Source: Candidatus Thorarchaeota archaeon (GTDB lineage: Archaea; Asgardarchaeota; Thorarchaeia; Thorarchaeales; Thorarchaeaceae). From it: a stretch of 64,000 bases of DNA. A program made the position numbers and the translations under genes. Position 1 is the first letter of the stretch, and each line of letters begins with the position of its first letter. The DNA is taken from the NCBI GenBank assembly GCA_013388835.1, contig JACAEL010000006.1, forward strand, positions 1-64,000, read 5' to 3'. Of this stretch, positions 1 through 64,000 are shown one piece after another. The notes under the pieces were generated by a model. It was not told the origin of the DNA and did not search any database. It was given only the letters and a program-made list of their open reading frames with translations.

Positions 1-444
1 TCCATGTGAGCTGAGCAGTTTCATAGCAAGGCCCATGGTGGACTCCACTAGAAAGAGCTGCCTTGCCACATCCACCTCCCAGTAGCCACTGACCTTGGGT
101 GAGCAATCTGCGATGACAAGGTCAACCAAACCACCGGTCACACGTACAATCTCGTCGATAGTTTCAGGACTTGTGATGTCACCCTGAATGAACCTTGCTC
201 CCTCTACTGGCTGCATCGGGTTGAGGTCTACAGCAGTAATCTGAAGAGTACGGTCCAGCTCTACCAAGACCTGGGTCCAGCCGCCCGGACTGCAGCAGAG
301 TTCCAAGACAGATTTCACTCCATGAAGGAGTCTGTGTTGACGGGCAATCTGCTTCAGTTTGAAGGCCGACCTGCTTCGGTAACCCTGTTTCTTCGCAAAT
401 CGGTAGTAGTGCTCCTTCTTGCGGTCGCCCCTTGGTCGTCCCAT
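1..444 (-). CDS. FtsJ/RlmE-type 2'-O-ribose rRNA methyltransferase (3' end outside window)
   Basis: The first 148 codons of a SAM-dependent Rossmann methyltransferase are present, and the gene runs off the left edge. The start MGRPRGDRKKEHYYRFAKKQ is followed by RSRSAFKL, a K of the K-D-K-E catalytic set, then by the SAM-binding stretch LELCCSPGGWTQ and by DLVIADCSPKVSG, which carries the catalytic Asp. These are the signatures of the FtsJ/RrmJ family, which methylates 23S rRNA at the peptidyl-transferase A-loop (family knowledge). The ATG at 444 lies 3 bp after the Trm1 stop, so the two RNA methyltransferases are probably one transcript. A longer-looking ORF in another frame (start at 451) is a shadow with no family match. 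Confidence 0.85.
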   Translation of the reverse strand, partial: MGRPRGDRKKEHYYRFAKKQGYRSRSAFKLKQIARQHRLLHGVKSVLELCCSPGGWTQVLVELDRTLQITAVDLNPMQPVEGARFIQGDITSPETIDEIVRVTGGLVDLVIADCSPKVSGYWEVDVARQLFLVESTMGLAMKLLSSHG

Positions 445-447
445 AGT

Positions 448-1647
448 TCATTCTCCATTCCGAACACTGCGTATTGTGTCCACAACTGCATCTACGGGTG
501 CATCAGTCCTGATTCCAGTACTGCGGAAGTGAGTCCTTGACACCAGATAGCCCTGACCTGTCAGGAACTCTATTATCTCCTCAAGACTTGGTGGCACGAG
601 TCCATAGGTATCGCACAACTGGTGTATGTCTAGGTAGGGTCGGTCTGAGAGAGAGCACTCAGCCCGAATGGTGGACATCAGAGGAGCTACGCGCTTGAGT
701 ATATCAGAGTTGTTAAATGCCCTCTGCTCTGCGGCATCGACAAGCGACGAGTCGTACAGCATACCAGTCCATAGCGGACCTGCAAAGGATACGGGTCCCG
801 GACAGGACTTGTGACGTTCAGGGACGTGGTCTCTACAAAGGTCCATGAGTGATGTGAACCATGAGTCTGCGCACCTCGGACAGTACCATGCAAGTCCCAT
901 CTCGCTAGCCTGTCGATTAGTGTGACTTCTACTGGATCCAACTTCGAACCAGGCCCGGATATAGTGGTCAGCACTAAGCACGAAGAGTGGCTGTGCAGAC
1001 AGATCATTAGCTCCCGCAGCCCTGATGACGAAGCTGATTAACAAGCGTAAGGCGGTTTCATTGGAGAATGGGCTTTTCAACGAGAGTCCCCCGTATCTCC
1101 GAAGTGCCACCCTGGGATGGACCCCACAGAGCACGGGCATGTCTGTGGCTGTGACTGCCAAGACTCCATGACGTCCTTCCATGGAGAGCAGGGCGGAGTT
1201 GAGGAATGGCGCAGGGGTGCCGAATGGATCGAGGTCCACATAGTCGAACCTTCGTGCTCGTGACTCGCTCAACAAGAGAGTACGGGCATCTCCCTTCACG
1301 ACTCGAGCTCTGTCTGTGAAGCCGTTCCGCTCTATGTTCTGTCTTGCCAATTCGACCGCGAGTGGGTTGTTGTCAAACATCACTGCGGAGAAGCCTGGAG
1401 AACACTCCCCAAAGTATCTCAAAGTCCTGATTCCGGTGCCAGTCAGTGGTTCACACATATGCTCGAGCGAGTACCTAGACCTGAGCGCGTCAAACACAAC
1501 TACAGACACGTCTCGGTTTAGCCGCATTCTGGGGTTGTAGAAGACGGGCATGTCTGATGTGGGCTGCCCATGTCGGGTGCAGTAGTAATCGACATCTGCA
1601 CTCAGAAAGGTAACTCTGCCTTCCATGTACTCTCGCAGGACGACCAT
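448..1647 (-). CDS. trm1: tRNA (guanine(26)-N2)-dimethyltransferase Trm1
   Basis: This is a 399-residue protein of normal Trm1 length. It makes m2,2G26 in tRNA at the junction of the D and anticodon stems, using SAM. Visible motifs are PVFYNPRMRLNRDVSV near the N terminus, EPLTGTGIRTLRY (SAM loop), YVDLDPFGTPAPFLNSAL (the N2-guanine methyltransferase DPFG motif, about residue 138) and LAVTATDMPVLCG. A pair of cysteines in WYCPRC around residue 255 suggests a zinc site. A TATA-like CTTATTAG (1674-1684, minus strand) sits about 27 bp before the ATG at 1647, so the mRNA may be leaderless. An internal ATG at codon 8 is an alternative start. The FtsJ gene follows 3 bp downstream. Confidence 0.93.
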   Translation of the reverse strand: MVVLREYMEGRVTFLSADVDYYCTRHGQPTSDMPVFYNPRMRLNRDVSVVVFDALRSRYSLEHMCEPLTGTGIRTLRYFGECSPGFSAVMFDNNPLAVELARQNIERNGFTDRARVVKGDARTLLLSESRARRFDYVDLDPFGTPAPFLNSALLSMEGRHGVLAVTATDMPVLCGVHPRVALRRYGGLSLKSPFSNETALRLLISFVIRAAGANDLSAQPLFVLSADHYIRAWFEVGSSRSHTNRQASEMGLAWYCPRCADSWFTSLMDLCRDHVPERHKSCPGPVSFAGPLWTGMLYDSSLVDAAEQRAFNNSDILKRVAPLMSTIRAECSLSDRPYLDIHQLCDTYGLVPPSLEEIIEFLTGQGYLVSRTHFRSTGIRTDAPVDAVVDTIRSVRNGE

Positions 1648-1863
1648 CGGTGTGGGTTATTCAGTTCAGCTCGCTAATAAGTGGATGGGCCGAGCACAGT
1701 CAGGACTTCATGACTTCTCGGAGTGATTCACCGTCACAGGTCAGAGCATATTAGCACTGGTGAGATATGGATAGGAACACACAAGTGATGCTATCGTGAG
1801 GTATATGCTGTCCGGAACATCTATGTGAGACAAGACCGGTGGACTATCAAAGGAACTGGTGTG

Positions 1864-2358
1864 ATGTTCATGGCAAACCGAGTGAGAATGGAAACGGACA
1901 AAGGAACCATAATGATTGAACTGTGGTCCGATGATGCATTGAACACAGTGAAGAACTTCGTGGAACTTGCGCAAAGTGGTTTTTACAATGGACTCAAGTT
2001 TCATCGAGTCATCAAGGACTTCGTTGTGCAAGGAGGAGACCCCCAAGGCACCGGGATGGGTGGCCCGGGATACGCCATACCATGCGAAACAGGAGGACAT
2101 CGGCAGAAACACGTAGACGGGGCCATATCGATGGCTCATGCAGGCAAAGACACAGGGGGAAGTCAGTTCTTTATTGTCCTCAATCAGAGTAACTGCAGAC
2201 ATCTTGATGGCAAGCACACGGTGTTTGGCCAAGTGACCCAAGGGTTTGATGTTGTCCAAAGAATACGTCAGGGGGACAAGATGCTCAAAGTGGAGGTCAT
2301 AGAGCAAGACCCGAACATTGCACAACATACCCTTCGGAAACTCCCTGCTATCCGATAG
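1864..2358 (+). CDS. Cyclophilin-type peptidyl-prolyl cis-trans isomerase
   Basis: This protein of about 165 residues catalyses proline cis-trans isomerisation during protein folding. It has the full cyclophilin core: [22 protein letters not shown] (catalytic Arg in FHRV), [16 protein letters not shown]-like [16 protein letters not shown], then [12 protein letters not shown]. There is no signal peptide, so it is cytoplasmic. The open frame extends back to a GTG at 1825, but the family starts close to the first beta strand ([14 protein letters not shown]). I therefore prefer the ATG at 1864 with AGGA about 10 bp upstream; the ATG at 1870 is equally possible. It is divergent from trm1. Confidence 0.92.
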
Positions 2359-2408
2359 GGATGCGGGGACGCACCAGATAGCGAATAGTATGCACAGAGG
2401 TTCAGGAG

Positions 2409-3308
2409 ATGAGGTTTGGAATAGTTCCTCTTGAGTTTGGACCAGCTGTGGAGAGAATAGTCAGTGGAGGCGTCCCCGACTTCTCCCGGTTCAGTGTCAC
2501 CGATGCGGTCCGCGATGCGATGAACATGGAACACATTAGTGTCATTGAACTGACAATGGACATAGAGCATGTCATCCCTGGGGCATTGACTACCACGACC
2601 ATAGACGCTCTGAATCTGCTTCGCGATGAACTGGGGTGCTCATTCACGGCTCACCTCCCACTATGGTCGACAGAACCTTCAAGCTTCAATGAGCATATTC
2701 GTGAAGCCAGTGTTGAAAGCACAGTCAGTTCGATTAAGTTGGCTGAACCACTGGAACCAGAAACGTATGTCTTCCACTCGACTGGCGCTCTTGCTGCAGA
2801 GTTCTCTCGTCTGAACCTACCCAAGAACATACGGATGCTGATTTGTGGATATATGGCGACACATGCAGCCAGAAGCATCGAGGAGATAGTCACAAGGACT
2901 GAGATTGACCCTAGACGTCTGGCCTTGGAGAACGTAGAGTTTCCATTCGAAGTCACGAGATTGATTGTGGACGAATACAACACAAGCATATGCTTTGACA
3001 CAGGACATCTATTGACTCACTACTCGGGCACTGAGAGCGTGTGCGACTTCTACACTGCCAACAGGGACAGAATAAGAGAGATACATCTTCATGATGGCAG
3101 CTGCAGAGAACGAGAGGGACTGGTCGAACACAGAGACCACATTGCATTAGGGCTTGGAGAACTGCCGATACGGGAGTTCTTTACGAAACTCCTAAGAGAC
3201 AAGTACAATGGTCCACTAGTCTTCGAGCTTACTGCAGATGAAGCAAGAGCGTCGCTGGAAGCAATCAGGTCGGTTGTGCCGGAAGTCTTTCAGCTGACAG
3301 GACACTGA
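2409..3308 (+). CDS. Xylose-isomerase-like TIM-barrel protein (sugar phosphate isomerase/epimerase family)
   Basis: This 299-residue protein of the AP-endonuclease-2/xylose-isomerase-like TIM-barrel superfamily has the metal-ligand pattern in order: Glu in RRLALENVEF (about residue 170), Asp/His in SICFDTGHLL (about 190), His in IREIHLHDG (about 225), and Glu in the C-terminal LVFELT strand. The family contains isomerases, epimerases and endonuclease IV, and the substrate cannot be told from sequence. AGAGG lies about 7 bp before the ATG. It stands alone between cyclophilin and tRNA-Ile. Confidence 0.75.
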   Translation: MRFGIVPLEFGPAVERIVSGGVPDFSRFSVTDAVRDAMNMEHISVIELTMDIEHVIPGALTTTTIDALNLLRDELGCSFTAHLPLWSTEPSSFNEHIREASVESTVSSIKLAEPLEPETYVFHSTGALAAEFSRLNLPKNIRMLICGYMATHAARSIEEIVTRTEIDPRRLALENVEFPFEVTRLIVDEYNTSICFDTGHLLTHYSGTESVCDFYTANRDRIREIHLHDGSCREREGLVEHRDHIALGLGELPIREFFTKLLRDKYNGPLVFELTADEARASLEAIRSVVPEVFQLTGH

Positions 3309-3320
3309 TTTGAGGAACAA

Positions 3321-3423
3321 TGGTGGGCCCGGTGCGCTTCGATCGCACGGCCTCCGCCTTATCAGAGCGGCGCAATAAGTGCCCAAGACTCCTGAGAGTC
3401 GTTCCAGGCTATGCAACGGGCCC
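3321..3423 (-). tRNA. tRNA-Ile (GAT) with a 25-nt insert in the D-loop
   Basis: The acceptor arms GGGCCCG and CGGGCCC pair over 7 bp, with discriminator A and an encoded CCA (3321-3323). The anticodon arm is CCGCT-CTGATAA-GGCGG, giving anticodon GAT. The T-arm GTGCG-ATCGAAG-CGCAC has A at position 54. Removing 25 nt after AGCCTGG of the D-loop (about position 20) leaves a 75-nt cloverleaf. The insert contains a GACTC-TCAG-GAGTC hairpin. A TATA-like CTTTTTATC (3455-3463, minus strand) precedes it. The anticodon loop itself is uninterrupted. Confidence 0.88.
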
Positions 3424-3481
3424 TTGGCTGTGAAGCAGTCTGGGCCCTGTTGCTGATAAAAAGATTGTGAATGTGGGAAAC

Positions 3482-5377
3482 TCATAGAGTGAGCTTGAAT
3501 GTGTACTCGTCGTCCTGAATGCTTAGCTTGCTCTCGACAATCTTCCCAGTCTTGTGGAGGAAGCGAATCATCGGCTGATTGCGCGGATGCACATAGGCAA
3601 CGAATGCCTTTACACCCTTGCTCTTCGCAATCCTCATGAGGATTGACAACATGAAGGAGCCAATACCCCTGTTCTGGTACTCATCGCGGACAAGTAATGC
3701 GAACTCCGCCTCATTTGTGCTCCTGTTCAGGAGGTACCTGCCTGCACCTATGATCTGTTCCGTTTCAGAGGACTTGTCAGGTCTGATAACTGCTACAATG
3801 CTGATGTCTCGAGACTGATCAACATTGTAGAAGTCCTGCAGTGTCTGTCGTCGGAGGCTCCTGAGTGGGGTGAGAAAACGGAAATAGATAGACTCCTCAG
3901 AGAGGTCATAGAACAGGTCCTTGATTCGGTCAGAGTCATCCGGCCGGATGAGCCGGAAGTGTACTTCTACAGGTCCATCGGGGCCCTTGAAGGTTTCTTG
4001 GGTTTCATACTCGCTGGCGAAATACGTGCCCTGCACTAGGAAGGGGACTTGGTCCTCGAACACGTACTTCATCTTCTTGGCCGCGTCCAGCAGCTCATTC
4101 CGAAACTTGGGATGTGCAATAGCAATCAGAGACAACACACGTTCTCGGATGGTCTTCCCATGAAGAGAAGCCAGACCATACTCGGTCACGACTATGTCAA
4201 CATCACCCCGCGTGGTTACAACGCCAGCGCCCTCACTCAGACGAGGTACGATTCTCGACACTGCCCCGTCCATTGCCGTTGACTGCAAGCAGATGATTGC
4301 CTTGCCATCGATTGACCTTGAAGCTCCTCGGATGAAGTCGACTTGTCCACCAATACCGCTGTAGAATCGGTGCCCAATTGAGTCTGCACAGACCTGTCCA
4401 GTCAAATCGACTTCAAGGGCCGAGTTGATAGCCACCATCTTGTTGTTTTGACCAATGATGTAGGGATCATTAACATACTCGGATGGACGGAACTCGAAGA
4501 AGGGGTTGTCATCGATATAAGAGTAGAGGTTCTCAGTTCCCATAGCGAAACTAGCGACTACTTTTCCCCTATGCAAGGACTTCTTCTTGCAAGTGACAAT
4601 GTCAGACTCGATTAGCTGAATCAGGCTATCACTGAACATCTCAGTGTGAATTCCCAAGTCTTTGACTCCAGTGTCTAGGAGGTTGTTACATACAGCTTGG
4701 GGGAGAGCACCAATACCCAGTTCCAATGTCGACTCGTTCTCAATGAGACGAGCAACATAAGAACCAATGAGGTCTATAGTTTCATCAATCTCGGACGACT
4801 GGAACTCATGGATTGGTTCCGTGTAGTCCACCAAGTAGTCGATGTCCCTCACGTTGAGGAATGAGTCGCCATGTGTGACTGGCATTCGCTCGTTTACCTG
4901 CGCAATCACCATTTCCGCGCTTTCGGCACCGGACTTGGTGATGTCGACCGATATTCCAAGTGAACAGTATCCATGCTCGTCAGGAGGACTGACCTGTATC
5001 AAGGCAACATCCAAAGGCATCCTTCTAGCTCTGAAGAGTCGGGGTATGTCGGATAGCATTATCGGGGTGTAGTCTGCACGACCCTCAGAAACGGACTCGC
5101 GGATGTTGTCCGAAACAAAGAAAGTGTTGTGTCGGAACTGTGACTGGAACTCCGGGTCGGCAGATGGTGTATCCCCAAGTGTGAGAAGATGCACAATTTC
5201 ATTGTCCGCCATATATGCGGAGTTCTTTGCGAGCTCGAGGACAAGGTGATTGGGTACACCACAACCAGTACCGAGAAAAATCCGAGATCCTCGTCGAATC
5301 TTCTTGATTGCCTCTGTCGCGGTGACAACCTTCTTGCCATATCTCTCAGTCCACTTGACACTGGTCACTATGCTCAC
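3482..5377 (-). CDS. Acetyl-CoA hydrolase/CoA-transferase fused to a GNAT acetyltransferase
   Basis: Two domains are joined in one protein of about 631 residues. The first (about 1-440) is a class I-like CoA-transferase/acetyl-CoA hydrolase of the 4-hydroxybutyrate CoA-transferase type, with ELGIGALPQAV, IHTEMFSDSLIQL (likely catalytic Glu) and YSGIGGQVDFIRGA. The second (about 470-631) is a GNAT domain with FRLIRPDDSDRIKDLF, then EFALLVRDEYQNRGIGSFML, which carries the QxxGxG acetyl-CoA loop. The CoA domain would transfer or hydrolyse acyl-CoA; the GNAT domain may acetylate a protein or small molecule, and its target is unknown. The open frame starts at 5473, but family alignment (KWTERYGKKVVTATEAI) points to the GTG at 5377. 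The 5' end faces the divergent phosphohexomutase gene. Confidence 0.82.
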   Translation of the reverse strand: MSIVTSVKWTERYGKKVVTATEAIKKIRRGSRIFLGTGCGVPNHLVLELAKNSAYMADNEIVHLLTLGDTPSADPEFQSQFRHNTFFVSDNIRESVSEGRADYTPIMLSDIPRLFRARRMPLDVALIQVSPPDEHGYCSLGISVDITKSGAESAEMVIAQVNERMPVTHGDSFLNVRDIDYLVDYTEPIHEFQSSEIDETIDLIGSYVARLIENESTLELGIGALPQAVCNNLLDTGVKDLGIHTEMFSDSLIQLIESDIVTCKKKSLHRGKVVASFAMGTENLYSYIDDNPFFEFRPSEYVNDPYIIGQNNKMVAINSALEVDLTGQVCADSIGHRFYSGIGGQVDFIRGASRSIDGKAIICLQSTAMDGAVSRIVPRLSEGAGVVTTRGDVDIVVTEYGLASLHGKTIRERVLSLIAIAHPKFRNELLDAAKKMKYVFEDQVPFLVQGTYFASEYETQETFKGPDGPVEVHFRLIRPDDSDRIKDLFYDLSEESIYFRFLTPLRSLRRQTLQDFYNVDQSRDISIVAVIRPDKSSETEQIIGAGRYLLNRSTNEAEFALLVRDEYQNRGIGSFMLSILMRIAKSKGVKAFVAYVHPRNQPMIRFLHKTGKIVESKLSIQDDEYTFKLTL

Positions 5378-5569
5378 CCATGTTGGTGTATTGCTCTCCG
5401 TGGAGCAGATATAGAATCTTCGGATGCACCACACCTCAATGACTTCGCCGTGGTGATCGGCTCTGTTGCACAAGCCATGCCCGGAGTATGCCTAGGGGGC
5501 ACATCTGGCGAAAGCGATAACTACAGAACTCAGTATTCCACTCCACCCAAAGAAAGAGGCGTGTCTGCC

Positions 5570-6985
5570 ATGTCTTCCACTTCTCCCCGTCTGTTTGGTA
5601 CATCCGGCATCCGCGGTCACACATCGCGAGTCAATACGGACATTTCGCTCAACTTGGGTCGTTCTCTGGGCACCATGCTAGAAGGTCCGGGTGTGGTGGG
5701 AGTTGGCACGGACGCAAGGACCTCTGGCCCAGTTCTGCTGAATTCGTTCAGAGCTGGTCTGCTCTCAACTGGAGTTGATGTTGTAAGTCTTGGGATATGC
5801 CCGATGCCTGCTGTTGCCTTCTATAGCACGCTGCCCGGAGTCCTTGCGTCCGTGATTATCACGGCGAGCCACAATCCGCCCACAGACAACGGTTTCAAGT
5901 TCTTTCGCGAAGGCAGGGAATTCATCCGAACCGAGGAGGCGGCCATTGAGACTGCCGTTGCGCGGCATGAGTACAGGTCTCAGAAATGGCTCTCTGTGGG
6001 CACAGTGGCTGTATGCGATATTAGAATGACGTACCTGCGCAATGCGGAGAGGTTTCTTGTTACAAGAGGCCGCACCGCCAGCGGAATGGACGTTCTTGTT
6101 GACTCTGCAAATGGAGCTGCATCAGACTACACACCCCATCTGCTGCGCAATCTAGGCTTTAGACCTGTGACTATCAATGCTCACCCTGATGGCCATTTTC
6201 CCGGCCGGCTCCCTGAACCTTCGCCGCAGAACCTTCAGCAGACAATGACCCTCGCAGCAGAAACAAAGATGCCTTTGACAGTCTGCCACGACGGTGATGG
6301 TGATCGTGTTGCTGTGATTGACGAAGAAGGACGGTTTGTTGATCAGAACAGAGTGATAGCTCTCTTTGCACGAGATGAAGTCGAACGACAGAATGGCGGA
6401 ACAGTCGTCGCCTCAATCGACACCTCCAGTGTCATCGATGATGTGATTCGACCACTGGGCGGTGTCGTGGTCCGCGTCCCTCTCGGCTCGCTCCAAGAGT
6501 TCTTGGTTCTGCGCAATGGTACTGCGGTCGCATTTGCCTCAGAACCTTGGAAACCCATCTTTGCAGCCTACGGGTACTGGATGGATGGCGTTGTGGGTGC
6601 AGCACGTGTGGCTCAGATGGTAGACGAGGACGGCTCCGGTAGTACCGTACGCCTGTTCAGTTCAATCCCCGAGTACCCTGTGCTGCGTGAGCAGATACCG
6701 TGCCCCGATCACCTCAAGCCTGACTTCATGAGACTTGTGCGTGGAAGCCTAATCTCCCAGGTGACCCTCATAGACCAAATCAATGATAGCGATGGCATCC
6801 GGATTGATCGCTCTGATGGCTCATACGTGCTTGTAAGGGTTTCAGGTACTGAACCAAAGGCCCGAGTCTACATCGGAGCGAGAACCCGCGATACTCTGGA
6901 CCGTCTTGCACAGACCGCAAGGAGTGTGATGGACAAGGCCCTCGAAGAGGCCATGCATCAGCATTCTTCAAAACCTTCCCCATAG
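5570..6985 (+). CDS. Phosphoglucosamine mutase / phosphomannomutase family
   Basis: This is a 471-residue alpha-D-phosphohexomutase. It starts RLFGTSGIRG, then has the phosphoserine loop IITASHNPPTDNGFKF (catalytic Ser in TASHNP, about residue 101), the metal loop CHDGDGDRVAVID (about 244) and the C-terminal phosphate-binding VSGTEPKARVYI. These show a sugar-1-phosphate/6-phosphate mutase acting in nucleotide-sugar synthesis. The sugar-binding loop, usually GEXSGH, reads ASEPWKPIF, so the substrate (glucosamine-, mannose- or glucose-phosphate) cannot be fixed. The ATG at 5570 has GAGG about 10 bp upstream. The open frame to 5189 overlaps the neighbour antisense and is not believed. Confidence 0.85.
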   Translation: MSSTSPRLFGTSGIRGHTSRVNTDISLNLGRSLGTMLEGPGVVGVGTDARTSGPVLLNSFRAGLLSTGVDVVSLGICPMPAVAFYSTLPGVLASVIITASHNPPTDNGFKFFREGREFIRTEEAAIETAVARHEYRSQKWLSVGTVAVCDIRMTYLRNAERFLVTRGRTASGMDVLVDSANGAASDYTPHLLRNLGFRPVTINAHPDGHFPGRLPEPSPQNLQQTMTLAAETKMPLTVCHDGDGDRVAVIDEEGRFVDQNRVIALFARDEVERQNGGTVVASIDTSSVIDDVIRPLGGVVVRVPLGSLQEFLVLRNGTAVAFASEPWKPIFAAYGYWMDGVVGAARVAQMVDEDGSGSTVRLFSSIPEYPVLREQIPCPDHLKPDFMRLVRGSLISQVTLIDQINDSDGIRIDRSDGSYVLVRVSGTEPKARVYIGARTRDTLDRLAQTARSVMDKALEEAMHQHSSKPSP

Positions 6986-7033
6986 GATGCTCACTGCATT
7001 ACAAATCCATGCAGACTGAGTCAAGCAGTAACG

Positions 7034-7041
7034 TTTTATTC
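7034..7041 (+). promoter_or_regulatory. TATA box of tRNA-Ser
   Basis: TTTTATTC lies about 27 bp before the mature 5' end of tRNA-Ser at 7065, the distance expected for an archaeal TATA element. Confidence 0.55.
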
Positions 7042-7064
7042 ACTTTGCTACGTGTGTAGATTGG

Positions 7065-7179
7065 GCCGAGGTATCCAAGCGGCTACGGAGGCGGTCTCGA
7101 AAACCGCTGTGCTCTCGCACGCAGGAGTTCAATGGCTGTAATACTCGATTCAGCAGGACAAATCTCCTCCTCGGCGCCA
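7065..7179 (+). tRNA. tRNA-Ser (CGA) with a 29-nt insert in the T-loop
   Basis: The acceptor stem GCCGAGG/CCTCGGC is perfect, with discriminator G and encoded CCA (7177-7179). The anticodon arm GCGGT-CTCGAAA-ACCGC gives CGA. A long variable arm (TGTGCTCTCGCACGC) is typical of serine. The T-arm AGGAG-TTCAAAT-CTCCT is only formed when 29 nt between TTCAA and AT are removed; because CAA is repeated at both edges the exact junction is ambiguous by up to 3 nt. The insert holds a GCTG/CAGC stem. The mature length is then 83 nt before CCA. Confidence 0.88.
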
Positions 7180-7267
7180 ACTCACTTCTCACCGCTCATT
7201 GTAAGTTGAACTCCATACTCTCCCATGTTCAGGCGTTTCCTGTGAAGTAATAGCTGGAGAACTCTGA

Positions 7268-7394
7268 TGGTGCGGAGGGCGAGATTCGAACTCGCGAATC
7301 CCTACAGAATTGCCCCGTCTTCAGAGAGGCTCTCAAATCTGAAGACGTCAGGATCCTAAGCCCTGCGCCTTTGACCTGGCTCGGCAACCTCCGC
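7268..7394 (-). tRNA. tRNA-Leu (TAG) with a 37-nt insert at the base of the variable arm
   Basis: The acceptor GCGGAGG/CCTCCGC is perfect, with discriminator A and encoded CCA (7268-7270). The anticodon arm CAGGG-CTTAGGA-TCCTG gives TAG, and the T-arm GCGAG-TTCGAAT-CTCGC is canonical. Between the anticodon stem and the variable arm (AATTC-TGTAG-GGATT) lie 37 extra nt dominated by a perfect 9-bp hairpin, CGTCTTCAG/CTGAAGACG. Removing them gives an 87-nt type II tRNA before CCA. A TATA-like GGTTATATC (7428-7436, minus strand) lies upstream. Confidence 0.87.
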
Positions 7395-7598
7395 ATCTGT
7401 GTGGATTCATTCGGGAAGGACGAGGCAGATATAACCGTTGTGTCCAGAAGCCATCTCTGTGCGGACCTCTTATGGTCGCCTATTGGTATCACTTCGAGTT
7501 CGCTCGAGTCCTTTTGTGTGTACTCTGCGTCGTTGTGAACGCGATGGTCTCGTATCCCATGGATAGGAACGTTGGTCTATGGTGGGGAGTTGCTATAC

Positions 7599-7739
7599 TT
7601 ACTGATCCGTAATCACTTCCCATGTGTTACTGCACCGGGGGCATCGGTACTTCTTTCTGTAGCCTTTCCCTGCCACCAGTTCCCTCTTCACTAGAGCCAC
7701 ATCATTGTACCCGCAGCGGCCACATCTGGGTGCGTCCAT
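7599..7739 (-). CDS. 46-residue zinc-ribbon protein
   Basis: The minus strand encodes a short protein that starts MDAPRCGRCGYNDVALVKRE and ends YRCPRCSNTWEVITDQ. The two knuckles CGRCG and CPRC, 22 residues apart, form a treble-clef or zinc-ribbon site of the kind seen in small archaeal nucleic-acid-binding proteins. The spacing resembles ribosomal and transcription-factor ribbons, but I do not recognise the family. It lies between tRNA-Leu and the eS1 gene and has its own start and stop. It is too short for ordinary gene callers. Confidence 0.7.
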   Translation of the reverse strand: MDAPRCGRCGYNDVALVKRELVAGKGYRKKYRCPRCSNTWEVITDQ

Positions 7740-7828
7740 AATCATTCACTTCTTGCATGAACTGGTTTCAGAGCGGTCATATCTAGTTTGCTGTATGGGG
7801 GCCTTATCACCTAAGTCGTGTCACAACC

Positions 7829-7838
7829 TTTTTATTCG
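7829..7838 (+). promoter_or_regulatory. TATA box of the eS1 gene
   Basis: CTTTTTATTC, an A/T-rich TATA element, lies upstream of the ribosomal gene. Transcription would start near 7860, leaving a leader of about 70 nt to the preferred ATG at 7933 or about 35 nt to the GTG at 7894. Confidence 0.5.
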
Positions 7839-7932
7839 ACTCACATGACTCGGCCAGAGTGGCCCGTTCTACGACGGGATAATCAGTTCTTCTGTGGCAT
7901 CATTTGATGTCCAGTGCGAGCGTGATATTGAG

Positions 7933-8580
7933 ATGTCCTCTAAGACCAAGCAACCAACTGCTAAGACCAGGGACAGGTGGCGAGAGAAGACATGGTATCA
8001 GGTTCTTGCACCTAGCTATTTTGAGAATAAGGCTATTGGCACCATCCCTGCAGATGGCCCTGATGCCTTGCTTGGTCGAGTCATGCAGCCCACCCTCTAT
8101 GACTTGACCGGGGACTTCGACCAAGTCCATGTCAAACTGAAACTCAAGGTGGTTTCTGTCGTCGGACAGCAGGCGAACACATCCTTCTACGGTCATGAGT
8201 GGAGTTCTGATTATCTTAGGGGACTGGTTCGACGAGGGACCTCTCGCATTGATTGGATTGGTCCAATCCTGACTAGGGATGACTACTTGATGCGGATATC
8301 CGTGATAGTATTCACCACAACCCGTGCAAAGACAAGTCAGTCACACTCTGTTAGAAAGGCTATTGAAGGCGTGATAGTCAGTCATGCGAAGAAGCACACC
8401 TTTGATGAGCTGGTCCAGAAGGTCATCCTTGGCGAGCTCGCTGCGGAAGTCCAGGAAACAGTGAAGGCAATTATTCCTATCCGACAGTGCGAAATCCGCA
8501 AGAGCAAGGTGTTGAAGGGACCAGAAGAGGTCAAGGCCAGAAGGGCAAGACTACGAAGGGGCACTGAAACAGAGAAGTGA
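7933..8580 (+). CDS. rps3ae: Small ribosomal subunit protein eS1 (S3Ae)
   Basis: This 215-residue protein of the archaeal/eukaryotic ribosomal small subunit has the eS1 hallmarks: a basic start, DRWREKTWYQVLAPSYF, then IGTIPADGPDALLGRV, LRGLVRRGTSRIDWI and a Lys/Arg-rich tail. It binds 18S/16S rRNA near the mRNA exit. The frame is open from a GTG at 7894, which would add 13 residues (MASFDVQCERDIE). The ATG at 7933 fits the family better, but the choice is not secure. The eS1-Pcc1-RecJ-uS15 neighbourhood is one commonly conserved in archaea. Confidence 0.93.
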   Translation: MSSKTKQPTAKTRDRWREKTWYQVLAPSYFENKAIGTIPADGPDALLGRVMQPTLYDLTGDFDQVHVKLKLKVVSVVGQQANTSFYGHEWSSDYLRGLVRRGTSRIDWIGPILTRDDYLMRISVIVFTTTRAKTSQSHSVRKAIEGVIVSHAKKHTFDELVQKVILGELAAEVQETVKAIIPIRQCEIRKSKVLKGPEEVKARRARLRRGTETEK

Positions 8581-8600
8581 CTTTTGAGTCACACAGCTTC

Positions 8601-8948
8601 TTATCTGTCTTCCAGCTCCTTCAGTACTTGGAGCAGTAGAATCATCAGATTAGCCAGCCTTGTGAGTGCATCCATGTTATCCTCCTTCTCCAAGAGTGAG
8701 TTGAGGACCTGGAGCTTTCCAGTAAGTGTCTGCCTGAGCTGGGGTATCAGTGCTTTTATTGCCCTTGACTGGTCTTTGTCTTCTGCTGCGCCTATTACGA
8801 CTCGTCGATCACACGTCGCACAGTAGATGGTCTCTCCAACCTTCATCAGGGGTAGTCCGCATTTTGGACAAGCCTCAGCAAGCATTGTAGCACCCTTCCG
8901 CAGGAGTTCTGCCATCTTCTTTACTGCGGTCTGCTGTTCATCATCCAT
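8601..8948 (-). CDS. Sjogren syndrome/scleroderma autoantigen 1-like zinc protein
   Basis: This 115-residue protein starts MDDEQQTAVKKMAELLRKGATML, followed by a zinc ribbon ACPKCGLPL...YCATCDRRV, then a long helical C-terminal half with a leucine-rich heptad pattern (LLEKEDNMDALTRLANLMILLLQVLKELE), probably a coiled coil. This layout matches the archaeal UPF0148/SSSCA1 family, whose role is unknown. The ATG at 8948 has GGTGTGAG about 8 bp upstream and is preferred over the GTG at 8957. It is convergent with eS1. Confidence 0.8.
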   Translation of the reverse strand: MDDEQQTAVKKMAELLRKGATMLAEACPKCGLPLMKVGETIYCATCDRRVVIGAAEDKDQSRAIKALIPQLRQTLTGKLQVLNSLLEKEDNMDALTRLANLMILLLQVLKELEDR

Positions 8949-9124
8949 CTCTTGCACTCACACCATCATCTCATCTTGAAGCCTCATAATAAAGAGTGCA
9001 TTGATGCAACCTCATGCGGAGTCTGCGGTGGCTAATTAGAAATGTTGATATGTCCCGGCCCGAGTGCTACTACTGTTTGCCGCACTCTTCTTCGTGCGAT
9101 GTGACAATTTGGAGGTGAGTCCTA

Positions 9125-9388
9125 ATGGACCCCGAAACCCAGAGAAGTATTGACCAGTCCAGACACCTACTAAGACAGATTTCTGAGGACTCCTCGGTGC
9201 CTAGGAATATCCGACGTGCAGCCAACGAAGCAATCGTGGTTCTAGAGAATGAAGACGACTCTCCTGCGGTTCGAGCGCAGAATGCAATAGCACTACTTGA
9301 TGAGCCCAGTCAAGACCCAAATTGCCCCAACCATGCACGTACCAAGATCTGGCATGTGTCCAGTCTTTTGGAGCCAATCCGTGACTAG
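9125..9388 (+). CDS. UPF0147 family protein
   Basis: This 87-residue all-helical protein has the conserved family stretches LLRQISEDSSVPRNIRRAAN, SPAVRAQNAIALLDEPSQDPNCPNHAR and a C-terminal LLEPI. The family is archaeal, small and of unknown function. A near-perfect Shine-Dalgarno, GGAGGTGA, lies 7 bp before the ATG, so this is a well-translated gene. It is followed 71 bp later by FAU-1. Confidence 0.88.
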   Translation: MDPETQRSIDQSRHLLRQISEDSSVPRNIRRAANEAIVVLENEDDSPAVRAQNAIALLDEPSQDPNCPNHARTKIWHVSSLLEPIRD

Positions 9389-9459
9389 GTGTTTCAGATA
9401 CCCGCGCAAGTGGTTCGGTAACCGGCTCTGTGGCTCCTGAGAAAGGCTTGTGTTTGTCC

Positions 9460-10911
9460 ATGACCAAGGTTAGAATCCGAGGAGTATACTCGGAGTCGCT
9501 CACACAGATACTACTGCAAAACCACTTCGAGGTTGTGCAGCCAAGTCCAGAAGTTGCTGGAAGATTTGGTCTACCATTCAGAAGCGACATACCTGATGTT
9601 GATATATGGGACAGAAGTGATTTGCAGGGCATAGTGGCAATCGCCTACGAGTCAACGCTCATGCGTCTGACTGACGTACTCAGAAGACGCTTGGGCGAAG
9701 TGATTACTAGGACTCCCCGCGTGGCCAAGAGCTCTATCTACAAGGGATACGTCTTGGGCAGAGACGAGAAGACTGGTCAGACACGAGTCGACGTGGGTAC
9801 TGTTTCAGGTCTTTTGCCCGATCGAGGTCTACAGCGCGGCGCCCAGATTATGGTTCAAGTCAGGGCGCACGACTATGGACGAAAGTCCCCGGTGCTCTCC
9901 TCTGTCATAACAGTACCTGGAAGGGCGGCAGTCCTAATCCCTGAGCCTGTCGTGCGGCTCAGCGCCAAGATAAAGGACCCTGAAAACAGGAATCGTCTAA
10001 CACAGCTAGGAAGACAACTCCGGGAGAACACTGAGAAGTGGGGAATTCTGTGGCGTACTTCGGCTGAGAATCTAACTGAAGAGGAACTCCGGGATGAAGT
10101 CGAGGATCTACTCGATGTCGCCCAGCAGATCTACTCCAAGTTTGAAGAGATGGATCGTGCGGGCCTAATACTGGAAGGAACAAGCAATGCTGACATCGAG
10201 TTTCCCTCCGAGGTAAAGCAGGCACTTGATAAGACACGGGCGAAGATTAAGCCTACCATCGACCATCACCACTTCTACAAGAGCGCAGGTTATGCCCCCT
10301 TGGTAGACTTTGCTGAACTCATGATAGAAGACCGCCCCAGCGAAAGGCAGTACATCACCTCGAAGCTTGAGAAGATTATTCGTCTAGACATGCCAAAACC
10401 AGATGATACAATCGATATTGAACATGTCAAGCTAGATGGGCGAGCAATAGTTCTCTCCCGTGGAAGGGTCTTGGATTCAACGCCTTCCCTCATTACGGTC
10501 AGAAGGCACTTCAGATTCACGAGCAGGAAGCTGAAGATTGTTGACGAGTATCCCGATGAGGTCGGTGCACTTCGTGATGAGGGAGATTACGCGGTCACGA
10601 AGGCGATACCGGGGTCGATGACACTGACAACAGACTACTACTCTAAGAACGATGTTCACAAGGGCTCATATATCAACATCAATACCGGTGTGGAGGTGTA
10701 TCCGAGCAATGCCGGTAATCCCTCTCGAATCCGCTATGTTGATTTGGAAATTGACGTCATCTGCCTCCCGAACAGAGGGGAAGTAAAGGTCATCGATCAG
10801 CACCTTCTCACACGGGCTGTGCAGAGGGGCTTCATCACAAAGGAAATGGCACAGACTGCGCGACTAAAGGCTGAGGCAGTCTATACGAATCTTGTCAGCA
10901 GTCTACCCTGA
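9460..10911 (+). CDS. FAU-1 / DUF402 RNA-binding ribonuclease E/G-like protein
   Basis: This 483-residue protein of the archaeal FAU-1 family binds AU-rich RNA and has been described as a ribonuclease related to RNase E/G (family knowledge). The N-terminal half carries an S1-like region (KGYVLGRDEKTGQTRVDVG...GLLPDRGL). The C-terminal half is the DUF402 domain (ILSRGRVLDSTP...DYYSKNDVHKGSYININTGVEVYP...RYVDLEIDVI), ending in a helical tail QRGFITKEMAQTARLKAEAV. The ATG at 9460 has GAGAAAGG upstream. Its last 9 bp overlap the convergent Pcc1 gene. Confidence 0.86.
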   Translation: MTKVRIRGVYSESLTQILLQNHFEVVQPSPEVAGRFGLPFRSDIPDVDIWDRSDLQGIVAIAYESTLMRLTDVLRRRLGEVITRTPRVAKSSIYKGYVLGRDEKTGQTRVDVGTVSGLLPDRGLQRGAQIMVQVRAHDYGRKSPVLSSVITVPGRAAVLIPEPVVRLSAKIKDPENRNRLTQLGRQLRENTEKWGILWRTSAENLTEEELRDEVEDLLDVAQQIYSKFEEMDRAGLILEGTSNADIEFPSEVKQALDKTRAKIKPTIDHHHFYKSAGYAPLVDFAELMIEDRPSERQYITSKLEKIIRLDMPKPDDTIDIEHVKLDGRAIVLSRGRVLDSTPSLITVRRHFRFTSRKLKIVDEYPDEVGALRDEGDYAVTKAIPGSMTLTTDYYSKNDVHKGSYININTGVEVYPSNAGNPSRIRYVDLEIDVICLPNRGEVKVIDQHLLTRAVQRGFITKEMAQTARLKAEAVYTNLVSSLP

Positions 10912-11160
10912 GGGCTCCTCCCAGTTGATGGATTGCAATGTCCTGATAGACAAGTCTGATGCACTGAGGATGTCTTCGATGGTCGCCCTTAGACTCTCCA
11001 GTCCCCGACTGGTCGACAGCTCGAATCTGACGCATTTGCCGTGGACCTGGACATTCAGTTCTAGCCCACTGGGGAGAGGTGTGTTGTCTGGTAGGAGCGC
11101 TTCCGCGACTCTCTCTGCTTCCTCCTCCAGTTGAAAGCAGAGCTCTATTCGGGCCCTCAT
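10903..11160 (-). CDS. KEOPS complex subunit Pcc1
   Basis: This 85-residue protein has the Pcc1 pattern: an amphipathic start IELCFQLEEEAERVAEALLPDN, the strand pair ELNVQVHGKCVRFELST, then a helix ESLRATIEDILSASDLSIRTL. Pcc1 dimerises and holds Kae1 in the KEOPS complex that makes t6A37 of tRNA. Bud32 and Kae1 lie 2 kb further on the same strand, and no Cgi121 was seen. Its start overlaps the RecJ-like stop by 4 bp (ATGA), implying translational coupling with the gene upstream. Confidence 0.83.
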   Translation of the reverse strand: MRARIELCFQLEEEAERVAEALLPDNTPLPSGLELNVQVHGKCVRFELSTSRGLESLRATIEDILSASDLSIRTLQSINWEEPSG

Positions 11161-12488
11161 TTGTTCGCTTCTGTACCTCCCAGTCCTTTCACAACCTCGA
11201 AAACAGTCTTTAGGCCTGCCTCTGCGGCCCCATATGCAACCACAGATGTGGGTGAAGAAGATGAAACGGTTACCCCCTTAGCACTGAAGGCGTGCATGAC
11301 CTTCTCCAAGGCACACCTCCCCTCAGTCCAGCAGACCGATACATGTCCGCCTGACGAGAGGACTAGGACTCCGTCTGGCACCGTGCAGTTCTCCAAGAGT
11401 ATTCTTCCTATGTCTGAAAGGGTTTCCTTGCTACTACTTAGTTCTAGAGCTTCTTGGGATGTCAGCTTTGCAGGCGTATACTCGCTAAACGCAGCTTCTA
11501 CTCCTTGTGTCACAGCTCGTGCATGAGCAAGACTAGTATCAATAGCAGTCCTCAGAAGCTGCGCCTTGTCGCCCAGCATGAGTCCTAGAGCCAACCCCAT
11601 CTCCTGTTTCGCCCAAGATGTAAGGCCTATTGATTCCAGCTGAGACGCGAATCGTAGCATACTATCGTCTTTCTCTCGTGGCAGTTCATAGTCTTGCCCG
11701 AGGAGCTGAGCGGTTGTGTGTTTGTTCAGAAGAGGCACAAGCTGTGCTGTGAGTTTCTGTTTGCTCTCAGTAGAGAGCTTCATGATGGGTTCCCTGCGAG
11801 AAGACTGGAGAATGTCTGCGGACTCGAGAACCCTCTCGCAGGCCTCTCTGTTGCCACTAATCCCCCTAATGTACGGCCTTATCGAATACTGAAGTGCCTC
11901 CGAAACCGGCATGAAGCCAGTTCCAAATATGCGAAAGCCTTTGACATCTCGAATGAGTCCTGTTTCTAGTCCCTTAGCCAAGAACTCCTGAACTCCGCCG
12001 CCTGCGCCTCTACCAAATGTCTCGGTCGCCAACACTGACCCCAGAATGGCTAGTTCAATCTCTCCAGTAGTCACTCCGTATTTCTGGGCGCTGAGCGCTA
12101 GGCAGGCCATTCCCATTTGATCAGTGCTCTCGATAGACACGATTTCTCTGGACCTCGAGTCTGACGGCACAATTGATATGGCTGGATGCTTCACGCCCTT
12201 CCGCATGGGTGGCATGCCCGCTCGGAGTCCTACTAAAACCGGCTGCGCATCTGGATGACTGTCCACGATTGTCCTAATGTCCTCGATGCTCGGGATCATG
12301 TCAGTGAATGTCACTTGAAACTGGCACTCTGTTCTGAATGCTGCCCTGCATATGACCGCAGTCGACAAGAGACAGTCCGTAGAGGGAGGTGTAATGACCA
12401 GAATGGGATCCTCCTCCCGGAATCGCGTCTTCTGAGCGACTACCATTAGCTCTTTGAGCACTGGTAGCTCGAGTACTGCTTCACTCAT
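11157..12488 (-). CDS. RecJ/Cdc45-like DHH-superfamily protein with degenerate active site
   Basis: This 443-residue protein occupies the slot between Pcc1 and uS15 that archaea commonly use for a RecJ-like DHH protein. The N-terminal Rossmann-like half begins ILVITPPSTDCLLSTAVICRA, where active enzymes have an Asp-rich motif, and no DHH triad is visible. The middle section (AILGSVLATETFGRGAGGGVQEFL...GFRIFGTGFMPVSEAL) and a DHHA1-like end (VLVLSSGGHVSVCW) resemble the family. Loss of the metal ligands suggests a structural, Cdc45-like role with GINS and MCM, both in this window. That role is inference; an unrelated archaeal protein in the same slot is not excluded. Confidence 0.6.
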   Translation of the reverse strand: MSEAVLELPVLKELMVVAQKTRFREEDPILVITPPSTDCLLSTAVICRAAFRTECQFQVTFTDMIPSIEDIRTIVDSHPDAQPVLVGLRAGMPPMRKGVKHPAISIVPSDSRSREIVSIESTDQMGMACLALSAQKYGVTTGEIELAILGSVLATETFGRGAGGGVQEFLAKGLETGLIRDVKGFRIFGTGFMPVSEALQYSIRPYIRGISGNREACERVLESADILQSSRREPIMKLSTESKQKLTAQLVPLLNKHTTAQLLGQDYELPREKDDSMLRFASQLESIGLTSWAKQEMGLALGLMLGDKAQLLRTAIDTSLAHARAVTQGVEAAFSEYTPAKLTSQEALELSSSKETLSDIGRILLENCTVPDGVLVLSSGGHVSVCWTEGRCALEKVMHAFSAKGVTVSSSSPTSVVAYGAAEAGLKTVFEVVKGLGGTEANK

Positions 12489-12520
12489 CTCTCTGACTAA
12501 GAAGCACTGTCCCGATAAGC

Positions 12521-12973
12521 CTATTTCAGGTCTACGGCGGCTCTATCTGGGGAGTACTTCCAATCTGCGGGCAGGACCCTTTCTCGAGCATAATATCTCG
12601 AAAGCCTCAGTATCTTGCTCTCTACCAGCTGCAGTCTTCGCTTAGAAACAAGGTCCTTCTTATTGCCCTCAAGGTGCCTTCTCATGGACGCGGCCTTGCG
12701 TATCAGGTCCCTCAAGTCTTCGGGGATTCTTCTCTCAAGGTTATTCTTTCTGATTATGTCCATTATGGACTGACCTGTGACCACTCTTACCAAGGGAACT
12801 CCGTACTGGTCTCGCAGGAGGATGCCAATCATTGAGGGACTGTTTCCAGCCTTGGCAAGCTCCACCACCATGTTCTCGACCCACTGAGGGTCCCTGTCCA
12901 TCCACCCAGGTACACGAAGTGTCGACGGGCGTTTGCTCCCCGACTGTCCCTTGCGTCTTGTATGCACTCTTGC
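12521..12973 (-). CDS. rpsO: Small ribosomal subunit protein uS15
   Basis: This 150-residue archaeal-type S15 has the N-terminal extension MARVHTRRKGQSGSKRP followed by the core helices: SMIGILLRDQYGVPLVRVVTG, then LRDLIRKAASMRRHLEGNKKD and the signature SKRRLQLVESKILRLSRYYA. It binds the central domain of 16S rRNA. The start is the ATG at 12973, preceded by GAGGTC; the frame extends 16 codons further but without family support. It is the first gene of the run uS15-RecJ-like-Pcc1. Confidence 0.94.
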   Translation of the reverse strand, partial: ARVHTRRKGQSGSKRPSTLRVPGWMDRDPQWVENMVVELAKAGNSPSMIGILLRDQYGVPLVRVVTGQSIMDIIRKNNLERRIPEDLRDLIRKAASMRRHLEGNKKDLVSKRRLQLVESKILRLSRYYARERVLPADWKYSPDRAAVDLK

Positions 12974-13036
12974 CATTGGCCTGACCTCTGGTGCTTCCTT
13001 GAGGAACCGGGTTTTCCACATCGCTCTAGGCTTCTG

Positions 13037-13045
13037 ATATAAATC
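13037..13045 (-). promoter_or_regulatory. TATA box of the uS15-RecJ-Pcc1 operon
   Basis: On the minus strand GATTTATAT, a strong archaeal TATA sequence, lies about 68 bp before the uS15 ATG. Transcription would start near 13015. Confidence 0.6.
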
Positions 13046-13096
13046 TTGCCTTGTGTTTTCACCAGTTCGAGCGCTATTGAGTGTCGTTCTATCCGT

Positions 13097-13726
13097 TCAG
13101 TGGTATCTTCCTCTCTCTCGTATTTCATCCATGCGCAGCAGCACTTCCTCCGCCTCACCACCCGCTGCTCGTACGTAGCCATCAAGAGTTGAGTCAAGCA
13201 TCGTTTCCTGAAAGTCCCAATGAGTGGTCTCGATGGCACGTCGAATAAGGTGCAGGTCCACACCTTTCATTTCGACTGTTGCATTCCACTCTGCCAAGCC
13301 GAAGTCGACCATCCACAGCTTGGACGCGTCGTCAACGATGACGTTGCTTGTTGTGGGGTCGCCGTGGACTACATTGCCCCGATGCAGAACGGCTATGAGT
13401 CTGCCAAACTCTTCGCAGAGCTTCCGGAGTTCTGCTTCCGATTTAGTCCCTGGTATCTGTTTCAGTTGTTCCCCTGGTATGAAGTCCATCACTATCTGAC
13501 ATCTTGACAGGTCCACTGAATGGACGGCCGGTGTGGGAACACCCAGTCTACGCGCATATGTCAGCATCTTACACTCTCGCGAAGTGCGGTTCCTTCTGAG
13601 ACAGTCATCCATTTGCTTGAGAAGGTAGGGCTTCCCCGACCTCTGTTTGATGATGAGGGGTCGTCCCGATAGTTCGGCTCGAAGAATCTCGGACTCTGCC
13701 CCTATGGCCCAGACTTGAAGATCCAT
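13097..13726 (-). CDS. bud32: KEOPS complex kinase/ATPase Bud32
   Basis: This 209-residue atypical small protein kinase starts at the ATG that overlaps the Kae1 stop (TAATG). It has the catalytic Lys in PLIIKQRSGKPY, the conserved KxYxxxxxD-like stretch LKQMDDCLRRNRTSRECKML, the catalytic loop HGDPTTSNVIV and metal-binding VDFGLAE. Bud32 acts as an ATPase that supports Kae1 in t6A synthesis. The longer frame to 13804 would run inside kae1 and is not used. Some archaea fuse Kae1 and Bud32; here they are separate but overlapping. Confidence 0.93.
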   Translation of the reverse strand: MDLQVWAIGAESEILRAELSGRPLIIKQRSGKPYLLKQMDDCLRRNRTSRECKMLTYARRLGVPTPAVHSVDLSRCQIVMDFIPGEQLKQIPGTKSEAELRKLCEEFGRLIAVLHRGNVVHGDPTTSNVIVDDASKLWMVDFGLAEWNATVEMKGVDLHLIRRAIETTHWDFQETMLDSTLDGYVRAAGGEAEEVLLRMDEIRERGRYH

Positions 13727-14727
13727 TACTTGCCCCTCCATGTGATGTCCTGTTCGTCGGTCCGCCACTTGGGCAGGATGTGCGACTCGGGTATACTCAC
13801 ACAATCCCCCGCGCTATACTGCAGAATTCCTGTCCATGCAATCATTGCGCCCTGATCTCCCGCAAGCGGCGGTGAAACTCTGTGAAAGTTCGCATCATGA
13901 CGACGTGCCAGTCCACTCAGAATCTCGGTGAGTCTGTTGTTTCGTGCAACGCCCCCGGTCAGGAGAAGCTCCCTCTTCTTGGTATGGGCTACCGCACGTT
14001 CAGCAACCTCTGCCAGCATTCCAAATGCTGTTTCTTGCAGACTGAAACAGATATCCTCAAGTCGGACACCGGTGTCGTGCAGACGTTTCGCCGCTGTCAT
14101 GAGCCCAGAGTAACTGAGGTCCATTCCCTTGACCGAATAGGGAAGCTCATGGTAGGTCGTGCCTTCCTTTGCCCTTTGCTCAATAAGAGGCCCCGAGGGA
14201 AAACGCATACCCACAGACCTTCCAAATGAATCAAGCATGTTTCCAAGGGCTATGTCCAAGGTTTCCCCGAACGTTCTGAAACGGCCACCAGCAAAGGCAA
14301 TGACTTGTGTATTGCCTCCTGAAACATACACTGTTACTGGATCTAGGAAGCCTGATTCAAGACAGCCTATCTCCACATGAGCAACACAGTGATTGACACC
14401 TACCAGTGGGACGGAGAGTTTGGCAGCTAGGGTTCGTGCCATGGTAGCGGTGGCCCTTAGACACGGTCCCAAACCCGGGCCTCTTGAAAACGCTATGAGA
14501 CCTACTTCCCTTGCTGACAGGTGCGCGTCTTTCAGAGCCTCGCTGATTATACTTGGTCCAAGTTCCGAGTGATGTCTGCTTGCTTCGCGTGGGTGAATAC
14601 CTCCCTCTGCAGGAGAGTACATGTCCCATCGGTTAGAGAGCACTTCTCCTTGCTCGGTGACCACACCTGCACCAAACGAGTGCGCAGTACCCTCCAATCC
14701 TAGACACTTGATAATAGAGTTCACCAC
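13726..14727 (-). CDS. kae1: tRNA N6-adenosine threonylcarbamoyltransferase Kae1
   Basis: This is the catalytic KEOPS subunit, which transfers threonylcarbamoyl to A37 of ANN-decoding tRNAs. It is about 333 residues. It has the ASKHA fold motifs: LGLEGTAHSFGAGVV at the start, GGIHPREASRHH, the iron-binding NHCVAHVEIG, VYVSGGNTQVIA, GVARNNRL and SPPLAGDQGAMIAWTG. The frame is open to 14802, but that would cover the LSm promoter. The family begins just before the first strand, so the GTG pair at 14727/14724 is preferred; no strong Shine-Dalgarno decides it. It is translationally overlapped with bud32. Confidence 0.92.
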   Translation of the reverse strand: MVNSIIKCLGLEGTAHSFGAGVVTEQGEVLSNRWDMYSPAEGGIHPREASRHHSELGPSIISEALKDAHLSAREVGLIAFSRGPGLGPCLRATATMARTLAAKLSVPLVGVNHCVAHVEIGCLESGFLDPVTVYVSGGNTQVIAFAGGRFRTFGETLDIALGNMLDSFGRSVGMRFPSGPLIEQRAKEGTTYHELPYSVKGMDLSYSGLMTAAKRLHDTGVRLEDICFSLQETAFGMLAEVAERAVAHTKKRELLLTGGVARNNRLTEILSGLARRHDANFHRVSPPLAGDQGAMIAWTGILQYSAGDCVSIPESHILPKWRTDEQDITWRGK

Positions 14728-14782
14728 CTGTATACATTGTGCAGTTACTGTCTTCGTGAAGTCCCCGTGCACAAGCAACAAA

Positions 14783-14794
14783 GGGTTTATAATC
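14783..14794 (+). promoter_or_regulatory. TATA box of the LSm gene
   Basis: GGGTTTATAATC lies about 40 bp before the GTG start at 14827, leaving a short leader containing GAGGAATGC as ribosome-binding site. It sits in the divergent kae1-LSm gap. Confidence 0.55.
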
Positions 14795-14826
14795 ATCGCC
14801 AAAGGCTCCAGCTCGAGGAATGCACT

Positions 14827-15057
14827 GTGTCCACAGAGAAGATTCCGATTAAGGCTCTTGAGGCTGCACTAAACGAGGTTGTTTCAGTCAAGCTGAAAGA
14901 CCAGAGAATTTTTCGTGGACGACTCACCCGATGCGACATATACATGAACTTGACCTTGGGTGATGCAGAGGAAATGGAGAGTCAAGAAACCAAGGCCAAG
15001 TACGGTTCAGTCCTCATTCGTGGTAACAACATCCTATGGATCCAAGTTCCAGAGTGA
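14827..15057 (+). CDS. Sm-like (LSm) RNA-binding protein
   Basis: This 76-residue LSm protein starts at a GTG that has GAGG 8-9 bp upstream. Sm1 is visible as NEVVSVKLKDQRIFRGRLTRCDIYMNLTLGDAEEM, and Sm2 as KYGSVLIRGNNILWIQVPE, with the IRG(N) signature of the uridine-binding pocket. Archaeal LSm proteins form heptameric rings that bind U-rich RNA. The frame is open 30 codons further upstream through the promoter, which is not coding. The stop lies 1 bp from the convergent DUF460 stop. Confidence 0.92.
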   Translation: MSTEKIPIKALEAALNEVVSVKLKDQRIFRGRLTRCDIYMNLTLGDAEEMESQETKAKYGSVLIRGNNILWIQVPE

Positions 15058-15058
15058 C

Positions 15059-17122
15059 CTAGTGCTCCCCTTCTCTTCTATATCGTTCTATCAGTTCAAC
15101 CAGATCCTCCTCCCCTTTCTGTCGGGCCTTCTCTCTCACCTCTTTCAGGAACTCTTGAAACGTGGTTTCAAATCTCTTTCGACTGATGAATGCGAACTCG
15201 TCCACTCTACGAAGCTCAACATTGTCGGCACTGATGACAGGAATCCCTGCTGTTACAAGCTCCTCCTCTGCAAGATGAGAAAGGGGTGTGTTCACAATTA
15301 CCGCACGTATGCCTTGTTCTATCAGTAGTCCCGCAGTCTGCACACCTCCACCGCTGGCATCCTCGAACAAGACGATGTCTTTCTCTCGAAGCCCAACAGT
15401 CTTGCAGTAGTCTTCTATGCTCTCTCTACTGAATTGTGGCACCACCTTGACAGCAATCATGTCCCCCTTGATTTCACGGCGCTTCACGCCGCGCAGGAGC
15501 TCTAGGCGCCTATGGAGTTCTCCGACATCCCCCCTGAGACGGTCCACTTCTTGTCGTAGGGCATCTATCTCAGACTGTTTCTTCACAACCTCCCTGTCTC
15601 TCTTCACTCTCCAGTAGTTCTCTCTGTTGACAATCTCTAGGCTCCTCTCAAGCTCACTCTCCCTGAATCTCAGAAAGTCCACCGTATGCTGAAGGTCTTC
15701 TAGCCTTGCAAGAAGCGCCCTGTTCTGTGCTAAGGCCTCCTCTAGCCTGTTTCTTATCAGATCGACTGAAACCTCTTCTGAGTGTTCAGGCATCGGTTCC
15801 TCTTCAGACACCTCGGGGGTCTGCGTTCCATGGCGCATGAGCGTCCCAATGGCCTCGTTCATCTGTACGCCTCTGGCCACAAGCGCCTTGAGGTGCCTCC
15901 GATCTATATTCAGTCCTTGGCTTCGCACGTGGTGGTCGACCTGCTCCAACTTGGGCAAGAGGCTTCTGTACGCGTATACAGCGGCAGCCAGAGCATCCCT
16001 CTCATGTGCATTGGAGATTCGGACCTTGTGAGAGAACTCTCTGGCAGTCTCTTGCTTCTCTGACACCGGTACTGGCTTTCCCGGCGTGTAGATTTCCGTG
16101 TCAAGTGTGGCGGCGATTTTTCGAATCATGTGAGGGACTGGCAGTGTGTCCGTGGCAATTATGACTGGTATACCACGTTCATACACCTTTCTGATTATGT
16201 CTGCCCTGGTCAGTCCCTTCCGGCTCTCCAACAGCTGTATTTCACCTTCAAAGTCTATCAGACAGATTGCTGCAGTGGTGCCGGGGTCCAGTCCTAGAAT
16301 GAAGTACTCGGCCTTCGTTTCGCTTGTGACCGTCATGGGTTCCAACGGCAGGAACTCGGTACGTTTCTTGATTGGAGTGACTATCACATTGTAATCTCCT
16401 CCGTGCTTCTCTTCTACCAGCCCTCGAATCACTGGCAGCGGAGCATATGCTACAATTCGGGAACTAGAATAGCCAAAGTCAGACGTTCGCACATCAAGCT
16501 CGAACTCTATCCCTGCCGTCTTGAGTTGGGATGCTATGAATCGGGTCACCTGCTGTATCTCTGAGTGTATCTTCCTCCTGTAACGGTTTACACTCTGGCC
16601 GCCTCGTCCCATCTTCCGTGCTCTTGTGACCTTGACCTCTGTCTGTTCCCCAAAGCACTCCACCAGATAGCCCACACCCATTGACGCCAGAGTCGCAGCA
16701 ATTCGTGCTGACTGCAGTGGGTCGGGTTTCCCCCTGACCCCGACTCGATATTGTTGTGCAAGAGACCTCAGCGACTTCTGGTGGGGCGGGATTCCAGTGA
16801 CCTGCACCAGCCTTGTTTCAACCGGGAGTCTGTCAACGAGAGAAAAGAGCGACTTGGCATCTGGAACAATCTCAAATATGTTGTCTGTGGCCAAGAAACG
16901 GGGCATCACTTCGCGTACGGTTCTCAGCAGGTCTCTTCTAGACACCTCTGGATACTCTCTCACCACAGACCCATTGTGTAACACAACGCACGCGAACTTG
17001 ACCGGCGTCTTCGAACGTGGACTGTGAGACGGAAGTACATCGAATCCGACAACGAGGCCGTTCTGACTGTCGACTGGGCTCAGCACACAGACTACTCCTC
17101 TGGAGCACCTATAAGCATTCAC
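15059..17122 (-). CDS. DUF460 protein (RNase H-like fold with coiled coil)
   Basis: This protein of about 687 residues of archaeal family DUF460 (COG2433) is of unknown function. Around residue 275 an RNase H-like domain starts with YFILGLDPGTTAAICLIDFEGEI, continues with PVIIATDTLPVP and ends NAHERDALAAAVYAYRS, giving an Asp/Asp/Asp-type acidic set. A predicted coiled coil follows (about 455-570, EEALAQNRALLARLEDLQHTVDFLRFRE onward). The C-terminal part has KDIVLFEDASGGGVQTAGLLIEQGIRAVIV. The start at 17122 is a GTG; the in-frame GTG at 17086 is an alternative because a TATA-like CTTATAGG lies between them. Confidence 0.82.
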   Translation of the reverse strand: MNAYRCSRGVVCVLSPVDSQNGLVVGFDVLPSHSPRSKTPVKFACVVLHNGSVVREYPEVSRRDLLRTVREVMPRFLATDNIFEIVPDAKSLFSLVDRLPVETRLVQVTGIPPHQKSLRSLAQQYRVGVRGKPDPLQSARIAATLASMGVGYLVECFGEQTEVKVTRARKMGRGGQSVNRYRRKIHSEIQQVTRFIASQLKTAGIEFELDVRTSDFGYSSSRIVAYAPLPVIRGLVEEKHGGDYNVIVTPIKKRTEFLPLEPMTVTSETKAEYFILGLDPGTTAAICLIDFEGEIQLLESRKGLTRADIIRKVYERGIPVIIATDTLPVPHMIRKIAATLDTEIYTPGKPVPVSEKQETAREFSHKVRISNAHERDALAAAVYAYRSLLPKLEQVDHHVRSQGLNIDRRHLKALVARGVQMNEAIGTLMRHGTQTPEVSEEEPMPEHSEEVSVDLIRNRLEEALAQNRALLARLEDLQHTVDFLRFRESELERSLEIVNRENYWRVKRDREVVKKQSEIDALRQEVDRLRGDVGELHRRLELLRGVKRREIKGDMIAVKVVPQFSRESIEDYCKTVGLREKDIVLFEDASGGGVQTAGLLIEQGIRAVIVNTPLSHLAEEELVTAGIPVISADNVELRRVDEFAFISRKRFETTFQEFLKEVREKARQKGEEDLVELIERYRREGEH

Positions 17123-17199
17123 TCAGTGGTCTTGCGAGTACATCTCCAAACAGCAAGTATAATAAAGCCCTGCTTGAGCAACGAGTCTATCTCTGCGAG

Positions 17200-17490
17200 G
17201 TGTTACAACTGTCAGAAACACATCATGCAAAGGACGATGACTCAGTTGTCCGCATTGGAAGTGCTCTGTCATCAAAGACCCGCCTCAAGATTCTACGACT
17301 CCTGCTCGACGGAGAGAAGGACGTGACACGAATTGCCCAACACCTTGGTGGAACCGAAGCCAATGCAAGTGCACAAATCAAGATACTCAGTGAGGCAGGC
17401 CTTCTGGGCTGTCGATATGAACCCGGCCAGCATGGTTTGAAGAAGATTTCGTGGACCAAGGTGAAGAGAATCATAATCGATCTCGAGTAG
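17200..17490 (+). CDS. ArsR-type winged-helix transcription regulator
   Basis: This 96-residue protein carries a winged-helix domain, VVRIGSALSSKTRLKILRLLLDG then VTRIAQHLGGTEANASAQIKILSEAGLL (recognition helix) and a basic wing YEPGQHGLKKISWTKVKRIIIDLE. It probably binds DNA as a dimer, and no metal cysteines are seen, so the effector is unknown. TATAATAAA at 17158-17166 lies about 37 bp before the GTG at 17200. Earlier codons in the frame would cover this promoter. It is divergent from DUF460. Confidence 0.72.
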   Translation: MLQLSETHHAKDDDSVVRIGSALSSKTRLKILRLLLDGEKDVTRIAQHLGGTEANASAQIKILSEAGLLGCRYEPGQHGLKKISWTKVKRIIIDLE

Positions 17491-17619
17491 TGTCGGAAAT
17501 CACCAACAGCTTCCGCTAGGCTGAGCTTCCTCAAGAATCACGGGGAATATGACTCCTTCAGTTAGACTTCCGTGCCAAGATGACTTACACCTACGCTGGC
17601 ACTAGCATGAAGTGCGGCC

Positions 17620-17809
17620 TCCAATACCGTTCAATCATAGTTGGACAATCCCGGATACAGGAGCCTTGTCGCTCCCAGATGACGGCACTGTGGTCAATCC
17701 TTGAGGTCTTATGAAGTGTCGAGTCGCCCTCCATCTCTGTGTATACATACGTTGGTATGTAAGCACCATGCAATGCATACTCGAGGCCGTCCGACTTCCG
17801 GGCTGCTGC
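17620..17809 (-). repeat. Copy A of a 190-bp repeat shared with the third MCM intein
   Basis: This noncoding gap contains a sequence clearly homologous to 45151-45343 inside the third MCM intein, in the same minus orientation. By hand alignment of the core (17657-17730 against 45187-45260) about 64 of 74 bases agree. An open frame of about 75 codons persists on the minus strand (AAARKSDGLEYALHG, then STLHKTSRIDHSAVIWERQ), matching the intein stretch AAAAKAESLGH and STLNETSRSDPSAVFRERQ, but with no plausible start. Homology fades at about 17620 and 17809. The rest of 17491-17844 shows nothing else I can name. Confidence 0.75.
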
Positions 17810-17844
17810 GGAATACCAATCGACTCAGGATTGAGGAGTCTAGC

Positions 17845-18447
17845 CTACGGCGAAGGCGGACCACCAGAGAGGTGGAGTTTCCACCTTTGGATTCTCTTCA
17901 GTATGTTGTCTCTTTGATCTGATGTGATTGGTTTTCCACCTCTGCTTCTCAGAAATTTCAGCACAATGTCCATGTCCCGCGAAACCTTCTCGTTCGGGCT
18001 ATGAGGGTCAATTAAATAGTCCTTTGCTTCTTGAACAAACTCCGCCAAGACTTCTGCTGACGCGCTGCCTGTGCGCAGTTCGCGGACAATCGGATCCAAG
18101 ACCCTTGCAGCTGTGGCACTGATACCTTCTGGCCATTCCTTTACCTCTCCGGCCTCGTCTGTTCTCTTCGTGCCAACGTTACTTCGGCGTGACTGCACGG
18201 TTGATGAGGTTTCGTCAGATCTCTCAGGCTTGATGCCCAGACCAGAGTCTCCCGTGTCCGAGCCTCCTCTGCTCTCGGATAGAGTAACGCCGCGAGCAGA
18301 AGGTCCAGATTCCATGTCGCTGGCAGTGGACTCCAATGCACGGCCCATAATCGTTCTCAGTTCACGAAACTGTTCAAAGAGCTCAACAAGACTGGTCTGA
18401 ATCTCATCTAGCAGTCTGTCGAGGTCGGATACCTTGCTAGCAGTCAT
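17845..18447 (-). CDS. Unknown 200-residue protein coupled to HerA-NurA
   Basis: I do not recognise this protein. Residues 1-40 are helical with heptad leucines (DLDRLLDEIQTSLVELFEQFRELRTIM). Residues 45-105 are a low-complexity Ser/Gly/Glu/Arg linker, and 106-200 form a helical domain (ISATAARVLDPIVRELRTG, VLAEFVQEAKDYLIDP) ending in a conserved-looking basic segment FLRSRGGKPITSDQRDNILKRIQRWKLHL. The ATG overlaps the preceding 37-residue gene by ATGA, so it is the last gene of the pyrG-nurA-herA operon and may assist DNA-end processing; that is inference from context only. Confidence 0.7.
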   Translation of the reverse strand: MTASKVSDLDRLLDEIQTSLVELFEQFRELRTIMGRALESTASDMESGPSARGVTLSESRGGSDTGDSGLGIKPERSDETSSTVQSRRSNVGTKRTDEAGEVKEWPEGISATAARVLDPIVRELRTGSASAEVLAEFVQEAKDYLIDPHSPNEKVSRDMDIVLKFLRSRGGKPITSDQRDNILKRIQRWKLHLSGGPPSP

Positions 18448-18557
18448 GCTCTGAAAGCTTCCCGTATGGCACGTTTGTTTCTGTGTGATAGAACTCGTTT
18501 CGCCTTTTGGATATTGCTGATTTCATCTTGGAATCGACGATTGGTCCGTGTGTTCAT
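18444..18557 (-). CDS. 37-residue basic protein between HerA and the unknown gene
   Basis: A short frame starts at ATG 18557, overlapping the herA stop as ATGA, and ends in a TGA that overlaps the next ATG in the same way. The product begins MNTRTNRRFQDEISNIQKAK and ends RNKRAIREAFRA. It is strongly basic (10 Arg/Lys or more) and helical, as expected for a DNA- or RNA-binding peptide. Two ATGA couplings, one at each end, argue that it is a real gene. No family recognised. Confidence 0.6.
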   Translation of the reverse strand: MNTRTNRRFQDEISNIQKAKRVLSHRNKRAIREAFRA

Positions 18558-20083
18558 GCATTCTGACTTCTCTCCGCCCGCTTCAGAGCCTCTTCCAGAG
18601 ACTCTGGACCCACTGCTGGATTGAAAAGCCTCGTCCGAATCTTTACGAACGTTGGGACCGATACACACTCCCCAACGAAGAGTGCTTCGCCCACCTCCAG
18701 CGTAGTGATGGCATCTAGGGATGCTCTGTCAATCCCCTCGCTCGTTCGGCCAATGTGGTCTAGGTCATATGGATTTGTTGTCCTCAGTATTGCCTGGTTG
18801 CTACACTGGCTGAGGACAGTTGTTGATAGCTTGACAGGGCGCTGTGAAACCAGACAGAGCAAAGCATGGAATTTCCTGCCCTCTCGTGCAATGGTTTCGA
18901 TTCGGTCCCTCGGCAATGCTAGTTCATGCCTGCTTTCTGGACAGAATTGGTGAGCCTCTTCGAGCACCAGTAAGAAGGGAGGTATTCTGCCTTGGCGTCG
19001 CAGACTCAGTAACTCACCTGCAAGATACGATACGATGATCTGTTTCTTCCTCAGAGAAACAAAGTCGCTCAAGTCAACTAAGGTGAGCAGTCCGGGTTTC
19101 ACAATGCTACTAATATCGGGGGACTCCTCCTTTCCAAACAGACCTGTGTCCTCAAGACTGGTCAACCAGCTGATCAGCGCATCCTTTGTGTTCTTGTTGA
19201 TGCTCTCGTCATCACGGACTCTGTCAATCACATCAGTCAGTGTATACCCCTTTCTTAGTTCCTCTCGCATCCCAAAGACCACTCTTCGAAGGTCACGCAC
19301 TTGCACCGAACTCATGTCTGATACCAACGCACCAAGCGCCTCTGCGGTAAGCGACTGCACTGGAATCTGAAACTGGGGCCCCCTAAGCCTGTCCACCTTG
19401 AAAGTCCCCTCTTCCACACCCAGATGCTCTGGCATGATGTCTTTCAGATAGCCGTACTCTCCATGCACATCAATCACGATAACTGCAATCCGTCCCGCCT
19501 CCCTCTTGCGCTTGAGCAGTTCTTCCAAGAGCACTGAAACGAAGTATGACTTGCCGGCGCCGCTCATTGCAAGAATAGCGAGATGCTTCGACAGCAGTCT
19601 GTTGATCGCAGGAGCGAAGACAAGCTCATGATGACCTATTCTGCCCAGAGCCAGTCCGTTATTGGTGTCGAGTCTTAGAAATGCGGCGAGAGTCGCTTCA
19701 TCTACTCGCCTGACCACTGAGCCTGGTGACACAGCAAAGTACGGGCGGACGGTTCTGCCGTCGACCCAGAGCCCTGCAACCCCGACTTGTGCCACAGTGT
19801 ACTGCCACCGGTCAGTCGGGAAGATTGACTTGAGAGGCTCTCCCCGGGACTGATACTCCCTGACGGCCTCTGCATGTTGATAGTATCTATTTGTCCTTAC
19901 AAGGTCTTGGACCCGCCCTATTACAAGGCCCTCTTCGGTAGAAACGGCGACAAATTGACCTCGTCTGGCAAGCACTTCACTAGGCCCCCCCTCTACCACA
20001 AAGTCAAACCTCATGACGTTGGGAGTGTCTTCCGCAGATACAACAGTTCCAAGTCGATTGGGCTGATACTCGTCGGTCATCAA
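18554..20083 (-). CDS. herA: DNA-translocating ATPase HerA
   Basis: This 509-residue FtsK/HerA hexameric ATPase works with NurA in resecting double-strand break ends. The N-terminal HAS barrel (RRGQFVAVSTEEGLVIGRVQDL) precedes the RecA-like core: Walker A in LAILAMSGAGKSYFVSVLLEE (about residue 172), IVIDVHGEYGY, Walker B FLLVLEEAHQFCPES (about 390) and the arginine-finger region SQCSNQAILRTTNPYD. The length is normal. It begins directly after the nurA stop and is coupled to the small gene downstream. Confidence 0.93.
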   Translation of the reverse strand: MMTDEYQPNRLGTVVSAEDTPNVMRFDFVVEGGPSEVLARRGQFVAVSTEEGLVIGRVQDLVRTNRYYQHAEAVREYQSRGEPLKSIFPTDRWQYTVAQVGVAGLWVDGRTVRPYFAVSPGSVVRRVDEATLAAFLRLDTNNGLALGRIGHHELVFAPAINRLLSKHLAILAMSGAGKSYFVSVLLEELLKRKREAGRIAVIVIDVHGEYGYLKDIMPEHLGVEEGTFKVDRLRGPQFQIPVQSLTAEALGALVSDMSSVQVRDLRRVVFGMREELRKGYTLTDVIDRVRDDESINKNTKDALISWLTSLEDTGLFGKEESPDISSIVKPGLLTLVDLSDFVSLRKKQIIVSYLAGELLSLRRQGRIPPFLLVLEEAHQFCPESRHELALPRDRIETIAREGRKFHALLCLVSQRPVKLSTTVLSQCSNQAILRTTNPYDLDHIGRTSEGIDRASLDAITTLEVGEALFVGECVSVPTFVKIRTRLFNPAVGPESLEEALKRAERSQNA

Positions 20084-21244
20084 TCAACCTCCAAATGGAT
20101 TCCTGGAGCGTCTCTTCTCCAGCAGTGCATGACTCAGTCCAGACAATGCCGCCAGTCGGTCCACAACCAGTTGTGACTCGTTATTGGTAATCTTGGCTCT
20201 CGCATCCGCTTCAAGAATGGGTGTGGGTATCCCATACTCGGGATGCCCCCACGAGAGCGGAAGGATTGCACTAAGTGCCCGGTCTACTCTCTCTGTGCAT
20301 GTGTCGCCCTGTGTAGCGAGGACCTCCACCCGTATCGGAAGGTCATCCCTTGCCGTCTTGAGGTAGGTTACCCATATGTCCGATGCCCATGCTAAGAGAT
20401 CATCATCCAGTGAGTTGCTAGTCTGAGTAAACTCCGCCGAGTAGTTGAAGATGAATGTGCGTTCGCCCTCTTCAAGAAACGTGTTGAGAATGTCACAGTC
20501 GCGAGAGAACCTGAGCAGCCATCTGTAGTCCACTCCCTGCATCAGCTCGAACATCGAAGGTTCTCTCAGCATATGTGGTAGTATGTCGCCGAGCATGGAC
20601 ACCACTCTGCTCGAACGACTGTCTTTGACAACTCCCACCAGTGTCGCCTTCTTCTTCTTTGATCTATGATAGAGCTGTCTGTACAGCGCCATCACCTCTT
20701 GAAACTTCTCATTTACTGGTGACGCACTTGGTGGGCGGTCTCTGGGGTGATACATCAGACTGCCATCGACCAGTATTATGTCTGCGTCAAACTCGTCAAG
20801 CACAGCAAGTGTGACTCCCAGCTCTGCTTCGAGGCGTTGCAGTGATGCAAGCTGGTCCATCTCTGTACTAGACAGCGGTTGTCTCACCGCTTGCACTCTT
20901 GGTTCCGGGAATGGGTCTGGGAAGAACTCGACATCTGGACCGTTCTGTGGTTGGAACTGAAGAATGACTGCGACTCCCCTTGTCAATATCAGTTCCATCC
21001 CCCCAAAGTCTCTTCGGACAAGGCCACCATCAATACCGGCTATTCTGAGGCCCGAGAGGCTAGTGGGCTGCACTCTACTGACTAGTCTGCTTTCAGGGGT
21101 GGTGGCAGCCATGACTGCGAACCTTGCCGGATCAATCTGCCCCTTGATTTTCTTCATGACGGCTCCGAATCTTCTGCGCGTGACCTCGACTCTCTCTATC
21201 TCCTCTACAAGCTGGGACAGGACCCGGTCAAGGTTGCGATGCAA
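20084..21244 (-). CDS. nurA: 5'-3' nuclease NurA
   Basis: This 386-residue nuclease of the HerA-NurA end-resection machine has the family's acidic motifs: IAGIDGGLVRRDFGGMEL (first Asp), ADIILVDGSLMYHP (second) and a third region LVGVVKDSRSSRVV, with a C-terminal GIPTPILEADARAKIT that faces the active site in known NurA structures. The N terminus is a helical dimerisation segment. The ATG overlaps the end of pyrG by 17 bp, and herA starts at the next base after its stop. Confidence 0.9.
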   Translation of the reverse strand: MHRNLDRVLSQLVEEIERVEVTRRRFGAVMKKIKGQIDPARFAVMAATTPESRLVSRVQPTSLSGLRIAGIDGGLVRRDFGGMELILTRGVAVILQFQPQNGPDVEFFPDPFPEPRVQAVRQPLSSTEMDQLASLQRLEAELGVTLAVLDEFDADIILVDGSLMYHPRDRPPSASPVNEKFQEVMALYRQLYHRSKKKKATLVGVVKDSRSSRVVSMLGDILPHMLREPSMFELMQGVDYRWLLRFSRDCDILNTFLEEGERTFIFNYSAEFTQTSNSLDDDLLAWASDIWVTYLKTARDDLPIRVEVLATQGDTCTERVDRALSAILPLSWGHPEYGIPTPILEADARAKITNNESQLVVDRLAALSGLSHALLEKRRSRNPFGG

Positions 21245-22922
21245 CAGTCTTCCCTCTCAGTTTCTTGTATTGTAGTGCGGCCTTTATTAGCCCCAAGTAG
21301 AGTGGATGCGGCTTCCCCGGTCTGGACTTGAACTCAGGATGGTACTGCACGCCTATCCAGAATGGGTGGTCAGTGAGTTCGACCGCGTTGATTATGGTGC
21401 CCGTATTGTCGTAGGCCGCGATAATCAGCCCTTTGTCCTTCATCTTCCTGATGTATCTCTCTATCAGGTGGTATCTGTGACGAAACCTCTCACGAGTCAC
21501 TGTTTCACCATAGATTGCGTGTAACCGGGTGCCCTCCACCAATCGTACTTCATGACCTCCCAGACGCATGGTGCCGCCCTTGTTCTTAGCCCCCCTTTGT
21601 TCATCCATTAAATCCACGACTGGATACAGGCTGTCCGGGTCTACCTCCGTAGTGTTCGCGCCCTTCCATCCCATCCTCTTTCTCGCGAATGCAACCGTAC
21701 CTAGCTGCGCGCCATAGCATATGCCCAGAAAGGGAATCATGTTCTCAAAACTGACTGACGCGGCACCAATCATCCCCTCAACGCCTCTCTCTCCGAAGCC
21801 CGGCGTCAGAAGTACACCATCGACATCCCGTAGGTCCTCCGCGAGGCACTGCTCATCACATCTGACCTCGGTCTCAATCCACTTGACTATGACCTTGGCA
21901 CCCTCTGAGGCAGCGGCATGTGCTAATGCCTCGTTGATGCTCTTATATGAGTCACTAAGAGTGGTGTATTTGCCCGGCATCGCTATGGTCACAGTTTCAG
22001 TTGCATTCTCAAATGACTCAACGACTCTCTTCCACGATTCCGACTCGGGTCTTCGCTCCTCCAGATGGAGGTGCTTCACCAGTACTTCTCCTAGGCCTTG
22101 CTCCTCAAAAGACAGTGGTAGCCTGTATATGACAGATATGTCTGGATTCGAGATTACTCTCTCCTCAGGTACATTGCAGAAGAGCGCAATCTTGGCTCTT
22201 GCAGATGCATCGAGTCGCTTCTCTGCTCTGCAGATGATAATGTCTGGCTGAAGACCTAGTCCCTGCAGCGTGCGTACGCTGTGTTGCGTTGGTTTCGTCT
22301 TAAACTCACCAACAGCACTGACATACGGGATATATGTCACATGAACAAAAGCCACACGGTCTCTGCCGACCTCCATCGCAAGCTGTCGCACTGCTTCTAG
22401 AAACGGTGCTGCTTCAATGTCTCCTACAGTACCGCCTATCTCCACTAGGAGTACATCTGGTTGCGGTACCTTTCTCACGTTCTCCCAGATTCTCTTCTTT
22501 ATCTGCTCTGTGACATGCGGTATTATCTGGACAGTCTTGCCAAGAAAACTACCCTTTCGTTCGCCCAGAATCACTGAAGTGTAGATTTGTCCAGAGGTGA
22601 TGTTCTGTGAAGGGTGTACATCCAAACCTGTGAACCGCTCATACGTACCGAAGTCTAGATCAACTTCGGTAATCATGAACTCGGACTCATCCACAGGATG
22701 AAAGGTCCACGTTTCATCAGTGACAAACACTTCTCCATGTTCTATCGGATTCAATGTACCTGGATCGATGTTCAGGTATGGATCGATCTTGACGATTCGA
22801 ATGCCGAGTCCCCTGAACTGGAACAGCCTTGCGATGGATGCAGTCGTCGCCCCTTTGCCGATGCCCGACAAAACTCCTCCAGTGACGAATACGAATCTCG
22901 TTTTAGCATCGCTGTAACTCAA
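21228..22922 (-). CDS. pyrG: CTP synthase
   Basis: This 564-residue enzyme converts UTP to CTP using ATP and glutamine. The synthase domain has FVFVTGGVLSGIGKGATTASIARLF (P-loop), KIDPYLNIDPGTLNPIEHGEVFVTDE and EIGGTVGDIEAAPFLEA. The class I glutaminase domain has FLGICYGAQLGTVAFARKR (nucleophile Cys) and GVQYHPEFKSRP. The start is a TTG at 22922 with GGAGGTG ending 7 bp upstream; the ATG at 22982 lacks such a site and would add 20 unrelated residues. A TATA-like CTTATACG lies at 23003-23010 on the minus strand. Confidence 0.95.
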   Translation of the reverse strand: MSYSDAKTRFVFVTGGVLSGIGKGATTASIARLFQFRGLGIRIVKIDPYLNIDPGTLNPIEHGEVFVTDETWTFHPVDESEFMITEVDLDFGTYERFTGLDVHPSQNITSGQIYTSVILGERKGSFLGKTVQIIPHVTEQIKKRIWENVRKVPQPDVLLVEIGGTVGDIEAAPFLEAVRQLAMEVGRDRVAFVHVTYIPYVSAVGEFKTKPTQHSVRTLQGLGLQPDIIICRAEKRLDASARAKIALFCNVPEERVISNPDISVIYRLPLSFEEQGLGEVLVKHLHLEERRPESESWKRVVESFENATETVTIAMPGKYTTLSDSYKSINEALAHAAASEGAKVIVKWIETEVRCDEQCLAEDLRDVDGVLLTPGFGERGVEGMIGAASVSFENMIPFLGICYGAQLGTVAFARKRMGWKGANTTEVDPDSLYPVVDLMDEQRGAKNKGGTMRLGGHEVRLVEGTRLHAIYGETVTRERFRHRYHLIERYIRKMKDKGLIIAAYDNTGTIINAVELTDHPFWIGVQYHPEFKSRPGKPHPLYLGLIKAALQYKKLRGKTVASQP

Positions 22923-23286
22923 GAGAGGACACCTCCATAGAACGCTGGGCTCACAAGCACGATTGGGACCTTGCGTACTCATGCCGCCATCGTAGGTGTC
23001 ACGTATAAGACATTCGTTGTTCTGGCATTCTCAGGAAACGATGTGGTTATCGTGTTCAGGAGCCATAGACTCGTGAGAACTTGTCATGCTTGGCATGTGT
23101 CTTTAGGATGACACGCCTGCTCAGGACTGCCACATTTTATCAGCGCTGTCAAGAACTTTATGGCTCCTGTTCCTGTGGATTGGAATGCAATAAAACAGAT
23201 TCAGCTCTTGGATGGCCCCGTCCGATTCGGGAGCGTAAGAAAGAAGAACGTGGAGGCCCCTTGCAGGACCTCCAATGCAACGCGTC
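22923..23286. other. Non-coding gap between acs and pyrG
   Basis: No gene is visible in these 364 bp. They hold the pyrG leader and probable TATA (23003-23010), the acs terminator hairpin (23252-23273) and two 11-bp arms in inverted orientation, CAGGAGCCATA at 23057-23067 and its complement at 23159-23169. Confidence 0.5.
23252..23273 (-). terminator. Probable terminator of acs
   Basis: An imperfect hairpin GGAGG-CC...GG-CCTCC begins 14 bp after the acs stop, followed on the minus strand by the pyrimidine-rich CGTTCTTCTTTCTTAC. Confidence 0.45.
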
Positions 23287-25278
23287 CTACCTGACACGTT
23301 CTTTAACCAGAATGTCAACCACACTCGGGTCTGCTAGCGTTGTCGTGTCACCAAGGTCGTCCACGTTACCAGCGGCAATTCTCTTGAGAATGCGCCGCAT
23401 GATCTTGCCGGAACGAGTCTTTGGCAACGCGTCCGCAAACTGAATCTTGGCAGGAGTTGCTATTGGACCAATCTCCTTTCGTACATGCTGCCTTAGTTCT
23501 TCCTTCAGAGCATCGGTCTTCTGTACTCCGTCCTTCAGTGTGATGAATGCATAGATGTCTTCACCCTTCACTTCGTGTGGGAATCCGACAACTGCACTCT
23601 CCGCCACAGCAGGATGTTTGACCAGGGCGGACTCGATCTCTGCGGTACCCAGTCTGTGACCCGAAACCTTCAGAACGTCATCAAGACGACCCATGACGAA
23701 ATGGTAGCCATCCTTGTTGTATCTTGCCCCATCACCGGTCGTGTACATCGGGAGACCTGTCTTGAGGTCCTTGTGGTATATCCAGTAGGTGTCAACAAAC
23801 CTCTTGTGGTCTCCATACACAGTCCTCATCAGACCCGGCCACGGTTTCTTGATGCACAACCATCCACCCTCATTGGGGCCGAGTGGGTTGCTACTGTCAT
23901 CCACAATCGTTGTTTCAATGCCGAAGTACGGGAATGTTGCTGAACCGGGGATGGTTGAAGTAGCTCCAGGCAAAGGAGTTATCACAACGCCTCCAGTCTC
24001 AGTCTGCCAGTAAGTGTCCACGATGGGACATCGTTCTTTGCCAACCACTCTGTGGTACCACATCCACGCCTCAGGATTGATTGGCTCTCCTACGGTGCCC
24101 AGAAGTCTGAGAGAAGAGAGGTTGTGCTTATTGACTGGTCCATCTCCGAACTTCATGAGGGCCCTGAGGGCAGTTGGTGCGGTGTAGAACTCGTTGACTT
24201 TCCATCTCTCAATCTCGTGCCAGAAACGGTCGTTTTCTGGGTAGGTGGGCACACCTTCGAACATCATAGTTGTGGCACCAGCACAGAGTGGGCCATAGAC
24301 GATGTATGAGTGGCCGGTAATCCAGCCAATGTCTGCAGTGCACCAGTAGATGTCGCCCGGGTGCCAGTCGAATATATTCAGGAACGAGTGTGCGGTGTAC
24401 ACCATATAGCCACCGGTTGTGTGGAGCACTCCCTTGGGCTTGCCTGTCGAACCTGAAGTATACAGTATGAACAGAGGGTCTTCGGCTCCCATCCATTCAG
24501 GCTCGCACTTGTCGCCGACCTTAGCGTACTCGTCGTGATACCACACATCACGGCCTGGTGTCCATGGCACCTTATCGATGCCAATCCGCTTTATGACCAA
24601 TACCTTCTCAACAGTCGGAGTCTCGGCAAGTGCCCTGTCGGCGGTTTCCTTCTGTGGAACCACCTTTCCGCTCCGGTAATAGGCATCAGCAGTCACGACA
24701 ACCTTTCCCATGCAGTCATTGATTCTCTCCTTTAGTGAATCGGAGCTGAAGCCACCAAACACGATGCTGTGTATGGCGCCTATCCTTGTGCAGGCCAGCA
24801 TGATGATTGCAAGCTCGGGTATCATCGGAAGATAGATTGTGACTCGGTCGCCCCTCTTGACACCTAGCCTCTTGAGTATGTTTGCCGCCTTGCTGACCTC
24901 CGCCAGCAGTTGCTTATAGGTGTAGGTCTTGGACTCATCCAGCGGCTCTCCTTGCCAGATTAGGGCAATCTGGTCCCCTTTGCCTGCCATCACATGCTTG
25001 TCTAGGCAGTTGTACGACATATTCGTGATTCCATCTTCAAACCAAGTGAAGCGGGCATTCTTCGGGTCTGACCAGATGAATCCCTTTGTCGGACGCTTCT
25101 GCCAGTAGCACATATCAGTTGCAACCTTAAGCCAGAACCTGTCCGGATTCTCCACTGACTCCTTCCAGATTCTCATTCGCTCCTCGTGGCTCTTGATGTA
25201 GGCTTTCTTGACAAAATCCGCGGGAGGTGGGAAGCTCCGTTCTTCTGTACTTGTGACTGTGATTTTCTCTTTACTCAA
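23287..25278 (-). CDS. acs: Acetyl-CoA synthetase (AMP-forming)
   Basis: This 663-residue ANL-family ligase makes acetyl-CoA from acetate, ATP and CoA. Motifs in order: FILYTSGSTGKPKGVLHTTG (phosphate loop, about residue 270), DTYWQTETGGVVITPLPG, then YTTGDGARYNKDGYHFVMGRLDDVLKVSGHRLG, and KTRSGKIMRRILKRIA, holding the catalytic Lys that is a known acetylation site. The length is normal. Start: TTG at 25278 with GGTGA 6 bp upstream. A TATA (25325-25337) and a dyad lie just upstream. The next gene in the same direction is an OFA transporter, which may supply the substrate. Confidence 0.95.
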   Translation of the reverse strand: MSKEKITVTSTEERSFPPPADFVKKAYIKSHEERMRIWKESVENPDRFWLKVATDMCYWQKRPTKGFIWSDPKNARFTWFEDGITNMSYNCLDKHVMAGKGDQIALIWQGEPLDESKTYTYKQLLAEVSKAANILKRLGVKRGDRVTIYLPMIPELAIIMLACTRIGAIHSIVFGGFSSDSLKERINDCMGKVVVTADAYYRSGKVVPQKETADRALAETPTVEKVLVIKRIGIDKVPWTPGRDVWYHDEYAKVGDKCEPEWMGAEDPLFILYTSGSTGKPKGVLHTTGGYMVYTAHSFLNIFDWHPGDIYWCTADIGWITGHSYIVYGPLCAGATTMMFEGVPTYPENDRFWHEIERWKVNEFYTAPTALRALMKFGDGPVNKHNLSSLRLLGTVGEPINPEAWMWYHRVVGKERCPIVDTYWQTETGGVVITPLPGATSTIPGSATFPYFGIETTIVDDSSNPLGPNEGGWLCIKKPWPGLMRTVYGDHKRFVDTYWIYHKDLKTGLPMYTTGDGARYNKDGYHFVMGRLDDVLKVSGHRLGTAEIESALVKHPAVAESAVVGFPHEVKGEDIYAFITLKDGVQKTDALKEELRQHVRKEIGPIATPAKIQFADALPKTRSGKIMRRILKRIAAGNVDDLGDTTTLADPSVVDILVKERVR

Positions 25279-25324
25279 TGTTGGTCACCCAGAATCGTCG
25301 TTAGACTTTGGCCCCGTCCCCGTC

Positions 25325-25337
25325 CTGTGTATTATAA
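25325..25337 (-). promoter_or_regulatory. TATA box of acs
   Basis: On the minus strand ACCTTTATAATAC lies about 50 bp before the acs TTG. It is followed by a short leader that includes the ribosome-binding site GGTGA. Confidence 0.6.
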
Positions 25338-25348
25338 AGGTTATCTCA

Positions 25349-25378
25349 GGGAGTTCTCACTTGCAGAAGTGAGTTCCC
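25349..25378. promoter_or_regulatory. Dyad-symmetric operator candidate upstream of acs
   Basis: CTCACTT-GCAG-AAGTGAG, a 7-bp perfect inverted repeat, is flanked symmetrically by GGGA and TCCC. It lies immediately upstream of the acs TATA box, the position where archaeal activators bind. The regulator is unknown. A hairpin terminator is a weaker reading, because the T run is missing. Confidence 0.45.
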
Positions 25379-25515
25379 GAGTACGCAGACTGTCATCACC
25401 ATCTAGGATTTGCTTGAGCGCACACTCCAGGTGCACAAGAGGTTATGACGAATGACACAGCAGCGCGTTCATGGAGCCACTATGTCCTCGAAGACGGAGG
25501 AGAAAAAGAGTGGTG

Positions 25516-25537
25516 GAGGTCGGGAGTTCCCGACCTC
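25516..25537 (-). terminator. Intrinsic-type terminator of the OFA transporter gene
   Basis: GAGGTCGGGA and TCCCGACCTC form a 10-bp perfect inverted repeat separated by 2 nt, 9 bp after the stop of the transporter gene. Ten bases further on the minus strand is CTCTTTTTCTCC, a T-rich tract. This is a convincing stem plus U tract. Confidence 0.6.
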
Positions 25538-25546
25538 AAGATGGTT

Positions 25547-26833
25547 CTACTGAGCAACTGGTCTTCGCATCTCTCGTAGGAGAAAGGTAAGAGCAAATGC
25601 GACCAGTCCAAGAATACCTGTGATGGTGAATGCTAGGAAGTAGCTTCCTCCAGCCAATGCAACGAACTGGCCAGCAACGAGTGCACCAAGTACTCCTGCT
25701 ACACCATATGATGTGAATACAACTCCATAGTTCTTGCCGACATGTTCGGAGCCGAAGTACTCAGCGGTCGCAGACGGGAACAATGCAAAGTTGCCGCCAA
25801 AGCAGAAGCCCACAAGACCCGCGACCAGTGTAGAAACAATCCACGAGGAGTTAATCAATACGACGTAGGCGAAAGAGAACATCGCCATGGAGAGGACGAA
25901 GAACATGAGCATGAACGTTGTGACTCTGCCCTTCTTGTCCGATATCACGCCCCATATGATTCTGCCTGCCGCATTGAAAAGAGCCATTATTCCACCCACG
26001 AGTGCAGAAAGATACGCATCCCAAGACCCTGGTCCCATGCCATATGGATCTGCGACTTGAGCTGCCTTTGATACATTTCCGATGGTCATGAGTCCTGCGG
26101 TTGCAGCCAGTGCAAACATCAACCAGAGTACCAAGAATGAGGAGGTCCTTATCATCTGGCCGGGCATCAGTGACTGTCCAACGCCGTCTGCTACTGCCAC
26201 CTTAGGTACATAGCCAGCAGGCAACCATCCCTTTGGTGGACTGCTGAGCATCTGAGCTCCAATCAGAACACCTACAAGGTATATCATGCCCAAGTAGAAG
26301 AATGGGGTGCCAACAACCCCGAAGATGGCCAACAACCACTGCTCAACAAAATTGAATATGAACGCCCCGCCTCCAAAGCCCGCAACTGCGATGCCTGTGA
26401 TAGCCCCCTTCTTGTCTGGGAACCAGCGGACCAGTGCAGCTATCGGACAGACGTATCCGAAGCCGATTCCTGCACCGCCAATCACCCCATATGTGACGAC
26501 CAGGTACAGAGTGCCCGTTGCTTCACTGGGTGCCAAGAGATCTACCTGTGAGGCTAGTATGTATCCTATCCCGAGCAGTATGCCCCCGAGTGTTGCGACT
26601 TTCCGGGGCCCCACCCTGTCCTGCATACGACCAGCAGGGATCATGAAGAGCGCAAAAGATGCCAGTCCGGCAGCGAATGGCAGATTCGAGTTCAACGTCG
26701 ACCATGCATAGGCTCCTGCGACATCTACAAGGAACTTCTGAAAGATTGTCCAAGAATAGATTGAACCGAGACAGAGCTGGACTATTATCGCTCCAACTAT
26801 GACGATATTTCGATTGGTAACCGATTCTGACAT
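25547..26833 (-). CDS. OFA-type major facilitator transporter
   Basis: This 428-residue membrane protein of about 12 helices belongs to the oxalate/formate antiporter branch of the MFS. Typical stretches are LCLGSIYSWTIFQKFL in helix 1, the loop GRMQDRVGPRKVATLGG (MFS motif A), GAGIGFGYVCPIAALVRWFPDKKGAITGIAVAGFGGGA, and FGGNFALFPSATAEYFG. OFA members carry small carboxylates; sitting next to acs, acetate or lactate is likely (inference). The ATG at 26833 with CAGGAGAG upstream is preferred over the in-frame TTG at 26869. Confidence 0.85.
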   Translation of the reverse strand: MSESVTNRNIVIVGAIIVQLCLGSIYSWTIFQKFLVDVAGAYAWSTLNSNLPFAAGLASFALFMIPAGRMQDRVGPRKVATLGGILLGIGYILASQVDLLAPSEATGTLYLVVTYGVIGGAGIGFGYVCPIAALVRWFPDKKGAITGIAVAGFGGGAFIFNFVEQWLLAIFGVVGTPFFYLGMIYLVGVLIGAQMLSSPPKGWLPAGYVPKVAVADGVGQSLMPGQMIRTSSFLVLWLMFALAATAGLMTIGNVSKAAQVADPYGMGPGSWDAYLSALVGGIMALFNAAGRIIWGVISDKKGRVTTFMLMFFVLSMAMFSFAYVVLINSSWIVSTLVAGLVGFCFGGNFALFPSATAEYFGSEHVGKNYGVVFTSYGVAGVLGALVAGQFVALAGGSYFLAFTITGILGLVAFALTFLLREMRRPVAQ

Positions 26834-26996
26834 GAGAAACCGACTCTCCTGAGGATTATGGGTTGACAAGCGGCCCTGTGTTCCCCTACTAAAGCTTATC
26901 GACCACTACGTTCCCGTATAGAAAGTCGGGCCCCTGAGGAAACTCAGACCGCCTACGAAATCATCACGAAACCACCATGGAACCACTCTGGCATAC

Positions 26997-27284
26997 TCAT
27001 GCCATTCTGACAGGCGCTCGACCGTGAGAAGAGACACGGGCGTAGACTGCAGTGGTCCTCTGCCCGGCGGCACGTCTGTCGGGAGGATGTGGAGGAGGAG
27101 GATGGAGCGGACCGAGAGGCCCAGTAGAGCACCGGACAGCAGACAGTCGCGCGACCTCTTCGAGTGGGACCCGTCTGTGGCCTCCCGGCGTCCGCAGGCA
27201 CGTCAGGAGCCCGGCTGCCTCCCAGCGTCGAGTCGTCGTGGTACAGACACCGAGCACAGTGGCAGCATGCGACACTGTGAGCAT
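26997..27284 (-). pseudogene. Truncated IS607-type serine-recombinase transposase (tnpA relic)
   Basis: The product begins MLTVSHAATVLGVCTTTTRR, followed by RTPGGHRRVPLEEVARL: the MerR-like helix-turn-helix of IS607-family TnpA. After a Pro/His-rich linker come TTAVYARVSSHGRA and a stop. YARVSS is the start of the serine-recombinase domain with the catalytic Ser, but the remaining 110 or so residues are gone. No tnpB is adjacent. The segment is clearly GC-richer than its neighbours. The surrounding 26834-27487 has no other gene I can support. Confidence 0.75.
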
Positions 27285-27458
27285 GAGCGTGGGCAAAGAC
27301 CTCGGCACATATCAGCCTCGGTTCAGCCAACTGGTACACGACCAGTACAAGAATGTCCAACTTCTGGGCAACTGCTCCCAAGACCCCGGACCTGACTTCT
27401 GCAACAGACTCGCCAGATGTGCCTTAGTAGCCGTGTTCAGTCTGTCGTTGCTGACGAC

Positions 27459-27467
27459 CTTAAAAGA
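27459..27467 (+). promoter_or_regulatory. TATA box of the HEAT-like gene
   Basis: CCTTAAAAG is centred 25 bp before the ATG at 27488, the geometry of a leaderless archaeal mRNA. The same element recurs before DP1 (29079-29086) and orc1 (56421-56430). Confidence 0.5.
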
Positions 27468-27487
27468 CGGTGTGCACATCAACATAC

Positions 27488-27997
27488 ATGAGAGGACTCC
27501 TATCCCGGACCACGTCTTCGAAGGTCGCCATTGGTTCACGAGACCTTGCAGACATGGACCTGCATTCACTTGCCGAGAACCGGGCGATTCCCCTATCTAT
27601 TCGTGAGAAGTACATCCTGGAGCTTGCGCGGAGGCGAGAACCTTGGATGATGCAGTTTTGTGAGGGGCTTCTCGCATCTGCCGACATCGAAGAGTGGTTG
27701 CTTGGAGTGACAGCTCTCATCGCAATTGGAACAGGGGACGCGGTGGAGCGCCTGTTTCGGCTGTACAATGAAACAAGTGAACAGGAACGGCCCATAGTGT
27801 TCGAGGCACTGGGAAGGACTGTCAGCCCCGAGTACTCACATGCCTTTGCCGCTGTAGCACGGTTTCATGTTGGACAACACCGGGTGGATGTCGAGAACTG
27901 GACTGAGCACGCTATAGGCATACTTGAGGCGGTGAGCGGGCGCCTTGCTGGAGATTCACACATGGCTTTTCAGAGAGACTCGGACGCGGAGGCCTAA
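27488..27997 (+). CDS. HEAT-repeat-like protein of unknown function
   Basis: This 169-residue, fully helical protein has repeating hydrophobic helix pairs (IREKYILELARRREPWMMQFCEGLL, EEWLLGVTALIAIGTGDAVERLFRLYN, QERPIVFEALGRTV) resembling HEAT repeats, which usually serve protein-protein contact. No catalytic motif seen. The ATG at 27488 lies 25 bp after a TATA box and may be leaderless; the ATG at 27554 is an alternative and matches where the repeats begin. It follows the IS607 relic and converges on phoU. Confidence 0.6.
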   Translation: MRGLLSRTTSSKVAIGSRDLADMDLHSLAENRAIPLSIREKYILELARRREPWMMQFCEGLLASADIEEWLLGVTALIAIGTGDAVERLFRLYNETSEQERPIVFEALGRTVSPEYSHAFAAVARFHVGQHRVDVENWTEHAIGILEAVSGRLAGDSHMAFQRDSDAEA

Positions 27998-28035
27998 CAC
28001 TAGTCTGAAAATGTACTGTGCTGCGATTACGAGCT

Positions 28036-29010
28036 CTAGCTGTGAGGGAGTGCCAAGTCGACAATATCCTTCGCGGCCTCGCTTATTCTGAGAAGACAGT
28101 CAACGACGTGCAGATATGTCTGAGACGAACTGCTCTGCTTGGACAGAATCTCACGGTGGATAGTCGAGGCTTCATTCAGCAATTCCTTCTCAGCGGCAAT
28201 CACATCTGCCACCTTCTCGGTGGCAAAGCTGAAGAGGTTTGAAACTGACTTTGAGAGCATCTCAAGGACCTTTCGGCCCATGGGCTCAATTCGCCTCGTC
28301 ATAGCCCTCTCAGGAGGAACTGAGGCGGACCGGGCAATCTCCACTGCCAAGTCAGCAATTCGCTCAAGATACTGGATGGCAAGTCTGAAATCAAGAGCCT
28401 CGACCGGGGTAACACCCATCTTCTCGGACATGCTTGGATACTGAATTGCGGACCTCAATTCACGGACAATGAGGAAGAACAGTCGGTCCACCTCTTCATC
28501 TCTCTGTTGAACGTTCTCAGAGAGAGCCATGTCAGCACGGAGGTATGCAGAGATAGCGTCCCTAATCATTCTTGCAGCAATGAGATTCATTCGCTTCATG
28601 GCTCTGTGCACAGGAATTGTCGAGGGGTCCACAAGGCACTGCACGACAATCTCATGGTCATCCTCATCAGTGACTTCCAGAGCCACAAATCGCTTTATGA
28701 TCCTCTTCAATTCGTCTCTTTGCTCATTTGTAATTGTGTCGGTCGCCACAACTCGTATCTCATCGAAACCAAGCAAGTACTTGCTTGTGATGGACCATCT
28801 CAGGTCTGGCTCAAGACCTATGGTGGCAGACCTTGTTTCTCCGCTCTTTGTGAACCGGGGATCCACTATCAGACATCCGTCTTCACGCTCTACAATGATG
28901 ACGGGGTCGCCTTTCCTCAGATTCTGGCGCGAAACCCAGTCCTTAGGTAAGATTACCAAGAACGAACTGCCTGTCCTTCCGCCGGTCTGCTGCAATCTTC
29001 GAATGTCCAT
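28036..29010 (-). CDS. PhoU-type regulator with N-terminal AbrB-like domain
   Basis: This 324-residue protein starts with an AbrB/SpoVT DNA-binding-like domain (RRLQQTGGRTGSSFLVILPKDWVSRQNLRKGDPVIIV) followed by two PhoU helical bundles with the acidic metal-binding motifs EEVDRLFFLIVRELR and LERIADLAVEIARS. This architecture is the usual archaeal PhoU and links phosphate sensing to transcription or transport (family knowledge). No pst genes are in the window. GGTGG precedes the ATG. It is divergent from DP1. Confidence 0.83.
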   Translation of the reverse strand: MDIRRLQQTGGRTGSSFLVILPKDWVSRQNLRKGDPVIIVEREDGCLIVDPRFTKSGETRSATIGLEPDLRWSITSKYLLGFDEIRVVATDTITNEQRDELKRIIKRFVALEVTDEDDHEIVVQCLVDPSTIPVHRAMKRMNLIAARMIRDAISAYLRADMALSENVQQRDEEVDRLFFLIVRELRSAIQYPSMSEKMGVTPVEALDFRLAIQYLERIADLAVEIARSASVPPERAMTRRIEPMGRKVLEMLSKSVSNLFSFATEKVADVIAAEKELLNEASTIHREILSKQSSSSQTYLHVVDCLLRISEAAKDIVDLALPHS

Positions 29011-29117
29011 CTATACCACCCGGTCAGCACACACAGATGCTAGCTGAACCTCCGATGTCAAGCACACAATGAGGACTCTTAAAAGGTCGTGGTAACAAGT
29101 CGGCTCAAGGTGGACCA

Positions 29118-30734
29118 TTGAACCCCCTCCTTCGCAAGAGTGTCCTAAAGCAGATGTTGGTTTCCGGACTCCAGATTGCACCAGATGCACTTGACTACAT
29201 ATGTAGTCTTCCTAACCCGTATGACGCATTGGATGCGGTCATTCGGCGGGCAAAGAGCCTAGAGAGTCTGACCGTGGTCGAATTCGCCTTTGTCAGGGAT
29301 GTGATTGCAGGGACGGAACCAGACCCGACTATGAAGACACCGAGTGACAGACAGGGCACTCTTGAAGACGAGGTGGACAACCTCCACAATCTACATACGC
29401 GTGCTACCCACGAAGAAACAGAGAAACTGACGGTAATCAAGAACCCGGAACTCAAGTACCTTGGATCTTCGGGGCAGGTTGAGGACTTCCTTGCGCTGTT
29501 CAGGGACAGACTGCAGCGACTAAAGAAACTGTACAACATGAGAGTTGATACTGCAGGGGCCCTTTCGCCGGGTGTTGCAAAGACACAACATACAGACAGA
29601 GGATGGCAGTTGGGTATGAGTCAGGACGGAGAGCGGTTTCGAAGACCGTCCAGTGTCACAGTCATTGGCATGATAAGAGAGAAGAGTGTGTCGCGCTCCC
29701 GCAATGTGGTATTCGAGATTGAAGATGCGGATGACTCGATAGTATGCGTAGTCCCCGCAGCGAGAAAGGCCAAGGACAGTAATACGAGCCTAGCAAGGGA
29801 TGCAAGTGTCATTCTGAACGATGAAGTGGTCTGCGTTTCGGGCTACCTAGACAGAGACAGGAGGATGATTGTGGAGAGAATTATCTTTCCAGACGTTCCT
29901 ACCACGCCGCAGGCAAGATGGGCCAGAAGAGATGTCTATGCAGCCTTTGTCTCAGACATACACTACGGGAATAAAGAGTGTCTCATAGAGGACTTCCGGA
30001 GGTTCCTGAATTGGACGCGGGGCGTGGATGTTGACAGCTCTGACAGGGAATTGGTTGAGCATCTTGAGTACTTATTCATAGCAGGCGACCTTTGCGATGG
30101 AGTTGGGATTTACCCGGGCCAAGAAAACGACTTGGCCATACCGGACATCTATGACCAATACGACAAGTTCGCACAGGATATACGGCTTCTTCCGGAGAAG
30201 ATTCAGGTAGTATGCATACCAGGAAACCATGACGTGAGCAGACAGGCTCTGCCCAGACCTCCGATACCCCGAGAGTTCGCGGAAGGATTGTATGAGATGG
30301 AAGGACGAGTGCACATTATGGGAGACCCGTGTCAGATACGGGCAGAGGGAGTAAGCATACTAATCACACACGGGGATGCGTTGGACGATCTAGTGACCCA
30401 AGTTCCAAGTGCGACCTACAGAGATCCTGCAATGCCCATGAAGGAGCTGCTGCGCAAAAGGCACCTAGCTCCTATGTACGGGGGCAAGACAGAGTTGGCG
30501 CCACTGCCTCGAGACTGGATGGTTATTGAGGAGGTACCAAGCATCGTCCATTTTGGCCACGCACATCACAACGCCGTGGACAACTACCGGAGCGTACAAA
30601 TCATCAACTCGGGCACCTTCCAGAATCAGACGGAGTTCATGCGCAAGCAGGGCATAGTACCCACACCGGGAATTGTGACTCTTGTCAATCTCAGAACAGG
30701 AGCACCGGAAGTGAAAGTCTTCCATGAATACTAG
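29118..30734 (+). CDS. polB: DNA polymerase D small subunit DP1
   Basis: This 538-residue calcineurin-like exonuclease subunit of the archaeal replicative polymerase D has an OB fold (SVTVIGMIREKSVSRSRNVVFEIEDADDSIVCVV, about 175-235), then phosphoesterase motifs VSDIHYG (about 278), FIAGDLCDG, CIPGNHDVS (about 368), LITHGDALDD (about 416) and VHFGHAHHN (about 478). The active-site residues look complete, so 3'-5' proofreading is expected. A TTG start at 29118 has AGGTGG closely upstream, and a TATA (CTTAAAAG) lies near 29081. The large subunit DP2 is not in the window. Confidence 0.93.
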   Translation: MNPLLRKSVLKQMLVSGLQIAPDALDYICSLPNPYDALDAVIRRAKSLESLTVVEFAFVRDVIAGTEPDPTMKTPSDRQGTLEDEVDNLHNLHTRATHEETEKLTVIKNPELKYLGSSGQVEDFLALFRDRLQRLKKLYNMRVDTAGALSPGVAKTQHTDRGWQLGMSQDGERFRRPSSVTVIGMIREKSVSRSRNVVFEIEDADDSIVCVVPAARKAKDSNTSLARDASVILNDEVVCVSGYLDRDRRMIVERIIFPDVPTTPQARWARRDVYAAFVSDIHYGNKECLIEDFRRFLNWTRGVDVDSSDRELVEHLEYLFIAGDLCDGVGIYPGQENDLAIPDIYDQYDKFAQDIRLLPEKIQVVCIPGNHDVSRQALPRPPIPREFAEGLYEMEGRVHIMGDPCQIRAEGVSILITHGDALDDLVTQVPSATYRDPAMPMKELLRKRHLAPMYGGKTELAPLPRDWMVIEEVPSIVHFGHAHHNAVDNYRSVQIINSGTFQNQTEFMRKQGIVPTPGIVTLVNLRTGAPEVKVFHEY

Positions 30735-30756
30735 ATTGTGTATCATCTCCACACAA

Positions 30757-31335
30757 CTATGCAGGATGCATGAGCACTGCTGCGCGTAATGCACTGGCAA
30801 ATAGAGCCCGAAATGGCTCTAACACGTTGACACCATTCCGTGCTATGCTCTTGAAGACCGGAACGGAATCAGGAATGTGCAGGTGTTCTCTCAGTCGCTC
30901 CTCACTCACAGCTCCCGGCAGGTCCTGCTTGTTCAGCGAAACTACCAAGGGAAGGGAACGGTCCTGGTCGTCAATCATTGACAGCAGTTCGTTCCAGCTT
31001 GCCAGATTCTCATCCAGCAGACTCTCCTGGGAGTCTGCAACGAACACCACACCATCTGCGCCGACCATTACCACTTCGCGGGTGGACCTGTAGAAGTCTT
31101 GACCAGTCGCTGACCACACATGGGCGGATATCGTCCAACCACTAGCCAAAGGGATTGGGATAGCGCCGAAGTCACAAAACATGGTCCGCCCCAAGGTATT
31201 CTCGACTGAAGACAGCTGGTCTAGTCCACTGAGTTCTGAGAAAATCCATCTTATTGAGGTCGTCTTGCCGCCCATGGCGGGGCCAAAGAACACAATTTTC
31301 AATGAAATGGTCTTACTACCATAGTCAAGTATCAA
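30757..31335 (-). CDS. MglA-type small GTPase
   Basis: This GTPase of about 192 residues starts at a TTG with GGAGG 7 bp upstream. G1 is GPAMGGKTT (about residue 17). The switch region is WSATGQDFYRSTREVVMVGADGVVFVADSQ, where bacterial MglA has the similar TVPGQVFYNASR stretch and the usual DxxGQ Asp is missing. G4 is SLNKQDLP, and the C terminus is a short helix without a lipid motif. It forms an operon with a double-roadblock protein, the domain type that acts as MglA partner (MglB) in bacteria and regulates Ras/Rag-like GTPases in eukaryotes. A Ras/Arf-like Asgard GTPase is the wider reading. Confidence 0.83.
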   Translation of the reverse strand: MILDYGSKTISLKIVFFGPAMGGKTTSIRWIFSELSGLDQLSSVENTLGRTMFCDFGAIPIPLASGWTISAHVWSATGQDFYRSTREVVMVGADGVVFVADSQESLLDENLASWNELLSMIDDQDRSLPLVVSLNKQDLPGAVSEERLREHLHIPDSVPVFKSIARNGVNVLEPFRALFASALRAAVLMHPA

Positions 31336-31348
31336 TTCAGAGCCTCCT

Positions 31349-32269
31349 TTAAGTACCCCACATACTGTCCACCCAAGCTCCCACTCCGGAGAGTGTGCCA
31401 CCTTTCACGCAGTCTGAAAAGTCCTCATGCCATTCAGCTCCAATGAACCGCGTCAGGTCGCAGATGTCACCTGTTTCCCAGCCGATCGCCTCGAACAGAC
31501 TGCGTTCGGTGAGCGCAGATGGTGCGCCCATCTCGCGCGCAACGCGTATTCTTGACAGAATGGTTACCGCGCGACGTGCTGCATGCACGTAAGCACTTAC
31601 TTCCTCCTCGAACATATCCTTGGTTATCTTCTCGGCCTCATCTCCAAGATCAAGTATGACGCGACTGAGTCCGTCTGCAACATCAAGCCCGCGTAGAGAC
31701 TTCCCTAACAGACGCCTAATCCTCTCAAGGGACTGATGCTTGCGTGAGAGTATCTTGTTGACTATGCTCTTCTCGACAGCCATGCTGACTTCCACCGGCT
31801 TGAGGAGCTGAAACTCGATGACAGACGGGGAGGTGACCCTGAGGACACCACAGTTACCCGATGCTTGGAGAACTCGGCTTTGAACGTCCGTCACAGTTCC
31901 ATCCGTGACTTTAATCCCCATGGTGCAAGTGCCCAGTGGAATGGCAAGAATCCATCCATTGAAGCACCTAATGCGGTCAAGTGCCAGACGGAGGCTAGAC
32001 GAGTAACAACAGACTGTGGTCCTAGTGACCTCATAGTCATGCTTCTCTTCTTCCCAAGCAGCCAGAATCTCAGATTCTGTTGTGAAGTCGCGCCAGAAGA
32101 CCAGTCTGTGACGATGAGGGCTCAGGTTGCCTGCACTGGTTACAACATCATCGACAAGTTCGGCGTCCTGTCCGACAACCAATATGGGATAGCGGTTCAG
32201 ACAGGCGGTAAGAAGGAGTGAGAATTGACCGCCCATAATCTCAATCAGTTTCAGGACCGAGTAAGTCAT
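31349..32269 (-). CDS. Unknown 306-residue protein in the roadblock-GTPase operon
   Basis: No family is recognised. The first 115 residues look alpha/beta (YPILVVGQDAELVDDVVTSAG, RLVFWRDF, NGWILAIPLGTCTMGI). Residues 165-240 are helical (MAVEKSIVNKILSRKHQSLERIRRLLGKSL, EEVSAYVHAARRAVTILSRIRVARE). The C terminus contains AIGWETGDICDLTRFIGAEWHED. It has no signal peptide or membrane segment. Its ATG overlaps the roadblock stop (ATGA) and its stop is 14 bp before the GTPase start, so a role with this GTPase system is likely but only by context. Confidence 0.7.
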   Translation of the reverse strand: MTYSVLKLIEIMGGQFSLLLTACLNRYPILVVGQDAELVDDVVTSAGNLSPHRHRLVFWRDFTTESEILAAWEEEKHDYEVTRTTVCCYSSSLRLALDRIRCFNGWILAIPLGTCTMGIKVTDGTVTDVQSRVLQASGNCGVLRVTSPSVIEFQLLKPVEVSMAVEKSIVNKILSRKHQSLERIRRLLGKSLRGLDVADGLSRVILDLGDEAEKITKDMFEEEVSAYVHAARRAVTILSRIRVAREMGAPSALTERSLFEAIGWETGDICDLTRFIGAEWHEDFSDCVKGGTLSGVGAWVDSMWGT

Positions 32270-33213
32270 GTATCTCGCCTCGCTAGTAAGAGCCCCCTCT
32301 CGGGTTCATCAGACAGTAGCAGCTGACGTAGATCCTCTGCAACGGAGGGCATCGTGACCGTCGGGGTGCTAAGTATCCGTTTTGTTTCCTCGATGTAGTG
32401 CTTCAGAAGGAGCCGCATTAGTCCAAGCTTCTGGCTGTCACCATCAACCCATAGACTGAGAACACCATTTGGTACCGAGTAGATGAAGTGCCGGATTCGG
32501 CTTGTCTCACAGAGCACAGTCTGAAGCCCGCTGTTGCGTAGCGTTCGGACCACTCGCTCGGAGGCGTCATGAAGTGCAAAGGACATCGCCGCCAGACGGT
32601 CGTTCGTAAAGCCGTCCAACGAAACACGTACGCCTCCATTGAGAGCAAGAAAGACGGACTCGACCGCAGGAATGCTATCATGGACTTGCCGGAGTACTGC
32701 ACGCAATGAGGATGCTTGCGTGCGATCCAGTGAGATAATGGGTCGGGACATGAGCTTCTTCACATCGCGACCCTCGACAACTGAGAAGCCTGTGAGAATG
32801 CGCTGGGTCTCGTCAGCGCTATACGAACGAAGAGGAGGTAGACGGCCATCAAGGTGCTGACGGAGCAAGTAGGAAACCCGTGACAGGTTGTCCTTCATCT
32901 CGATAAACAGAGCAGCAAGATTCACTCGGGGTGCAGTAGTAATCGTCAGGAAGTAGCTCGGATTGCCCGGCAGCGAGGCCAGGAATACTTTGGACGTTTC
33001 GGACTCCATCAGCAAGTACTTGAAGTCGCCGTGAATCAGCCTTGCAACGCCGAATATTGCACAAGCAGCTGAGGCCACTGCAAAGACCTCGTCCTTGCTA
33101 AACCAAACACCCGCGCTAGCGACTGGAAGCCCGTCTCGCTGGACAAGAACAACGTTCTCCACGCCAATGATAGACTTGATGCTCTGCAGCGTTTCGCCAA
33201 GCTCGTCTGCCAA
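32266..33213 (-). CDS. Protein with two roadblock/LC7-like domains (MglB-type GTPase regulator)
   Basis: This 315-residue protein holds two tandem roadblock-like domains. The first, about 1-115, has the family pattern: IKSIIGVENVVLVQRDGLPVASAG, DEVFAVASAACAIFGVARLI, YLLMESETSKVFLASLPGNPSYFLTITT. The second, about 160-270, is weaker: VLRQVHDSIPAVESVFLALNGGVRVSL, then RLAAMSFALHDASERV and HFIYSVPNGVLSLWVDGD. Such domains dimerise and regulate small GTPases. The TTG at 33213 has AAAGAGG 8 bp upstream and a TATA (TTAAATAC) at 33264-33271, so the longer frame to 33429 is not used. Confidence 0.72.
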   Translation of the reverse strand: MADELGETLQSIKSIIGVENVVLVQRDGLPVASAGVWFSKDEVFAVASAACAIFGVARLIHGDFKYLLMESETSKVFLASLPGNPSYFLTITTAPRVNLAALFIEMKDNLSRVSYLLRQHLDGRLPPLRSYSADETQRILTGFSVVEGRDVKKLMSRPIISLDRTQASSLRAVLRQVHDSIPAVESVFLALNGGVRVSLDGFTNDRLAAMSFALHDASERVVRTLRNSGLQTVLCETSRIRHFIYSVPNGVLSLWVDGDSQKLGLMRLLLKHYIEETKRILSTPTVTMPSVAEDLRQLLLSDEPERGLLLARRDT

Positions 33214-33572
33214 TCTTTCGGCCTCTTTACGTGATTTGTCTGGTAGAGAGTCAGAGAGCAGGGTATTTAATCTCCAATAGGATTTGGGAACTCGCAGCAG
33301 TGGCCCGGAAGTCAAACAATGCCACTCATGTATCAAGTGGCATTGGAGGACGGGAGGCAGCCGCCCATGGCGAGCAATCTGATTGGACAACTTCTGCACT
33401 ACGAGGCGCGCGCGTGCATCACTTGGCATGCCAAGACGCAGATACTCTCGCGTGCATAGTCATCCCAGAAACGCGGTATAGAAACACAACCGAGTAGATA
33501 AGTGCCCGGCAGGACCAGCTTGCACAATGCATGCCTTCTTGTGCTCTCACACAAGTGTGCTCTCTTCTGCTG
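33214..33572. other. Gap between the roadblock operon and the HD gene
   Basis: It contains the roadblock TATA box (33264-33271, minus strand). I see no gene, RNA or repeat in the remainder. Confidence 0.45.
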
Positions 33573-34868
33573 TCACATGTGTATCAATGCAGCAGAGGGG
33601 ACTTCCTGGAATACCTCCCTAGCAGCCCTGCCAACCGCCTTTCGATGCTTGTCGGAAGTATAGACCCGAATCACATCAAGATAGACTTTCATGGACTCGG
33701 CTATATTGGAGTAATCGGACAGGTGGCGCGAAACTCTTCGGTCTTCAATCAACTCGTAGACTCCAATCTCCATGGGGTTGAGTTGTCTCGGGTTGTGGGG
33801 TACCGAGGGCAGGGTAGGGACGTCGACTATCACATCTTCGAACGGCACATCCGCTTTGGAGGCAATCTCCTCTTGAAGACTCTCTCGGACCTTCCGCTTT
33901 GTCAGCAACTTGGAAACGAAATGGTCCTGGGTGTGCAGGACCTTTTCAAATGCGGACTTGTATAGTACTCGAGCGTCGAGAAGGTCAATCATTCGTCTGG
34001 CTTCGCGTGCATACTCCGACTCAGAAGGATTCAGTCTTCGCACCTTTGAAACAAGAGACGAGTCATCGATTTCAAGAAACTCCTCCGGCGTCTTGAATCC
34101 TGTCAGGTTCAGCGCCTTGTCTGCGGCATCCATCATTCGTACCAGCATGACTTCAACGCTCCGGACGGTCTTGTGATAGTAGACGTTGAGAAACATTTCA
34201 TATCGAGCGACAAGGAAGGCCTCCAGTGCACCCCTGGCTGCTATGCTAAACTCAATTTCCATGTCGTCGGATATCTCGATGCTCCCAATTAGCCTGTGAA
34301 TGTCTACCAGACCGTAGTTGACGCCGCAGTAGAACGAGTCCCGGACCAGGTAGTCCATCTTGTCCACGTCAACCTGTCCAGCAACAATGCCACTTGTCAC
34401 AGAGTCCTTTCTCATCCTTCTGCGTCCGCGAACCAAATCAGCAACCCTAGTCTTTGTGAAGCCCCCTTCCTCGATTATGTCGCCAATCTCGCTCTCGCGG
34501 ATTATCCATTCAGTGACATCCTCATGGTTGAGCCCGCGGCTCTCAAGCAGTGACTCCTCGAACACATGACTGAATGGGCCATGACCTATGTCATGAAGAA
34601 GGCTGGCAATTCGAACCTCCTGAATCGACTCTTTCTCCAAGCCAATTTGGGGGAGCAACCGCTCGGCCATTAGCCCGGCAAGAAACATCGCACCGATGCA
34701 GTGTCCAAACCGAGTATGCTCAGCTGCCGGATACACCAGATACCCACCAGACAACTGGCGTACTCGTCTGAGCCGCTGGTACGGTTCTGAGTCGATGATT
34801 TTGATCTCCAGAGGGCTGAGCCCTATGAAGCCATGGATGGGGTCGTTAATCTCAGTTGAGTAACCCAA
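33573..34868 (-). CDS. HD-domain phosphohydrolase (SAMHD1/dNTPase-like)
   Basis: This 431-residue metal-dependent phosphohydrolase has the HD set: HTRFGHCIGAMFLA (first His), ASLLHDIGHGPFSHVFEE (HD pair, about residue 92), and VDVDKMDYLVRDSFYCGVNYG, the last Asp and the substrate-side stretch typical of SAMHD1/dGTPase relatives. Likely reaction: a deoxynucleotide triphosphate to the nucleoside plus triphosphate. The upstream HTH regulator gene ends 20 bp before it on the same strand, so they may be co-transcribed. Confidence 0.83.
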   Translation of the reverse strand: MGYSTEINDPIHGFIGLSPLEIKIIDSEPYQRLRRVRQLSGGYLVYPAAEHTRFGHCIGAMFLAGLMAERLLPQIGLEKESIQEVRIASLLHDIGHGPFSHVFEESLLESRGLNHEDVTEWIIRESEIGDIIEEGGFTKTRVADLVRGRRRMRKDSVTSGIVAGQVDVDKMDYLVRDSFYCGVNYGLVDIHRLIGSIEISDDMEIEFSIAARGALEAFLVARYEMFLNVYYHKTVRSVEVMLVRMMDAADKALNLTGFKTPEEFLEIDDSSLVSKVRRLNPSESEYAREARRMIDLLDARVLYKSAFEKVLHTQDHFVSKLLTKRKVRESLQEEIASKADVPFEDVIVDVPTLPSVPHNPRQLNPMEIGVYELIEDRRVSRHLSDYSNIAESMKVYLDVIRVYTSDKHRKAVGRAAREVFQEVPSAALIHM

Positions 34869-34887
34869 GAGGACCGTCTCCCAATAG

Positions 34888-35670
34888 TCAGATGTGTGGA
34901 CTAAAGGACCGCAGTTCGCGAATCAGTTCATCACAGCCCTGAATCTCAGACACACAGAGGGGAAGGTGCATACTGTCCGCGATACGAACAGCAAGAGGGT
35001 CCAGGTCCTTTACCCCTTGAAGAATCACCACTGCAGGTTTCACCGCAATCGACGTACCAATCTGACTTGCCTTTATCGCAACCATCGGAGACCTGCCAGT
35101 GGACACATTTGTGAGGATTGCACCTCTCTGTGTAGTACCACCATACAATCGAAGGAGCTGTTGAGGAGTCAACGACACGATAGCTTTGACACTGTCAAGT
35201 GCAGTATAGCCATAGATATCGCGTTCAAGCAGGCTGCCATGGGTTAGAACCTTACACCTGAGAGCATCGGTGAGAAGTCTGGCAGGCACGGGTACACCAA
35301 ACTCGCGGCTATCAAGGATTGCATCCGATGCAATCTCAGGCGCCACTAGCTTCTCAAGAGCCAAGGCCACTCTGCCGCCATCTGCAGCATCCATTTCAAT
35401 CAGACCTTCCACGAACCGTCGGATCGTTTCTACACGGGGCGACTTGCGTCTACCACTCTCATAGTCACTTATGACAGATGGTGACACCCTCAGGTGTCTT
35501 GCCAAGTCCTTCTGTGAAATCTGAAAGCGCTCCCGCCATCGTCGCATTACTGAACCAGGGTCCTGTTCGGCCAAGCAGATTTCCCCTGCCATGGCTTCTG
35601 CAAGCCTCTGCATAGCCTCATTCTGGTCCATGTGTTCATCAAACGGAAGAGAATAGATAAGAGTTGCCAT
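34888..35670 (-). CDS. XRE-type HTH transcription regulator with C-terminal sensor domain
   Basis: This 260-residue protein has a Cro/CI-type helix-turn-helix, WRERFQISQKDLARHLRVSPSVISDYESGRRKSPRVETIRRFVE (about 45-90), as in the archaeal COG1709 predicted regulators. The C-terminal domain of about 150 residues (REFGVPVPARLLTDALRCKVLTHG, LLRLYGGTTQRGAILTNVSTGRSPMVAIK, KPAVVILQGVKDLDPLAVRIADSMHLPL) probably senses a ligand; none is known. The start may be the ATG at 35670 or at 35631. It is divergent from the GPN GTPase and precedes the HD hydrolase. Confidence 0.75.
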   Translation of the reverse strand: MATLIYSLPFDEHMDQNEAMQRLAEAMAGEICLAEQDPGSVMRRWRERFQISQKDLARHLRVSPSVISDYESGRRKSPRVETIRRFVEGLIEMDAADGGRVALALEKLVAPEIASDAILDSREFGVPVPARLLTDALRCKVLTHGSLLERDIYGYTALDSVKAIVSLTPQQLLRLYGGTTQRGAILTNVSTGRSPMVAIKASQIGTSIAVKPAVVILQGVKDLDPLAVRIADSMHLPLCVSEIQGCDELIRELRSFSPHI

Positions 35671-35719
35671 CGACGGGCTCTAGTCGCACCTTATCGTTTC
35701 GCAGGAGGTCCGAATCAAG

Positions 35720-36484
35720 ATGTTCTTTGTCTTCCTCGTTGGGACCGCGGGTTCAGGCAAGTCGCTCCTGACAGCTGCACTTGAGAAGTGGCTGACAGAA
35801 ACGAAACTCAGTGTGGCCCTGCTAAACCTAGACCCCGGTGTAGAAGACACCCCATACACCAGCGATATTGACATTCGTGAGTATGTGGACTATGACAAAG
35901 TCGTGACCAATTTCAGTCTCGGCCCCAACGGAGCTCTCGTTGCTTCGCTCGACATGGCAGTCAGCTATATGCATGACTTGAGAGAGGAGGCGGAGGATAC
36001 GCAAGCCGACTACATAATTGTGGACTGTCCAGGTCAGATGGAACTGTTCGCATATCGTAACTCGGGCCCGCTAATGGTGAAGGGGCTCAAGGGGCAGGAC
36101 CCGGCGGTTTCGCTCTATCTGCTGGACTCCAACATTGCCCGCGCGCCCGAGGGATACCTGTCATCAATGTTGCTGGGACTGTCGATTAGTATCAGATTCG
36201 GGCTCCCCCAGCTCAACCTACTCAGTAAGTCAGACATCCTCGGCGAGGAAAAGGTTGAGGAGATTGTGGAGTGGTCAACTGAAACATACAAACTGGAAGA
36301 GGCATTGACAGACGCAGGCGAGGGACTGACGCGAGAGTTCGCAGAGGCGATACTAAGAATGTTGGATGACCTTGGCGGAGCGACCGAGGTGTTGCCGGTG
36401 TCTGCCAAGACACTTCAAGGAGTGGATACGCTCTATGGAGAGATGCAACGTATACTCATGGGAGGGGATAACATAGAGAAATGA
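35720..36484 (+). CDS. GPN-loop GTPase
   Basis: This 254-residue homodimeric GTPase has FFVFLVGTAGSGKSLLTAAL (P-loop), VALLNLDPGVEDTPY (switch), SLGPNGALVASLDM, containing the defining Gly-Pro-Asn insert, YIIVDCPGQMELFAYR (G3) and LNLLSKSDILG (G4). Eukaryotic relatives Gpn1-3 help assemble and import RNA polymerase; the archaeal role is unclear. The trmG10 gene follows after 12 bp on the same strand. Confidence 0.9.
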   Translation: MFFVFLVGTAGSGKSLLTAALEKWLTETKLSVALLNLDPGVEDTPYTSDIDIREYVDYDKVVTNFSLGPNGALVASLDMAVSYMHDLREEAEDTQADYIIVDCPGQMELFAYRNSGPLMVKGLKGQDPAVSLYLLDSNIARAPEGYLSSMLLGLSISIRFGLPQLNLLSKSDILGEEKVEEIVEWSTETYKLEEALTDAGEGLTREFAEAILRMLDDLGGATEVLPVSAKTLQGVDTLYGEMQRILMGGDNIEK

Positions 36485-36496
36485 GTGTGAGATGCG

Positions 36497-37501
36497 TTGG
36501 ATAGTTATCTCACAGTGGTTTCGGGGGAGAACCTGAGTCTGTCGCAAGCAGAGCTCGAGTCGCTGGTCAAAATGGTTGATTCCTCAGCGCGGGTCAAGTG
36601 GAGGGGCACGATTGGGATTGTCGATGCTTCGCGAGACCCTTGTGATATCATTCTTAGAAGGGCAGTCTTAGTGAAGGAGTGCGGGAGGATAGTTGCAGAC
36701 GGTCAGACCATCGACGACAGTCTCAGAGTCGAACCGGAGGATGTCGTTTCTTCGAACGAAACATTCTGTGTGAGGTGTCTTGCTCCATCCGACTACGAAC
36801 AGAAGAAAAGAATGGAGACAGATGCAGGCGCCAGAGTGGAGAAGTGGACGGGGGCAAGAGTGTCCCTAAAGTCGCCAGACGTACGACTTGTCTTGTTTAA
36901 GCTTGAGGACAGAACTGTTCTGTGCAAGTCGGTCGTGTCGGATGCCAGACTGAGGGCAATCGCACGTGGGTCTAGGAGAAAGCCGTTCTTTCACCCTTCA
37001 ATGATGAATGCACCACTTGCGGGTGTGCTATGTAACTTGGCACAAATCACATCCAATGACGTGGTGTTGGATCCCTTCTGCGGAGGTGGTGGAATAGTAT
37101 GCGAAGCAGCCATCATTGGTGCTACTACTGTTGGAATAGACCTCAACTGGAAACTCGTTCAGGGTGCTGTCAGCAATCTTGAGCAGTTTGGAGGAAACAA
37201 CTCCTGTGTCGTACTGGGCGATGCGCGCAGCCTGCCGATAGACCACTTTGACTGTGTTGTTTCTGACCCGCCATATGGCAGAGTGAGCTCAACGCGGGGT
37301 GCACAATCAGTGGACTTGGTCAGGAGCATGTTAAATCAAGCAGTCGAAATGGCATCAAGTGGAGCTCGCTTCTGCATATGCGGAGCAAGGGAGATGAACG
37401 TGTCCCAAGTCATGAACGAGCTGGGTCTCGATGTGGTCCGGTCTGTCAGCATCAGGGTTCACCGAAGTCTCACAAGGGATATTGTGGTTGCACGACACTA
37501 G
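36497..37501 (+). CDS. tRNA (guanine(10)-N2)-methyltransferase, Trm11/TrmG10 type
   Basis: This 334-residue protein has a THUMP-type N-terminal half (about 1-150) and a Rossmann methyltransferase half. Visible motifs: RRKPFFHPSMMNAPLAGVLCNL, DVVLDPFCGGGGIVCEAAIIG (SAM loop), TTVGIDLNWKLVQGAVSN and VVSDPPYGRVSST, the DPPY catalytic motif of N2-guanine methylation. The archaeal enzyme makes m2G10/m2,2G10. The start is a TTG (36497) with GTGAG upstream, 12 bp after the GPN gene. The last 4 bp overlap the convergent UPF0201 gene. Confidence 0.85.
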   Translation: MDSYLTVVSGENLSLSQAELESLVKMVDSSARVKWRGTIGIVDASRDPCDIILRRAVLVKECGRIVADGQTIDDSLRVEPEDVVSSNETFCVRCLAPSDYEQKKRMETDAGARVEKWTGARVSLKSPDVRLVLFKLEDRTVLCKSVVSDARLRAIARGSRRKPFFHPSMMNAPLAGVLCNLAQITSNDVVLDPFCGGGGIVCEAAIIGATTVGIDLNWKLVQGAVSNLEQFGGNNSCVVLGDARSLPIDHFDCVVSDPPYGRVSSTRGAQSVDLVRSMLNQAVEMASSGARFCICGAREMNVSQVMNELGLDVVRSVSIRVHRSLTRDIVVARH

Positions 37502-37923
37502 GTTTCGATCACACGACCCCCTTCCGTGCGAGGGGCTAGCCATGACAAGAGCGCTTCAAACTCCGTATGGCCGTCAAAAGACATTATGATCCAGATTCCA
37601 CCCAATGGAGGAGTCTCTTCGGAGTCGTCCAGAAGACGAATTCTACGATTCAAGGCAGCCTGCTTGTCAAGGGCGATTCTAGTCCTGAGTCCGTCCCAAT
37701 TGGACAACAGTCTTGAACGCACCGCGTCAATAATGCGCAACTCATGGACTCTGGAACGAACATGGTTCAGAGACTCTCTTGTTTCGGAACAGTACCGAAA
37801 CTCAGAGACAGGACCATCTACACTAACCAGTGGAACACTAGTTCCGACTACATTACAAATGGCAGAGCGCACAAGTTCGACGTCTTCTGTTGGATAGACT
37901 GGGCAATGAACTTCAATTCTCAT
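37498..37923 (-). CDS. UPF0201 family RNA-binding-like protein
   Basis: This 141-residue protein starts MRIEVHCPVYPTEDVELVRSAI at the ATG 37923, and contains SRVHELRIIDAVRSRLLSN and ALDKQAALNRRIRLLDDSEETPPLGGIWI, the conserved blocks of the archaeal UPF0201 family that usually follows a UPF0200 kinase-like gene, as here. Its biochemical role is not known; an RNA-related function has been proposed for the fold. The start lies inside the end of UPF0200 (11-bp overlap). An upstream extension of the frame to 38001 overlaps that gene and is not used. Confidence 0.82.
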   Translation of the reverse strand: MRIEVHCPVYPTEDVELVRSAICNVVGTSVPLVSVDGPVSEFRYCSETRESLNHVRSRVHELRIIDAVRSRLLSNWDGLRTRIALDKQAALNRRIRLLDDSEETPPLGGIWIIMSFDGHTEFEALLSWLAPRTEGGRVIET

Positions 37924-38464
37924 CGCGAGTGAGCTCCGTAATAGTCCTTGCCACAAGTTCATTGAAAGACTCCAACGTGCTTTCGTTGACAAGCAGCACA
38001 TCGCTTAGTGCAATCACTCCACCTATACCCACGGAGATTTCTCTGAGATCCCGTTCTCGGAAGCTGGTCCAGTCAAGTGGGGCATCCCTTCGGGCCCTAG
38101 CCTGCAGCCGTTGAAACCTAGTGGCGGGGGACGCATGAACCGAGATGACTGTGATGTCATCTGTGAGTGAACTGAAGACATCTAGCTCCGCAACACTTCT
38201 GCAGCCCTCGATTACGACGGTATCTGTTGCGCGACTAAGGATGGCTTCGACGCAGCGTTTGGCTACTGCGCCGGGACCATCCTGTGCCCGCAGCTCCAGC
38301 ATTATTGTTCTGGTATTCTCTGCGTTTGGCTCAAGTCCTCTTCTGCGGCTTTCCTCGCGGATGACGTCACCCATGACAAGGACTTCGTAGCCGGCAGACC
38401 TGAAAGCATCTGTGACCACGCTCTTGCCTGCACCGGGCATGCCCGAAACCACTATGATTCTCAT
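37913..38464 (-). CDS. UPF0200 P-loop kinase-like protein
   Basis: This 183-residue protein of the adenylate/dephospho-CoA kinase-like fold has IIVVSGMPGAGKSVVTDAFRSAGYEVLVMGDVIREESRRRGL (P-loop and nucleotide-monophosphate lid start), DTVVIEGCRSVAELDVF and LQARARRDAPLDWTSFRERDLRE. This is the archaeal UPF0200 family, sometimes described as a dephospho-CoA kinase-like protein; the substrate is unproven. GGAGTGG precedes the ATG. It sits between the AAA ATPase and UPF0201 in one run. Confidence 0.85.
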   Translation of the reverse strand: MRIIVVSGMPGAGKSVVTDAFRSAGYEVLVMGDVIREESRRRGLEPNAENTRTIMLELRAQDGPGAVAKRCVEAILSRATDTVVIEGCRSVAELDVFSSLTDDITVISVHASPATRFQRLQARARRDAPLDWTSFRERDLREISVGIGGVIALSDVLLVNESTLESFNELVARTITELTRDEN

Positions 38465-38514
38465 TAGTTCCACTCCGAGCTCGCTCACAGTCGATTAGAC
38501 GGCGTAATCTCGTA

Positions 38515-39642
38515 CTATAACACGTAGTCTTGGTTCACAGCAGGTCGAACCCGCTGAAGCACTCTGAGCACTATCTCGTCCGTGATGGTGGTTTTTCCTT
38601 CACAGATTGCTATGTGCAGAGACTCCTTTAGTATCCTGTCGCGTAGGTCCCGTCCTGAGAGACCCTCTGTTCTTGCAGCTAGCAGCCCCAAATCGGTTTC
38701 CAGTCTGAGTGGCAGTCGGGCAGAGTACAGCCGAAGGATTCTCAGCCGGTCCTCGACGTTAGGAAGACCAAACTCAAATACAGTGTCGAAACGGCTTCTC
38801 AGAGCGGGATCAATTAACCCAGGTGCATTCGTGGCTCCAATCACAACCACACCAGAGTCATCCGCGTTTCTATCCAGCTCGCCAAGTAATGCAGTCACCG
38901 TTTCTGACACATCGCCCCTTATGGACTGAAAGGAGCGTGCGAGACCTATCGCGTCGAGTTCATCAATGAAGACTATGCTGGGGGCGGCTCTTCTGGCTTC
39001 ATCGAAGAGGGAGCCAATCCTTCTGCTCCCCTCTCCAACGTACACCCCAATCATGTCGGAAGCCTTCGTTAGGAAAATGCGGGCTTTGGCCTCATGTGCT
39101 AATGCTCTTGCAGTCATGGTCTTCCCGGTGCCTGGACCACCATAGAAAAGAACTGCACGAGGGGCCCACTCTCCGAGTTTCTGAGGATTATCAAGGTAGG
39201 CCAAGATAAGTCTGCACTTTCGCTTCACCTCTTCGTGCCCAATCACCTCGCTAAGAGGAGGACCAGCCGTATACTGAGGAGGCTCGCCTCTAAGAGTCGT
39301 CAAATGAATCTCGGTTTCATCAGTAATGACGGATTCATCAGGAGTTGCTGCGATCACTTGGAATGCAAAGTCCGGCATGATGTATCTGTCAAAGAGGTAT
39401 GCACCGGTCCTCACAACTGTTCCTGCCCACTGTGCTCTAGCATAGTCTACGAAAAGACCTGGGTTGTCAATCTCGAGGCTAGCGGATCGCGGCTCCCCCT
39501 TCACCCTGAAGGGATATCCAACAGCATCGAGAGTCACAGATATTGTACGTGGTACTCTGTTAGCTCTTGTCCGGGTCGTCTTCTTGGTGGTTTCATGTGT
39601 GGGGGAGGGCAGTTCTACCCCAGACTCCTTCCGTTTCGGCAA
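38515..39642 (-). CDS. AAA+ ATPase (COG1223-like)
   Basis: This 375-residue classical AAA ATPase has an N-terminal domain of about 115 residues (beta-rich, SVTLDAVGYPFRVKGEPRSASLEIDNPGL), then VIGHEEVKRKCRLI, Walker A FYGGPGTGKTMTARALAHEA, pore-loop-like KASDMIGVYVGEG, Walker B SIVFIDELDAIGLAR and the second region of homology VVVIGATNAPGLIDPALRSRFDTVFEF with two Arg fingers. A C-terminal helical lid follows. Relatives of this archaeal group have unknown substrates; remodelling of a protein complex is the general role. Confidence 0.83.
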   Translation of the reverse strand: MPKRKESGVELPSPTHETTKKTTRTRANRVPRTISVTLDAVGYPFRVKGEPRSASLEIDNPGLFVDYARAQWAGTVVRTGAYLFDRYIMPDFAFQVIAATPDESVITDETEIHLTTLRGEPPQYTAGPPLSEVIGHEEVKRKCRLILAYLDNPQKLGEWAPRAVLFYGGPGTGKTMTARALAHEAKARIFLTKASDMIGVYVGEGSRRIGSLFDEARRAAPSIVFIDELDAIGLARSFQSIRGDVSETVTALLGELDRNADDSGVVVIGATNAPGLIDPALRSRFDTVFEFGLPNVEDRLRILRLYSARLPLRLETDLGLLAARTEGLSGRDLRDRILKESLHIAICEGKTTITDEIVLRVLQRVRPAVNQDYVL

Positions 39643-39743
39643 GCACGCACACCTCGTTGTTTCACTCTAATGGTGAGTCCCTTTAAGAGTTCCTTTCGGA
39701 ACACTGTTCCCTGAGATATGAACAATATTCAAGAGGGCTCTGG

Positions 39744-40325
39744 GTGTCCTCTGTTTCGGTGCCGACAGTGATTCGTGCCTTTCTCAGTGTTGATATCGAG
39801 AACGAAGCGCTTCTTGCAAGAATCGAGTACCTACAGAGGAAACTGGATACAGGGGCGGCTCGTCTGAAGCTAGTTGAGCATGACAACATCCACTTTACGC
39901 TCAGGTTTCTTGGGGACATATCGGAGGCGGTCGCACAGAGAATGCACGAGGAACTCTCGAAAGTCAGATTCAGCCCTTTCAATATTGACATTGCCGGAGT
40001 GGGAGCCTTTCCAAGCGTCAAGAGACCCAATGTGGTCTGGATTGGAGTGCGGAGCAACATGGACCGTCTGGAAGCCATTAAACAGGATATTGATAACAGG
40101 CTCGCGGAATTCGGACTCGGCCCTGAAAGGAAGTTCGCTGCGCATGCAACGATTGCGCGCGTCAAGTCAATCACCGATAGAGTGAGCTTTGAGGCCAGCC
40201 TGAGAGACCTGTCAGGGGAGGTTGTCGGCACTATGCCTGTCACGGCCTTCAGGATGACTAAGAGTACGCTCACACCGAGTGGACCACAATACGAAACCCT
40301 GTGGGAAGTCCGAGGTAGTCCTTAG
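39744..40325 (+). CDS. thpR: RNA 2',3'-cyclic phosphodiesterase (2'-5' RNA ligase family, ThpR)
   Basis: This 193-residue 2H phosphoesterase has the two catalytic HxT motifs, NIHFTLRFLG (about residue 49) and FAAHATIARVK (about 131), with the family end TKSTLTPSGPQYETL. It opens 2',3'-cyclic phosphates on RNA and can join or cut 2'-5' tRNA halves in vitro. Given five interrupted tRNA genes nearby, a part in RNA end processing after splicing is possible but inferential. The GTG at 39744 has AGAGGG 8 bp upstream. It is divergent from the AAA ATPase. Confidence 0.9.
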   Translation: MSSVSVPTVIRAFLSVDIENEALLARIEYLQRKLDTGAARLKLVEHDNIHFTLRFLGDISEAVAQRMHEELSKVRFSPFNIDIAGVGAFPSVKRPNVVWIGVRSNMDRLEAIKQDIDNRLAEFGLGPERKFAAHATIARVKSITDRVSFEASLRDLSGEVVGTMPVTAFRMTKSTLTPSGPQYETLWEVRGSP

Positions 40326-40340
40326 CAGGACATGCTAGAA

Positions 40341-40447
40341 TGGTGGGTCGGGGGCGATTTGAACGCCCGATCTCTTGCACCCCAAGCAAGTATCATACCA
40401 ATCTAGACCGTGGGCGGAACGTCCACAGAAAGCTAGACAACCGACCC
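40341..40447 (-). tRNA. tRNA-Pro (GGG) with a 30-nt insert in the D-arm
   Basis: The acceptor GGGTCGG/CCGACCC is perfect, with discriminator A and encoded CCA (40341-40343). The anticodon arm CTTGC-TTGGGGT-GCAAG gives GGG. The T-arm GGGCG-TTCAAAT-CGCCC is canonical. The D-arm GTCTAG...ATTGGTATGATAC is split by 30 nt. Because GTCTAG stands at both edges of the insert, the junction can slide over 6 nt. The insert holds a GTGG/CCAC hairpin. Mature length is 74 nt before CCA. TATA-like CTTTATCT lies at 40478-40485 on the minus strand. Confidence 0.88.
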
Positions 40448-40588
40448 GTCACATGGGAAGTGGCGCAATGGTAATCAAGATAAAGATTGCTTCAGTGCGG
40501 CGAGTGCTCATGAGACCACATGTTCCAATGACTGACACTGGGATTTATGTCCTTGGGAGGACACAGCAGACAGCGAGAGTAGAGTTCC

Positions 40589-41641
40589 ATGACGGCGATG
40601 TTGGTGTATCATGAGCTATATGAAAAACACCTAATAAACCCGGGGCATCCTGAGCGCCCGGAACGGCTCGAGAAGGCATTGAAAGCAATCAGGGATTCAC
40701 GATTACTGGAGAGAGGAGTACAAATGGTTACTCCGGGCCAGATTCCGCTCGAGCGGGTCTATGCCATTCATAGCAGAGAATACGTGGAAGCGGTAAGGCA
40801 GAGCTCAATGCGGGGAGGAGCACTGTTTACCCCGGACACCGGGACGAATGCATACACATTTGATGCGGCAGTCATGGCCGCAGCGGGAGGAACCACTGCA
40901 ATTGACAAAATACTCGCAGGGGAAACCGACAACGCGTACATAATGTGCAGACCTCCAGGGCACCATGCAGAGGAAGGGAGGGCCTTTGGATTCTGCTTTT
41001 TCAACAACATCGCTATAGCAGCTCAGTACTTGCTGCAAAGACACGGGATCCAGAGAGTCATGATAGTCGACTATGATGGGCACCATGGGAATGGCACACA
41101 GAACTCGTTCTACTCCACAGACAAGGTGCTCTACGTCGGTTTTCACCAAGACGGCCGTTGGCTCTTTCCCGGAACCGGGTTTGCGGATGAGATTGGAACA
41201 GGAGAGGGACGCGGCTATAATGTCAACCTCCCCATGTGCCCTGGCGCAGGAGATGACTCGTATCTGCTAGCGTTTTCAAGGATTGTGGAACCGCTGGCTG
41301 CAGCATACAGACCCGAATTCATTCTGGTTTCCGTTGGCTACGACTGTCACCATTCTGATCCGCTAACCAATCTGGGAATGACTCTGTCAGGGATTGCATC
41401 ACTTAATGGGCGGTTGCTCCGCTATGCAGAGGAGTACTCGAACCGAAGGATTGCCTGCTTCTTGGAAGGCGGTTACAATCTTGATGTGGTGTCTGCCGGG
41501 TCTGTGAATCTATTGGAGGGACTCGCAGGGCTACCAATAACCGCGTACGATGACCACTACAAAGAGAACCCCGCCTGTTTCGAATACACGAAGGGGCTAA
41601 TCGATAGAGTAGAGGACCTACATCACGGACTGCTCCTCTAG
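40589..41641 (+). CDS. Histone deacetylase family protein (class II-like)
   Basis: This 350-residue arginase/deacetylase-fold hydrolase keeps the catalytic pattern: CRPPGHHAEEGRAFGFCFFNN (His pair), VMIVDYDGHHGNGTQNSFY (zinc Asp and His), VSVGYDCHHSDPL (third zinc Asp) and EGGYNLD. It should remove acetyl groups from lysines or small amines. No histone gene is in the window; the CoA-transferase-GNAT protein could in theory be an acetylating counterpart (speculative). The ATG at 40589 is weakly decided; the one at 40598 is possible. The last 4 bp overlap Hel308. Confidence 0.9.
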   Translation: MTAMLVYHELYEKHLINPGHPERPERLEKALKAIRDSRLLERGVQMVTPGQIPLERVYAIHSREYVEAVRQSSMRGGALFTPDTGTNAYTFDAAVMAAAGGTTAIDKILAGETDNAYIMCRPPGHHAEEGRAFGFCFFNNIAIAAQYLLQRHGIQRVMIVDYDGHHGNGTQNSFYSTDKVLYVGFHQDGRWLFPGTGFADEIGTGEGRGYNVNLPMCPGAGDDSYLLAFSRIVEPLAAAYRPEFILVSVGYDCHHSDPLTNLGMTLSGIASLNGRLLRYAEEYSNRRIACFLEGGYNLDVVSAGSVNLLEGLAGLPITAYDDHYKENPACFEYTKGLIDRVEDLHHGLLL

Positions 41642-43863
41642 CTGGTATCGCCAAAGTCGTCTAGGACTGTCTGGAAGGACTCCGCGGAGGACTCCGTATC
41701 CGGAGTACTTGAATTGGAGTCCACCTCAAGACCCAGCTGTCTCTTGATTGACTCGGCCACAGCAGAACCAATCGATGGTACTCGTGCCAGATTCTCGAGT
41801 GACGCGGAGTAGAGATTAGAGAGCGTCTTGAAACCGCTGCGGTAGAGCATTCTGCCACGAACCCTGCCAATGCCGCGTAGACCGACCAATTCGAGGATGT
41901 CTGGACGCACTCCATACCTCAGTCGTACTTTGGTCTCATGCAGAAGTGGAAGAATGACAGAGACTCCCATGAGCCGGGCTATTTCCTCGGCAGAGTAAGC
42001 AAGCCACTCTGCAGACTGGGCAAGTCGATGGACATCACCCATGCCCACGTTGTAGTTGTCAGTAAGGTTTCTGTCAGACATCTCGGATATCCAATCCATG
42101 AGCAGACGTGCAGTCTTTAGTTCCGACAGATATCTGGAATACTCCTCGGGAAACTCGGAGGCATCGGGGGGCTCAAAAGCGAAACTATCGAGATTCGCCT
42201 CCACAAACTCCTCATACTCTGTAAGCTCACCACGACCCAAGTATGCCAAAGGCTGGTCTGGAGTATGACATATCATTTGCAGAATGCTCAAGACAGTGAA
42301 ACCCTCAGCATTAGGAAGAGCTTCAGCAAAGAGAAGGGCGGTCTCGGGCGATATGTAAAGCTGTGAGCAACGCTTCCCAAGTGGTGTTGCCACCAGTAAC
42401 CCTTCATCAGTTCGCTGGACCAGTCCAGAACGGACTAGGTACTCGATAGACTTGGAAACGTGACGACCAATCGAAACCGGTGTTGACTTGGTGTACAGAA
42501 AGGTGCCGCGAATCAGGTTGTCGATGCCAGTGCGGTCATGTGTCAGGTCAGAGGCGATTGCAGCTAGGAGATGCGTGCTTAGAGCGGACTGTGATGCAAG
42601 TCGAGACTCGATTTCTTCCGAACTCGCGCGTACATAGTGATCCATGAGATGGTCGTGTTCTTCGTAGGATCGGGCGATCAGTACTGCCTCACCATACGAG
42701 TCATATCCGGGACGCCCTGCTCGTCCTGCCATCTGCTTGTATTCAAGAACTGGTATTGGGCGGTTGCCCAGTCCCTCTTCATATCTCATATAGTCGCGTA
42801 CAATCGAACGTCTTGCCGGAAGGTTGATTCCCGCCGCAAGAGTGGGTGTTGCCACAATGACCTTCAGAAGGCCACGTCTGAAACAGTCCTCTACGGTTTC
42901 ACGTTCTTCGTTCGTTAGCCCAGCATGGTGGAAAGCCACACCGTTCCTCAGAACGGAGATTAGCACTTCGGTCATCTCAGGTGCCGCCGGACCTTGCTCA
43001 AGTTTCTTTGAAGCATGTAGCAGCTCAAGCGCGGACTCGGCGCTCAGGTGACCCCGGACAACTGATGCAAGCCTTTTGGCAATCGAGACTGTTGAGCGGC
43101 GATTTGATGCGAAGACAAGTGCTTGACCGTTCTCGCGGAGCATGTCAACAATGAGATTCTCTACATCGTCCTTGCCTGACTGCCGAAGAACGCGAACACT
43201 TCCATCGGAGAATCGAATCTCCCCGTCCAGAAGGACACCCTCCTTCAGTGGAATAGGTCTCCAGTCACTCTTTACCAGTTCAGAGTCGAGCCATGCTGCT
43301 ATGTCATGGGCATTAGAGATGGTTGCACTGAGCGCTATTATCTGAATCTTCTTCAGTTTCATCCTCAGTTTCGCAATCACCATCTCAAGTGTTGGACCTC
43401 GGCTTGTATCGTTGACTAAGTGAATCTCGTCAACAACTACGATCACGACGTCTTTCAGCCATTCAACATCGTGACGAATCAGCGAATCTGCTCGTTCGGT
43501 CGTGAGAATGATAACATCCGCGTCCTTGAGTCTTGTGCCCGGGGAGTCGTAGTCACCAACCGACATTGCGGTCCTGATTCCCAAAGACTCGTACTTCCTG
43601 AAATCCATGTGTTTCTCGCGCGCCAATGACTTGAGGGGAACGAGGTACAATGCCTTGCCACCCGTGTTGAGAATCGCATTGAGTACACTCATTTCAGATA
43701 CCAGTGTCTTGCCAGAACCTGTCGTTGCCGCCATGACCAGATTTCGACCAGAAAGCACACTCGTTCGGAAGGCCTCTTCTTGAGGTGGAAAGAGGTCTGA
43801 GATTCCCAGACTCTCAACCAATTCAGTTACCCGACGGTTGATTGGAATATCCCGGAGTCGCAT
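41638..43863 (-). CDS. hel308: Ski2-like DNA helicase Hel308
   Basis: This 741-residue superfamily 2 helicase restarts stalled forks. Motifs: Q-motif FPPQEEAF, I AATTGSGKTLVSEM, Ia VPLKSLAREK, II VVVVDEIHLVND, III IALSATISN, IV ALVFASNRRS, V VATPTLAAGINLPARRSIV, VI YKQMAGRAGRPGYDSYGE. The winged-helix and ratchet region follow, then helix-hairpin-helix LVGLRGIGRVRGRMLYRSG (about 665). The C terminus is a Ser/Asp-rich tail. It lies downstream of mcm on the same strand, separated by 45 bp. Confidence 0.94.
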   Translation of the reverse strand: MRLRDIPINRRVTELVESLGISDLFPPQEEAFRTSVLSGRNLVMAATTGSGKTLVSEMSVLNAILNTGGKALYLVPLKSLAREKHMDFRKYESLGIRTAMSVGDYDSPGTRLKDADVIILTTERADSLIRHDVEWLKDVVIVVVDEIHLVNDTSRGPTLEMVIAKLRMKLKKIQIIALSATISNAHDIAAWLDSELVKSDWRPIPLKEGVLLDGEIRFSDGSVRVLRQSGKDDVENLIVDMLRENGQALVFASNRRSTVSIAKRLASVVRGHLSAESALELLHASKKLEQGPAAPEMTEVLISVLRNGVAFHHAGLTNEERETVEDCFRRGLLKVIVATPTLAAGINLPARRSIVRDYMRYEEGLGNRPIPVLEYKQMAGRAGRPGYDSYGEAVLIARSYEEHDHLMDHYVRASSEEIESRLASQSALSTHLLAAIASDLTHDRTGIDNLIRGTFLYTKSTPVSIGRHVSKSIEYLVRSGLVQRTDEGLLVATPLGKRCSQLYISPETALLFAEALPNAEGFTVLSILQMICHTPDQPLAYLGRGELTEYEEFVEANLDSFAFEPPDASEFPEEYSRYLSELKTARLLMDWISEMSDRNLTDNYNVGMGDVHRLAQSAEWLAYSAEEIARLMGVSVILPLLHETKVRLRYGVRPDILELVGLRGIGRVRGRMLYRSGFKTLSNLYSASLENLARVPSIGSAVAESIKRQLGLEVDSNSSTPDTESSAESFQTVLDDFGDTS

Positions 43864-43908
43864 TGTTCAACCCTCTTCAGGAGAATCAATAGATCTCAAA
43901 GGGACCGC

Positions 43909-46900
43909 CTAGCTCTGAGCTCGCTTCAGCTTCCCCTCACGTGGGTTGAAAAGAATGCCTTCAGCAACCAGCTTCCGGACTACCTCTTCGGCCCTTTCGC
44001 GAGGAAGCCCCATACTCGCAACTCTCTGGAAGAGAGCGTCCTCGCTAACCACCGAAGAACCTTCTGCCTCCAAGTCCTTCATTGCCTTTATGATGATGTC
44101 CGATGAACTCCGCTGTGAGGCACTCATCTTGGAAACCAGCCGGTCGATGTCGATTTTTCCGGTCACGCGGTCCAAAGCAACCATTCGGAGTGACTCTTCC
44201 ATGAGCCGGACGGCGGCCTGAGCGTCTTCTCTTGTCACCTTGTCGCGCAGAGCCATCCTGGCACGTGCTTCCGCCAAGCGCACCAACGCTTCGAGTTGGC
44301 GCGCAGTTATCGGAACAGGGGCAGCACCACCCTCAGCAGTCTTGCGAAGGTCGACATAGAAGTTCTCAATCACCTCTGCGGCCTCAGGAGTCAACTGTGG
44401 GACCACTTGGCGGTTTGCATAGCTGATATACTTCTTAAGAAACTGGGGGTCGATTGGTGGGGTCTTCTTTGCCTCGGGAACTTTCCTCTGATGCATCCCA
44501 AGAATGAAGCGAGCAAGCTCTCTGTCTTTCGTTGCCTCAACCGTGTCGACAAGCACCCAAATGAGGTCAAATCGGGAAAGAATGGTGAATGGGAGCTTTA
44601 TGTTGTCTTGTACAGACAGCGACGGCTCATATCTGCCAAGTGTTGGATTGGAGGCAGCGATAATTGAGGTGCGGGCGTTGAGGGTGGCTACAATCCCTGC
44701 CTTGGCTATGCTTACCGTATTGTGAAGAGTAGTCCCTTGACTGACAAAAGTGTGCTCGGGTTCCACCGTTACATCGTACACATACTCGGTGGCAAATGGG
44801 CCCTTGTTCTCCACTGTTTCAGTTTTCTCGACGCGCAGCCATCGAAGGTTACCGTCTAGGAGCGACTCCATTGCCATGATCCGGACTGATATCTGATCAA
44901 TCTCATTCTGGATGGAAATCCGCAAGTCCTCAACTGCCCTGTGAACTGTGTCAGAGTCCAGACCACCGCGATCCAGACTGCTGATGAACGATTTTCGCCA
45001 TCCTGTAGTCTTGGCTGCCGTTTCTTGAGACCAGCCAAGAATCGCTCTCATCTCCCTAGGTGACTCTGGTCTCCTCGACAGCGTTTCACTTGCTTTCAGG
45101 AGGGCAGCCTTGATTCTCTCAAGATGCTCTCTCAGCAGAGCTCTTGTGACTCCATACCGTTCATTCTTGGGTAAACAAGGTTTGACACAGGAGTCTTGTC
45201 GCTCCCTGAAGACGGCACTGGGGTCACTCCTTGAGGTCTCATTAAGTGTCGAACCGACCTCGGGAGTTGTGTGACCGCACAGAAACATATGAGCACCACC
45301 CTCCGTATGTCCAAGACTCTCCGCCTTCGCTGCAGCTGCTGCCAACCCTCCGTTTGTGGTCGCCAGACTAGACCAGACCCGTGAGAGTCCGACTCTCCTA
45401 TAGAGGTCGCCAATCATTGGAACGAAGTCTGGCGGAAATGGGTCGTCACTGTGTACCAATTCAATCGAGTGACTCAGAGCCAGATTGGTCTCGTTGGCAT
45501 GTGAATTCAGTGGGTCTACAACGAGTTCTTTGAAGACTGGAAGACTATCATGGCAAATGTGAACTCTGAATAGGTCATTGTTAGTGCTACGCACGATATG
45601 ACTCTGTACCCCGATGCAGAGGAGCAGGTCTTGATAGTCCTGCGCAAGACCCCATGATTCAGTACGATAGCACAATCCCTCCGATTCTCTACTGCCATCG
45701 ATGAGAAAGGCGGACTGCAAGAAGACTCTTGCGGCATTCTCACCAGAGACAAACAACTGGGGCGGTATGCGCCGGCTGCTTGCGACACTCGTAATCTCAG
45801 GAAAGTTCTCTTGCAAGAACTCCATCAGGGCGGATGAAACGAAATGGAATGCCGTATCGTTCTGCATATGGTCGAATCCTTCGAGCCCAAACAAACTACT
45901 CATGAGATGTCTTATGTCACTCCGAATGAACTCCGAAGTCGTCGAGAAGACAATCTCTGCAGAATCCTCTTGGTAGACACAGCTCTCTGTAACAAGATAC
46001 CCAAGTAGACGGGCTACTTCGCTGGTGAGCCTCGATGGCAAACGTGTTTCTTCTGAGAAATGGCGAGATGCAGGGGTCAAGATCAGCTGTGCCCCCGGGT
46101 TGTGACCACAGGGCATCTTTAGAGGAGCGGGTACGAACTGACCAACCTTGATGCGGTCCGCAGGTAGTGTTGTCATCGCGCCATCCCTAAAGACGAAGAG
46201 GGGATGATTTGGTGTGACCATCACATCTCGGCCGTTGTCGAAGGTTATTCTGATGAAATGGTCTGGCGCTAGGTGCCGGCTGATTCTGTCCAAGGTTGTT
46301 TCACGGACTTCATTAAAGTCCGTGGTGTAGATGCCAATACCCATTGATGCAGTATCAAGTATCTCGCAGTTGATGCCCTGTACTACTCGTTCAGGATGCT
46401 CTGCAAACAGCCTGTCTACAAAGGGACCGATGGGGGACCGGACTCCGTTAGAGAACAGTATCTCTGTGGATGGATGAAAACTGTGCTGCTCCATGGCCTC
46501 ATGGATGGCAGTACGGTCATCGGGATCCATCTTGTCAAACTCGTCAATACAGTTGTGCACTACTATGCCGTCAGCAAGGAAATTGTGGTGACACTTGACA
46601 CGCAGGTCATAGACCCATCCGTCGTAATGCTCCTCCTCAATGGAAATCACCAGGTCTAAGAAGTAGTCGCGCTTCAACAGTCTACAGATCTCGTTAGCAA
46701 TAGTAGGTGGTAGTCTATCACCCATCAATTCTGCCACATGGGACAGTTGTCGTCTTGAGGGGCGATGCTCTAGAGTCCTGTACACATGAGGGGCATTGCG
46801 GATGCCTCTGTGAAGAAACTCTGACGTGCATATTGAATCAAGCAGACTGCCAATCTGGGCAACCTTCAGACGAGGAAGCTTCTCGCCAGAGGACGAAGCG

Positions 46901-49900
46901 CTGTGAAAGTCATGGGGGACTGACGCCTTTCGAACCTTGACGCTATAGTCCCTGGTTGAGGCACAGAGAAGCTGCACATCTGTTCGCCCGTTTATCCTGA
47001 TGATGTCAGCACTCTCTCGTTCCCTGAACTGCGCATAAACGTCCAGCCTGCGCAGAATCAGAATGAATGCCAGACTTCGTTGCTTGTCGTTGGAGAACAG
47101 AAAGTCAATGAGCACGGTCTTGAATTCCCTGCCGCCTCTTGTTCGACTCTTCACGGACACACGCCCACGCGAGTCGAGTGCTCCCGCGACAAATGCCTTG
47201 ATGCACTCTTGAGGAAGCAGTAGTGTGTTCATTAGGTCATCAGCAAGGAAATAGTCTATGAGATAGGCCAAGAGGCTCGAGTCTCGGTGAGATGTGGTCC
47301 TTTCCGCGATGACGACCTGCGCATCGTTCTCCGATGACACTATCCGACAGAACTCGTCGTAATCAAGGTAAGAAACTGAACGCAGTGCGTTCTTCAAGTT
47401 CTCAATCGTGTCGTCACTCGTAAAGTATTGGGGCTCACAGAAGAGGGACCTATGTTCCCGTGCATTATAGATTCCTTCCCCGTGGACAAACCCAATCAGG
47501 TAGGCGAGTTCAGGAGTGACTTGATTTGTCTTCAAGAACTCAACACTCTTGCTGGTGCGGCCGTAGCCTAGAGATTTCTCTCTCCATTCTGACATCAGTC
47601 CAAGTTGTCTTAGTACTTCCTTCAGCTTGCCCACTCTGAAGTGTTGCATACCCGACAGAATCTGTTTGTCTACTCCAAAGCGTCGGTTGAACTCGTCTAG
47701 TGTCTTGAAGACCCGAAGGACTCGCTCCTTCAGAATGTCCTTGTCTTCCTTGTTAAGTACAACAATCCAATCATCGGGTACAATGTCAAAGACATAAATG
47801 CAACTCGACGTGTCGCTCAGCTTCAGAGGAGAGAGAATCAATTCACCAGTTTCACAGGAGCTGATGTCCTTCCACTGTAGTGTGTTTCCATCCACCACCT
47901 TGTGGTCAGGAGTCAACCTAATCTCAAAGCCAGAGGACAGCTTGGCTCGGATTAGAGGCCCAGAATACCACTTGCGTCGTATCAGGGTGCACTCGTCGTC
48001 AATCGATTCAAGACGATCAATGTCGAACGCCTTGACATGCCCTTTGATGGGACAAATCTCGACAATCTCACCACCACTGATGGCACTCTTCTTCAGCGTT
48101 TCGTCGAAGAGACTGTCTACAGAAACAATACGATTGTCAAAGATGACCTTCGTGCTTGGATGCAGACAAGCAATGCCTTGGTCTGCGAGTACCAGAGCAC
48201 CTGCCTCAAGGGTCATCGCACCAGTTTCGGTGTCGTGTACAACGGCTGCAGTAAGACCCGCAGCGGTGGTTCCTTTGCCCGAAGTATACAGTGCTCTTGA
48301 GGCCAGACCAGTCACGAACTTTAGCAGCTGACTATTGTGGAGAATCAGATTGCCATTTGCAAGCAAGAAGTGCCCATCCTCGGTACCAATGTCATAGACA
48401 GTTGAAACATGGTCAACGTGCTCAATCTCAGTCACCCTATCCCAAAACACGTCAGATGTCGCCAAGGTTTTGAGCGAGGCCAGTGCGAAGGAGTGAGAGT
48501 TATCCCGGCCCAGTTGTACAATTCGCTCAACGAGACTCTGCAGGTGTTTCCGACCGATGCTCTGTTTGCGCGTCAATTCCCGGACTTCTTCAAGAAGATT
48601 CATTGATGGCCCGTCGCTATGTCCTCCGACAAGCAAGTCATTGGTTGCTTGAGTGCACAGGTCACCAAAGTTCGGGACAATGTCCCTCAGCTGTTCCCTC
48701 TGCGAGACCGAGTGTGCGCTCGCGCTCTCAAGATGCTCTCGTATGGAGGATGAAACGAGTCCGATTTCATTCTGGAAGCGAAGCACTTCCTCTCCTGCAA
48801 TGACGATTGTGTGGCGTTTCCTACTCCTGTGAGACCCCGGTTTCAGTGGCGTCGTACTGACAGATGCGAAGACTCCGAAGGTGGATAGCAGGTCTGACAA
48901 TTGGTATGCAAGGTCCCTGTTCTCTGTTGCTGCACAGATGCTTGCATCGTCTTCTATCCAGCCACTCTCAATGAAGAAGGTTGATAAAATGGAACGCCTG
49001 AACGCTCTTGGTGCAGCCAATAGGAATCCAGGTAGTTTCTTCTCAACTCCAGTTCCAAACAGCGTCAAGAACCATTGACCAATCGTCGGCTCATGTATGT
49101 GATTGCCCTCCAGAGAAACCGAAACCAATCCGAATATGCTTCTCAGGTCTGAATCCAGTTGACGCTTCGCTTCAGCGCCAAGGTTGCGGAAACATACCGT
49201 ACTATTATCGACATGACCTTCTGACAAATAGAAACCAACGACTCTTCCGAGTCTATCATCAAGAGGTACGATTCGGGGGGGCCAAGCACGGTCACACCCC
49301 GGTCCAGCCCATGAGGGATTTGGGAGGACAAGTGGAACGGTTGTGCAGCCTTGCACCGACGTCGGAACAACACATGTGGTTGCGACAGGGCAACTGACTA
49401 ACAACGAGGAGTGCTGGATACGGGACATTTGCCCGGATTCGACACCAAGGACTGAAAGACCGTTGCACGCCAGCGTCTGTTCCATGTTCAGGCCGGTGAA
49501 GCCTTCGTCAGGGAGCTCGATTGACCGTGCAATGGGCACATAGGTGCCAATCTCGAGACCTTGGGCAGTGAGAACCTGCAGGCAGCCGTTTCTCAATGTG
49601 GACACTGAGTGGTCGGGAGTCATACTCACGGTGCGTCCTGTTGCAGTGTGGATTCTAACCAGTCTGTCTGCCTTATGTCGGCTGACTTCCACTATGCGGG
49701 ATATCCTGGTCTTGAGGCTCGCAGGACTAATGGACAAGGTATGAATAGCGACGCCTTCTGGTAGTCGCAGCACCTCTGTGCCATTCTCAGAGATGACCAT
49801 GCAAGAATACCTGCTCAACAGATCATCAATGACCTCACCAATCCTTCGTACATTCCAGCTGCCACCCGAGAATGCTGTTTCTCTGATGAAGACATACTCA

Positions 49901-50940
49901 TTGCCGGAAACACTCTTTCCGGTTCCGGGGTCGCCTACCATCAGGATATTGGAGCGTCCTCTAAGTCTGGTACCATCAGGAAGGACCTTTGAAACACCTC
50001 CGAATAGAAGGAGTGCTATCGACTCTTTCAGTGCTTCATGGCCTTGGATTGCAGGCGCAATCGAAGCGCATATGCGCTCATGCACATACGGATCCCGTGA
50101 CATCTCTTCGATTCGTTTCATATCCTCCGGTGTCAGGTCTATTTCCTCATACTCCTTCTCAGTAATCTCAACTCCGTTCGCCTCTATGAACACGTTGAAC
50201 GTGGCCAGTCTTCCCCCTTTTCGTGAGAAGTCAGGGGTAGTACGTAGAATACCTGTGATCTTGACGAGATCGCCGGGCCGGGATATGTCTACAATATCAC
50301 CTTTGAGAATCACATCAACTGAGCGCGGCATCTGTCCGGGAGGCAACTCCTCTGGCGACTCCTGTATGCGAACCTTCTGCCAGTCAACGAAAGTTGATGC
50401 CTCTGGAACTAGCTTGACGGGCGTCTTCTCCATGCAGGTGGGACACTCGTGTGGTTCAGTGTATCTCCCGTCCTCCTGAGTCACTGGAAAGAGACCCCTG
50501 TGTTTCTTGCAGAAGAACTGAGCCTCCACCAGGAGGGGTTTCACTTCACTAGCACGCATCATTATTCCGCTGATGTGAATGAGGCGACCAATGTGCTTGG
50601 ACCTGAGAGCTCTCAGTGGCACATGGTCAGGGTAGTTGACTAGCCTTAGCCGTAGGATATCTCGACCTACGCGGGCAACATAGTCTGGATCCTCGACATT
50701 CAGTACGGATACAAGTGCTCTGTGTCCAGCATCGAGGAAGGCGTCAGGGTCTTGTTTGGCATCAACAACAAAGGCGTTGTCGAATCCAATCAAGTCTTGA
50801 AAATCGACCACCAGTGATGTTTCTTGATACAATGACATGCTACGAATGCGAGACCGATAGGTGCTGTTGCCCTGTTCATCCCTGTATCCCTTCAGGAATG
50901 CCTCGATTCGCTCCTGTATGCTGTTGTCCTGTTCATCCAT
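43909..50940 (-). CDS. mcm: Replicative helicase MCM, interrupted by three inteins
   Basis: The precursor is 2343 residues, of which about 689 remain after splicing, the usual archaeal MCM size. The N-terminal domain has FCKKHRGLFP...HECPTCMEKT (zinc site) and GQMPRSVDVILKGDIVD. The AAA core is split: Walker A NILMVGDPGTGK plus SQLLKFV, Walker B CIDEFDKMDPDDR, sensor ASNPTLGRYEP, Arg finger SRFDLIWVL, and a C-terminal winged helix. The ATG at 50940 starts the conserved domain. The frame is open 53 codons more (to 51099), but that part is not MCM-like and probably is leader after the TATA at 51117-51127. Order: GINS-mcm-hel308. Confidence 0.95.
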   Translation of the reverse strand: MDEQDNSIQERIEAFLKGYRDEQGNSTYRSRIRSMSLYQETSLVVDFQDLIGFDNAFVVDAKQDPDAFLDAGHRALVSVLNVEDPDYVARVGRDILRLRLVNYPDHVPLRALRSKHIGRLIHISGIMMRASEVKPLLVEAQFFCKKHRGLFPVTQEDGRYTEPHECPTCMEKTPVKLVPEASTFVDWQKVRIQESPEELPPGQMPRSVDVILKGDIVDISRPGDLVKITGILRTTPDFSRKGGRLATFNVFIEANGVEITEKEYEEIDLTPEDMKRIEEMSRDPYVHERICASIAPAIQGHEALKESIALLLFGGVSKVLPDGTRLRGRSNILMVGDPGTGKSVSGNEYVFIRETAFSGGSWNVRRIGEVIDDLLSRYSCMVISENGTEVLRLPEGVAIHTLSISPASLKTRISRIVEVSRHKADRLVRIHTATGRTVSMTPDHSVSTLRNGCLQVLTAQGLEIGTYVPIARSIELPDEGFTGLNMEQTLACNGLSVLGVESGQMSRIQHSSLLVSCPVATTCVVPTSVQGCTTVPLVLPNPSWAGPGCDRAWPPRIVPLDDRLGRVVGFYLSEGHVDNSTVCFRNLGAEAKRQLDSDLRSIFGLVSVSLEGNHIHEPTIGQWFLTLFGTGVEKKLPGFLLAAPRAFRRSILSTFFIESGWIEDDASICAATENRDLAYQLSDLLSTFGVFASVSTTPLKPGSHRSRKRHTIVIAGEEVLRFQNEIGLVSSSIREHLESASAHSVSQREQLRDIVPNFGDLCTQATNDLLVGGHSDGPSMNLLEEVRELTRKQSIGRKHLQSLVERIVQLGRDNSHSFALASLKTLATSDVFWDRVTEIEHVDHVSTVYDIGTEDGHFLLANGNLILHNSQLLKFVTGLASRALYTSGKGTTAAGLTAAVVHDTETGAMTLEAGALVLADQGIACLHPSTKVIFDNRIVSVDSLFDETLKKSAISGGEIVEICPIKGHVKAFDIDRLESIDDECTLIRRKWYSGPLIRAKLSSGFEIRLTPDHKVVDGNTLQWKDISSCETGELILSPLKLSDTSSCIYVFDIVPDDWIVVLNKEDKDILKERVLRVFKTLDEFNRRFGVDKQILSGMQHFRVGKLKEVLRQLGLMSEWREKSLGYGRTSKSVEFLKTNQVTPELAYLIGFVHGEGIYNAREHRSLFCEPQYFTSDDTIENLKNALRSVSYLDYDEFCRIVSSENDAQVVIAERTTSHRDSSLLAYLIDYFLADDLMNTLLLPQECIKAFVAGALDSRGRVSVKSRTRGGREFKTVLIDFLFSNDKQRSLAFILILRRLDVYAQFRERESADIIRINGRTDVQLLCASTRDYSVKVRKASVPHDFHSASSSGEKLPRLKVAQIGSLLDSICTSEFLHRGIRNAPHVYRTLEHRPSRRQLSHVAELMGDRLPPTIANEICRLLKRDYFLDLVISIEEEHYDGWVYDLRVKCHHNFLADGIVVHNCIDEFDKMDPDDRTAIHEAMEQHSFHPSTEILFSNGVRSPIGPFVDRLFAEHPERVVQGINCEILDTASMGIGIYTTDFNEVRETTLDRISRHLAPDHFIRITFDNGRDVMVTPNHPLFVFRDGAMTTLPADRIKVGQFVPAPLKMPCGHNPGAQLILTPASRHFSEETRLPSRLTSEVARLLGYLVTESCVYQEDSAEIVFSTTSEFIRSDIRHLMSSLFGLEGFDHMQNDTAFHFVSSALMEFLQENFPEITSVASSRRIPPQLFVSGENAARVFLQSAFLIDGSRESEGLCYRTESWGLAQDYQDLLLCIGVQSHIVRSTNNDLFRVHICHDSLPVFKELVVDPLNSHANETNLALSHSIELVHSDDPFPPDFVPMIGDLYRRVGLSRVWSSLATTNGGLAAAAAKAESLGHTEGGAHMFLCGHTTPEVGSTLNETSRSDPSAVFRERQDSCVKPCLPKNERYGVTRALLREHLERIKAALLKASETLSRRPESPREMRAILGWSQETAAKTTGWRKSFISSLDRGGLDSDTVHRAVEDLRISIQNEIDQISVRIMAMESLLDGNLRWLRVEKTETVENKGPFATEYVYDVTVEPEHTFVSQGTTLHNTVSIAKAGIVATLNARTSIIAASNPTLGRYEPSLSVQDNIKLPFTILSRFDLIWVLVDTVEATKDRELARFILGMHQRKVPEAKKTPPIDPQFLKKYISYANRQVVPQLTPEAAEVIENFYVDLRKTAEGGAAPVPITARQLEALVRLAEARARMALRDKVTREDAQAAVRLMEESLRMVALDRVTGKIDIDRLVSKMSASQRSSSDIIIKAMKDLEAEGSSVVSEDALFQRVASMGLPRERAEEVVRKLVAEGILFNPREGKLKRAQS
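44719..46482 (-). other. MCM intein 3 (588 residues)
   Basis: It lies between extein AIHEAMEQH and TVSIAKAGI. The first residue is Ser (SFHPSTEILFSNG), the last two His-Asn (QGTTLHN), and the +1 extein residue Thr. Block B is VMVTPNHPLFV. LAGLIDADG motifs are VARLLGYLVTESCVY and FLQSAFLIDGSRES, with an acidic residue retained in each. It is longer than the other two. An extra 64-residue stretch between LSRVW and GVTRALL coincides with repeat copy B (45151-45343). A helix-turn-helix-like ILGWSQETAAKTTGWRKSFI follows, probably for DNA binding. Confidence 0.9.
45151..45343 (-). repeat. Copy B of the 190-bp repeat, in frame inside MCM intein 3
   Basis: This segment matches 17620-17809 in the same orientation, about 64 of 74 bases in the best part. 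It codes for the intein residues from AAAAAKAESLGHTEGG through STLNETSRSDPSAVFRERQ to PKNERYG. Its edges agree with the ends of an insert that ordinary LAGLIDADG inteins lack at this point (inference from memory of the family). Confidence 0.72.
46552..48168 (-). other. MCM intein 2 (539 residues)
   Basis: It is inserted at Walker B: extein ALVLADQGIA, intein, CIDEFDKM. It starts with Cys (CLHPSTKVIFDNR) and ends GIVVHN, with Cys as +1 extein residue. Block B: FEIRLTPDHKVVDG. LAGLIDADG motifs: LAYLIGFVHGEGIY and FVAGALDSRGRVSV, with acidic residues kept. Splicing block F: GWVYDLRVKCHHNFLADG. Confidence 0.92.
48334..49914 (-). other. MCM intein 1 (527 residues)
   Basis: It is inserted in the P-loop between GDPGTGK and SQLLKFV. 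It starts SVSGNEYVFIRETAF and ends NGNLILHN, with Ser as first and +1 residues. Block B: VSMTPDHSVST. LAGLIDADG motifs: LGRVVGFYLSEGHV and STFFIESGWIEDD. Blocks F/G: STVYDIGTEDGHFLLANGN. All splicing residues are intact. Confidence 0.92.
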
Positions 50941-51116
50941 CAAAGCTGCTGCCTCGAAACAGTATGGAAGACCGCGACTGGATGTCCTGTGCCGTGTGTT
51001 GTGAGAGAGGTATAGCCGGCATAGAAGCCTTTGCCTATTCAAAGGCGCCTCTAGACAGATTATCCTAGGGCCAACACATGCGTTGGCGGACTTCATCAAT
51101 CTCTTCCGAATCTTAG

Positions 51117-51127
51117 CTATTTAAGGT
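51117..51127 (-). promoter_or_regulatory. TATA box upstream of mcm
   Basis: CCTTAAATAGC on the minus strand would start transcription near 51095, giving a leader of about 155 nt before the ATG at 50940, or a leaderless start at the in-frame ATG 51096 with a 52-residue N-terminal extension. Confidence 0.45.
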
Positions 51128-51223
51128 AGTACTACGGAAACGCTGGATGCCAGAAGACACTATTGTTCCATGGCTGTTCTGTGTAGAATCCTACTCTGGT
51201 CAGCACAGAATCCGGGCAGTCAA

Positions 51224-51562
51224 TCATTCGCTGTGGCTGTTACTGCCGCCCACGTTCGTTTGCCATTCGGTGAGAAGGGTTGCAAGTTCCTCACACAACC
51301 AGAGCTCCTCACTCGTCATACGCTTTCGCATCTCTTGCACTTTGCTGGAAGTGACTACGCGAATCAGCTTCGCAATGCGACTCTCAACCAAGGAGGAGAA
51401 GATACGCTGTGTTCTCTGAATCTCGTCGTAGTATGTTTCGGGGTCAAGGGAAGTCTTATCGTTTCGAAACCGCTTGATTCTCTCGCGCAGGGCTGAGTAG
51501 AGGAAGGGCGGAAACGTGAGCAGCTCGGATGCACTCTCTTCGGTGTTTGATAGATTCTGCAC
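51224..51562 (-). CDS. Gins23 A-domain half (after an in-frame stop)
   Basis: This is 112 residues from a GTG at 51562. The helical pattern (YSALRERIKRFRNDKTSLDPETYYDEIQRTQRIFSSLVESRIAKLIRVVTS, then MTSEELWLCEELATLLTEW) is that of the GINS A domain. It is in the same frame as the B-domain half upstream, from which it is separated only by TAA and four codons. A separate translation start is possible, though the GTG has only GGCGG directly in front. GINS links MCM and Cdc45-like protein in the replicative helicase. Confidence 0.7.
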   Translation of the reverse strand: MQNLSNTEESASELLTFPPFLYSALRERIKRFRNDKTSLDPETYYDEIQRTQRIFSSLVESRIAKLIRVVTSSKVQEMRKRMTSEELWLCEELATLLTEWQTNVGGSNSHSE

Positions 51563-51574
51563 CCGCCGGATTGA

Positions 51575-51808
51575 TTAAATCGCTTCCGCGGGCACAACTT
51601 CGGCCATTCCATGCCGAATCAACACCTCAATCACCCAATTAGGCAGTTTGGCCTCAGTTTTGGACTGGAACGGACCTATGCTCTTGCCACAAACCCTAAG
51701 TCCCGGTACGGACTCCTTGAATGTACAGGTCCGCTCTGCGCATAGGAAGCGCATTGTGTGTCGCTCAATGACTTCGGCAGCTTCGCTGAGAACTCTCATA
51801 GCAGTCAT
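51575..51808 (-). CDS. Gins23 B-domain half (ends at TAA 51575-51577)
   Basis: This is about 77 residues from the ATG at 51808: RVLSEAAEVIERHTMRFLCAER, then SVPGLRVCGKSIGPFQSKTEAKLPNWVIEVLIRHGMAEVVPAEAI and stop. The pattern G...IGPF..GTEAxLPxWV...L...G.AE is that of the GINS B domain, which in Gins23 precedes the A domain, as here. Summed with the downstream half the product would be about 190-195 residues, the usual Gins23 size. A TATA-like ATTTAAGTAC at 51832-51841 on the minus strand fits a leaderless start near 51808. Longer frame readings to 52177 run antisense to RFC and are rejected. Confidence 0.68.
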   Translation of the reverse strand: MTAMRVLSEAAEVIERHTMRFLCAERTCTFKESVPGLRVCGKSIGPFQSKTEAKLPNWVIEVLIRHGMAEVVPAEAI

Positions 51809-51908
51809 CACGCAGTAGCGACTCATCGTACTTAAATGGTCATACTTCAGCCCATAGGCGTCCATATAGCGCGGCGTGCAACATAGCAACAGAAAGATAG
51901 AGGGATGA

Positions 51909-52871
51909 ATGATGGATATGGATCTCTGGACTGAGAAATACAGGCCGCCAACTCTTGGAGAGATAATCGGCCAGGCGGCAATAGTCGAGAGCCTAACAAG
52001 ATTTGTAGAGCGGAGAACAGTTCCACACTGCCTTTTTAGCGGCCCCCCAGGAACGAGCAAGACCACCGCAGCCATTGCGCTGGCACGCGACCTCTTCGGG
52101 CAATCGTTCGGACAAAACTTCATGGAACTCAATGCCAGTGACGAACGTGGCATAGATGTTGTGAGAAACCAAGTCAAGAACTTCGCAAGATCCCTCCCTG
52201 CTGAAGGCGCGCCGTTTAGGATACTGGTGCTTGATGAGGCGGATCACCTCACAAACGATGCGCAGCATGCTCTTCGTAGGACAATGGAAGCATACTCCTC
52301 ATCCTGTCGCATGATACTCATATGCAATTACTCAAGCAGAATCATACCACCAATACAATCAAGATGTGCCATCTTCAGGTTCTCGCGGTTGGGAGATGAT
52401 GCCATATCTGATAGACTAGCATATATCTCGCGTAAGGAGAAGGTCAGAATCACATCGGACGGCATCAAAGCAATACTGTATCTATCGGAGGGCGATATGA
52501 GGGCCGCAATCAACCTGCTCCAAGCAGCATCTTCAGCGGGACAGCAAGTCACTGAGGATGTCGTCTACAGTATCTCTGGTCGTGCCAACCCGAGTGTAGT
52601 GAGAATGATGCTCGAAAAGTGCCGTGACGGAAAGTACGAGGAAGGATACTCAGACCTGAAACGTCTCATCAACAGGGAGGGAATTGCCCCATTGGATCTG
52701 GTAAGACAAATACACAGAGAAATAGGAAATATGGGTTACACAGACCTCGGGATAGTAGAGATGCTGGAGATGACAGCAGAGGTAGAGTTCCGAATCGCCG
52801 AAGGAGCAGATGGAGAGCTTCAGCTGTCCGCGCTCTTGGCACACATTCACTCGGAGTCGAGCGTCCGATGA
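51909..52871 (+). CDS. rfcS: Replication factor C small subunit
   Basis: This 320-residue clamp-loader ATPase loads PCNA. It has WTEKYRPPTLGEIIGQ (RFC box II), Walker A CLFSGPPGTSKTTAAIALARDL with Ser in place of the second Gly, MELNASDERGIDVVR, Walker B FRILVLDEADHLTNDAQHALRRTME and ICNYSSRIIPPIQSRCAIFRF (sensor 1, SRC Arg finger). A C-terminal helical collar follows. AGAGGG precedes the double ATG. The stop overlaps the rfcL start (ATGA). Confidence 0.95.
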   Translation: MMDMDLWTEKYRPPTLGEIIGQAAIVESLTRFVERRTVPHCLFSGPPGTSKTTAAIALARDLFGQSFGQNFMELNASDERGIDVVRNQVKNFARSLPAEGAPFRILVLDEADHLTNDAQHALRRTMEAYSSSCRMILICNYSSRIIPPIQSRCAIFRFSRLGDDAISDRLAYISRKEKVRITSDGIKAILYLSEGDMRAAINLLQAASSAGQQVTEDVVYSISGRANPSVVRMMLEKCRDGKYEEGYSDLKRLINREGIAPLDLVRQIHREIGNMGYTDLGIVEMLEMTAEVEFRIAEGADGELQLSALLAHIHSESSVR

Positions 52872-54091
52872 ACAGGAACGGACTGATTTGGGTAGAGAAG
52901 TATCGTCCAAGGCGGCTCAAGGAGATGGTTGGAAACCGCGAGTCGCTAGATCAACTCAACGAATGGATCAAATCATGGCAGTCTGGCGTGCCAGAATTCA
53001 GGGCACTTCTACTACTTGGACCACCCGGAGTAGGAAAGACATCTGCGGTGTCAGTGATGGCGGCTGAGCATAACCTCGAGTTGGTGGAGTTCAATGCGAG
53101 CGATAGACGCAATAAGGATGCGATTGAAACGCTGGTGTGGAGAGCCGCAACCCAAGAAACCATAGACGGTAGGAGAAGGCTGATTCTACTGGACGAGATA
53201 GATGGACTCTCAGGAACCAGCGATAGGGGCGGGACTGCAGCCATAATCAGCCTGATAGAGCAGACGGCTCATCCGATTGTAATGACAGCCAACGATGAGG
53301 AGAGTCCTCGGGTCAAGGACCTCAGGAAGTCATGCGAGGTGCTTCGCTTTAATCCGTTGACCACTGATGAGATCGAGGAGATTGTGCGTGCCATAGTTGA
53401 TTCGGAGGGGCTTGGCACCGAAGAGAGTATCATTCAGAGCATAGCAAGGCAGTCTCATGGAGATGCAAGAGCGGCCATCTCGGACCTAGAGGCGGCCGAG
53501 TCCGGACAGTATTCGACTGATGCTAGGGGGTTGCCCAGCCGAGATGTTCAGAGAAGAATCGGAGAATCGCTGGCAAGACTCTTCATGGCCTCTAGCGCGT
53601 CTACAGCGAGTCTTCTTGTTTCTGAAACAGATTTGGATCAGGACCAGTTGATTCTGTGGCTTGAAGAGAATGTCCATCTACATCTGGTTGAAGCAGATGA
53701 GCTTGAGGCGGGTCTTGAGGCACTCTCAATGGCGGATGTGTTATTGGGGAGGATAACAAGAACGCAGAACTGGAAGCTACTTACTTACGCCTTCGATTTC
53801 ATGTCCGCGGGGATTGTAGCTAGCCGCACTAAGACTCCGTTCAGACATATGGAGTACACGGAACCGTCTTGGCCGCTTATGGTCTGGCAGGGAAACAAGT
53901 CGAGGGAGAAGCAAATGGAGACTACTTCCAGAATCTCAGCGCTAGCAAACATTTCAGAAAGAAGGGCTGTTCACGAGTATCTTCAGACGGTTCGTGATAT
54001 TCTCTACCATGATCCAGAGCAAAAGACGTTATTTGCAGACTGGCTTGATATCAGCGAAAAGGCGTTGGAAGAGAGAGGAGTTCGTCGATAG
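52868..54091 (+). CDS. rfcL: Replication factor C large subunit
   Basis: This 407-residue partner of RfcS has LIWVEKYRPRRLKEMVGN, Walker A LLLLGPPGVGKTSAVSVMAAE, EFNASDRRNKDAIE, Walker B RRLILLDEIDGLSG and VMTANDEESPRVKDLRKSCEVLRF, lacking the SRC motif as large subunits do. It is shorter than many archaeal RfcL proteins (about 470-500), because it stops after the collar (ISEKALEERGVRR) and has no Lys-rich tail or evident PCNA-interacting motif. It overlaps rfcS by ATGA and the convergent truA by 41 bp. Confidence 0.94.
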   Translation: MNRNGLIWVEKYRPRRLKEMVGNRESLDQLNEWIKSWQSGVPEFRALLLLGPPGVGKTSAVSVMAAEHNLELVEFNASDRRNKDAIETLVWRAATQETIDGRRRLILLDEIDGLSGTSDRGGTAAIISLIEQTAHPIVMTANDEESPRVKDLRKSCEVLRFNPLTTDEIEEIVRAIVDSEGLGTEESIIQSIARQSHGDARAAISDLEAAESGQYSTDARGLPSRDVQRRIGESLARLFMASSASTASLLVSETDLDQDQLILWLEENVHLHLVEADELEAGLEALSMADVLLGRITRTQNWKLLTYAFDFMSAGIVASRTKTPFRHMEYTEPSWPLMVWQGNKSREKQMETTSRISALANISERRAVHEYLQTVRDILYHDPEQKTLFADWLDISEKALEERGVRR

Positions 54092-54878
54092 CCTCTAGGG
54101 TTGCGCTTTGCCGGCCTATGGTTCGAAGTCGGGCCACGATGGTCTTGCGAATCCTGCGGGTAGCATACTTGCTTCTTACGAGCCTAAAGGGCACCACGGT
54201 CTCAACAAGGACGAGTGACTCAGGAGGCGCTGGATGAATCCCTCCGGGCAGACTCTGCTGACTCTCCAAGAGAGCGACAATACTCTGGCGGCTGATTTCC
54301 TGGTGGCTGTATCTCAGTAAGACTGTCACCAGTTTCCGTACGAGTTTCCACAGAAAACTGGTACCGAAGATGTCTAGTGCGACGAGTGGAGGAGTTTGGA
54401 TCACCGCGATATTGATGAGAGTCGTCTGCGAGTTCCTCTCACCATCGGGTTTGGCAAGCAACCTGAAGTCATGAGTCCCAGATAGAAGGACTGAACCTTC
54501 TCTCAATGCGTACAGATCAACTCTGTCTTGGATGTCACCCAATATGTACCTGTAATGGCGCATGATTACATCAAGACGTGGGTTGAACTGGTCGGGAACC
54601 CTCAAGTACTCCCACAGGGATATGTCGTCTGGGAGATACCTGTTGATACGGTCGATGTCAAAGTTCGCGTCTGTTGTGATTTTCACAATCTGACCCATAC
54701 TGTGGACACCACGGTCAGTGCGCCCTGAGAACTGGACAGTCTTGGTAGAGTGGGGCTCTCCACTCCACCGACTAATCGCCTCAATCAGCTCGCCCTGGAC
54801 CGTCCTTTGTCCCGGTTGGGCCTGTGAGCCATGATAATTGTCACCCAGATAGCAAAGCCGTGCCGCATATGAAACCAA
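54051..54878 (-). CDS. truA: tRNA pseudouridine synthase TruA
   Basis: This protein of about 275 residues makes pseudouridine at positions 38-40 of tRNA. It has YLGDNYHGSQAQPGQRTVQGEL, the catalytic VQFSGRTDRGVHSMGQI (Asp), LRVPDQFNPRLDVIMRHYRYIL and FLWKLVRKLVTVLLRYS. A TTG at 54878 lies 11 bp after AGGAGG; the in-frame TTG at 54887 lies too close to that site. Its 3' end overlaps rfcL by 41 bp on the opposite strand, which is longer than most convergent overlaps here but both C termini look natural. Confidence 0.9.
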   Translation of the reverse strand: MVSYAARLCYLGDNYHGSQAQPGQRTVQGELIEAISRWSGEPHSTKTVQFSGRTDRGVHSMGQIVKITTDANFDIDRINRYLPDDISLWEYLRVPDQFNPRLDVIMRHYRYILGDIQDRVDLYALREGSVLLSGTHDFRLLAKPDGERNSQTTLINIAVIQTPPLVALDIFGTSFLWKLVRKLVTVLLRYSHQEISRQSIVALLESQQSLPGGIHPAPPESLVLVETVVPFRLVRSKYATRRIRKTIVARLRTIGRQSATLEAIDELLSLPTPFR

Positions 54879-54893
54879 GCCGGTCAAATCCTC

Positions 54894-55181
54894 CTATCGA
54901 CCCCACAACTCCAAAAGGTTCTTGAGCGCACGGGCTCTGAGGTCTTCAAGGCGATACCTGTAGATTCGAATTCTACCGAAGGACTTCTCCTCAACCAAGC
55001 CGGACTCTATCAGCACGTCGAGATGACTCTTTGTTGTACTATGATTGAGCCCTACGCGTCTGCAGAGTTCGGAGATGTTCAGTTCATTTGAAACAGCAAG
55101 CTCACGAACAATCTTGATTCGGCCTCTGGATGAGAATACCTCATCAATGGTTATGCGGGTCTTGGCATCGGTAGTCATCAT
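54894..55181 (-). CDS. ArsR/winged-helix regulator coupled to Orc1
   Basis: This 95-residue winged-helix protein: DEVFSSRGRIKIVRELAVS, NISELCRRVGLNHSTTKSHLDVLIESGLVEEKSFG (recognition helix) and wing RIRIYRYRLEDLRARALKNLLELWGR. It has no metal-binding cysteines in the usual ArsR positions. The ATG overlaps the orc1 stop (ATGA), so the two are co-translated; it could control orc1 itself (inference). truA follows after 15 bp. Confidence 0.78.
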   Translation of the reverse strand: MMTTDAKTRITIDEVFSSRGRIKIVRELAVSNELNISELCRRVGLNHSTTKSHLDVLIESGLVEEKSFGRIRIYRYRLEDLRARALKNLLELWGR

Positions 55182-56392
55182 GAGTCATCAGCCTTCTTCT
55201 GCTCAATGAAACCAACTAGGAAGTCCTCTAGAAGTTCCGCAGGAACATCAGAAAGACCAATCAGGGTTGTCTGTCCTCTTTGGCCAGTGCTTGACCGCTT
55301 TGTGTCGATTAGCTCCTGTGCATTCAAGTCCTGAATCCATTCCCAGATCTGTGTGTGTGATCTGGGTTCTTCCGAGTATTCCTCACAGACAAGGTGGTAC
55401 ATCTCTTCAAGTTCACCCATTGTGACGTACGCACTTCGAGTGTCATTCAGTAGTCTAGCCGCTGATAGAAGGAGTAGTTTCGATTGGAGAGGAAGCGCAG
55501 CGAAGACCTCCTTACGGAGCTCGGGATGTGTGTCCGCTTTCGCTTGACGAGCATAGTCGGGTATTACTAGACCAGAGCCTTCATGGTCCGCCTGTTTTCC
55601 CGCCCGCCAGAGTAGCTCGATTGCATACCTTGCATCGCCTTGCATGGAAGCGATGTCAGAGATGAGACGTATTGTTTCGGTCATCACGGTACCCTCACGA
55701 AAGGCAGCTTTGACCCTCGCACTGAGGATATCGAATAGCTGCTCAGAGGTGTATGGTTGAAACCGAAGCACGTTCCGTTGAAGTGTACTGAGTGTGCTGA
55801 CATCGAAGGTCGATTCATCAAGGGCTATGCTCCGTCCCACTCCGATTAGCGAAATACGCTGAGGTGCATTCAAGCGGTCGTCCATGAGTCTAGTGAGGTC
55901 ATAGAGGATTTCTGGACCCTTCTGTCGGATGAAGTAGTCGAGTTCGTCTAGTATGAGGAGTAGGTAGCTGTCCTCCGAGTCAAGAGCCTCCACGACCATC
56001 TGCAGTATCTCTTCAGGGGAGTGCCCACGCTTCGGAAACTTCGGTCGGAATTCCTTGAGTATCTTGAGATAGATCAGGTATGCACTCTTGTTCACTCTGC
56101 AATTGATGTGAATCTTACTGAGCCGAATCTCGCGCCTCTTGGCAGCCTTGACCAACTGCTCTGAGAATCTCTTTGTGACTGCAGTCTTCCCACTTCCCAC
56201 AGGGCCTTCTATGATATAGCGATGGCTTGTGCGTCCTGGGGAGGATATCATTGTCTTGAAACTCTGCGCTAGCGCCTTCAACTCGTTCTCTCTATGTGGA
56301 AGGTCTTCGGGAACGTAGTCAATTGAGAGGAAGTACTCTGACTTGAAGACGCTGCGCTTGATCAATTCGTCTTCAACGTAATCCCTTGACAT
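55178..56392 (-). CDS. Orc1/Cdc6 replication initiator-type AAA+ protein
   Basis: This 404-residue protein has DLPHRENELKALAQSF (initiator start), Walker A YIIEGPVGSGKTAVTKRFSE, Walker B LLLILDELDYFIRQ, sensor 1 ISLIGVGRSIALDE, VLRFQPYTSEQLFDILSARVKAAF, sensor 2 GDARYAIELLWRAG and a C-terminal winged helix (PLQSKLLLLSAARLL, YEEL-like). It should bind origins and help load MCM. A CCTTTTAAGG TATA (56421-56430) lies about 33 bp before the ATG. I could not find clear origin-recognition repeats next to it, so a paralogue without a nearby origin is possible. Confidence 0.85.
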   Translation of the reverse strand: MSRDYVEDELIKRSVFKSEYFLSIDYVPEDLPHRENELKALAQSFKTMISSPGRTSHRYIIEGPVGSGKTAVTKRFSEQLVKAAKRREIRLSKIHINCRVNKSAYLIYLKILKEFRPKFPKRGHSPEEILQMVVEALDSEDSYLLLILDELDYFIRQKGPEILYDLTRLMDDRLNAPQRISLIGVGRSIALDESTFDVSTLSTLQRNVLRFQPYTSEQLFDILSARVKAAFREGTVMTETIRLISDIASMQGDARYAIELLWRAGKQADHEGSGLVIPDYARQAKADTHPELRKEVFAALPLQSKLLLLSAARLLNDTRSAYVTMGELEEMYHLVCEEYSEEPRSHTQIWEWIQDLNAQELIDTKRSSTGQRGQTTLIGLSDVPAELLEDFLVGFIEQKKADDS

Positions 56393-56420
56393 ATCTGACG
56401 AAGACTAGACTGAAGCCACA

Positions 56421-56430
56421 CCTTAAAAGG
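56421..56430 (-). promoter_or_regulatory. TATA box of orc1
   Basis: CCTTTTAAGG on the minus strand, about 33 bp before the orc1 ATG, gives a leader of only a few bases. Confidence 0.5.
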
Positions 56431-56623
56431 ATTGTTGGAGTTGTACGATTAAACGCACTCTTACAGCAGAGATGACCGAAAGTATTTTGTGGCGAGCTCT
56501 GTACTCAAGATCCATATCATTGTCACACGGACTCATTGGGGTCATGAAAATCACTGCTCGCCAGTTACATATGGTGGGAGGTACCCCTTAAGTGTGACTG
56601 GGAGCGGCAGTGACAGTCTTGAA

Positions 56624-56732
56624 TGGTGCGAGCGCCGGGATTTGAATTCCTGTGCCCGTTCTGCAGTAACGAGCCATCTCGGGTTGGAAGCTTGGGGGGC
56701 TTCCGTCCTAGACCATACTAGACCACGCTCGC
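56624..56732 (-). tRNA. tRNA-Gly (CCC) with a 31-nt insert at the T-stem/T-loop junction
   Basis: The acceptor GCGAGCG/CGCTCGC is perfect, with discriminator A and encoded CCA (56624-56626). D-arm GTCT...GGAC is uninterrupted. The anticodon arm GAAGC-CCCCCAA-GCTTC gives CCC, with C instead of U at position 33. The T-arm CCGAG...TTCAAAT-CCCGG is split by about 31 nt containing a 7-bp stem GCTCGTT/AACGGGC. After removal one A-C mismatch remains at 52-62. Mature length is 75 nt before CCA. TATA CTTTTATC lies at 56757-56764. Confidence 0.8.
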
Positions 56733-57168
56733 TTCGTTGGCAGTCCTGTGCATTTCGATAAAAGACTATCGGCCTGCATCGCGTCAGTTTCAACTCAAGC
56801 CTTTGATGAACGACTCGTGAGATGGTAGCAGCTGACAAATCACTCTGTCCACAACTGTGTCCTGCTAATCTCTGCGTTGTCTGACCACCTCTTGCAGAAC
56901 CTCTTCAGACGCTATCTGCGTATTCTGAACGACGGTTCCATCGGACTCTTCTTCCCAAACGTGTTGTGTATTCAACCGACCTCAGCGCTGTCAAGTGCTC
57001 ACAGATACTAAGGCCCCCCGCAGGGCGTAGGGTGCTAGTCTTATCATGTGTTCCTGACGGACGGTGGACCCGCTTCGCCTCTTCGGCCATCCTTAACATG
57101 ACATTCACGTCGCCAAATATCAATACTTATCTTCAAGACGATTCGACAGACTAGTGAGAGTCATTGAC
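56733..57168. other. Gap between tRNA-Gly and korA
   Basis: Holds the tRNA-Gly TATA box and the korA leader. I find no supported gene; no origin repeats or RNA gene could be identified. Confidence 0.4.
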
Positions 57169-58311
57169 ATGCCGTCAAACGGTGGAGTCACAAGGTTTTG
57201 GCAGGGCAACCAAGCATGCGCTGAGGGGGCCCTAGCTGCAGGATGCAGATTTTTCGCAGGATACCCTATCACTCCCGCCTCGGAAATCGCGGAATTCATG
57301 GCCTCGGAGCTTCCAAGACTGCATGGTGTATACCTGCAGATGGAAGATGAGATAGGAGCAATATCTGCCGTCATCGGCGCATCCTGGGGTGGCATGATGT
57401 CAATGACGGCCACTTCAGGACCAGGGTTCAGTCTCATGCAGGAGAACATAGGATACGCCATTATGACTGAAACACCCTGCGTGATTGTCAATGTACAACG
57501 GGTGGGACCCAGTACGGGCCAAGCGACGAAGAGCGCACAGGGAGACCTCATGCAATCGCGATGGGGAACGCACGGGGACCATGAGAGCGTTGTGCTTGCT
57601 CCAAGCTCTGCTCAAGAAACGTTTGAGCTGACAGTGAAAGCATTCTCAATCTCGGAAGCCCTCAGGCATCCTGTGATTCTGCTTTCAGATGAGGTGGTCG
57701 CACACTCGAGGGAGAAGGTGGTTGTAGATCCTTCGTTGACCTACGACGTAAGAAGAAGGCTCGGACGCAAGGGTGAGCCCCACCAAGGAGGGACTGATTG
57801 CGACGGACGGTCAATCATGCCTAGATTCGGCGATGGTCACAACCTGATGGTCACCGGGTCAACGCACGACGAACGTGGGTTTCGGAAGACGTCTGAAGCT
57901 AGAATTCATGACTTGCTTGTTCGACGATTGAAGAAGAAAGTGGACGATGCCCGTATGCTATTGGTGGACAACCTGATTGAAGGACCACCCTCGGCGGACT
58001 GGGGAATCATTTCCTTCGGATGTACATCCAGAACAGTCGATGAGGTAATGACTATCAAGCCAAGTACAGTTTCAATTAGGTCGATGAAACTGAGGACAGT
58101 ATGGCCATTCCCAGAGGCAGAAGTCAGAGCGTTCTCTGAAACGGTGAACAGAATACTGGTACCCGAGCTGAATCTTGGACAACTATCGGGAGAGGTGATC
58201 CGCTCAGTGCGCGGAAGGGTCGAAGTGGTACCGTTGAACAAGGTGGGTGGTGGATTGATGATAGAACCGGACGAGTTGGTGGCGGTGTTGACAGGAGGGG
58301 CGAGTGGCTGA
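57169..58311 (+). CDS. 2-oxoacid:ferredoxin oxidoreductase alpha subunit (KorA type)
   Basis: This 380-residue alpha subunit starts FWQGNQACAEGALAAGCRFFAGYPITPASEIAEFMA (typical KorA N terminus), with YLQMEDEIGAISAVIGASWGGMMSMTATSGPGFSLM and RVGPSTGQATKSAQGDLMQSRWGTHGDHE, the residues that contact thiamine diphosphate and substrate from the alpha side. Substrate may be 2-oxoglutarate. The beta, gamma and delta subunits are not next to it. The ATG at 57169 has GTGAG upstream; a GTG at 57154 is possible. The 3' 406 bp are overlapped by the antisense surface-protein frame. Confidence 0.9.
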   Translation: MPSNGGVTRFWQGNQACAEGALAAGCRFFAGYPITPASEIAEFMASELPRLHGVYLQMEDEIGAISAVIGASWGGMMSMTATSGPGFSLMQENIGYAIMTETPCVIVNVQRVGPSTGQATKSAQGDLMQSRWGTHGDHESVVLAPSSAQETFELTVKAFSISEALRHPVILLSDEVVAHSREKVVVDPSLTYDVRRRLGRKGEPHQGGTDCDGRSIMPRFGDGHNLMVTGSTHDERGFRKTSEARIHDLLVRRLKKKVDDARMLLVDNLIEGPPSADWGIISFGCTSRTVDEVMTIKPSTVSIRSMKLRTVWPFPEAEVRAFSETVNRILVPELNLGQLSGEVIRSVRGRVEVVPLNKVGGGLMIEPDELVAVLTGGASG

Positions 58312-60578
58312 TAACTGGAGCTCTGGGAAGACTGACTGTGTTGAGTGACCACAATCATTATGGAGGTTCGCATCCATACTAGAACCCTGCGTGTTTGGGC
58401 GAACGGCAGGTAAGTCCCGGAAGAGATCTGAAGGGTCACGTCATGAAGGCCGGGGAGAATCTTCAGAGGCAAGAGCATTGTCACGGCACATGAACTAGAG
58501 TGATTTGATGTCCCATGAAGGAGCGTGTGATTGTCGATGAGCACGAAGAATTCAAACTCGTCAACATACTTGCCGCAGTCGTCCCAGACCGTGACTTGGA
58601 GGGTAGATTCCTCGCCGTAGTACAGCTCAGGAAGAGTGACCTGAGGGTTCAGAACGCCTAGAACAGTAATAGGACACTCATTCGGAGGCATGATTAGGAA
58701 GCCGTGTTCAGTCGTGATGAACACCAAATGCTGGAAACCGAGAGTCAGGTTACAGTATAGTTCGAAGGAAAGTGTTGTCAGCTGGTTCGTGTTGACAGAC
58801 CGGAGGATGTTGAAATCACCATGAGTATTGGTTATCTGGACGGCAATGGCTCGAGAACTCAGGTTGGAGTGCAAGAGAAGGCTGAATGTGATGTTGCTAC
58901 CCCGTACTCCCGATAAGCCGTCTGGAACCTCTAACCAGAGGGGACTATACAGGAAGGGAAACAGCAAACTAGATGTGTCTACGATGTGCAGAGTGCTGTT
59001 TGTAGGCAGATGAACAGTGATGTTCCGGAAACCGCCTTCCATTCCCGCTGGAAACACCCAGGCTAGCTGGGAGGTGCCATTGAAGTCGCTGACTTTGCGG
59101 TCGAGCAGCCCAAGTGAAGAATCATATACCTCAATCAGAGCACCCATGAGGGGATTACCGAATGGGTCTAGGACTCGCACTACGAGTTGAGCGTACTGGC
59201 CGGAAACAAACACTACAGGAATGCTGGTCTGGACGGTAGGACTAAACAGGACGTGCATTGGAACCGACTCGTTGAGGGGAGAGAAGAACGTTGACTCTTC
59301 CACAATGACCTCTAGGTATCCGATTCCGAACGCGCTAGACGGGATGTCAAGATCCAGAATACAAATACCCGATTCATTCGAAGTACCTGCTACGTGGAGA
59401 ACAGGCACCCCCTCAATCACTAACCTGACTGACAAAGACAGGAGTCCGGCAGAGCGACCAGTTGTCGAGTCTCGAGTCTGAATCACGGCAGACAATATTG
59501 AGCCTGCGACGGGGTTCGGAGTCAGGTTGTAGGTGAGTGCAAGAGGACGGGGAACAACGGATACGTTGTGAGTGCACGAAGCAGCTCTGTACAGGGGATT
59601 CGTGGCGGTGATGACTACAGTGTACAGCCCAGGTTCTGTATTGAATGGAATGCTAGCATTATAGAGGCCATTGCCAACAGGGGCAAACGTGCCATCTGAA
59701 AGGCCTACGGCCCACTTGACGGAACTACCATCAATTGCAACGCCATGTATGTCCTCATGTTTCACTGTGACATCAACAGAGTCCCAAGTAGACCCGTCGG
59801 GGTACTTTCCAATGCAAGTACTCTGGGCAGCATGTACGGTCAACATTGAAGCGGGTGACTCGACCTGTAGCTCAAGCGACTCGTGCAATGGGAGAAAGGC
59901 CTCGTCCCCCAGATAGCTGATGCTGAGGTTGTAGGTTCCTGAAGCCCAGTTTTCAGAGGGGAGCATACTGAAGACTCTGGCCGAGGGATCGGTGACGTGC
60001 AATCCTGAGTAGACGAGGGAACCGTTCGAGTCGTGGATTTCCACTGTGACTTGCTTTCCCCAGAGACCCACTATGGAGTTGTGTGGGCTGATGACTAGGA
60101 AGTCCATCGGAAAGGTGTTTCCTGCCTCAAATGCCAATGGGCTGAGGAAATGGACTACTAAGGGACCACGAGCGATTTGCACAACCACGGTCTTGCCGTC
60201 AACCTGGGAGTATTGATCGAAGACCTCGATGTTGAAGACTATGTCCGCAGTGGTCCCAAGCGAACCAGGAGCGGTTTCGTTGGGTAAGATGACGTATTCC
60301 GAAGTGAGGAGCTGAGGGCTTGGAGAGGAATATGTGAAGTAACCGTCAGTGAAGACAAGACCCATATCAGTGACTGCTGCAAACGATGCATAACACCAGC
60401 CTTCTGGGCTGAAGTCGGCGATTACCGAAGCAACCATGTTGATTGTTTCTCCTACTTGATATGAGAGCTTGTCAGTTTCGAAGTAGCGGAACTCGAGGTA
60501 GAGCGCATCAACAGGTTCAATCGCACCTAGTACCAACACAACGGCGATAGCAGAGATAATGGGTCCTCTCAGTTTCAA
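57906..60578 (-). CDS. Large secreted Ig-like/beta-sandwich surface protein
   Basis: The product is up to 890 residues. A signal peptide, LRGPIISAIAVVLVLGAIEPVDA, is followed by repeated beta-sandwich modules (SYQVGETINMVASV, AGSILSAVIQTRDSTTGRSAG, GQYAQLVVRVLDPFGNPLMGALIEVYD, GSNITFSLLLHS) of Ig-like or bacterial-invasin type, with many N-glycosylation sites (NxS/T). It is likely a cell-surface or S-layer-associated protein. The start is a TTG with GGTGG in front. Codons below about 58311 run antisense through korA; that last 135 residues may not be native, and no C-terminal membrane anchor is evident before them. Confidence 0.72.
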   Translation of the reverse strand: MKLRGPIISAIAVVLVLGAIEPVDALYLEFRYFETDKLSYQVGETINMVASVIADFSPEGWCYASFAAVTDMGLVFTDGYFTYSSPSPQLLTSEYVILPNETAPGSLGTTADIVFNIEVFDQYSQVDGKTVVVQIARGPLVVHFLSPLAFEAGNTFPMDFLVISPHNSIVGLWGKQVTVEIHDSNGSLVYSGLHVTDPSARVFSMLPSENWASGTYNLSISYLGDEAFLPLHESLELQVESPASMLTVHAAQSTCIGKYPDGSTWDSVDVTVKHEDIHGVAIDGSSVKWAVGLSDGTFAPVGNGLYNASIPFNTEPGLYTVVITATNPLYRAASCTHNVSVVPRPLALTYNLTPNPVAGSILSAVIQTRDSTTGRSAGLLSLSVRLVIEGVPVLHVAGTSNESGICILDLDIPSSAFGIGYLEVIVEESTFFSPLNESVPMHVLFSPTVQTSIPVVFVSGQYAQLVVRVLDPFGNPLMGALIEVYDSSLGLLDRKVSDFNGTSQLAWVFPAGMEGGFRNITVHLPTNSTLHIVDTSSLLFPFLYSPLWLEVPDGLSGVRGSNITFSLLLHSNLSSRAIAVQITNTHGDFNILRSVNTNQLTTLSFELYCNLTLGFQHLVFITTEHGFLIMPPNECPITVLGVLNPQVTLPELYYGEESTLQVTVWDDCGKYVDEFEFFVLIDNHTLLHGTSNHSSSCAVTMLLPLKILPGLHDVTLQISSGTYLPFAQTRRVLVWMRTSIMIVVTQHSQSSQSSSYQPLAPPVNTATNSSGSIINPPPTLFNGTTSTLPRTERITSPDSCPRFSSGTSILFTVSENALTSASGNGHTVLSFIDLIETVLGLIVITSSTVLDVHPKEMIPQSAEGGPSIRLSTNSIRASSTFFFNRRTSKS

Positions 60579-60695
60579 GAAACCACCATCGTGGTGTGTT
60601 GATGATGCCTAAAAAAGGGCACAACATCTTTCGACAAGTTTAATTCAAAAGAACAGGGAGCAGTTCATCCAAGACCACTGATGGAGAGTCCAAGA

Positions 60696-61061
60696 ATGGT
60701 TGTCAGACTGAAGGACGCCTTAATTGAGTCGATTGACGAAACTGAAACTAAGAAACTGAGGATTCTTACGGCGACCAGCAAGGAGGGTGGAGCAGTTTTC
60801 TCCATTGAACTTCCAGATGTTCTTAGCAGCCGACTCTCTGCTCGTGAAACGGTGGATGTGATACTTGACGAAGAACCTATTGCTGACGGAGACAAAGCTA
60901 GAGTCTATGGAGAGGGTGTGGCATATAAGGTGACAGAAGAGGGCACATACGAATTGGTAGGTACAGTCGGAGGGCTGCGAATACATCTTAGTCTGGTCAA
61001 GGCTACACCCTCCCAGAAGAAGACCTTTAGTCAGGGCAAGTTCTACTTCGGTTTGTTCTGA
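60696..61061 (+). CDS. Rpb8/RpoG-like RNA polymerase subunit
   Basis: This 121-residue beta-rich protein: VVRLKDALIESIDETETKKLRILTATS, FSIELPDVLSSRLSARETVDVILDEEPI, then ARVYGEGVAYKVTEEGTYELVGTVGGLRIHLSLVKA. The end resembles eukaryotic Rpb8 (YGKVYR..., SYGGLLMRL) and archaeal RpoG, which has a double OB-type fold on the polymerase. The match is by eye and weak in the N terminus. The ATG at 60696 has GGAG 8 bp upstream; the ATG at 60681 is an alternative. TFB follows 190 bp later, which fits a transcription neighbourhood. Confidence 0.55.
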   Translation: MVVRLKDALIESIDETETKKLRILTATSKEGGAVFSIELPDVLSSRLSARETVDVILDEEPIADGDKARVYGEGVAYKVTEEGTYELVGTVGGLRIHLSLVKATPSQKKTFSQGKFYFGLF

Positions 61062-61248
61062 CGGCTTCGAGAAGGTATTCCATGGTAGCCCGAATAGTTT
61101 CGGGCACCTCCGATTCTCGGTAAGCCACCGCAGACCGGTGTATGGCGTTCCATGTGCATCTCAGAGGACACACCACCTAGGCGAACAGACATGAAGTGTA
61201 TGAAATACAATTAGGAACTCGATGCACTACTGCTTTTGGGTGTGGTCT

Positions 61249-62292
61249 TTGGTAGACGAAACATGTGAAACATACGGCAGCCCTTCTTGGTCATGCCAAG
61301 AGTGCGGCGGGAATCTTGTGATTAACAGAGGTCACGTTGTGTGTGCAGAGTGCGGGCTTGTGAACTCGCGAGAGTATGTCCACCCGACGTATCAGATGGG
61401 AGAAAACTATGACAGTGATGGTCACGATGCTACATCATACGTGTCCCTCGGGAACCGGATGCACATAGTCGATGGACTAGGGAGCTACATAGGGTTCCAC
61501 AGGGATGCGTACTTTAGGGATGCGCACGGTCAAGCTATGTCAGGGAAGGACCAACGCAAGTTTAAGCGCCTGAAGTCAGTCTACAGCACTCGTGTGAGGA
61601 TTGGTCGCGATGAAGCGAAATACCGTGCTCTGCGAACGCTGAACCACGTATCCAAGCTTCTTATGCTCACGGAACAGGTCCGTGACCGTACTGCATACCT
61701 GTACAAGAAGATTGCAGAGTCAGGGGAAAGAGTCAGCAACAACATACTCTTAATGGCGGTGTGTCTTCTGACGGCGGTGCGAGAATTCAGGGAGGGAGCA
61801 CCGATAACACTCGAGGAGATTGCAGACGTCTTCGAGAAGTGTGGACATAGAGTGAACGTCAGGGCAATTGTCCGGGAGTCTTCTCGACTGAGGTCGCTTA
61901 CTGGATATTGTCCGTCTGTCAGGAAGCCGGAGGACTACATACCTCGAGTAATATCAATGCTAATGAACGATTCCAAGGTCCTGAGCAAGTTGAGAGTGCG
62001 GAGCTGGAACCCCAAAGACTACGAGATTCTTCTTCGCGAGCGAATAGCTCAGGTCCTAAGTCTAATCCCCCCTTCGAAGCGAGGTGGAAGAAACCCTTTC
62101 ATCTTCACCGTATCCGCAGCCTACGCTGCAGACCGCATGATTGCCAAGGAGACTGGCAGAAAGGCGGCACTAACTCAGAAACTTGTATCAAGAGCAACCC
62201 AGGTAGCCGAGTACAGCATCAGAGATCACTTTGGGATGATGAAGGACGCAGTAGAAGCAGCGGCCACACTCGCAGTGCCAAACCAAGCGTGA
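61249..62292 (+). CDS. Transcription factor B (TFIIB family), divergent paralogue
   Basis: This protein of about 347 residues has the zinc ribbon CQECGGNLVINRGHVVCAECGLV and two cyclin-like folds (ALRTLNHVSKLLMLTEQVRDRTAYLYKKIAE; SNNILLMAVCLLTAVREF...ITLEEIADVFEKCGHRVN; then AYAADRMIAKETGRKAALTQKLVSRATQVAEYSIRDHF). The B-reader/linker region (SYVSLGNRMHIVDGLGSYIGF) keeps only a loose version of the usual consensus, and the second cyclin repeat is weak. It recruits polymerase to TATA-TBP promoters. The TTG at 61249 with GGTGTGG upstream is preferred to the ATG at 61222. Confidence 0.8.
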   Translation: MVDETCETYGSPSWSCQECGGNLVINRGHVVCAECGLVNSREYVHPTYQMGENYDSDGHDATSYVSLGNRMHIVDGLGSYIGFHRDAYFRDAHGQAMSGKDQRKFKRLKSVYSTRVRIGRDEAKYRALRTLNHVSKLLMLTEQVRDRTAYLYKKIAESGERVSNNILLMAVCLLTAVREFREGAPITLEEIADVFEKCGHRVNVRAIVRESSRLRSLTGYCPSVRKPEDYIPRVISMLMNDSKVLSKLRVRSWNPKDYEILLRERIAQVLSLIPPSKRGGRNPFIFTVSAAYAADRMIAKETGRKAALTQKLVSRATQVAEYSIRDHFGMMKDAVEAAATLAVPNQA

Positions 62293-62344
62293 AGATGCTC
62301 TACGAGCATAAGATGAAACATTGTGACGGTTAAGGCGATAGTGA

Positions 62345-64000
62345 ATGACAATGGAAGGTCACACGAGAACCAAGCTGTGTCCCAAGTCAAGGTGCTCAGA
62401 ATGTGCTGACGCGCCGTTTCCCGATTGCATTGACAATCCCGTGTCAGGTGGAGAAGGTAGGTCGGACTCGGTCATGCTTCTTGAACCAGAGAGAAACACA
62501 ATACACCTGGCACGCTGGGATGAAATTCGACCAGAGGCGCCTCCTTGGGAAGGGGGCGACTGGGAGTCAGTCTACGTTGAAGGACTATCCCAGAAGAGCG
62601 ACTTGCTGGACAATGTCATCCGGGCGTACACCGTAGGTCCGTATCTCTCGATCTTCTGCAGGCAAGAGAACTCTGCGGAGAACCTTCACTTCTTCTTCCC
62701 ACTTGTCCGCACAGCACTTGAGAGTCGGCTGCTAGACACGGTTTGTGCAATGTCGCAGCCGGTGGAATCAGGGCTTCCTCCTCGTAGGATTCCACTTTCA
62801 GAGAGAATTCGAAATAGTATGCAGATGAACGAAGCGAGAGTTACTGAGGCACTACCAGAAGTGAGTCATAGGACAAGGGCAATCGTCTCAGAGGTGGCGG
62901 CCCATCGGAACACAGCTCTAGGAAGCATTTTCGCGCTTCTGCTCGACGATGATGTGGAGGAAATCTATCTTGACAGACCCGGTCTGCCCCTGTACTTTGA
63001 CCACAGTGAGCTGGGGAGGTGCGTGTCGTCTGCATATCTGACAGTTTCGGATGTGAGCCGCGTGTGCACGCTAATTCGCTCTGAGAGCAACCTCCATCTA
63101 GACAGAGCAAATCCCTCGCTGAAGACGGACATGTCGTTCGGCAACTCAAGCATGCGGTTTTCCGTGGCGCTTCCTCCTCTGAGCACTGATGGACTTCACA
63201 TGGAGATTCGAAAGGCGCGGTGTAACCCGCTAACAATCAGAGAACTGATACACAATGGAACAATGCCTCGCGATGTTGGGGCTTTGCTTGTCCTAGCTGT
63301 CGCTGCCAGATTTAACATCGCAATAACGGGAGGCCCGAGCTCTGGCAAGACGACATTGCTAAACGCGCTTGACATGACAACTCCTAGACACTGGAGAAAG
63401 ATCTACATAGAGGATGCAGTAGAAAGCAGAGTGACTGAACAGGGGCATCAAGTGAGGTTCAGGGTAGACCCGGTCGATGAGGGCAGGGGAAAGCTCAGCA
63501 AGAGCAGTGAGATAATCAAGACCCTTCATCGTTCACCAGACTATGTCATTCTGGGTGAAATACAGAGTATTGAACACAGTCAAGCGCTATTCCAAGCCAT
63601 GTCAGCAGGCCTGAGAACCATACAGACCTGCCATAGTGACTCAGCTCCGGGTCTGGTGACGAGGTGGATCAACGACCACGGGATCAAGCCGTCCAGTGTG
63701 GCCATGATAGACATGATTGTAACATTAGTGAAGCCAGCACCAGGCAGTTCTGCAAGACGGGTGTCCCAGATTGTGGAGGTGCGACGGACTGTGAAGGACG
63801 GGGTCGTTGAGTTCCTCGGGCTGAATGAGGTATTCGATTGGAAGTGTGGTGTCCTAAGTCAATCATGGGCAAAAGACGGGGCCTTTCTGATGAGAGCAAG
63901 AGAGGCGGGAGTGGGAACGCATGTTGAAGCTCTCAGCAACGTGTTTCGCTTACTAGATGAGTACAGTCAGGGGATTAGTCCAGGGGAAGTACGTATTGGG
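62345..64000 (+). CDS. Type II/IV secretion (pilus/archaellum) ATPase, VirB11/GspE family (3' end outside window)
   Basis: 552 codons are present. The first 60 residues are Cys-rich (CPKSRCSECADAPFPDC), a possible zinc site. A long N-terminal domain follows (IRAYTVGPYLSIF, IFALLLDDDVEEIYLDRPGLPLYFDH, the typical entry into the ATPase). Then come Walker A ITGGPSSGKTTLLNAL (about residue 329), IYIEDAVESR (Asp box), KTLHRSPDYVILGEIQS (Walker B, about 403) and TIQTCHSDS (His box). Such hexamers drive assembly of type IV pilus-like filaments. A membrane TadC-like partner would be expected beyond the window. ATG at 62345 with AAGGCG upstream. Confidence 0.88.
   Translation, partial: MTMEGHTRTKLCPKSRCSECADAPFPDCIDNPVSGGEGRSDSVMLLEPERNTIHLARWDEIRPEAPPWEGGDWESVYVEGLSQKSDLLDNVIRAYTVGPYLSIFCRQENSAENLHFFFPLVRTALESRLLDTVCAMSQPVESGLPPRRIPLSERIRNSMQMNEARVTEALPEVSHRTRAIVSEVAAHRNTALGSIFALLLDDDVEEIYLDRPGLPLYFDHSELGRCVSSAYLTVSDVSRVCTLIRSESNLHLDRANPSLKTDMSFGNSSMRFSVALPPLSTDGLHMEIRKARCNPLTIRELIHNGTMPRDVGALLVLAVAARFNIAITGGPSSGKTTLLNALDMTTPRHWRKIYIEDAVESRVTEQGHQVRFRVDPVDEGRGKLSKSSEIIKTLHRSPDYVILGEIQSIEHSQALFQAMSAGLRTIQTCHSDSAPGLVTRWINDHGIKPSSVAMIDMIVTLVKPAPGSSARRVSQIVEVRRTVKDGVVEFLGLNEVFDWKCGVLSQSWAKDGAFLMRAREAGVGTHVEALSNVFRLLDEYSQGISPGEVRIG

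What the first reader, a model, noticed from the sequence alone, without database searches (positions are those of the whole stretch)
17620..17809. A 190-bp repeat occurs between genes here and, in frame, inside MCM intein 3 (45151-45343)
About 64 of 74 core bases match between two sites 27 kb apart, in the same orientation. Over the best 25 codons I count eight substitutions and all eight change the amino acid (N/H, E/K, S/I, P/H, F/I, R/W, D/G, V/I), so the similarity is at DNA level, not kept by selection on protein. This suggests a small mobile or palindromic-type element that can land within coding sequence in frame, comparable in idea to Rickettsia palindromic elements, rather than an intein relic. 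I have not seen such an element described for this group.
Basis: partly seen in the sequence, partly recalled or inferred. Interest (0 to 1): 0.85.

Follow-up and report, generated by a model that had tools for sequence, protein, structure and literature searches.

The report
Miniature IS607 transposon carrying guide RNA
The repeat is one of about 65 copies of a tiny jumping DNA found across one family of Asgard archaea (Thorarchaeota); it has lost its protein genes but seems to have kept a promoter and the guide RNA of an RNA-guided DNA-cutting enzyme, so it may spread by borrowing another transposon's enzymes.

Summary
The repeat is real. Copies A (17626-17818) and B (45156-45348) are two of about 65 copies of a ~190-bp element in a 3.0-Mb thorarchaeal MAG. 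Some copies are 95-97% identical to the consensus; A and B are old.

It is a miniature, protein-less derivative of an IS607 transposon, read on the window's minus strand. It has no terminal inverted repeats and no target duplication. It has a GG core (GGGT left, CGGT right) and paired TTGGAC motifs 11 bp apart. The same ends bound decayed IS607 tnpA-tnpB elements in this genome and tnpA/tnpB loci in relatives.

B truly landed in frame: the orthologous MCM intein in a relative lacks exactly 63 residues (189 bp). In-frame survival is nevertheless exceptional (2 of 45 copies).

Beyond its ends the element keeps an archaeal TATA box 29 nt before a ~106-nt RNA with strong compensatory changes and a candidate pseudoknot. 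The RNA ends at the right end, where TnpB guide RNAs (reRNA/omegaRNA) lie. It occurs in 34 of 47 family genomes and 0 of 181 genomes of other Asgard families, and matches no Rfam family.

Best reading: a non-autonomous IS607 element carrying a promoter-driven reRNA that uses TnpA, and probably TnpB, in trans. RNA expression and function are inferred, not shown.

The parts
17626..17818 (-). Copy A: old, decayed full-length element, intergenic, between an ArsR-type HTH gene (17017-17490 +) and an unknown ORF (17845-18447 -). Left end (TGGT, mutated from GGGT) at 17818, right end (CGGT) at 17626.
17626..17738 (-). Structured-RNA (reRNA/omegaRNA-like) segment of copy A
   Evidence: covariance model R1, 83.1 bits, E 7.7e-18; copy A is one of the 46 sequences the model was built from
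45156..45348 (-). Copy B: full-length element inserted in frame in MCM intein 3; left end GGGT at 45345-45348, right end CGGT at 45156-45159; net insertion 189 bp = 63 codons
45156..45268 (-). Structured-RNA (reRNA/omegaRNA-like) segment of copy B
   Evidence: covariance model R1, 94.3 bits, E 1.8e-20; copy B is one of the 46 sequences the model was built from
45308..45314 (-). Surviving inner left-end motif TTGGACA of copy B (presumed TnpA binding motif)
   Evidence: read from sequence; motif defined by alignments
44719..46482 (-). MCM intein 3, host of copy B (not part of the element)
43909..51099 (-). MCM helicase ORF with three inteins (context)

Best explanation
The repeat is a non-autonomous miniature derivative of an IS607-family transposon of Thorarchaeota that has lost tnpA and tnpB but kept three things: (1) both transposon ends, for movement in trans by an IS607 serine transposase that recombines at a GG core; (2) a small archaeal promoter near the left end; (3) the right-end guide RNA scaffold (reRNA/omegaRNA) of the TnpB nuclease. 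Transcription from the internal TATA box would give a ~106-nt scaffold that runs out of the right end, so that the flanking host DNA becomes the guide, with GGG as target-adjacent motif. Loaded on a TnpB from an intact relative, this RNA would cut sites from which the element has been excised, or empty alleles, and so favour its retention. Copies A and B are old members; B happened to insert in phase in an intein and survived. Shown: element, ends, target, IS607 parentage, in-frame insertion, covarying structure, positioned TATA box, taxonomic range. Inferred: transcription, TnpB loading, effect on retention, mobilisation in trans.
For: Copies and ends: about 65 copies, many 92-97% to consensus; left end GG in 52/52 and right end C-G-G-T in 51/48/49/47 of 51, flanks random, no duplication. 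Empty sites: MCM intein ortholog in G018 has 12 residues where ours has 75, i.e. exactly 63 fewer; a tnpB-like gene split by a copy rejoins in frame at GGGT. IS607 parentage: in G010 a tnpA (NF033518 transpos_IS607, E 1e-22) and tnpB remnant lie between the same left-end boxes and right end; own-genome remnants L131/L133 hold the MerR-type tnpA start and TnpB zinc ribbon with the same end sequences. Large TnpB genes in relatives carry this right end at the stop codon; the RNA's hairpin CCAGTGCCGTTyCTGG overlaps the TnpB C-terminal codons SAVPGRT. RNA: 92.1% of cells paired vs 28-47% in slid controls, 61 two-sided changes vs 19 in shuffles, 0/500; TATA in 49/71 copies at -140 to -126 vs 0-3/71 elsewhere, about 29 nt before the RNA. 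IS607 target (G)GG and end motifs: PMC6188088; IS607 TnpB TAM GGG and fixed right-flanking nucleotide: PMC10711439. RNA presence goes with TnpB presence, 33/34 vs 6/13 genomes, p 2e-4.
Against: No intact TnpA or TnpB of this family was found in the host genome, although it is 97.6% complete and holds young copies; short-read assemblies do tend to lose repeated IS. G034 has many near-identical copies and no TnpB hit. In the tnpB loci the P1 hairpin and the 5' strand of P2 are not recognisable by sequence, so the miniature element's RNA is not a plain copy of the parental reRNA. The pseudoknot helix has few two-sided changes. The co-occurrence test counts all TnpB kinds and ignores phylogeny. 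No expression data.
Confidence: 0.78

Rival explanations
1. It is only a passive internal-deletion derivative of IS607 (a MITE/PATE-like element): the ends matter for TnpA, and the RNA and promoter are relics with no present role.
For: No intact TnpB in the host genome; G034 carries many near-identical copies without a TnpB hit; right-end structure overlaps tnpB 3' codons, so it could be inherited.
Against: Compensatory changes across genera, a TATA box at a fixed place and distance, and a P1 hairpin not found in the parents are not needed for TnpA and would decay in a passive relic.
Confidence: 0.3
2. Host-domesticated small RNA that spread on a transposon and now serves a host function unrelated to TnpB (for example regulation).
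For: Conserved promoter and structure; some insertions are shared by species at orthologous places.
Against: High, lineage-specific copy numbers with random flanks, many decayed copies, RNA ends exactly at the transposon end, co-occurrence with TnpB.
Confidence: 0.06
3. Rickettsia-palindromic-element-like repeat adapted to in-frame insertion in genes.
For: Copies B and C22 are in frame in an MCM intein and a kinase-like ORF, with one 64-codon frame open.
Against: Only 2 of 45; consensus insertion is 188 bp; most copies intergenic; no sign of protein-level selection.
Confidence: 0.03
4. Decayed intein or duplicated intein fragment.
For: One copy lies in an intein.
Against: About 65 copies with the same ends; the orthologous intein lacks the segment.
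Confidence: 0.005

Closest known systems
IS607-family transposons (tnpA serine transposase + tnpB)
   Same: GG core target, no TIR, no target duplication, multiple ~11-bp spaced end motifs, TnpA with MerR-type HTH, TnpB, structured right-end RNA
   Different: The element has neither gene; TnpB of the presumed parents is large (about 715-790 aa versus 330-433 aa reported for bacterial IS607 TnpBs in PMC11061315)
PATEs (palindrome-associated transposable elements, IS605-derived; Haloquadratum, PMC3119063; Halanaerobium, PMC7290912)
   Same: Short, protein-less, no TIR, no duplication, derived from a tnpB-bearing IS, high copy number in an archaeon
   Different: IS607 ends and GG core rather than IS605 hairpins and tetranucleotide target; conserved promoter plus covarying RNA, not described in the passages read
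IS607 reRNA / RAGATH-18-derived RNAs (PMC11061315) and ISXfa1 reRNA (PMC10711439)
   Same: Right-end scaffold RNA with stem-loops and pseudoknot, guide from the right flank, GG-rich TAM, fixed right-flanking nucleotide
   Different: No Rfam match to this RNA; here the RNA stands alone with its own promoter in a gene-less element
Rickettsia palindromic elements (from memory)
   Same: Small repeat that can be found in frame in genes
   Different: Not adapted to coding regions; different ends, origin and mechanism
IStrons (IS607/IS605 with group I intron; PMC4227781)
   Same: IS607-type mobility, insertion in genes
   Different: No group I intron found by Rfam; far too short; no splicing implied

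Membership tests
IS607 family (as non-autonomous member) | TnpA: MerR-type HTH plus serine recombinase in the parent with the same ends | tested here: met
   G010 L273/L151: NF033518 transpos_IS607 E 1e-22 (below curated cut-off because truncated), Resolvase PF00239 weak (0.0012); own L131 HTH part only
IS607 family (as non-autonomous member) | No terminal inverted repeats, no target duplication, GG core with (G)GG target | tested here: met
   52 left and 51 right junctions; relatives; empty sites
IS607 family (as non-autonomous member) | Multiple end motifs spaced 10-11 bp | tested here: met
   TTGGAC copies 11 bp apart at left, inverted at right; compare PMC6188088
IS607 family (as non-autonomous member) | An active IS607 transposase that moves it | tested here: inconclusive
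   No PF00239 in own genome; truncated tnpA in G010; movement cannot be tested here
TnpB reRNA/omegaRNA | Conserved structured RNA ending at the right end, overlapping or adjoining the tnpB 3' end in the parent | tested here: met
TnpB reRNA/omegaRNA | Pseudoknot near the guide | tested here: inconclusive
   GACAC/GTGTC helix 86% paired but few two-sided changes
TnpB reRNA/omegaRNA | Left-flank TAM and fixed right-flanking nucleotide (IS607 type) | tested here: met
   GGG at left, T after GG at right in 47/51 own and 67/75 relatives; ISXfa1 TAM GGG
TnpB reRNA/omegaRNA | Bound by TnpB and guiding cleavage | not testable with these tools
   needs biochemistry
MITE (classical) | Terminal inverted repeats and target duplication | tested here: not met
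   only subterminal inverted motifs; ends differ
PATE (IS605-derived) | IS605 hairpin ends and Y1 transposase partner | tested here: not met
   no Y1 transposase in own genome; parent is IS607
RAGATH-18 or other Rfam RNA | Match to the Rfam model | tested here: not met
Rickettsia palindromic element-like | Recurrent in-frame insertion in protein genes | tested here: not met
   2 of 45

The most novel reading that the evidence does not exclude
A family-wide lineage of mobile, promoter-driven stand-alone TnpB guide RNAs in Asgard archaea: protein-less elements kept under selection for a working guide RNA that recruits TnpB from other transposons to protect and spread themselves, in effect a minimal natural RNA-guided gene drive.
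Probability: 0.45. Interest if true: 0.85.

Novelty: new variant of a known kind. Interest (0 to 1): 0.7.

Why it matters
TnpB guide RNAs are thought to help transposons stay in genomes. A gene-less element whose promoter and guide-RNA structure are conserved across 11 genera would show that the guide RNA alone can be a unit of selection acting in trans, which can be tested directly. It also adds a large-TnpB IS607 system and an RNA family absent from Rfam to the little-known mobilome of Asgard archaea, and gives a clean case of a transposon surviving in frame inside an intein.

Tried and rejected
RNA fold of the single consensus is not better than shuffles (z -1.0; folded on the strand opposite to the RNA); only the alignment shows structure. 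Integron attC site (the paired GTTGGAC/GTCCAAC boxes match the R-box pattern): rejected as the IS607 parent explains the boxes, copies are dispersed and the boxes are not the element limits; no integrase search was made. IS200/IS605 origin: rejected, no Y1 transposase in own genome and IS607 TnpA found in a related element. IS110/bridge RNA: rejected, random flanks and TnpB parent. Group I intron/IStron, RAGATH-18: no Rfam match. Apparent truncated copies are almost all cut by contig ends. A fuzzy regex search for left ends timed out. The LE profile did not find convincing left ends for the large-TnpB loci, so complete autonomous elements remain undefined. The openness of the 64-codon frame was checked for selection between the two in-frame copies and shows none.

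Full report
1. Observation. The two sites match over 191 bp in the same orientation (69%; 80% over 113 bp; E about 1e-22 in the window). The window lies in a 3.01-Mb, 125-contig genome. A search of that genome with copy A gave 39 matches at E<1; with the consensus, 44 (only 40 of 111 candidates scored). Left- and right-end patterns gave 44 and 34 sites with zero matches for reversed controls. Merging these gives about 65 places. Many are 92-97% identical to the consensus, while A and B are among the older ones. Copies that look truncated mostly end at contig ends, as expected for repeats in a draft assembly.

2. Ends and target. Read on the reverse of the window strand, the element runs GGGTTAGCAGCAGCTGCCCAGAAGTTGGACggtcTTGGACAT ... 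GTGTCCAActttGTCCAACTAAAAATGAACGGT. At 52 left junctions GG is invariant, preceded by G (47) and followed by T (49). At 51 right junctions C-G-G-T stands at 51/48/49/47. Outside these the flanks are random and there is no target duplication. Relatives show the same: right end CGGT in 65/75. This is the IS607 pattern: GG crossover, (G)GG target, no inverted repeats, several end motifs often spaced ~10-11 bp (PMC6188088).

3. Empty sites. Copy B adds 189 bp (63 codons) to MCM intein 3. A related genome, G018, has the orthologous intein (49% and 45% identity on the two sides) with 12 residues where ours has 75, a difference of exactly 63. On contig C91 a copy splits a tnpB-like gene, and joining the flanks at GGGT restores a continuous frame (read from the sequence). 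A second in-frame copy lies on C22 in a 333-aa ORF with weak kinase-family matches (ABC1/RIO/APH). Of 45 copies with usable flanks only these two retain a convincing open coding frame. The consensus would add 188 bp. Differences between the B and C22 inserts are spread evenly over codon positions. The in-frame state is therefore survival, not design.

4. Parent. Remnants in the same genome (L131, L133, L126, L127) have TnpB zinc-ribbon sequence and sequence of this element's ends; L131 has both ends in 445 bp, and L131, L133 and L126 also keep the start of a MerR-type TnpA. In relative G010 a tnpA matching NF033518 (IS607 transposase, E 1e-22; truncated, below the curated cut-off) and a tnpB remnant lie between the same left boxes and right end. 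In eleven relatives' loci TnpB genes carry this right end close to the stop codon; where complete they are large, about 715-794 aa. They match guided-TnpB and Cas12f profiles and distant Cas12f/TnpB structures, and keep recognisable RuvC motifs by eye (VDRG, FEDL, ADVNAARN). No Y1 transposase and no serine recombinase were found in the host genome itself.

5. Internal RNA. Across 47 genomes of the family, matches concentrate on the right-end 83 bp. An alignment of 46 diverse copies supports three hairpins and a candidate pseudoknot. Of all cells 92.1% are paired, against 28-47% when partners are slid. There are 61 two-sided changes (19 in shuffles) and no shuffle of 500 reached any measure. 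The key pairs are 53-110 (CG 25, AU 15, UA 2, GC 1) and 54-109 (GC 23, AU 17). G-U pairs are frequent, which fits RNA more than single-stranded DNA. A TATA-like motif preceded by G-rich sequence sits at -140 to -126 from the right end in 49/71 relatives' copies and in 0-3/71 in other windows, about 29 nt before the RNA's first hairpin, the spacing expected of an archaeal promoter (general knowledge). In this host genome's own copies the motif is less canonical (GCATATATACC). No Rfam family matches. A covariance model finds the RNA in 34/47 genomes of this family (11 genera) and 0/181 genomes of other families of the phylum, and exactly A and B in the window apart from one weak hit. Named genomes with the right end are Thorarchaeota apart from records of isolate RBin_111, which are labelled Lokiarchaeota but correspond to G018 of the same GTDB family. 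The host genome's own name was not shown by the tools; 'thorarchaeal' rests on its family.

6. Mechanism. IS607 TnpB reRNAs run through the right end and use the flank as guide, with a GGG motif at the left for ISXfa1 and a fixed right-flanking nucleotide that belongs to the scaffold (PMC10711439). Our element has each of these at sequence level: GGG left, a fixed T after the right GG, a structured RNA up to the end. The distinctive point is that a gene-less element keeps a promoter and an RNA evolving with compensation. Transposition in trans needs only the ends, so the RNA must have been useful to the element, most simply as guide for TnpB in trans. Genomes with the RNA also have TnpB-type genes (33/34 versus 6/13, p 2e-4; 27/27 versus 4/8 at completeness >=85%). 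This test is crude: all TnpB kinds are counted and kinship is ignored.

7. Doubts. The host genome has no intact partner genes of this type. The first hairpin and one strand of the second cannot be recognised in the tnpB-bearing loci, so part of the RNA is peculiar to the miniature elements. Their single or multiple origin was not resolved. Expression and nuclease loading are untested.

8. Novelty. Protein-less IS605 derivatives (PATEs) are known in archaea (PMC3119063), and IS607 reRNAs in bacteria (PMC11061315). In the literature searches made here I found no description of IS607-derived gene-less elements with a conserved promoter plus guide RNA, nor of this RNA in Asgard archaea; the library is open-access only. 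I therefore call it a new variant of a known kind.

Noticed in passing
L271, L272, L263-L266, L270, L275-L277 (relatives): A clade of unusually large TnpB proteins (about 715-794 aa where complete) in Thorarchaeota, matching Cas12f2, guided-TnpB and weakly CasX profiles, each with this right-end RNA close to its stop codon.
   Followed up: partly
L129 (G000:C91, about 2.1-4.0 kb): A different, smaller TnpB-like gene without obvious transposon ends, split by one of the miniature elements.
   Followed up: partly
L127 (G000:C6:104500-105660): Left-end fragment, then sequence that looks by eye like an interrupted tRNA-Met gene, then decayed tnpB and right end; ARAGORN calls no tRNA there.
   Followed up: partly
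L003, L063 (G000:C71, C35): Tandem or nested copies in which the CGGT right end of one element serves as the left junction of the next.
   Followed up: partly
L155/L179/L184 and L180/L181/L191 (genomes of genus g4): Insertions with shared flanks in different species, i.e. old vertically inherited copies.
   Followed up: partly
window 43909-51099: MCM gene with three inteins, LAGLIDADG domains found by Pfam in two stretches; intein 3 is also present in G018 at the same site.
   Followed up: no
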